This document shows, one piece after another, positions 1 through 20,458 of a DNA stretch of 20,458 nucleotides. Every line of letters starts with the position of its first letter. Position 1 is the stretch's first letter. The notes beneath the pieces are model-generated. The model saw only the letters and a program-made list of their open reading frames with translations. It ran no database searches and was not told the origin of the DNA. Source of the DNA: a virus. The stretch covers positions 1-20,458 of the IMG/VR virus record IMGVR_UViG_3300021185_000292. One strand, 5' to 3'. The translations under genes and the position numbers were made by a program.

Positions 1-42
1 ATTGAAAAACTAAAACAAACATTATGTACAAAAGAAAACTAA
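1..42 (+). CDS. C-terminal end of an upstream gene (partial)
   Basis: The first 14 codons in frame 1 are open and end in TAA at 40-42, reading IEKLKQTLCTKEN. The next small gene starts inside it (ATG at 24), an arrangement repeated elsewhere in this window. It is too short to identify. It could be chance, since any frame is open for a few codons. Confidence 0.35.
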   Translation: MEKLKQTLCTKEN

Positions 43-182
43 TACAGAAACTACAACAACTAATTGACAAACTACCAGCTTGTATCAGAAGGCAAGAAGC
101 AATGGATGACTTAATGGATTTAAAGTTGAGTGAATCAGATTATCATTACATCTCATTAAAAAACAAATACAAAGAGTTATGA
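24..182 (+). CDS. small hypothetical protein (52 aa)
   Basis: An open frame of 52 codons starts at ATG 24 and stops with TGA at 180-182. The product is basic at the N-terminus (MYKRKLIQKLQQLIDKLP), followed by an acidic and aromatic second half, and looks helical and soluble. It has no family that I recognise. The next micro-gene starts inside its last codons (ATGA overlap at 179-182), which suggests translational coupling. Codon use is AT-rich, like that of its neighbours. It lies at the start of the run of micro-genes typical of phage early regions. Whether it is expressed is not shown by the sequence. Confidence 0.5.
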   Translation: MYKRKLIQKLQQLIDKLPACIRRQEAMDDLMDLKLSESDYHYISLKNKYKEL

Positions 183-280
183 ATAAATCAAGCACAGAAA
201 AAGGATTGATGTTGTTTATAGTAATGGCATTAATAGTGGCATATATTATAATTGGCATTGTTTGTATTGCAATTTTGTAA
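179..280 (+). CDS. single-transmembrane micro-protein (33 aa)
   Basis: Starts at ATG 179, overlapping the previous stop by four bases (ATGA), and stops with TAA at 278-280. A short polar N-terminus (MNKSSTEKG) is followed by about 23 hydrophobic residues rich in I, V, L, M and A that reach nearly to the C-terminus. This is the layout of a single membrane-spanning peptide. It is followed by a promoter-like sequence, so this gene and the one before it probably belong to a transcript that began upstream of the window. Function unknown. Small membrane peptides of phages can act in lysis, superinfection exclusion or host membrane modification, but nothing here picks one. Confidence 0.5.
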   Translation: MNKSSTEKGLMLFIVMALIVAYIIIGIVCIAIL

Positions 281-302
281 ATGTTAAAACGTATTAACAT
301 AG

Positions 303-332
303 TTGTTAATTAAATAATTTGTTTTATATTTG
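303..332 (+). promoter_or_regulatory. Bacteroidota-type promoter for the early block
   Basis: TTG at 303-305, then 19 bases, then TATATTTG at 325-332. This matches the known Bacteroidetes vegetative promoter (TTG near -33, TAnnTTTG near -7) in both elements and in spacing. Transcription would start about 6-9 bases downstream, leaving a leader of roughly 20-25 bases before the ATG at 362. It is the best host-type promoter seen in the window and probably drives the micro-genes and the block up to 2711. Confidence 0.62.
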
Positions 333-361
333 AGTATTATTAATTATAAAAACAAAACAAG

Positions 362-448
362 ATGAAAAAATTACAAACTTTAGTATTGATTTTAGCACCA
401 AGCTATTTTATAGCAAGAATGTTATTAGGTTTAATCTTTAATATATAA
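362..448 (+). CDS. single-transmembrane micro-protein (28 aa)
   Basis: First gene after the promoter at 303-332. ATG at 362 follows the A-rich leader AAAAACAAAACAAG, and the stop is TAA at 446-448. The peptide begins MKKLQTLVLILAPSYF and stays hydrophobic to its end, so it should be a single membrane segment with a basic N-terminus. It could also pass for a signal peptide without cargo. It is followed after two bases by the next micro-gene. No family recognised. Confidence rests on the promoter, the leader and the tight packing with neighbours rather than on similarity. Confidence 0.5.
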   Translation: MKKLQTLVLILAPSYFIARMLLGLIFNI

Positions 449-450
449 TT

Positions 451-567
451 ATGAAGAAGATGCTTACAAGATTCGGAGAGTTCTTATTTGTGCTACTTAT
501 GATTATGATAGTTGCTTATATGTGCTTATGGTTTATATCAATGATATTAATATTATTTAACAGTTAA
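451..567 (+). CDS. single-transmembrane micro-protein (38 aa)
   Basis: ATG at 451, two bases after the preceding stop, ending with TAA at 565-567. The N-terminus is basic (MKKMLTRFGE). From about residue 11 to 37 it is almost wholly hydrophobic (LFVLLMIMIVAYMCLWF and on), giving one long membrane helix. The bases just before the start, ATATATAATTATG, resemble the repeated AT-rich motif described elsewhere in this window, but they overlap the previous gene's stop. Function unknown. Together with the peptides at 179-280 and 362-448 it makes three one-pass membrane peptides within 400 bases. Confidence 0.52.
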   Translation: MKKMLTRFGEFLFVLLMIMIVAYMCLWFISMILILFNS

Positions 568-578
568 AAACAAAACAA

Positions 579-710
579 ATGGAAGAAACACTAGACTTAA
601 TAAAAAGTTATGTAAACATAACAGACAATTTATGGTTACAAAGACAAGTAGAAATACTTGAAGTTCAAATAAGATTAGAGTTAGAGAATGCAAAACAACA
701 ATGCAAATAA
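579..710 (+). CDS. small hypothetical helical protein (43 aa)
   Basis: ATG at 579 follows the leader AAAAACAAAACAA (566-578), identical over 13 bases to the leader of the gene at 362. It stops with TAA at 708-710. The product (starting MEETLDLIKSYVNITDN) is polar and rich in E, Q, L and I, and the second half (around WLQRQVEILEVQIRLELENA) looks like one amphipathic, possibly coiled-coil helix. No recognised family. The next gene begins two bases after its stop, or overlaps it if the upstream ATG at 688 is used. Confidence 0.5.
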   Translation: MEETLDLIKSYVNITDNLWLQRQVEILEVQIRLELENAKQQCK

Positions 711-711
711 T

Positions 712-1014
712 ATGGAATTAATTAAAATAATAAAAACAATTGAGCCAGAGTATTTCAATACTGATTTTTTTATAAACTCATTGCCAAATGAAGTAACTTT
801 AATTTCAGATACTGAACAATACTTAATAGAAGTAAGTTTAAAGAATGAGATACTAGAAACTAATTTCTATCAAGGAGAAGAAATATACAAAGCATCAGAT
901 GATGAGATAGATTACATCTACAACTATCTTGAACAATTATTGGCAGACAAGATAGAAGAAACAAAACAATATTATAACGAACACAATTACAATTACCAAA
1001 TATTTAACAATTAA
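712..1014 (+). CDS. hypothetical acidic protein (100 aa)
   Basis: I place the start at ATG 712 (MELIKIIKTIEPEYF), one base after the preceding stop. An in-frame ATG at 688 would add eight Asn-rich residues (MQNNNANN) and overlap the previous gene, so 712 is preferred but not certain. The protein is acidic, rich in E, N, Y and I, with no membrane segment. It has predicted-looking strands around residues 25-45 and a helix near the C-terminus (DDEIDYIYNYLEQLL). No family recognised. It belongs to the run that continues with the ParB-like gene 11 bases downstream. Confidence 0.68.
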   Translation: MELIKIIKTIEPEYFNTDFFINSLPNEVTLISDTEQYLIEVSLKNEILETNFYQGEEIYKASDDEIDYIYNYLEQLLADKIEETKQYYNEHNYNYQIFNN

Positions 1015-1025
1015 AATAAAAACAA

Positions 1026-1787
1026 ATGATCAAGGAATTTAAAAAATCAGAATTAAAAGAATTATTAAAAGAAAGCAATCTGTTAGAGTTTAATAGAGAT
1101 ATAAGTGGAAAGCACGTACAAAAAATGATTAAAAGCATTGTTGATTGTGGAATATTAAGATTTCCCGTTGTTGGAGATGTATCTTCTTTTGATAAGAGAA
1201 AGTATGTAATTATTGATGGTCAACACTTATGTAAAGCAATTGTAAATTTACCAACTGGTTATTCTATAAATAAAGTAAATGCTATCACAAAAATATACAC
1301 AAACAAAAAAGAAGTAATTGAAGATATTTCAAAATTAAACAATACACAAAAATCTTGGAACGATGAAAATTATTTAGACGCTTGGTTTAAATATGGAAGA
1401 AGCAATGAAACGTATTTCAGTAATTATGCTTATTTATATAATTTATACAATGAAATTTATGATGGTTTACCTTGTGGATTTTTGGTAGACTTGTATTCTG
1501 TTTCTAAATCTTCATTCAGAGAAGGTAATCTGGAATTTAAAAATAGAGAATTTAGTGATAAACTTGCAAGTTTGTGTTATGATTTAAAGAAGGATTTTAA
1601 AAAAGCATCTTTTGCTTTAACTGGTTTAGCAATCTGGGCATTTGGAAGAATAAATGAAAAGAAAGATATTGATTTTTTAAAATTAAGATCAAGATTGTTT
1701 AGAGCTTTATCTAACCAAGAAGATAAAGACATTCAAGGAAGGGAAGAATTTAAAGAATTTGTTAAACAAACATATACAAGGTTATAA
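1026..1787 (+). CDS. ParB/DGQH-domain protein
   Basis: A 253-aa protein with a ParB N-terminal-like (ParB/Srx) fold. Seen in the sequence: a start typical of the family (EFNRDIS at 21-27, then V31, M34, SIVDCGILRFPVV at 37-49), the hallmark IIDGQH at 62-67, and NNTQKSWND at 105-113, which corresponds to the conserved N-x-T-Q-K segment of phage ParB-like proteins. The remaining 140 residues (Tyr/Phe-rich, then basic) have no motif I recognise. Members of this superfamily in phages bind nucleotides or DNA, and some act as nucleases or regulators; the exact role here is unknown. It has no ParA partner nearby, so plasmid-style partition is unlikely. The leader AAAATAAAAACAA precedes ATG 1026. Three bases separate it from the next gene, so the two are surely co-transcribed. 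Confidence 0.8.
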   Translation: MIKEFKKSELKELLKESNLLEFNRDISGKHVQKMIKSIVDCGILRFPVVGDVSSFDKRKYVIIDGQHLCKAIVNLPTGYSINKVNAITKIYTNKKEVIEDISKLNNTQKSWNDENYLDAWFKYGRSNETYFSNYAYLYNLYNEIYDGLPCGFLVDLYSVSKSSFREGNLEFKNREFSDKLASLCYDLKKDFKKASFALTGLAIWAFGRINEKKDIDFLKLRSRLFRALSNQEDKDIQGREEFKEFVKQTYTRL

Positions 1788-1789
1788 AT

Positions 1790-2161
1790 ATGGAACTAAC
1801 AAAAAAGAATTTAGAAAAGATTAGTGGTGCAATAATAACATCATTTGTAAACCAACACTTTTTAGAAGAAGCAATGCGTACTGGTCTATTTAGGCACAGA
1901 GTAAAGAACAACGTAAACAGAACTATAAAAGAGTTAATGCATATAGAATCTGAATACTATAATAAGATTGAAGATGTAGATGACAAAGGTTTAGGAGATA
2001 AACTAATTGCAAACAAATTAGAGTTTGTTAAATGGATCTTAAATGAATTTGACTTTAATGATTTCTGTAAAATACAAGAAGTGTGTAAAGCATATACATT
2101 AAACAAAGAAGAAGTAACAAACGTAACAGACAAAATATTAATTGATAACGGAGCAGAATAA
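1790..2161 (+). CDS. hypothetical early protein (123 aa)
   Basis: Starts at ATG 1790, two bases after the stop of the ParB-like gene, and ends with TAA at 2159-2161. The product is soluble, highly charged and mostly helical (MELTKKNLEKISGAIITS at the start, FLEEAMRTGLFRHRVKNN in the first third). It lacks Cys clusters, Walker motifs or membrane segments. I do not recognise a family. Its place between a ParB-like protein and a DnaA-domain-like protein suggests an early regulatory or replication-related role, but this is inference from position only. Confidence 0.68.
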   Translation: MELTKKNLEKISGAIITSFVNQHFLEEAMRTGLFRHRVKNNVNRTIKELMHIESEYYNKIEDVDDKGLGDKLIANKLEFVKWILNEFDFNDFCKIQEVCKAYTLNKEEVTNVTDKILIDNGAE

Positions 2162-2162
2162 A

Positions 2163-2711
2163 ATGAATATAGAAGATATAAAGAAAATAGGAGATAGTGT
2201 AAAAGAAGTATCTGGACTTGATATATTTGACAACACAAGAAGAAGGGATTATGTAGAGATGAGAGCATTAGTGTGTTATGTTTTAAGAAAGAAATTAAGA
2301 ATAGGTTTAACAAATATAGCTTTATACTTTCAATCAGAAGGAAAGACAATGCATCACGCAACGGTAATACACCTTGTTAATCAGTACCCAGTATATAAGA
2401 AATACAATTCTCGATTAGAAGATATAGAGTATAGTTTTAATTTTGATAAATCTTTTCAGTTTAATGAGAATAATTTTATAAAAAATCAGTACCTAATAGA
2501 CAAGTACAATAAGTTAAAAAATAAGTATGATGATTTAAAAAACAATGTAGAAAAGAATCCTATACTTAATGTTATGCATAATATACCAGAAGATAGAATA
2601 GATGAAGTAATTGAAAGAATAATTATGATGAAGAAAAGTTGGGATTGGAAAAGTAAAGATGAATGTAAAGTAATAGAAGCAAATACATCAATGGATGGAA
2701 TGCATTGGTAA
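2163..2711 (+). CDS. protein with DnaA domain IV-like DNA-binding region
   Basis: A 182-aa protein counted from ATG 2163, one base after the preceding stop. ATG 2142 would add seven residues (MITEQNK) and overlap the upstream gene. Residues 26-75 resemble the C-terminal DNA-binding domain of DnaA: a basic-aromatic start (TRRRDYVEMRALVCYVLR), a helix with the pattern of the first HTH helix (TNIALYFQSEGKTM), then HHATVIHLVNQY at 64-75, matching the DnaA signature DHTTVLHA. There is no AAA+ ATPase part, so it is not an initiator by itself. It may bind DnaA-box-like sites for replication or transcription control. The rest is charged, with a coiled-coil-like stretch around NKLKNKYDDLKNN. It is the last gene before the long control region at 2712-2984. 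The domain call is fairly secure; the role is inferred. Confidence 0.74.
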   Translation: MNIEDIKKIGDSVKEVSGLDIFDNTRRRDYVEMRALVCYVLRKKLRIGLTNIALYFQSEGKTMHHATVIHLVNQYPVYKKYNSRLEDIEYSFNFDKSFQFNENNFIKNQYLIDKYNKLKNKYDDLKNNVEKNPILNVMHNIPEDRIDEVIERIIMMKKSWDWKSKDECKVIEANTSMDGMHW

Positions 2712-2784
2712 ATAAAATTTATAGTAATTTAGTTTTGTATAAGAAAATAATATAGTTGATTATTTGTAAAATGTCATTTTAAAA

Positions 2785-2802
2785 GTATTATATAATTATA
2801 TG
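2785..2802 (+). promoter_or_regulatory. AT-rich repeated motif, copy 1
   Basis: GTATTATATAATTATATG, preceded by TTTTAAAA. It is the first of six near-identical copies in the window. Unlike most others it is not next to a gene: the ATG at its end opens only ATG TTT ATT TAG, and the next gene (sigma-like, 2985) is 183 bases away. That favours a role in transcription over one limited to translation start. Confidence 0.45.
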
Positions 2803-2888
2803 TTTATTTAGTAACTATTTATCATTGTGTATGCATTCATACATAAACGTTGAGAGATAATCAAATAAAAATATATTTCTATGTACTT

Positions 2889-2907
2889 GGGGTAACTATA
2901 CCCTTTT
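2889..2907 (+). terminator. weak terminator-like hairpin
   Basis: GGGGTA (2889-2894) pairs with TACCCT (2899-2904) across a four-base loop ACTA, five Watson-Crick pairs plus one G-U, followed by a short T run to 2907. It sits between the early block and the sigma-like gene, where an end of transcription would be expected. The stem and the T run are short, so it could equally be a regulatory hairpin. Confidence 0.35.
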
Positions 2908-2984
2908 CAAAAGTGTTAATAAAATAGTATAACTAGTTAATAAACTTTAACTTATTTATATTACTTTGTTGCAAACACAATACT

Positions 2985-3458
2985 ATGTTAGAGAAGATAT
3001 TTCAATCTCACAATAAGTGGATAAATACCACACTTAAATTTGGGTGTAATAGAGAAGAAGCAGAGGACATTGTATCACATATGTACCTTGTTATCGGAAA
3101 GATGCTTAAAAAGGGTTTAAACATAGCCTACGGAGATGAAGTCAACTATTATTATATCTATCTAACTTTACGTTCTACCTTTTTACAAATGAAGAATAAG
3201 CAAAAGAAACAAAACAAGATATCTTTAGATTTAGTTTTAGATTTAGAATCTGGAGAATATATTGATTTCTATGATGCAAATGATGTTGTTGAACAAGAAC
3301 TACAAAAGTTACATTGGTACGATAAAAAAGTATATAATCTAATACAAGATGAGTATAGTATAACTGAACTATCAAAGAAAACAAATATTACATACCATTC
3401 TTTATATAACACATATAGAAAAGTAAAAGATAGATTAAAAGAAAAATTAGAAGAATGA
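2985..3458 (+). CDS. phage sigma-70-like factor (RNA polymerase sigma region 2/4)
   Basis: A 157-aa protein with the layout of a minimal sigma factor. Residues 24-36 (EEAEDIVSHMYLV) resemble the region 2 segment that contacts core RNA polymerase (compare aEDivQevfl in ECF factors). An aromatic-rich helix (YYYIYLTLRSTF, 55-66) follows in the region 2.3-2.4 position. A basic linker (69-78) leads to an acidic stretch, and residues 111-153 form a region 4-like helix-turn-helix (DEYSITELSKKTNITYHSL, then a basic helix ending RLKEKLEE). Similar short sigma-like proteins precede terminase genes in other flavobacterial phages. The inferred job is to redirect host RNA polymerase to phage promoters. 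The repeated AT-rich motif found in front of late units is the natural candidate target. It overlaps the next gene by four bases (ATGA at 3455-3458). Confidence 0.72.
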   Translation: MLEKIFQSHNKWINTTLKFGCNREEAEDIVSHMYLVIGKMLKKGLNIAYGDEVNYYYIYLTLRSTFLQMKNKQKKQNKISLDLVLDLESGEYIDFYDANDVVEQELQKLHWYDKKVYNLIQDEYSITELSKKTNITYHSLYNTYRKVKDRLKEKLEE

Positions 3459-3586
3459 AACTAGGAAACCTTATTGAAAGAATTACATACTATACTGGTA
3501 TCAAATGGATAGTTAAAAAGATATGGGGAGATGATTGTGGGTGTGATCAAAGACAAGAAAAACTAAATGATATTGAACTATGGTAG
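3455..3586 (+). CDS. small CxC protein (43 aa)
   Basis: Starts at ATG 3455 inside the stop region of the sigma-like gene (ATGA overlap) and ends with TAG at 3584-3586. The sequence begins MKLGNLIERITYYTGIKWIV and has the motif DDCGCDQRQEKLN at residues 26-38. I associate this small protein shape (hydrophobic helix, then CxC-x-x-R-x-x-x-LN) with phages of Bacteroidota, but know no function. The CxC pair may bind metal together with a partner. It overlaps the next gene by seven bases, and that gene's product has a related CxC-x-K-R motif. Confidence 0.66.
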   Translation: MKLGNLIERITYYTGIKWIVKKIWGDDCGCDQRQEKLNDIELW

Positions 3587-3768
3587 AAGATAAAATTATT
3601 TGGCAAGGTGTAAAACAAAGAACAACATCAACAATGTCAAATGAAGATTTTAAAATAATGTGTAAACTACATTCAAAGTATTTTAATCATAAATATAGTG
3701 AGCCTTGTACTTGTAACAAAAGAATGTTAAGGAACTGGATTCAACAACTTGATGAAAAGTTAATTTAA
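3580..3768 (+). CDS. small CxC protein (62 aa)
   Basis: ATG at 3580 overlaps the end of the previous gene; the stop is TAA at 3766-3768, just before a clear terminator. The product begins MVEDKIIWQGVKQRTTSTMS. Residues 24-56 (KIMCKLHSKYFNHKYSEPC, then TCNKRMLRNWIQQL) contain Cys27 and the pair Cys43-x-Cys45 plus two His residues (H30, H36), a plausible zinc-binding set. The CxC-N-K-R part echoes CxC-D-Q-R in the upstream gene. It is the last gene of the sigma-factor transcript. Function unknown. Confidence 0.66.
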   Translation: MVEDKIIWQGVKQRTTSTMSNEDFKIMCKLHSKYFNHKYSEPCTCNKRMLRNWIQQLDEKLI

Positions 3769-3775
3769 TTAATTT

Positions 3776-3807
3776 AAAGCCTAGCAGTAAAATGTTAGGT
3801 TTTTTTT
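3776..3807 (+). terminator. rho-independent terminator after the sigma unit
   Basis: CCTAGCA (3780-3786) pairs with TGTTAGG (3793-3799), seven pairs with one G-U, loop GTAAAA, extended by AAA(G) against a run of eight T (3800-3807). It lies eight bases beyond the stop of the 62-aa CxC gene and directly before motif copy 2, so one unit ends and the next begins here. Confidence 0.82.
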
Positions 3808-3822
3808 ATTATATAATTATAT
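3806..3822 (+). promoter_or_regulatory. AT-rich repeated motif, copy 2
   Basis: TTATTATATAATTATAT right after the terminator T run and 31 bases before the ATG of the nuclease gene. Of the six copies this one ends in ATATC instead of ATATG. It is therefore not tied to a start codon, which again argues for a transcription signal. Confidence 0.48.
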
Positions 3823-3853
3823 CATTAATGATTTTATTTGATTATATTTAACT

Positions 3854-4306
3854 ATGGAAGATAAAAGAAAATATAACAAAGGAACAAAAGGAAATAAAGG
3901 AGGTAGACCAAAAGGAAGTCCATTAATGAAGGCTATCGATTTAAGTTGTGAGAAGTTTATTAAAGAACTATTAAGCAATGAAATGATTAAAAATAAAGCC
4001 ATTAAGGAGCAGATTAAAAAGGAAAACATAAGAGACTTTCTTTATTTAATAAAAGTTAATAAAGATTATAAAATAGGCATTACATCAAATATATCAAATA
4101 GATTTAAACAATATAATAGTCATAGTGGTTATAATGCAGAGATTATTTACTTGACAAAAATAAGCAACCCTAATGAGTTGGAAAAACTATTAGTGAATAA
4201 ATATAATCACTTATGTACAAGAGGGGATTGGTTTACTTTTGAACAAGAAGATATACTTGATTTAATAACATACTCATCAAAATTTATATACAATGAAAGA
4301 AGATAA
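3854..4306 (+). CDS. GIY-YIG-type (T5orf172/MUG113-like) nuclease with TerS-like N-terminus
   Basis: A 150-aa protein in two parts. Residues 1-22 (MEDKRKYNKGTKGNKGG, then RPKGS) form a basic AT-hook-like arm very like the start of the terminase small subunit encoded next (MKEDKRKNNGGNKNAGRKSK). Residues 61-140 fit the short GIY-YIG variants: FLYLIK (62-67) then KIGITSN (73-79) as the two halves of the core, R83 as the conserved Arg, E110 in NELEKLL as the likely catalytic Glu, and GDWFTF (124-129). Such nucleases are often homing or self-spreading enzymes, or act near packaging genes. It overlaps terS by 14 bases and shares its transcript, so a role at the packaging site is possible. Nothing proves activity. 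The fused TerS-like arm is unusual and may target the nuclease to the same DNA as the terminase. Confidence 0.72.
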   Translation: MEDKRKYNKGTKGNKGGRPKGSPLMKAIDLSCEKFIKELLSNEMIKNKAIKEQIKKENIRDFLYLIKVNKDYKIGITSNISNRFKQYNSHSGYNAEIIYLTKISNPNELEKLLVNKYNHLCTRGDWFTFEQEDILDLITYSSKFIYNERR

Positions 4307-4541
4307 AAGAAAAAATAACGGAGGTAATAAAAATGCTGGTCGTAAAAGTAAATCTGAAGAAGTTAAGATGATTGAAAGACTTACACCATTAGAACCAAAA
4401 GCATTTAAAGCACTTGAGAAAGGAGTTGAAGAAGGGAACTTCAAATACGTTCAAATGTTTTATAACTATTATGCTGGTAAACCAAAAGAAACAAAAGATA
4501 TATCAATTACATCAGAGCAACCTTTATTTGATTTAGATTAG
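4293..4541 (+). CDS. terS: terminase small subunit (putative)
   Basis: An 82-aa basic-to-acidic protein directly upstream of terL. The N-terminus (MKEDKRKNNGGNKNAGRKSK) is the Gly/Asn/Lys-rich arm commonly seen in small terminase subunits of Bacteroidota phages. A helical region follows (LEPKAFKALEKGVEEGNFKY) and then the short YYAGKPKE segment near residue 60. It is short for a TerS, and no full helix-turn-helix is evident, so the call leans on position and the N-terminal arm. It would bind the packaging start site on phage DNA and hand it to TerL. It overlaps the nuclease gene by 14 bases and terL by one (TAGTG). Confidence 0.7.
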   Translation: MKEDKRKNNGGNKNAGRKSKSEEVKMIERLTPLEPKAFKALEKGVEEGNFKYVQMFYNYYAGKPKETKDISITSEQPLFDLD

Positions 4542-5707
4542 TGTTTCAAGTTACAACTGCAATAAAGAAACTTTATAAGTTAAAGAAAAGAAAGAAAGTA
4601 ATTCAAGGTGGTACATCAGCTGGTAAAACATTTGGTATACTGCCTATACTTATTGATAGATGTATAAGAACACCAAACACAGAAACAAGTGTAGTATCTG
4701 AATCAATACCACATTTGCGTAGAGGTGCTATGAAAGACTTTCTAAAGATTATGATAGCAACCAATAGGTTTAGAGATAGTCAATGGAATAGGTCTGCTTT
4801 AAAGTACACATTTACAAATGGTAGTTACATAGAATTTTTTAGTGTTGAACAACCAGATAAATTAAGAGGAGCAAGAAGAAACGTATTGTATGTAAACGAA
4901 GCAAACAATGTACCCTTTGAAGCATACACACAATTAAGTATTAGAACATCTGGAGATATATGGATTGACTTTAATCCAACTGCAAACTTTTGGGCGCATA
5001 AAGAAGTTGTAGGCAACGATGATGCAGACTTTATTACATTAACATACAAAGACAATGAAGCATTACCAGAAACGATTGTAAACGATATAGAAGCTGCAAG
5101 AGATAAAGCAAAAGATTCTACTTACTGGAGCAACTGGTGGAAAGTATATGGTCTTGGACAAATAGGAAGTTTAGATGGTGTATGTATTCCAGATTGGAAA
5201 GAGATTAAACAACTACCAACAGAAGCAAGGTTATTATGTTACGGAATGGACTTTGGTTATACAAATGACCCAACAACATTAATTGGTTTATACAAATACA
5301 ATAACACTTATATTTTAGATGAGGTTATACATCAAACTAAATTACTAAACGTAGATATATCAAACATACTTAAACAACTTAATATAGATGATATAATATA
5401 TGCAGATTCAGCAGAGCCAAAATCAATTGCAGAATTAAGAACATACAGACATAAAGTAATGCCAGTTAAAAAAGGTAAAGATTCAATTGTATATGGTATC
5501 AACTTAATAAATCAAAATGATATCTATGTAACCTCAACAAGTAAAAATCTAATTAAAGAATTACAAAGTTATAGTTGGATGAAAGATAGAGAAGGTAACA
5601 CTATTAACAAACCAATTGATGCTTTTAACCATTGTATTGATGCAGCACGTTATGCAATTACATCACAGTTAAGTAGTCCAAACAAAGGTAAATACAATAT
5701 AAGATAA
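4541..5707 (+). CDS. terL: terminase large subunit
   Basis: 388 aa, the DNA-packaging motor and nuclease. ATPase half: Walker A-like GGTSAGKT at 23-30, Walker B LYVNE at 116-120, and the coupling segment WIDFNPT at 141-147. Nuclease half: acidic residues at the three expected places, D237 (GMDFGY), D289 (YADSAEP) and D367 (HCIDAARYA). Length and motif spacing fit the Terminase_3/Terminase_6 group (PBSX XtmB type). The start is GTG at 4541, sharing its G with the terS stop (TAGTG). No in-frame ATG precedes the Walker A motif, so GTG is required. Unlike the usual order, no portal gene follows; the next module encodes tail proteins and the portal lies 12 kb away. Confidence 0.96.
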   Translation: MFQVTTAIKKLYKLKKRKKVIQGGTSAGKTFGILPILIDRCIRTPNTETSVVSESIPHLRRGAMKDFLKIMIATNRFRDSQWNRSALKYTFTNGSYIEFFSVEQPDKLRGARRNVLYVNEANNVPFEAYTQLSIRTSGDIWIDFNPTANFWAHKEVVGNDDADFITLTYKDNEALPETIVNDIEAARDKAKDSTYWSNWWKVYGLGQIGSLDGVCIPDWKEIKQLPTEARLLCYGMDFGYTNDPTTLIGLYKYNNTYILDEVIHQTKLLNVDISNILKQLNIDDIIYADSAEPKSIAELRTYRHKVMPVKKGKDSIVYGINLINQNDIYVTSTSKNLIKELQSYSWMKDREGNTINKPIDAFNHCIDAARYAITSQLSSPNKGKYNIR

Positions 5708-5859
5708 TGAGTAATGAGGAAATGATCTCTACTATTCAATGCTTTATACACCACAAAACAAATAAGCAAATAAGAATATTGAAACCAAAAACACCAAGCC
5801 AGTTTTTATTACTTACAAGTCTATATGAAAAATGTATAGGCTTTTTTATAAAACATTAA
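5707..5859 (+). CDS. small ORF overlapping a terminator (50 aa)
   Basis: ATG at 5707 overlaps the terL stop (TAATG) and the frame stays open for 50 codons to TAA at 5857-5859. The product begins MSNEEMISTIQCFIHHKTNK and contains ILKPKTPSQFLLLTSLYEK. The same stop-start overlap is used for other small genes here (11163, 14215). The last 14 codons lie on the terminator hairpin at 5817-5847, so the transcript would end near or before the stop codon unless termination is inefficient. It may be a real micro-gene or a chance ORF. Confidence 0.35.
   Translation: MSNEEMISTIQCFIHHKTNKQIRILKPKTPSQFLLLTSLYEKCIGFFIKH
5817..5847 (+). terminator. rho-independent terminator after terL
   Basis: AAGTCTATA (5817-5825) pairs with TATAGGCTT (5835-5843) in a nine-base-pair stem with one G-U pair and a nine-base loop, followed by more T (5844-5847). 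It ends the packaging unit 33 bases before the tail chaperone gene and is followed at once by motif copy 3. Confidence 0.78.
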
Positions 5860-5866
5860 GATAATA

Positions 5867-5882
5867 GTATTATATATATATG
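5867..5882 (+). promoter_or_regulatory. AT-rich repeated motif, copy 3
   Basis: GTATTATATATATATG, identical over 16 bases to copy 6 at 17069-17084. Its last three bases are the start codon of the tail chaperone gene. It follows the terL terminator, so a new transcript must start very close to here if the unit is expressed on its own. Confidence 0.48.
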
Positions 5883-6533
5883 AAGATTGAAATAAACGTA
5901 CCAACATCATTAAGTGAAGTTACATTAGGACAATATCAAAAGTTCTTAAAGATAGCAGAAGATAATCCAGAGGGTAATTTCTTAAATGCTAAAATGATAG
6001 AAATATTTTGCGGAATACCTTTAAGTGATAGCTACAAATTAAAGATGAGTAGTGTTATTGCTATTATAGATATACTTAATGAATTGTTAAGTCAAACACC
6101 AAAAAGGGTAGAGCAGTTTACAATGAATGGTGTTCAGTATGGATTCATACCAGACTTGGACGAAATGAGTTTAGGAGAATATGTAGACTTGGATGGTAGT
6201 GCAAGTGATTGGAACAATATGCACATTGCAATGAATGTATTATACAGAAAAATAAAAATAAAGAAATCTGGTAAATATAATATAGTTGATTACAATGTAG
6301 AGAATCCAGAGAAGATGAAAGATATGCCTTTAGATGCAGCAATTGGGTCTTTGTTTTTTTTTTACAATTTAGGAATGGAACTGTCGAAGCATACGATACT
6401 CTCTTCCAACAATCTGGAGGAAATGGAGGTTTATCAAGATCAGCTAATTTCTCAAACAAATGGGGATGGTATCAGTCAATTTATGGTCTCGCTAACGGAG
6501 ATATTACAAGATTTGAAAATATCACTAAATTAA
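5880..6533 (+). CDS. tail assembly chaperone, short (frame 0) product
   Basis: 217 aa, starting at the ATG that ends motif copy 3. The N-terminus (MKIEINVPTSLSEVTLGQYQ) and the following helical region are of the kind seen in tail assembly chaperones of Bacteroidota phages, the counterparts of lambda gpG. The frame passes through a run of ten T at 6354-6363 (codons Leu-Phe-Phe-Phe-Tyr) and then continues 56 residues, ending in NGDGISQFMVSLTEILQDLK plus ISLN. After the T run the -1 frame is also open for 84 codons, giving a longer product. The call rests on this frameshift architecture and the place at the head of the tail module. Its partner would be the tape measure protein (11294-13180), unusually 4.7 kb downstream. 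Confidence 0.76.
   Translation: MKIEINVPTSLSEVTLGQYQKFLKIAEDNPEGNFLNAKMIEIFCGIPLSDSYKLKMSSVIAIIDILNELLSQTPKRVEQFTMNGVQYGFIPDLDEMSLGEYVDLDGSASDWNNMHIAMNVLYRKIKIKKSGKYNIVDYNVENPEKMKDMPLDAAIGSLFFFYNLGMELSKHTILSSNNLEEMEVYQDQLISQTNGDGISQFMVSLTEILQDLKISLN
6356..6362 (+). other. slippery heptamer for -1 ribosomal frameshifting
   Basis: Ten T occupy 6354-6363. In the chaperone frame they read TTT TTT TTT T(AC), so T TTT TTT at 6356-6362 is a perfect X XXY YYZ slip site. After slipping back by one base the next codon is TTA (6362-6364) and the frame stays open to 6616. A hairpin of seven pairs (6402-6408 with 6415-6421, loop of six) lies about 40 bases downstream, farther than stimulatory structures usually are. 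Confidence 0.72.
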
Positions 6534-6616
6534 ATATTCATCAATGCTTTACAATGTTATCATTTATGAAAGAGAAAGCAGAGCTGGAAGCAAAACAAAT
6601 AAAAAGTAAATTCTAA
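6362..6616 (+). CDS. -1 frame extension of the tail assembly chaperone (GT-like)
   Basis: This 84-codon stretch is in the -1 frame relative to the gene at 5880. Joined at the T run it gives a 245-aa product: 161 shared residues plus LQFRNGTVEAYDTLFQQSGG, then about 20 residues, then KWGWYQSIYGLANGDITRFE and a charged helical end (MKEKAELEAKQIKSKF). It stops with TAA at 6614-6616, sharing its last A with the ATG of the next gene, as expected for a real gene end. The KWGWYQSIYxLAxGD segment is what I would expect of the extension (T part) in related phages. By analogy with lambda gpGT, the long form would be made in a small amount and would bind the tape measure and tube proteins. I see no separate start codon that would fit; ATG 6562 lies too far in. 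Confidence 0.76.
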   Translation, partial: LQFRNGTVEAYDTLFQQSGGNGGLSRSANFSNKWGWYQSIYGLANGDITRFENITKLNIHQCFTMLSFMKEKAELEAKQIKSKF

Positions 6617-7071
6617 TGAAGGGTTTTTATCAAGTAACGGAAACAATAAAGAATCAATTATTATCAGATGTAAACGTTAATAATGTAACAACTGGAGATA
6701 TCACAAAGATTGATTTAAGTAAACAAACAATGTTTCCTTTATCACACATAATTGTAAATAATGTAAATAACGAAGATAATGTATTACGTTTCAGTTTATC
6801 TGTTTTGTCTATGGATATTGTTGATGTTTCAAAAGAAGCAACAGTAGATATTTTTAGAGGTAATGATAATGAGCAAGACATATTAAATACTCAATTAGCA
6901 GTACTTAATAAATTAGCACAAGTATTAAGAGGAGGTACATTACACCAAGATTTATATCAGTTAGATGGCACACCAAATTTAGAGCCTTTCTATGATAGGT
7001 TTGAAAATGAATTAGCTGGATGGGCAATGACATTTGATGTTCTTGTAAATAACGATATCAATATATGTTAA
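6616..7071 (+). CDS. putative tail completion/terminator protein
   Basis: 151 aa. The start ATG 6616 overlaps the stop of the frameshift extension (TAATG). Notable segments are NNVTTGDITKIDLSKQTMFP (about residues 22-41), followed by SHIIVNNVNN, and the end GWAMTFDVLVNNDINIC. Proteins of this shape and size occur next to the HK97 gp10-like protein in flavobacterial phages, where they are taken to cap or complete the tail. The fold cannot be decided by eye. It overlaps the next gene by seven bases. Inference from position: a neck or tail terminator protein acting where head and tail join. Confidence 0.62.
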   Translation: MKGFYQVTETIKNQLLSDVNVNNVTTGDITKIDLSKQTMFPLSHIIVNNVNNEDNVLRFSLSVLSMDIVDVSKEATVDIFRGNDNEQDILNTQLAVLNKLAQVLRGGTLHQDLYQLDGTPNLEPFYDRFENELAGWAMTFDVLVNNDINIC

Positions 7072-7574
7072 AGAATGTACAACAAGAGCTGAATAGATTT
7101 GCAAAGTATGTTATTCAACAATCAAGAACGAATCTAACAAAAGGCAAAAAGAATAGTTCTAAAGCACTTTATAATAGTTTAGACTACGATATAAATGTAA
7201 GTCCAAATAGTTTTTCTTTAAGTTTCTTAATGGAAGATTATGGTGTATTCCAAGACAAGGGTGTAAGTGGTATAAAAAAGAAATATAACACACCTTATAG
7301 CTATACAAATAAAATGCCGCCTCCAAGTAAAATGGATAAATGGATTGTTAGAAAAGGTTTAAAAGGTGTAAGAGGTAAAGATGGTAAATTCATATCAAGA
7401 AAGTCTTTACAATTTATGATAGCAAGAAGTATTTATAACAATGGTATTAAACCAAGTTTGTTTTTTACAAAGCCATTTAAAAAAGCATTTACTAATTTAG
7501 ACAAAGACATAATAAAAGCATATCAATTAGATGTTGAAGAACTACTAAAATTTACAACAAATGGCAATAATTAA
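7065..7574 (+). CDS. HK97 gp10-like neck/tail completion protein
   Basis: 169 aa, basic. The stretch EDYGVFQDKGVSGIKKKY (about residues 57-74) followed by PPPSKMDKWIVRKGLKGVRG and a GKF segment, then RSIYNNGIKPSLFFTKPF (about 126-143), is the conserved pattern of HK97 gp10-like proteins of Bacteroidota phages (YGxFxDkGVxG ... PP ... WI ... IyxxGixptxFFxxPF). These sit at the head-tail joint and help tails attach. ATG 7065 lies inside the previous gene's last codons, and its own end overlaps the next gene by 14 bases, so the three are tightly coupled. Confidence 0.75.
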   Translation: MLKNVQQELNRFAKYVIQQSRTNLTKGKKNSSKALYNSLDYDINVSPNSFSLSFLMEDYGVFQDKGVSGIKKKYNTPYSYTNKMPPPSKMDKWIVRKGLKGVRGKDGKFISRKSLQFMIARSIYNNGIKPSLFFTKPFKKAFTNLDKDIIKAYQLDVEELLKFTTNGNN

Positions 7575-8721
7575 TACAAGAAGTCCTTACTTTGTATCAG
7601 TAACAAATGCTAGTTTAGCTTATGCTACATTGGACATTGAAGTATATTCTGGAGATAAAAATACTGGTTATACTGGCACATCTCAATATTCTTTACAAAA
7701 GAAAATAATATTAAATCAAACAATAGTATCTTTTGAAATATCTGAACTGATTAGAGATTATTTATCTATGGAATTTGATGGCACTTATTATAATAGTGAT
7801 GAAGATTATACTTGTAGATGGGTTAGAAAAACACTAACTGCATTTGATTCAAATGGTGGTCAATTATCACAATCAATAACAACTGATCTAGCATTAGATG
7901 GTTATTCTTATTTTGAAGATGGATTGATAGATACCATTAGTAATAATACATTGATGAGTAATAGAGAAGTATTTGCATTAGATGATAATGTTTATAGAAT
8001 ACCTATTTATACTGGTACAAATGTAAATGTAACTTTCTTATTAAATGGAGATGTTGTAAATACTTATACAAGCACCTCATCTGATGAATCAGAAGAACAA
8101 GTAAAGCACATATCTATAAATGATACATCTCAATACGATTCATTTATATCAAGAGTTTTAAAAGAAGATGGGATATATGAAGATAATAATTGTATATCAC
8201 AATTTTTAAATAGTTTAAGTATTGGTAAAGTAGATAAAATTTATATTGAAAATACTGATGGAACACTTGACATTATAAATGTAAAAACTATTGATGAATG
8301 TAGATATGAGCCAAAGAAAATAACTTTTGTAAACAAGTTTGGTGTATTACAAGATATGTATTTCTTTAAAAAGTCAGTTGAGAAAATGACTACAAAAAGA
8401 GAAAGCTACAAAGCAAATACTTTAACATCAAGCAATTCTTATCAAACATATAATCATACAAAAAGAGATTTCAATATTACTGCAAACGAATCAATATCTT
8501 TAAGTAGTGGTTTTTTAAATGAATCTTACAACGAGGTATTTAAGCAATTGATGTTATCTGAAAAAGTATGGATAACAAACACAACAGATACAGAAGAACA
8601 AGTATTGCCAATTAATATAAAGACAAGTGATATTACATATAAGACTAGCTTAAATGATAAGTTAGTTGAATACACAATTGAGTTTGATAATTCTTACAAT
8701 GTTTTAAATGACATAAGATAA
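7561..8721 (+). CDS. tail structural protein, hypothetical (386 aa)
   Basis: An Asn/Ser/Thr/Tyr-rich protein, probably all-beta, with no membrane segment or enzyme motif. The most distinctive part is ECRYEPKKITFVNKFGVLQD followed by MYFFKKS (around residues 246-272), a segment I associate with tail proteins of flavobacterial phages upstream of the large tail-tip protein. The next gene starts directly after its stop (8722). Being in the tail module ahead of the tape measure gene, it is probably a distal tail or baseplate component. The exact part is not known. Confidence 0.62.
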   Translation: MAIINTRSPYFVSVTNASLAYATLDIEVYSGDKNTGYTGTSQYSLQKKIILNQTIVSFEISELIRDYLSMEFDGTYYNSDEDYTCRWVRKTLTAFDSNGGQLSQSITTDLALDGYSYFEDGLIDTISNNTLMSNREVFALDDNVYRIPIYTGTNVNVTFLLNGDVVNTYTSTSSDESEEQVKHISINDTSQYDSFISRVLKEDGIYEDNNCISQFLNSLSIGKVDKIYIENTDGTLDIINVKTIDECRYEPKKITFVNKFGVLQDMYFFKKSVEKMTTKRESYKANTLTSSNSYQTYNHTKRDFNITANESISLSSGFLNESYNEVFKQLMLSEKVWITNTTDTEEQVLPINIKTSDITYKTSLNDKLVEYTIEFDNSYNVLNDIR

Positions 8722-11163
8722 ATGCAAAAAATACAACTATACATAGAAGGTCAAAGAGTAGATTTATTTGAAGATGAAAGTGTTGTATTAACGCAATCTA
8801 TTCAAAACGTAAAAGACATCAGTAAAATATTTACTGAATTTACAAGAACGTTTGCAATACCAGCATCAAAAACAAATAACAAGATCTTTAAACACTATTA
8901 TAATTTTAGTATTGGGGATGGTTACGATGCAAGAATTAAAAAACAATCAACACTAGAACTAAACAATCTTTCTTTTAAAGAAGGGTTGATAAAACTAAAT
9001 GGTGTTAAGTTAAAGAATAACGTACCTCATACATACAATATTACTTTTTTTGGAAACACTATAAATCTAAAAGACGTTCTTGCTGATAGTCAGTTATCAT
9101 CTTTACAAAAATTAAATGACTATAATAAAATTTATAGTTTTGATGATGTTACCGATGCAATGCAGAATGCTGAAAATAGTGGTAATATTATAGTTCCTTT
9201 AATCACACATACAAACAGATTAATTTACGATAGTGGAAGCCACGTTAATTTTCCTCCTAATCCAGATTTAGGTATAAGAAATATATCACATCAAGGAACT
9301 GGTACACATAATCAAAATGGTGTTGAATGGAATCAGTTTAAGTATGCAATAAAAGTACAAGCAATAATAGATGCTATACAATCAGAATCTTTTGTTGGTG
9401 GTCAAACATTAACTTTTTCAGATGACTTTTTTAATGATAATACAAATGAAGAATTTGATAATTTGTTTTTATGGTTGCATAGAAAAAAAGGTGATGTAGA
9501 TGCACCATCACAAGTATTACAAAAATTTACACAATTAACAGAGTTAGGAACAACTGTTTGTGTACCAACTAATAATTGTCAACCATCAACATCAAATGTT
9601 TTAAATGGTGTTTTAGCATTAACTGCCCAATCTCCTTATAGCATATCTTTTTTAAATCTAAATGTAACACCTCCAAATACAACAGATGCATATACAATAA
9701 GAGTTATCAGAGATGGCTCAACAATAGTAGGAGAAACAACTGGTACTGGAGCAAAACAATTAATAATAGTACCTTATAATAATAGCACATACACAATACA
9801 AATTGCATCATCAACAAATATGACTTTTGCAACTGGTAGTATTCAATGGTCTGTATCTTGGACTCAAGGAGGTTTAGGCTTTGGACAAAACGGACAAATG
9901 GTTTATTCAAATGCATCTCCATTTATTACAACTGCTTTTAAAGACTTTAACATAAACGAGCAGATGCCTAAAATGACTATTATAGATTTTTTAACTGGTC
10001 TTTTTAAAATGTTTAATTTAACTGCTTATGTAGATAATGATGGGATTATTGTTGTAAAAACTTTAGATAGTTATTATGCATCTGGCTCAACAACACCAAT
10101 TGATATAAGTAAATACATCGATACAGAAAATTCAACTGTTGATGTGGCATTACCTTTTAAACACATTGATTTTACATACAAAGGTTTAGGAACTTTTTTA
10201 TCTAAACAATTTGAACAATTAAACAATCAAAAATGGGGGTCTTTATCTTATAGTTTAAATTCAGATATATTTGATGCACCAAGTAAATCATATAAACTAG
10301 AATTACCTTTTGAGCATATGCAATATGAAAGACTTTATGATGTAGATGGGGGAAGTGCAACAAGTGTTCAATGGGGTTACTTTGTAGATGACAATCAAGA
10401 GCCTTACTTTGGCTCTCCTTTATTATTTTACCCTATTAGACAATCATCATCAACATCAATAAGAATAAGAGATACACAAACAAGTAGTGTTGAAGATATT
10501 ACAGATTTCTATATACCATCAAATGCTTTGGCTTTAACATCAACTGCAAGTAAATCTAATATACATTTTGGTAATGAGATAAACGAGTATCAAGCAAATC
10601 AACCAGCAGTAGATCCTTTGGCTTTTACAGATAGTTTATTTGAAACTAATTACAAGACTTATATTCAAGATGTTTTTAATGCAAGAAGAAGAATAACAAA
10701 AGTAAGTGCTTATTTACCATTCGGTCTTTACTATAATTTGAAGCTAAATGATTTAGTAAAATTTGGAGAAAATGCTTATAAAATAAACTCAATAAAAACT
10801 AATTTAAAAACTGGTAAATCAGACTTTGAGTTATTAAATGACGTTACATCAATATTAACATCAACTGGTAATACTCCAACACAAGTTACCGGATTAGTTG
10901 CATCAAATATAACAAGTACATCATTTACTGTTACTTGGAATGCAAGTACATCTCCAGATAATATTACAATGTCCTATTATGTTGTTTATGCAAATGGTGT
11001 AGCAGTTGGTGGGTCAATGGCACAACCTTTACAATCAACTTATTCAGATGACATTACTGGATTAAGTCCAGCAACATCATATTCAATAACAGTAGTTGCT
11101 TATGATATTTTATTAAATGAATCAACACCATCTGGTGCATTAGTAATTAACACATTACCATAA
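8722..11163 (+). CDS. large tail/baseplate protein with C-terminal fibronectin type III domain
   Basis: 813 aa. The N-terminus (MQKIQLYIEGQRVDLFEDES) and the next 120 residues (QNVKDISKIFTEFTRTFAIP, then NITFFGNTINLKDVLADSQL) look like the start of tail-tip proteins common in phages of Bacteroidota. The middle is beta-rich, with much N, T and S. Residues from about 718 to the end form a fibronectin type III domain: TPTQVTGLVASNITSTSFTV, a Trp after TV, YYVVYANGV, then ITGLSPATSYSITVVAYD. FN3 domains at phage tail tips are thought to help adhere to carbohydrate or cell surfaces. Likely role: tail tip or fibre-carrying protein that contacts the host. Its stop overlaps the ATG of the next small gene. 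Confidence 0.72.
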   Translation: MQKIQLYIEGQRVDLFEDESVVLTQSIQNVKDISKIFTEFTRTFAIPASKTNNKIFKHYYNFSIGDGYDARIKKQSTLELNNLSFKEGLIKLNGVKLKNNVPHTYNITFFGNTINLKDVLADSQLSSLQKLNDYNKIYSFDDVTDAMQNAENSGNIIVPLITHTNRLIYDSGSHVNFPPNPDLGIRNISHQGTGTHNQNGVEWNQFKYAIKVQAIIDAIQSESFVGGQTLTFSDDFFNDNTNEEFDNLFLWLHRKKGDVDAPSQVLQKFTQLTELGTTVCVPTNNCQPSTSNVLNGVLALTAQSPYSISFLNLNVTPPNTTDAYTIRVIRDGSTIVGETTGTGAKQLIIVPYNNSTYTIQIASSTNMTFATGSIQWSVSWTQGGLGFGQNGQMVYSNASPFITTAFKDFNINEQMPKMTIIDFLTGLFKMFNLTAYVDNDGIIVVKTLDSYYASGSTTPIDISKYIDTENSTVDVALPFKHIDFTYKGLGTFLSKQFEQLNNQKWGSLSYSLNSDIFDAPSKSYKLELPFEHMQYERLYDVDGGSATSVQWGYFVDDNQEPYFGSPLLFYPIRQSSSTSIRIRDTQTSSVEDITDFYIPSNALALTSTASKSNIHFGNEINEYQANQPAVDPLAFTDSLFETNYKTYIQDVFNARRRITKVSAYLPFGLYYNLKLNDLVKFGENAYKINSIKTNLKTGKSDFELLNDVTSILTSTGNTPTQVTGLVASNITSTSFTVTWNASTSPDNITMSYYVVYANGVAVGGSMAQPLQSTYSDDITGLSPATSYSITVVAYDILLNESTPSGALVINTLP

Positions 11164-11306
11164 TGATAAAAGAAATATTAGAATTGTTAAAAGATACAGA
11201 TTGTAATGCAGAGATTGTACAATTAGCAAAAGGAAAGAATAAGTTTCCAGATAGTTTTAAAGAAGTATTTAAAAGACAAAAACAAGAATTAAAATGGAAA
11301 AAATAA
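11163..11306 (+). CDS. small hypothetical protein before the tape measure (47 aa)
   Basis: ATG at 11163 overlaps the preceding stop (TAATG), and the stop TAA at 11304-11306 lies 13 bases inside the tape measure gene. It begins MIKEILELLKDTDCNAEIVQ and ends in a strongly basic stretch (RQKQELKWKK). It looks helical and soluble. It fills what would otherwise be a 130-base gap in a tightly packed operon, which is the main support. Unknown function; possibly a small tail assembly helper. Confidence 0.6.
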   Translation: MIKEILELLKDTDCNAEIVQLAKGKNKFPDSFKEVFKRQKQELKWKK

Positions 11307-13180
11307 TAGTAGAGTTAGAAGCAAAAACTGACAAGGCTTTAAAAGGTATTGACAATGTTGCAAAGAGTGTTGAAGATTTAAACAAAGAGGTAGTAAGTTC
11401 AAATCAAGATACTGCTAAATCTTTAAAGAATGTTGAAACATCTTCTGGACAAGCTGCGAAAGGTATAAGAGGTATTGGTAATGCTATAAAGGCTGCTGGT
11501 ATTGGATTAGCAATTGCTGCTTTTGCTACACTAAAAGATATATTTATGCAGAATCAAAAAGCTGCTGATTTATTCAATACATCATTTGAAGTTGTTAGTA
11601 TTGCTTTTAATGATTTTGTTGGCTTTATTGTAGATAATAGTACGAAGGTAACAGACTTTTTTAAATCTATATTTGATGACCCTAAACAAGCATTAATAGA
11701 TTTTGCTGATGCATTTAAGAAAAACATTCAAGAAAGATTTGAAAGTTATTTAGATACTCTTGGATTTTTAGCAAGTGCAGTAAAGAAAGTATTTAGTGGA
11801 GATTTTGCTGGTGCATTAGAAGATGTAAAAAGTGCTGGTAAAGAATCATTAGATGTTTTAACTGGTGTTAATGATACCTTTGATAAAAGTGTTGACATTG
11901 TTAATAGTAGCGCAGAAGCTATTTCAAATTATGCAAGTGAAACTGTTAAAGCTGCAAAGGGTAATGTAGAATTAGCAAAGTCTGCTGAATTAGCAGCAGT
12001 ACTAAATCAAGGATTAGTTGAAAAGTATGATAGACAAGCAGAACAATTAAGACAAATAAGAGATGATGAAAGTAAGAGTATTGAAGATAGAATAAAAGCT
12101 AATGAAGAACTTGCTTTAGTATTAGATGAGCAAGAAAAAGCAATGAAGGAAAATGCTGCTATTGCAGTTGCATCTGCTGCTGCTGAATTATCAAAGAACA
12201 AAGATAATATAGAATTACAAAAAGCATATCAAGAAGCACTTAACGAACAAGCAGCTATTGAAGCACAAATAACTGGTTTCAGAAGTGAGCAACAAACAAA
12301 TACAAATTCTTTATTAAGAGAACAAAAAGAAATAATGAATGAGATTGCTCTTTTTGGTAAATCAGAAAGAGATAAAGAAAGATTAGAATTAGAGCAACAA
12401 TATGAAGCAAACAAGCTTTTAATAGAAAAAGAAATTACTGATGATGCAGAAAAGAAAGAAAGATTACTTGCTTTACAAAAAGATTACAATGCACAATTAA
12501 AGGAAGTAAATGATGGTTTTGCACAAGAAGATTTAGAAAAATCAATAGAATTTGCTAATCAACAAATTGCATTAGAAGAAAATATAGCACAAAGAAAAAG
12601 AGAAATAAATATGCAGTATATTGGTTTTGCCTCTGGTTTAAGTGGGTTATTGCAACAAATAGCTGGTAAAAATAAAGCAATTGCTACTGCTGGTTTAATA
12701 CTAGAAAAAGGAGCTGCTATTGCTAACGTAGTAATTGGAGCAAGTCAATCTATTGCGTCTGCAAAATTTAATGAATCTAAAATACCATTCTTTATTCCAA
12801 CTCCAACTGGTATTCCTCTTTTTAATCCATTAAAACCAGCATCTTTAGCTGCAACTGCAAAATCAATAGCAATGACAAAGATTGGTGCTGGATTAGCAAT
12901 AGCTGGTATTGGTGCTACTGCAATTGGTCAAGTAAGTGGAGTATCTGGTGGTAATGTAGATACATCTAAACCACCTACCCCACCTACTCCTTCTGTGCCA
13001 ACTGCTCCATCTACACCTCCAGCATTTAATATAGTTGGTCAAAGTGGTACAAATCAATTAGCATCAGCTATTGGTGGACAATCACAACAACCAATACAAG
13101 CATTTGTAGTTTCAAGTGAAGTATCAACTGCACAAGAATTAGATAGAAATATAATTGAAGATGCAAGTATAGGAGGTTAA
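11294..13180 (+). CDS. tail tape measure protein
   Basis: 628 aa, Ala/Lys/Glu/Gln-rich and almost wholly helical. An N-terminal coiled-coil-like part (MEKIIVELEAKTDKALKGID) is followed by a hydrophobic stretch at about 66-80 (KAAGIGLAIAAFATL), a long central charged coiled coil (about 235-435, many E/K/Q/R heptads), and hydrophobic segments at about 438-487 and 514-546 (Ala/Gly/Ile-rich). A Pro-rich linker (about 558-576) comes before a short polar tail. This is the standard pattern of a tape measure. It sets tail length inside the tube and helps DNA pass into the cell. At the usual 1.5 Å per residue the tail would be roughly 95 nm, a rule-of-thumb estimate. It follows the large tail protein and ends the tail module. 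Confidence 0.85.
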   Translation: MEKIIVELEAKTDKALKGIDNVAKSVEDLNKEVVSSNQDTAKSLKNVETSSGQAAKGIRGIGNAIKAAGIGLAIAAFATLKDIFMQNQKAADLFNTSFEVVSIAFNDFVGFIVDNSTKVTDFFKSIFDDPKQALIDFADAFKKNIQERFESYLDTLGFLASAVKKVFSGDFAGALEDVKSAGKESLDVLTGVNDTFDKSVDIVNSSAEAISNYASETVKAAKGNVELAKSAELAAVLNQGLVEKYDRQAEQLRQIRDDESKSIEDRIKANEELALVLDEQEKAMKENAAIAVASAAAELSKNKDNIELQKAYQEALNEQAAIEAQITGFRSEQQTNTNSLLREQKEIMNEIALFGKSERDKERLELEQQYEANKLLIEKEITDDAEKKERLLALQKDYNAQLKEVNDGFAQEDLEKSIEFANQQIALEENIAQRKREINMQYIGFASGLSGLLQQIAGKNKAIATAGLILEKGAAIANVVIGASQSIASAKFNESKIPFFIPTPTGIPLFNPLKPASLAATAKSIAMTKIGAGLAIAGIGATAIGQVSGVSGGNVDTSKPPTPPTPSVPTAPSTPPAFNIVGQSGTNQLASAIGGQSQQPIQAFVVSSEVSTAQELDRNIIEDASIGG

Positions 13181-13204
13181 AAATATAAAATAACACTAAA
13201 AAAA

Positions 13205-13219
13205 TATTATATAATTATG
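13205..13219 (+). promoter_or_regulatory. AT-rich repeated motif, copy 4
   Basis: TATTATATAATTATG in the 36-base gap between the tape measure and the protease gene; the last three bases are the protease start codon. No terminator precedes it, so it may add transcription inside a longer unit or help translation start. Confidence 0.45.
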
Positions 13220-14215
13220 AAAATAATAGAACTTATTTTAGATGATGATGAAGCAATAGGAGTGGAAGCTATTTCTGTTGTTGAGAATCCAGCAATTGAA
13301 TCTGATTTTGTTGCACTTAATAAACAAGAAATTAAACTTGCTGAAATAGACAAAGAGAAGCGTTTGTTAATGGGTGCTTTACTTATACCAAAAAAACCTA
13401 TTTACAGAAAGTCTGGAGAAGATGAGTACTATATTTTCTTTTCTGAAAAGACTGTTGAGAAAGCATCTCAAATGTATTTGATGAATGGAAATCAATCTAA
13501 TTCAACACTAGAACACAATTCAGAATTACAAGGATTAACACTTGTTGAAAGTTGGATAGTTGAAGATAAACAAAAAGATAAAAGTGCTTTATATAATTTA
13601 GATGTACCAGTTGGAACTTGGATGGGTAGTGTTAAAGTAAACAATGATGAAGTTTGGAATGACTATGTAAAGACTGGTAAAGTAAAAGGGTTTTCAATAG
13701 AAGGTTACTTTGCTGACAAGATGGAAAGACCAAATGAAGAACTAAAAGAACACTTGATGAAATATCCTCACACTATGTATGATCCTAAAACTGGTGCAAG
13801 TGTTAAGATAATGACAAAAGAAGAACACGACAAGTACACAAATAAAGGTTGGACTCATAGCAAACCAAAACAATACGAAGAAGAATTAGCATCATATACA
13901 GACTATCCACAAGGGGCAACAAACAATGCAAAGAGAGCATTAGCTTGGGTAGAGAAAAATGGCTGGGGAAGTTGTGGAGAAGCAACTGGAAAGAACAGAG
14001 CAAATCAATTAGCAAAAAGAGAGCCAATAAGCAGAGATACAATTGCTAGAATGGCATCATTTAAAAGACATCAACAACATAAAGATGTACCTTATTCAGA
14101 AGGGTGTGGTGGTCTTATGTGGGATGCTTGGGGAGGTACTGCTGGTGTTAATTGGGCATCAAGAAAGTTAGACGATTTAGAGAAACTAGAAGAACTTAAA
14201 AAACTATTATCATAA
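13217..14215 (+). CDS. XkdF-like prohead protease with two extra C-terminal domains
   Basis: 332 aa. Residues about 50-165 match the XkdF-type phage serine protease of the S78 kind: H100 in STLEHNSELQG, ESWIVEDKQKDKS (111-123), PVGTWMGSVKVNNDEVW (131-147) and GKVKGFSIEGYF (154-165) with S160 as the likely nucleophile. It would cut the scaffold and capsid precursor during head maturation. Residues about 179-217 (MYDPKTGASVKI, then H204 and KGWTHSKP) form a small second module. Residues 226-320 form a third with DYPQGATNNAKRALAW (229-244), NGWGSC (248-253), GKNRANQLA (258-266) and EGCGGLMWDAWGGTAG (295-310). I have seen both added modules in other Bacteroidota phage proteins but know no function. 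The ATG is supplied by motif copy 4. Confidence 0.8.
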   Translation: MKIIELILDDDEAIGVEAISVVENPAIESDFVALNKQEIKLAEIDKEKRLLMGALLIPKKPIYRKSGEDEYYIFFSEKTVEKASQMYLMNGNQSNSTLEHNSELQGLTLVESWIVEDKQKDKSALYNLDVPVGTWMGSVKVNNDEVWNDYVKTGKVKGFSIEGYFADKMERPNEELKEHLMKYPHTMYDPKTGASVKIMTKEEHDKYTNKGWTHSKPKQYEEELASYTDYPQGATNNAKRALAWVEKNGWGSCGEATGKNRANQLAKREPISRDTIARMASFKRHQQHKDVPYSEGCGGLMWDAWGGTAGVNWASRKLDDLEKLEELKKLLS

Positions 14216-14349
14216 TGAGAGCAGTATATTGTAAATGTAAAAATACTTATTCGATAGATTGTAAGAATACTACTGATAAAAGTTGTAAGACTCCAGAGTA
14301 TTGGAAACAAGGCATAGGAAGGATAAGTGCAACAGAAGAAGAAGAATAG
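14215..14349 (+). CDS. Cys-rich micro-protein (44 aa)
   Basis: ATG at 14215 overlaps the protease stop (TAATG), and it stops with TAG at 14347-14349. It begins MRAVYCKCKNTYSIDCKN and has Cys at 6, 8, 16 and 24, enough for a small zinc-binding knuckle, followed by PEYWKQGIGRI and an acidic end (EEEE). The Cys set and the tight overlap favour a real gene. Function unknown; small zinc-ribbon-like proteins of this type occur beside head genes in related phages. Confidence 0.62.
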   Translation: MRAVYCKCKNTYSIDCKNTTDKSCKTPEYWKQGIGRISATEEEE

Positions 14350-14381
14350 AAAACTGAAAATACAAAATTAATCTTAAATTT

Positions 14382-14396
14382 TATTATATAATTATG
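14382..14396 (+). promoter_or_regulatory. AT-rich repeated motif, copy 5
   Basis: TATTATATAATTATG, identical over 15 bases to copy 4, ending in the start codon of the gene at 14394. It sits in a 44-base gap after the Cys-rich micro-gene. It heads the scaffold and capsid unit. Confidence 0.48.
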
Positions 14397-14834
14397 AGTA
14401 CACAGAATAGAGTTTTTAAAAAACTAGCACAAGCAGAGAAAGTAGAGTTGTCTGCACAGAAAGTTGAGTTGGGTTTAGTTCAAGATATACTAAAAGATAT
14501 TGAACAAGGTTTATCAAAAGGTAAGGAAATGAAACGTTTTGTTGATGAAGTTATATTAAAAAATAAAGAACTTGATAAATTAACTACAAAATATAACTCA
14601 ACAATAAAAGAACATTCAAAAAGTATAGATGGTTTTAATACTACAAGGGACAGCCTTTCAGCTAATTGGAATCTAGCATCTAAAAAATATGTGAAAATAG
14701 TAAATAACGCATCTGATTTAGGTATTGATGTGCCACAAAAAGTTGAGCAAGGCTTTAAAGAACTTGATAAAATGTTTAATTTTCAAAAGAATGCATATCC
14801 TAAACAAGACGCATTAAAAAGAAATCTAATATAA
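14394..14834 (+). CDS. hypothetical coiled-coil head protein (146 aa)
   Basis: A helical, Lys/Glu-rich protein (MSTQNRVFKKLAQAEKVELS at the start) with coiled-coil-like heptads over about residues 10-75 and no Cys or membrane segment. The middle (HSKSIDGFNTTRDSLSANWN) and the end are also helical. It stands in front of the acidic scaffold-like protein and the capsid gene, so it may be an assembly helper or part of the scaffold system. I recognise no named family. Twelve bases separate it from the next gene. Confidence 0.65.
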   Translation: MSTQNRVFKKLAQAEKVELSAQKVELGLVQDILKDIEQGLSKGKEMKRFVDEVILKNKELDKLTTKYNSTIKEHSKSIDGFNTTRDSLSANWNLASKKYVKIVNNASDLGIDVPQKVEQGFKELDKMFNFQKNAYPKQDALKRNLI

Positions 14835-14846
14835 TTAACTAAATAT

Positions 14847-15461
14847 ATGAACACAGACAGAACATTATTAAACAAAGCAAGAGTTTTACTTGGATTAGAA
14901 GTAAAGCTAGAGCAAATGAAGCTAGATAATGGTGCTACTTTAGAAGCAGAAGTATTTGAAGCTGGTGCAGAAGTATTCGTTGTTGCAGACGAAGAAAGAG
15001 TTGCAGTACCAGTTGGAGAGTATGAAGCAGAAGGTAAAACTATTATAGTTTCTGAAGAAGGTATCATTGGAGAGATTAAAGAAGCAAGTGCAGAAGAAGA
15101 AGCACCAGTAGAAGAAGAAACAGAAGAAGTTGTTGAAGAAGAAGAATTAGCAACAGAAACTGCATCTCCAAAGAAGATAGTTAAATCAATATCAGAAGAA
15201 ATGTTTTTCTCTGAAATTGAAAAATTAAGAACTGAAATCAACGAACTAAAATTATCTAAAACAGAAGTTGTTGCAGAAGAAGTAGTTGTTGAATTATCAG
15301 AAGAAGTAAAAGAAGAAAAAGTAGAGTTATCTACTGAAGAAGTTGAAGGTATTTCTCACAATCCAGAGAATGTATCTGACAAAAAAGAATTAAACCTTTA
15401 TTCTCAAAAAGGGAATAAAAACACATTAAGAAGTAGAATTTTTAACAAAATAAATAAATAA
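14847..15461 (+). CDS. acidic scaffold-like protein
   Basis: 204 aa, very acidic. Residues 1-75 form a small beta-rich part (KLDNGATLEAEVFEAGAEVF at about 25-44, then VAVPVGEYEAEGKTIIV). Residues about 80-101 are nearly all Glu and Val with a few Ala and Pro. A predicted coiled coil follows (EIEKLRTEINELKLSKTEV), then another Glu/Val-rich part and a basic end (SRIFNKINK). A charged, helical protein with a basic C-terminus directly upstream of the major capsid gene fits a scaffolding protein, which binds capsid subunits by its C-terminus and is later removed by the protease. The stop is one base before the capsid ATG. Confidence 0.7.
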   Translation: MNTDRTLLNKARVLLGLEVKLEQMKLDNGATLEAEVFEAGAEVFVVADEERVAVPVGEYEAEGKTIIVSEEGIIGEIKEASAEEEAPVEEETEEVVEEEELATETASPKKIVKSISEEMFFSEIEKLRTEINELKLSKTEVVAEEVVVELSEEVKEEKVELSTEEVEGISHNPENVSDKKELNLYSQKGNKNTLRSRIFNKINK

Positions 15462-15462
15462 A

Positions 15463-16374
15463 ATGCCACAACCAACTATTACATCAACGTATGCTGGAGA
15501 ATTTGCTGGGAAATATGTATCAGCAGCACTTTTATCTGGAAATACAATCGCAAACAACTTAATTGAAGTTAAGCCAAACGTAAAGTTTAAAGAAGTATTA
15601 AAAAGAGTAGATTTATCTGGTGCTATTGCAAATGCATCTTGTGATTTTACAGATGCTGGAACAGTAGCTTTAACTGAAAAGATCATTGAGCCAAAAGAAT
15701 TACAAGTAAATTTAGAATTGTGTAAAACTCCTTTCAAATCTGATTGGGAAGCAGTATCAATGGGATATTCTGCTAGTGATAATTTACCAGCTACTTTTTC
15801 TGATTACTTTATTGGATTAATGTCTGAATCAATTGCAGAACAAACTGAAAAAGATATCTGGGCTGGTGTAGCTGGTGCTGGAACTTTTGATGGTTTCAAA
15901 ACTTTATTAAATGCTGATGCTGGACATACTGGAGCAAAGAAAATTGCTGGAGCAGCAGTAGATTCTGCAAACGTAGTTGAAAAACTAGGAGATATCGTAG
16001 ATGCTATTCCAAGTGAAGTATATGGAAAAGAAGATTTATATATCTATGTTGCACAGAACATTTTTAGAGCATACAAAAGAGCATTAGGAGGATTCCAAAC
16101 TGCTGGATTAGGACACAACCAAGATATGGACATCCAATATTTTGATGGTGTAAAAGTTGTAGCTTGTAACGGACTTTCTGACAACAATGCAATTGCAGCA
16201 CAAAAATCTAACTTATTCTTTGGAACTGGACTTTTATCAGACCACAACGAAGTAAAAGTATTAGATATGGCTGATTTAGATGGCTCACAAAATGTACGTT
16301 TCATTATGAGATATACTGCTGGAGTACAATATGCAGTTGTTGAAGATATCGTATCTTACGGATTAGGACTATAA
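15463..16374 (+). CDS. major capsid protein
   Basis: 303 aa, starting at ATG 15463, one base after the scaffold stop. It begins MPQPTITSTYAGEFAGKYVS and has the features of HK97-fold capsid proteins of Bacteroidota phages: an early KFKEVLKRVDLSGAIANASC part, a conserved ELCKTPFKSDWEAVSMGYS region (about residues 84-102), a long helix (SDYFIGLMSESIAEQTEKDI), a Gly/Ala-rich middle and an ending in YAVVEDIVSYGLGL. Size and place (after protease and scaffold) fit. It uses more AAC, ATC and other C-ending codons than its neighbours, as expected for a highly expressed gene; this is an impression, not a computed value. A strong terminator follows 25 bases downstream. Confidence 0.83.
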   Translation: MPQPTITSTYAGEFAGKYVSAALLSGNTIANNLIEVKPNVKFKEVLKRVDLSGAIANASCDFTDAGTVALTEKIIEPKELQVNLELCKTPFKSDWEAVSMGYSASDNLPATFSDYFIGLMSESIAEQTEKDIWAGVAGAGTFDGFKTLLNADAGHTGAKKIAGAAVDSANVVEKLGDIVDAIPSEVYGKEDLYIYVAQNIFRAYKRALGGFQTAGLGHNQDMDIQYFDGVKVVACNGLSDNNAIAAQKSNLFFGTGLLSDHNEVKVLDMADLDGSQNVRFIMRYTAGVQYAVVEDIVSYGLGL

Positions 16375-16398
16375 TCTAATAACAAACAATAATAATGA

Positions 16399-16429
16399 GG
16401 GTAGGTAGTTCATCTGCTTACCCTTTTTT
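16399..16429 (+). terminator. strong rho-independent terminator after the capsid gene
   Basis: GGGTAGGTAG (16399-16408) pairs with CTGCTTACCC (16414-16423) in a ten-base-pair stem with two G-U pairs and loop TTCAT, followed by six T (16424-16429). It is the most stable-looking hairpin found and separates capsid from tail tube expression. Confidence 0.88.
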
Positions 16430-16453
16430 AATAACTTAAAAAAATAAAAATCA

Positions 16454-16981
16454 ATGGCTTGTTTACTTACATCTGGTAGAGCTTTACCTTGTAAAAGTAG
16501 TGTTGGTGGCTTAAAAGCAGTTTATTTCGCAGATTATGGTACGTTGGGAACAACTACAATAGCATCTGGAGAGATTACTGCAATTGCTGGTACACCAGAC
16601 TTCTTTAGATTTGACATCAAAGGTAATTCTTCACTAGAAACCACAATTAATAGTTCGAGAGAAAACGGAACTACATTTTACACACAAACTTTAAATTTAA
16701 CTTTACCAGTTTTAGATAAAGCTACACAAGAAGAAATAAAATTATTAGCTACTGCACGTCCACACGTTGCAATAGAAGATTACAATGGTAATTTCTTTAT
16801 GGTAGGTTTAGAACACGGAGCAGAGGTAACTGGAGGTACAATTGTATCTGGTGCTGCAATGGGAGATTTAAGTGGATTCACTCTAACGTTAGAAGGTCAA
16901 GAAACTGACCCAGCATTTTTTGTAACATCAACTGTTATTACTGATAACGAAAGTTCAGCACAAATAGACCCTAACGCATAG
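16454..16981 (+). CDS. major tail tube protein (putative)
   Basis: 175 aa, beta-rich. The start (MACLLTSGRALPCKSSVGGL, then KAVYFADYG) is characteristic of tail tube-type proteins in Bacteroidota phages. The rest has alternating polar and hydrophobic strands (FFRFDIKGNSSLETTINSS, TTFYTQTLNLTLPVL), a helix (ATQEEIKLLATA) and a Gly-rich hairpin (MVGLEHGAEVTGGTIVSGAA) near the C-terminal third. It stands alone between two terminators right after the capsid gene, which suggests an abundant product. A short A-rich leader precedes ATG 16454. It has no sheath neighbour, in line with a non-contractile tail. Another virion protein with the same fold cannot be excluded. Confidence 0.72.
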   Translation: MACLLTSGRALPCKSSVGGLKAVYFADYGTLGTTTIASGEITAIAGTPDFFRFDIKGNSSLETTINSSRENGTTFYTQTLNLTLPVLDKATQEEIKLLATARPHVAIEDYNGNFFMVGLEHGAEVTGGTIVSGAAMGDLSGFTLTLEGQETDPAFFVTSTVITDNESSAQIDPNA

Positions 16982-17006
16982 TTTTTTTCATAATTTGTTT
17001 TTAAAG

Positions 17007-17038
17007 AAAGGTAGTCTTAATTGATTACCTTTTTTTTT
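17007..17038 (+). terminator. rho-independent terminator after the tail tube gene
   Basis: GGTAGTC (17010-17016) pairs with GATTACC (17023-17029) with one G-U pair and loop TTAATT, and flanking AAA (17007-17009) can pair with TTT. Nine T follow (17030-17038). It lies 25 bases after the tail tube stop. Confidence 0.85.
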
Positions 17039-17068
17039 ATGTGTAATAAATAAAAATACAAACTTTTA

Positions 17069-17084
17069 GTATTATATATATATG
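17069..17084 (+). promoter_or_regulatory. AT-rich repeated motif, copy 6
   Basis: GTATTATATATATATG, the same 16 bases as copy 3. It ends in the start codon of the gene at 17082 and lies 30 bases after a terminator, so it probably opens the portal unit. Confidence 0.48.
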
Positions 17085-17444
17085 AAACATTTGTTACCTA
17101 CAACAAACGCACAAACAATAAAGATTATACCAAGAGTATATTCAACAAGTGTTACAATAAAATTAAGGGATGATAGTACAAATGATGAAACAATAATTTT
17201 ACCATCTGCTATAATTAATAAAAACTATGTTGAACTAACAAACGTATTTACATTGGTTGAAGGTAGATTTTATGATTTAAAAGTTTATAATGGTCAAGGC
17301 TCTGTAACAGAAGCAGATATTATTTACAGAGATAAAATATTTTGTACTGCACAATCAACAAACCAATCTAATAACGAACACTATACAGTAAATAAAGATG
17401 TGTACAAAGAAAAGAGTGGTAACAATGACTTTATAATATTATGA
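17082..17444 (+). CDS. small hypothetical protein upstream of the portal (120 aa)
   Basis: Beta-rich by appearance (MKHLLPTTNAQTIKIIPRVY at the start, then several short strands), with DIIYRDKIFCTAQ around residues 84-96 and the ending KSGNNDFIIL. I link the IYRDKIFCTxQ segment to small proteins placed next to portal genes in flavobacterial phages, but know no function. It starts at motif copy 6 and overlaps the portal gene by four bases (ATGA at 17441-17444), so the two are translationally coupled. It could be a head decoration or connector component. Confidence 0.65.
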   Translation: MKHLLPTTNAQTIKIIPRVYSTSVTIKLRDDSTNDETIILPSAIINKNYVELTNVFTLVEGRFYDLKVYNGQGSVTEADIIYRDKIFCTAQSTNQSNNEHYTVNKDVYKEKSGNNDFIIL

Positions 17445-19267
17445 GTAAACACATAAATAAATACAGAAAGCCAAAAGTGGCAAAGAAAAACAATTCTAAA
17501 GTTAGTTTTGTAAATTTATCTACTTACACATCTCCACAAATTGTAGAATCTAAATCAAAAGAATGGGTTGAATTTGGAGCAGACAATAATTACTTTCAGT
17601 TTCTAATAGACAGATTTAACGGAAGTGCTACAAATAATGCTTGTGTAAATGGTATATCTCAAATGATATATGGAAAAGGTTTAGATGCAACTGATAGTGC
17701 AAAGAAACCAGAGAGTTATGCAAGAATGATATCTTTATTTAAAAAAGATGTTGTTAGACAATTATCATATGATCTAAAACTAACTGGACAATGTGCAATA
17801 CAAGTAATTTATTCAAAAGATAAACAATCTATTGCTAAAATAGAACACTTGCCAATAGAAACTTTAAGAGCAGAGAAATGTGGAGAAGGAGATAAACAAG
17901 TACAAGCATATTACTATCATCCAGATTGGGCAAATATAAAGCCAAGTGATAAACCATTAAGAATACCAGCTTTTGGTGTTTCAAGTACACCTCAACCAAT
18001 TGAGATATTATATGTTAAACCTTATGTTGCTGGTATGTATTATTATAGTACACCAGATTATCAAGGTGGTTTACAATATGCAGAGTTAGAAGAAGAAATA
18101 TCTAACTATCATTTAAACAATATAATGAATGGTCTTGCTCCATCAATGTTAATCAACTTTAACAACGGAGTACCAGATGAAGAAAAACAATCATTAATAG
18201 AAAGTAAGATACAAGCTAAATTTCAAGGTAGTTCAAATGCTGGTAAATTTATACTTGCTTTTAACGATGACAAAGAATCACAAGCTGATATTACACCAGT
18301 ACAATTAAGTGATGCACATAACCAATACCAATTTTTAAGTGACGAATCACAAAAGAAGATAATGGTATCACATAGAATTGTATCTCCTATGTTATTAGGT
18401 ATAAAAGATTCAAGTGGGCTTGGTAATAATGCAGATGAGTTACAAACTGCATCTATATTAATGCATAACACAGTTATAGTGCCTTTTCAAGAACTTTTAA
18501 CTGATGCGTTTGATAAAATACTTTCTTTTAATAATATTGCCTTAAATCTATACTTTAAGACGTTACAACCATTACAATTCTTGGATTTAGATAATGTAAA
18601 AGACGAAGAAACAAGAGAAGAAGAAACTGGTGTTAAAATGTCAAAGGTATTTTCTGATTTAGAAGAATTTGGAGAAGATGAAGATTTAGAAAACTGGGAA
18701 TTGATTGATGAAAGAAAAGTTGATTATGATCAAGAAGATGAATTAGACGAAGAGTTAAATAAATTAAACAATCCTAAATTATCTGTATTGTCAAAAGTTT
18801 GGAATTTAGCAACAACTGGAACTGCTAGACCAAATGCAAAAAGTGAACAAGATGGAGAAAATGAAGAAGGAGTACAGTTCAAAGTTAGATATCAATATGC
18901 ACCTTTAAGAACAAGTAATAATAGTAGAGAGTTTTGTTCAAAAATGGTTGCAGCAAAAAAGATATACAGAAAAGAAGATATTCAGCAAATGAGTCAAAGA
19001 GCAGTTAATGCTGGTTGGGGATTAAATGGTGCTGATACTTATGATATATGGTTGTATAAAGGTGGTGGAGATTGTCATCATTTTTGGATGAGAAAGACTT
19101 ACAAAGCAAAAACTGCTAAAACAAAACCAGATGTTGGTAATCCAAATGCAGAAGTAAGTGTAAATAAAGCTAAAAAAGAGGGTTTTAAACCAGAGGTAAA
19201 TGCTAAAGAAGTTGCAAAAAGACCAACGGATATGCCAAATAACGGATTTGTAAATAAAAAGAGATAA
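17441..19267 (+). CDS. portal protein with C-terminal Cys/His domain
   Basis: 608 aa. Residues about 1-440 form the portal: EWVEFGADNNYFQFLIDRFN (41-60) is the typical start of portals of this phage group. A helix-rich core (QLSYDLKLTGQCAIQVIY, 107-124) follows, then the long wing and stem region with SHRIVSPMLLGI (310-321) and GLGNNADEL (326-334). A very acidic linker (about 384-442) leads to a separate domain at 478-557: FKVRYQYAPLRTSNNSREFC (480-499), IYRKEDIQQMSQRAVNAGWG (508-527) and YDIWLYKGGGDCHHFW (534-549). The portal is the ring through which DNA enters and leaves the head. The added domain is conserved-looking and of unknown role, perhaps facing the head interior or a scaffold partner. 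A basic tail ends the protein. Three bases separate it from the connector gene. Confidence 0.85.
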   Translation: MSKHINKYRKPKVAKKNNSKVSFVNLSTYTSPQIVESKSKEWVEFGADNNYFQFLIDRFNGSATNNACVNGISQMIYGKGLDATDSAKKPESYARMISLFKKDVVRQLSYDLKLTGQCAIQVIYSKDKQSIAKIEHLPIETLRAEKCGEGDKQVQAYYYHPDWANIKPSDKPLRIPAFGVSSTPQPIEILYVKPYVAGMYYYSTPDYQGGLQYAELEEEISNYHLNNIMNGLAPSMLINFNNGVPDEEKQSLIESKIQAKFQGSSNAGKFILAFNDDKESQADITPVQLSDAHNQYQFLSDESQKKIMVSHRIVSPMLLGIKDSSGLGNNADELQTASILMHNTVIVPFQELLTDAFDKILSFNNIALNLYFKTLQPLQFLDLDNVKDEETREEETGVKMSKVFSDLEEFGEDEDLENWELIDERKVDYDQEDELDEELNKLNNPKLSVLSKVWNLATTGTARPNAKSEQDGENEEGVQFKVRYQYAPLRTSNNSREFCSKMVAAKKIYRKEDIQQMSQRAVNAGWGLNGADTYDIWLYKGGGDCHHFWMRKTYKAKTAKTKPDVGNPNAEVSVNKAKKEGFKPEVNAKEVAKRPTDMPNNGFVNKKR

Positions 19268-19270
19268 TAA

Positions 19271-19771
19271 ATGGCAACTGCATTATTCATAAGTAGAACA
19301 GATTTAGTAAAGAATAGTATTGTTGATGGTAACGTTGATACAGATAAATTTATACAATTTGTTAAGATTGCACAAGAGATACACATACAAAACTATTTAG
19401 GAAGTAAGTTGTATAATAAAATATCAGCAGATATAATTGCAGATACTTTAACTGGTAATTATTTATCTTTAGTTACAGATTACATACAACCAATGTTGAT
19501 ACATTATGCTATGGTTGATTATTTACCATTTGCAGCATATCAAGTAAAGAATGGTGGAGTATTTAAACACACATCAGAAAATTCTGAAAGTGCAACAAAA
19601 GATGAAGTTGATTTTTTAGTACAAAAACAAAGAGATTTTGCAGAGTATTACACAAGAAGATTTGTAGACTACATTTGTTTTAATAGTACTTTATTTCCAG
19701 AATATACAAGTAATACAGATTCTGATGTATATCCAGATAAAGATGTAAATTCATCAAACTGGGTGCTATGA
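19271..19771 (+). CDS. head-tail connector protein (DUF6712-like)
   Basis: 166 aa, helical. ALFISRTDLVKNSIVDGNVD (4-23) is followed by FVKIAQEIHIQNYLGSKLYN (30-49) and a helix near YIQPMLIHYAMVDYLPFAAY (71-90). This pattern (early IQ-x-x-LG-x-x-L-x-x-K/I, then a bundle of helices) is what I know from DUF6712-type connector proteins of Bacteroidota phages, placed after the portal like HK97 gp6. It would form the ring below the portal. ATG 19271 comes three bases after the portal stop, and its own stop overlaps the next small gene (ATGA at 19768-19771). Confidence 0.72.
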   Translation: MATALFISRTDLVKNSIVDGNVDTDKFIQFVKIAQEIHIQNYLGSKLYNKISADIIADTLTGNYLSLVTDYIQPMLIHYAMVDYLPFAAYQVKNGGVFKHTSENSESATKDEVDFLVQKQRDFAEYYTRRFVDYICFNSTLFPEYTSNTDSDVYPDKDVNSSNWVL

Positions 19772-19872
19772 TCAAAGTGATGTACAAACCAAAAAATACA
19801 AATGTTGTTAAGTTAAAAAAGTATTTAACAAAAAAAGAAAAAGATAATGGCAAACGAAATATATCCAGTTAG
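19768..19872 (+). CDS. basic micro-protein (34 aa)
   Basis: Starts at ATG 19768 within the connector's last codons (ATGA) and stops with TAG at 19870-19872. The product begins MIKVMYKPKNTNVVKLKKYL and is strongly basic (about ten Lys). It overlaps the next gene by 26 bases. The overlap at its start resembles other coupled genes here, but the sequence is also what an A-rich leader would encode by chance, so the call is weak. Confidence 0.4.
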   Translation: MIKVMYKPKNTNVVKLKKYLTKKEKDNGKRNISS

Positions 19873-20038
19873 TTGGTGGGGTAATCCAGTTCAGAATGGC
19901 TGGGGTGGTATTTATTATGATTTTGCATACCCAAGTGCAATACCTAGTTTATTAACTACTTTACAAGCAAGGGCATCTTATTACGAGAATGTAACTTGTA
20001 CAACTGCAACATTAACCACAATTGAAAATATAGAATAG
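19847..20038 (+). CDS. small virion-associated protein (63 aa)
   Basis: ATG at 19847, stop TAG at 20036-20038, one base before the next start. The N-terminus (MANEIYPVSWWGNPVQNGWG, then GIYYDFA) is Trp/Gly/Tyr-rich. I recognise this as a common small protein between the connector and the fibre-like gene in flavobacterial phages. No function is known. The rest is helical, then Thr-rich (CTTATLTTIENIE). It is probably a minor structural component. Confidence 0.62.
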   Translation: MANEIYPVSWWGNPVQNGWGGIYYDFAYPSAIPSLLTTLQARASYYENVTCTTATLTTIENIE

Positions 20039-20039
20039 G

Positions 20040-20458
20040 ATGGCAGATAATTTATTAGATAAAGCATCAATATTACTTACACCAACTGCATACGACAATG
20101 GAAGTATGTTAAGTATAAAGCCAGAGAGTGGAAATGGAGATTTTGACTTTCAAAGAAATTCTGCTGCAACTAGAGTTAATGCACAAGGTTTAGTTGAGAA
20201 TGTACAGATAATCAGTTCAGAGTTAGTTTCAAATGGTAACTTTTCACAGATAGGTACAGAAGAGGTTAGCAATGGCAGTTTTTCTCAAGAGGGTAGCGAA
20301 TTAGTGCCTTCAATAGCTACAATATCTAATGTAGGGGGTGGCTCTATTACCCAGATTAGTGGTAATTCTTATAGTTCAACAAGTGATGGAACAACTGGAA
20401 GTACATTAAGACCAAAATTTGATTTTAATACTACAAGTGGTAAAACATATAAGTTAAC
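20040..20458 (+). CDS. tail fibre-like or host-contact structural protein (5' part, runs off the window)
   Basis: ATG at 20040 follows the previous stop by one base, and the frame stays open to the window end (139 codons and two bases). It begins MADNLLDKASILLTPTAYDN, followed by GSMLSIKPESGNGDFDF and QRNSAATRVNAQGLVENVQ. This opening is well known to me from large structural proteins of flavobacterial phages and prophages, which carry carbohydrate-binding or LamG-like modules. Residues about 61-90 hold two and a half copies of a short repeat (consensus xELVSNGxFSQxGxE). The last part (Gly/Ser/Thr-rich) looks like the start of a carbohydrate-binding fold. Likely role: adhesin or fibre contacting the host. 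Confidence 0.68.
   Translation, partial: MADNLLDKASILLTPTAYDNGSMLSIKPESGNGDFDFQRNSAATRVNAQGLVENVQIISSELVSNGNFSQIGTEEVSNGSFSQEGSELVPSIATISNVGGGSITQISGNSYSSTSDGTTGSTLRPKFDFNTTSGKTYKL

Follow-up and report, generated by a model that had tools for sequence, protein, structure and literature searches.

The stretch of DNA analyzed here, hereafter the window, is the entire IMG/VR virus record IMGVR_UViG_3300021185_000292 (20,458 bases), and the genes of the locus described below lie on its plus strand. The terminase large subunit gene (terL; 4541-5707) is directly followed by an open reading frame (ORF) of 217 codons (5880-6533), the product of which would be the short, G-like, default form of a two-form gene and has homologues throughout the family. 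The frame crosses a run of ten T's at 6354-6363, within which a T_TTT_TTT heptamer lies in phase at 6356-6362. The last codon of the run is TTT at 6360-6362, which ends a 161-residue N-terminal part common to both predicted products (5880-6362), with homologues that are 28-100% identical to it.

Past the run, frame 0 remains open for 56 codons and a stop (6363-6533), whereas the -1 frame, entered at 6362, is open for 84 codons up to a TAA at 6614-6616, giving a predicted fusion product of 161 + 84 = 245 residues. The -1 tail (6362-6616), which would be the T-like part, carries a KWGWY motif and is predicted to be all-helical, and the frame-0 tail is dual-coded with it. The -1 stop shares one base, as TAATG, with the ATG (6616-6618) of the next gene (6616-7071), which encodes a 151-residue protein with no assigned function. 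The original prediction had placed the run, its in-phase heptamer, the lengths of both open frames and the TAATG junction exactly so, and all are correct on direct reading. It had also placed the gene right after terL and 4.7 kb ahead of the tape-measure gene. This order is confirmed, with the candidate for the latter being a tape-measure-like or virion structural protein (11294-13180; phrog_21537, virion structural protein, plus weak tape-measure matches) whose gene begins 4.7 kb downstream, beyond four intervening genes.

The +1 frame is closed two codons past the run by a TAG (6370-6372), a stop found at the same place in 206 of 226 homologues. This stop is forced by the two readings of the site, Leu-Gly in frame 0 and Phe-Arg in frame -1, and is therefore no evidence on the mechanism of the shift.

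Elsewhere in the window, a second long T-run (T9, 17030-17038) is intergenic, lying between the gene at 16454-16981 and that at 17082, and is possibly related to a terminator. A 332-residue protein (13217-14215) matches head maturation protease families in its N-terminal part and another family, phrog_2859, in its C-terminal ~100 residues. The label of DNA methyltransferase on one of its matches looks like a library misannotation.

Conservation of the run and of the frame relation

IMG/VR was searched for relatives once with the shared part and once with the -1 tail, which returned 324 and 392 matches, respectively. Further queries, built from more remote members and from alignments, then enlarged the set to at least 599 matches. 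No minimum run length was imposed; one search pattern held two Phe codons, in degenerate form, and another lay outside the run. The 347 distinct sequences analyzed are those for which both halves were found, comprising IMG/VR contigs and the Nonlabens phages P12024L and P12024S. Protein identity within the family falls to about 28%.

The family belongs to marine Flavobacteriaceae phages. The two Nonlabens phages, which have a Flavobacteriaceae host, are the sole matches among annotated phage records (~30% identity). Four GTDB genomes also contain the gene, namely Galbibacter pacificus, a Winogradskyella metagenome-assembled genome (MAG), a Flavobacteriaceae MAG and a contig binned to an Epsilonproteobacteria MAG; all four junctions have T9 or T10 followed by the -1 tail. 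The Galbibacter pacificus copy sits on an 871-kb contig and is likely a prophage. The contig in the Epsilonproteobacteria bin (L298) has a Flavobacteriaceae-type phage gene, so that either it is misbinned or the host range is wider, probably one of the two.

The second half of the gene is in the -1 frame in 347/347 distinct homologues, and the longest homopolymer of the junction zone is always a T-run of nine (n = 176), ten (n = 163) or twelve (n = 8) bases, never shorter. An in-frame T_TTT_TTT is present in every one. Among contigs >90% identical to the window, 32/32 have exactly T10. Median tail lengths are 56 codons in frame 0 (typically 53-83) and 84 in frame -1 (typically 82-91). Homologues having one tail only had been named as grounds against the original prediction. 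In general both tails are there, with the qualification that the frame-0 tail is reduced to 15-24 codons in an Inhavirus-type clade and to 6 in a single contig (L042, 1136-1666). The latter retains T10 and the -1 tail, which suggests that this phage can do without a long frame-0 tail or that its contig contains an error.

The codons of the slip site, numbered such that c5 is the Tyr or Trp codon after the run, vary in a restricted manner. c3 is TTT in all 347 sequences; c2 is TTT, GTT, CTT or ATT; and c4 is TTT (219), TTG (75) or TTC (53), with at least 12 parsimony changes of state on a FastTree tree of 340 sequences. The upstream codon c1 ends in T in 127/127 sequences when c4 is not TTT, versus 42/213 when it is. 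A downstream run that is broken is thus always matched by a T-ending codon upstream, restoring an all-T site one codon earlier, and among the homologues examined U_UUU_UUC or U_UUU_UUG at c2-c4 never stands as the only site. This compensation argues that an unbroken T-run is selected, not merely U_UUU_UUN. In ten sequences (at least three parsimony changes) the run is directly followed by C, and all ten have TTT before it, which is only suggestive as regards mechanism. Elsewhere, A-runs of at least nine bases are avoided, with 25 observed where a first-order model expects 156, and T-runs of that length number 38 observed against 50 expected, yet the T-run of this gene is present in every member.

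The family displays the marks of two kinds of slippage: an unbroken A/T run of at least eight bases with a kept frame relation, as in transcriptional slippage (T9, T10 or T12 in 347/347), and an in-phase X_XXY_YYZ heptamer, as in ribosomal frameshifting, in the window and every homologue.

Selection on both frames

Divergence was measured on pairs of sequences with shared parts 75-90% identical. Third-base identity at 4-fold degenerate sites is 0.55 in the shared part and 0.56 in the part read only in the -1 frame, and rises in the overlap to 0.82 (frame 0) and 0.85 (frame -1). At codon positions 1, 2 and 3, divergence is.154,.097 and.401 in the shared part versus a flattened.132,.191 and.200 in the overlap. 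Together, the raised 4-fold identity and the flattened profile indicate that both overlapping frames are under selection. When the window was synonymously resampled with one protein fixed, the other frame rarely stayed open (frame 0 in 2.4% of draws, frame -1 in 0.6%), so that the double open frame exceeds chance expectation.

What the alignments show is a pair of selected, overlapping frames joined by a -1 shift at an invariant run, as in lambda-type G/GT genes. The gene almost certainly yields two products from one start, as judged from these sequence patterns. The proposal of two forms with a common N-terminus made by programmed -1 recoding is therefore well supported: conservation extends to both tails, the frame relation never varies and the -1 tail of the window has no other start.

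Possible mechanisms of the slip

Frame 0 would account for most expression and give the 217-residue form, whereas a minor fraction would shift one base back at the T9-T12 run to give the 245-residue form, sharing its first 161 residues with the short form before continuing into the 84-residue helical tail. We propose that the slip is mainly transcriptional, with RNA polymerase inserting one extra U as it stutters along the T's, after which ordinary ribosomes read on in the -1 frame; ribosomal slippage on U_UUU_UUU may contribute some of the product. Following the lambda G/GT model, the two probable chaperone forms would be required at a set ratio. On the sequence patterns above, slippage by the polymerase rather than the ribosome appears somewhat more probable than its opposite, and for the explanation as a whole we would put the probability at roughly 0.55.

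The properties of a known polymerase fit this scheme. The E. coli enzyme begins to slip at 7 T, yields about 5-10% insertion product at T7/T8 and favors T to A (PMC6260861). The frequency of polymerase insertions grows exponentially as the run lengthens, and most insertions are of a single base (PMC5574713), which is the direction required for the -1 frame here. A homopolymer of at least eight has been described as the mark of transcriptional realignment (PMC3711429). Given these figures, transcription across runs of T9-T12 should slip often enough to serve a G/GT-type ratio, if the host polymerase resembles that of E. coli.

The principal competitor, which we regard as a serious though somewhat less probable account, is a classical programmed -1 ribosomal frameshift in which two tRNA-Phe slip in tandem on U_UUU_UUU with no stimulatory structure. 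Lambda G/GT and tested tail-chaperone genes frameshift in this way (PMC5009743), and frameshifting of 6-7% has been measured (PMC3711429). The in-phase U_UUU_UUU found in every run keeps ribosomal slippage possible everywhere and has to be counted against the polymerase. The minimum length of nine, which we considered as a discriminator between polymerase and ribosome, is not decisive, as hydrophobic and aromatic flanking codons add T's; it could represent seven required T's plus those of the codons on either side (Val, Leu, Ile or Phe before; Tyr, Trp or Phe after). On the other hand, U_UUU_UUC and U_UUU_UUG are never the sole site, though such variation at the Z base would be expected of a ribosomal signal, and the X and Y bases do not vary at all across very divergent homologues. 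Moreover, U_UUU_UUU is reported to be much less shift-prone than A_AAA_AAG in E. coli (PMC5009743).

A downstream stimulatory structure is common in -1 ribosomal frameshifting, if not obligatory, and the original prediction had pointed to a hairpin about 40 bases from the run. This hairpin proved not to be a family feature. In 60-nt windows at 12 offsets across 45 diverse members, no excess stability was found near the run (mean z -0.33 to +0.21), and an RNAalifold consensus of 16 members predicted 0 conserved pairs around it. Because neither analysis found a conserved hairpin or pseudoknot, the conserved design does not include a stimulatory element. Shine-Dalgarno pairing, too, is little used in hosts of this class (PMC8710568).

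Slippage by the polymerase is slightly favored, since no member relies on U_UUU_UUC or U_UUU_UUG and no stimulator is present. Of the predicted ribosomal -1 slip, then, the in-phase heptamer stands in all members, but an unbroken T9-T12 run with no stimulator fits transcriptional slippage at least as well.

Identity of the protein

The gene likely encodes a tail (tape-measure) chaperone, because of its two-form design, its location among virion genes and one named fold match. No functional name was obtained from Pfam, NCBIfam or PHROGs, and neither sequence nor fold comparison with the PDB gave a significant match to known chaperones. For structure prediction, the two halves were folded separately rather than as the 245-residue fusion. 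The AlphaFold model of the 217-residue form has a mean pLDDT of 79.5, with a confident shared domain that has no PDB match, and the -1 tail is modeled as all helical at low-to-moderate confidence. A Foldseek search of viral models (BFVD) returned I6R9M9 of P12024S together with many unnamed phage proteins. Only one of the matches has a functional name, A0A8S5V8Z8, a 'tail assembly chaperone', and it is weak at E 0.03 despite a probability of 0.99.

In the same database, several single-ORF phage proteins of 226-267 residues match both the shared-domain and the -1-tail models (for example A0A6J7WDG4, A0A516L5A8 and A0A6J5N0W0), as do the single-ORF proteins A0A6J5SVK3 and A0A6J5MY57. Judging by these models, they likely represent lineages in which the fusion is encoded without a slip.

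A further fold match is R9VW65 of Flavobacterium phage 6H (E 1.2e-4), which we paired by length with an ORF at 10352-10927 of that genome (L300). This ORF gives a weak profile match (29% probability), and a second ORF lies in the -1 frame without an open overlap. The locus (10044-10927, minus strand) consists of a 191-residue ORF followed by a 305-nt unannotated gap with a 105-residue open frame in -1 phase; the latter opens just past a TTTTTTC, and a TAG closes it in between. It is possible that this is a diverged version of the gene or the product of a sequencing error.

A two-form gene need not be a tail chaperone, and it might encode another assembly factor, for instance a neck protein, with either slip mechanism. 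The missing functional family match would agree with this, as would the location of the gene, which directly follows terL and precedes the tape-measure candidate by four genes, unlike the lambda order; a tail chaperone gene is usually, if not by strict definition, flanked by those of the major tail protein and the tape measure. We nevertheless consider such a role unlikely in light of the two-form -1 architecture, the helical tail and the match, weak as it is, to an annotated tail assembly chaperone. The original assignment as tail assembly chaperone thus remains the best reading, tempered by the lack of a functional family name, the E value of its fold match and the unusual gene order.

Two further alternatives concern whether there is a fusion at all. 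The -1 tail could be a separate protein with its own start, as annotated in P12024L, where ORF 41 starts at TAATG. This is very improbable, and for the window we reject it: there is no ATG, GTG or TTG in the first 36 codons of the -1 frame, an ATG occurs in that stretch in merely 10/347 homologues, natural single-ORF fusions are indicated and the run itself is invariant. Finally, a sequencing or assembly indel or a phase-variable homopolymer, with a single real frame at any time, has a negligible probability: T10 in a low-GC phage is a typical error spot, but the one continuous frame envisaged in the original prediction for a run of 9 or 11 T does not apply to homologues that hold the same -1 relation in 347/347 independently assembled sequences, with T10 unchanged in all 32 near-identical contigs and selection on both frames.

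When mechanism and identity are combined, it is a tentative proposition, with slightly less than an even chance, that this widespread group of Flavobacteriaceae phages sets the ratio of two tail-chaperone forms by polymerase stutter on a conserved poly-T run rather than by a ribosomal frameshift, with two selected C-terminal tails sharing one stretch of 55 codons. In hundreds of phage genomes, among them P12024L and P12024S in GenBank, the gene is annotated as a single hypothetical protein or as two unrelated ones; the signature of poly-T plus KWGWY permits its correct annotation. The ~55 codons that are read twice, with conservation of both products, also provide a clear natural case for the study of overlapping genes.

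Comparison with known systems

The gene resembles the lambda G/GT tail assembly chaperones (Xu, Hendrix and Duda 2004; reviewed in PMC5009743) in having one start, a -1 shift near the 3' part and a place among virion-assembly genes. Both would also produce a short, abundant form and a longer, minor form with a separate C-terminal tail, deduced here from sequence. They differ in the slip site, which is of the GGGAAAG type in lambda and a pure T9-T12 here, and in gene order, with the gene here lying directly after terL; there is no detectable sequence homology. By analogy, then, the resemblance would be one of architecture, with no detected homology on which to rest common descent. The dual-coded stretch after the slip is 55-56 codons, compared with a SEA-PHAGES average of 26 nt (PMC10885494). 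What is new here is the strictly poly-T site, the ~55-codon dual-coded overlap and the possible slip in transcription, the kind of gene itself being already known.

The closest annotated relatives are those of the Nonlabens phages P12024L and P12024S (Inhavirus), in which a homologous gene adjoins terL, has a CTT TTT TTT TAT run (T9) and carries KWGWY in the -1 tail. They differ from the window in their identity of about 30% and in a frame-0 tail of 24 codons. In P12024L (JQ823123.1; L151, 10001-10695), the frameshift gene is split between P12024L_40 and P12024L_41, annotated as separate, unrelated hypothetical proteins with no frameshift; P12024S_38 and P12024S_39 divide it in like manner.

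With genes known for programmed transcriptional slippage, namely Thermus dnaX (A9), Shigella mxiE and spa13, and IS elements (PMC1088944, PMC5009743), the gene shares an unbroken A/T homopolymer of at least eight bases, no need for flanking structure and a fused second frame. Those are not phage tail genes, and here the run is of T and the slip is predicted from sequence. We found no earlier report of transcriptional slippage for tail chaperones in the literature searched. If it is the polymerase that slips, two-form assembly control in tailed phages would have been reached by two molecular routes, as reported for dnaX in Thermus and E. coli.
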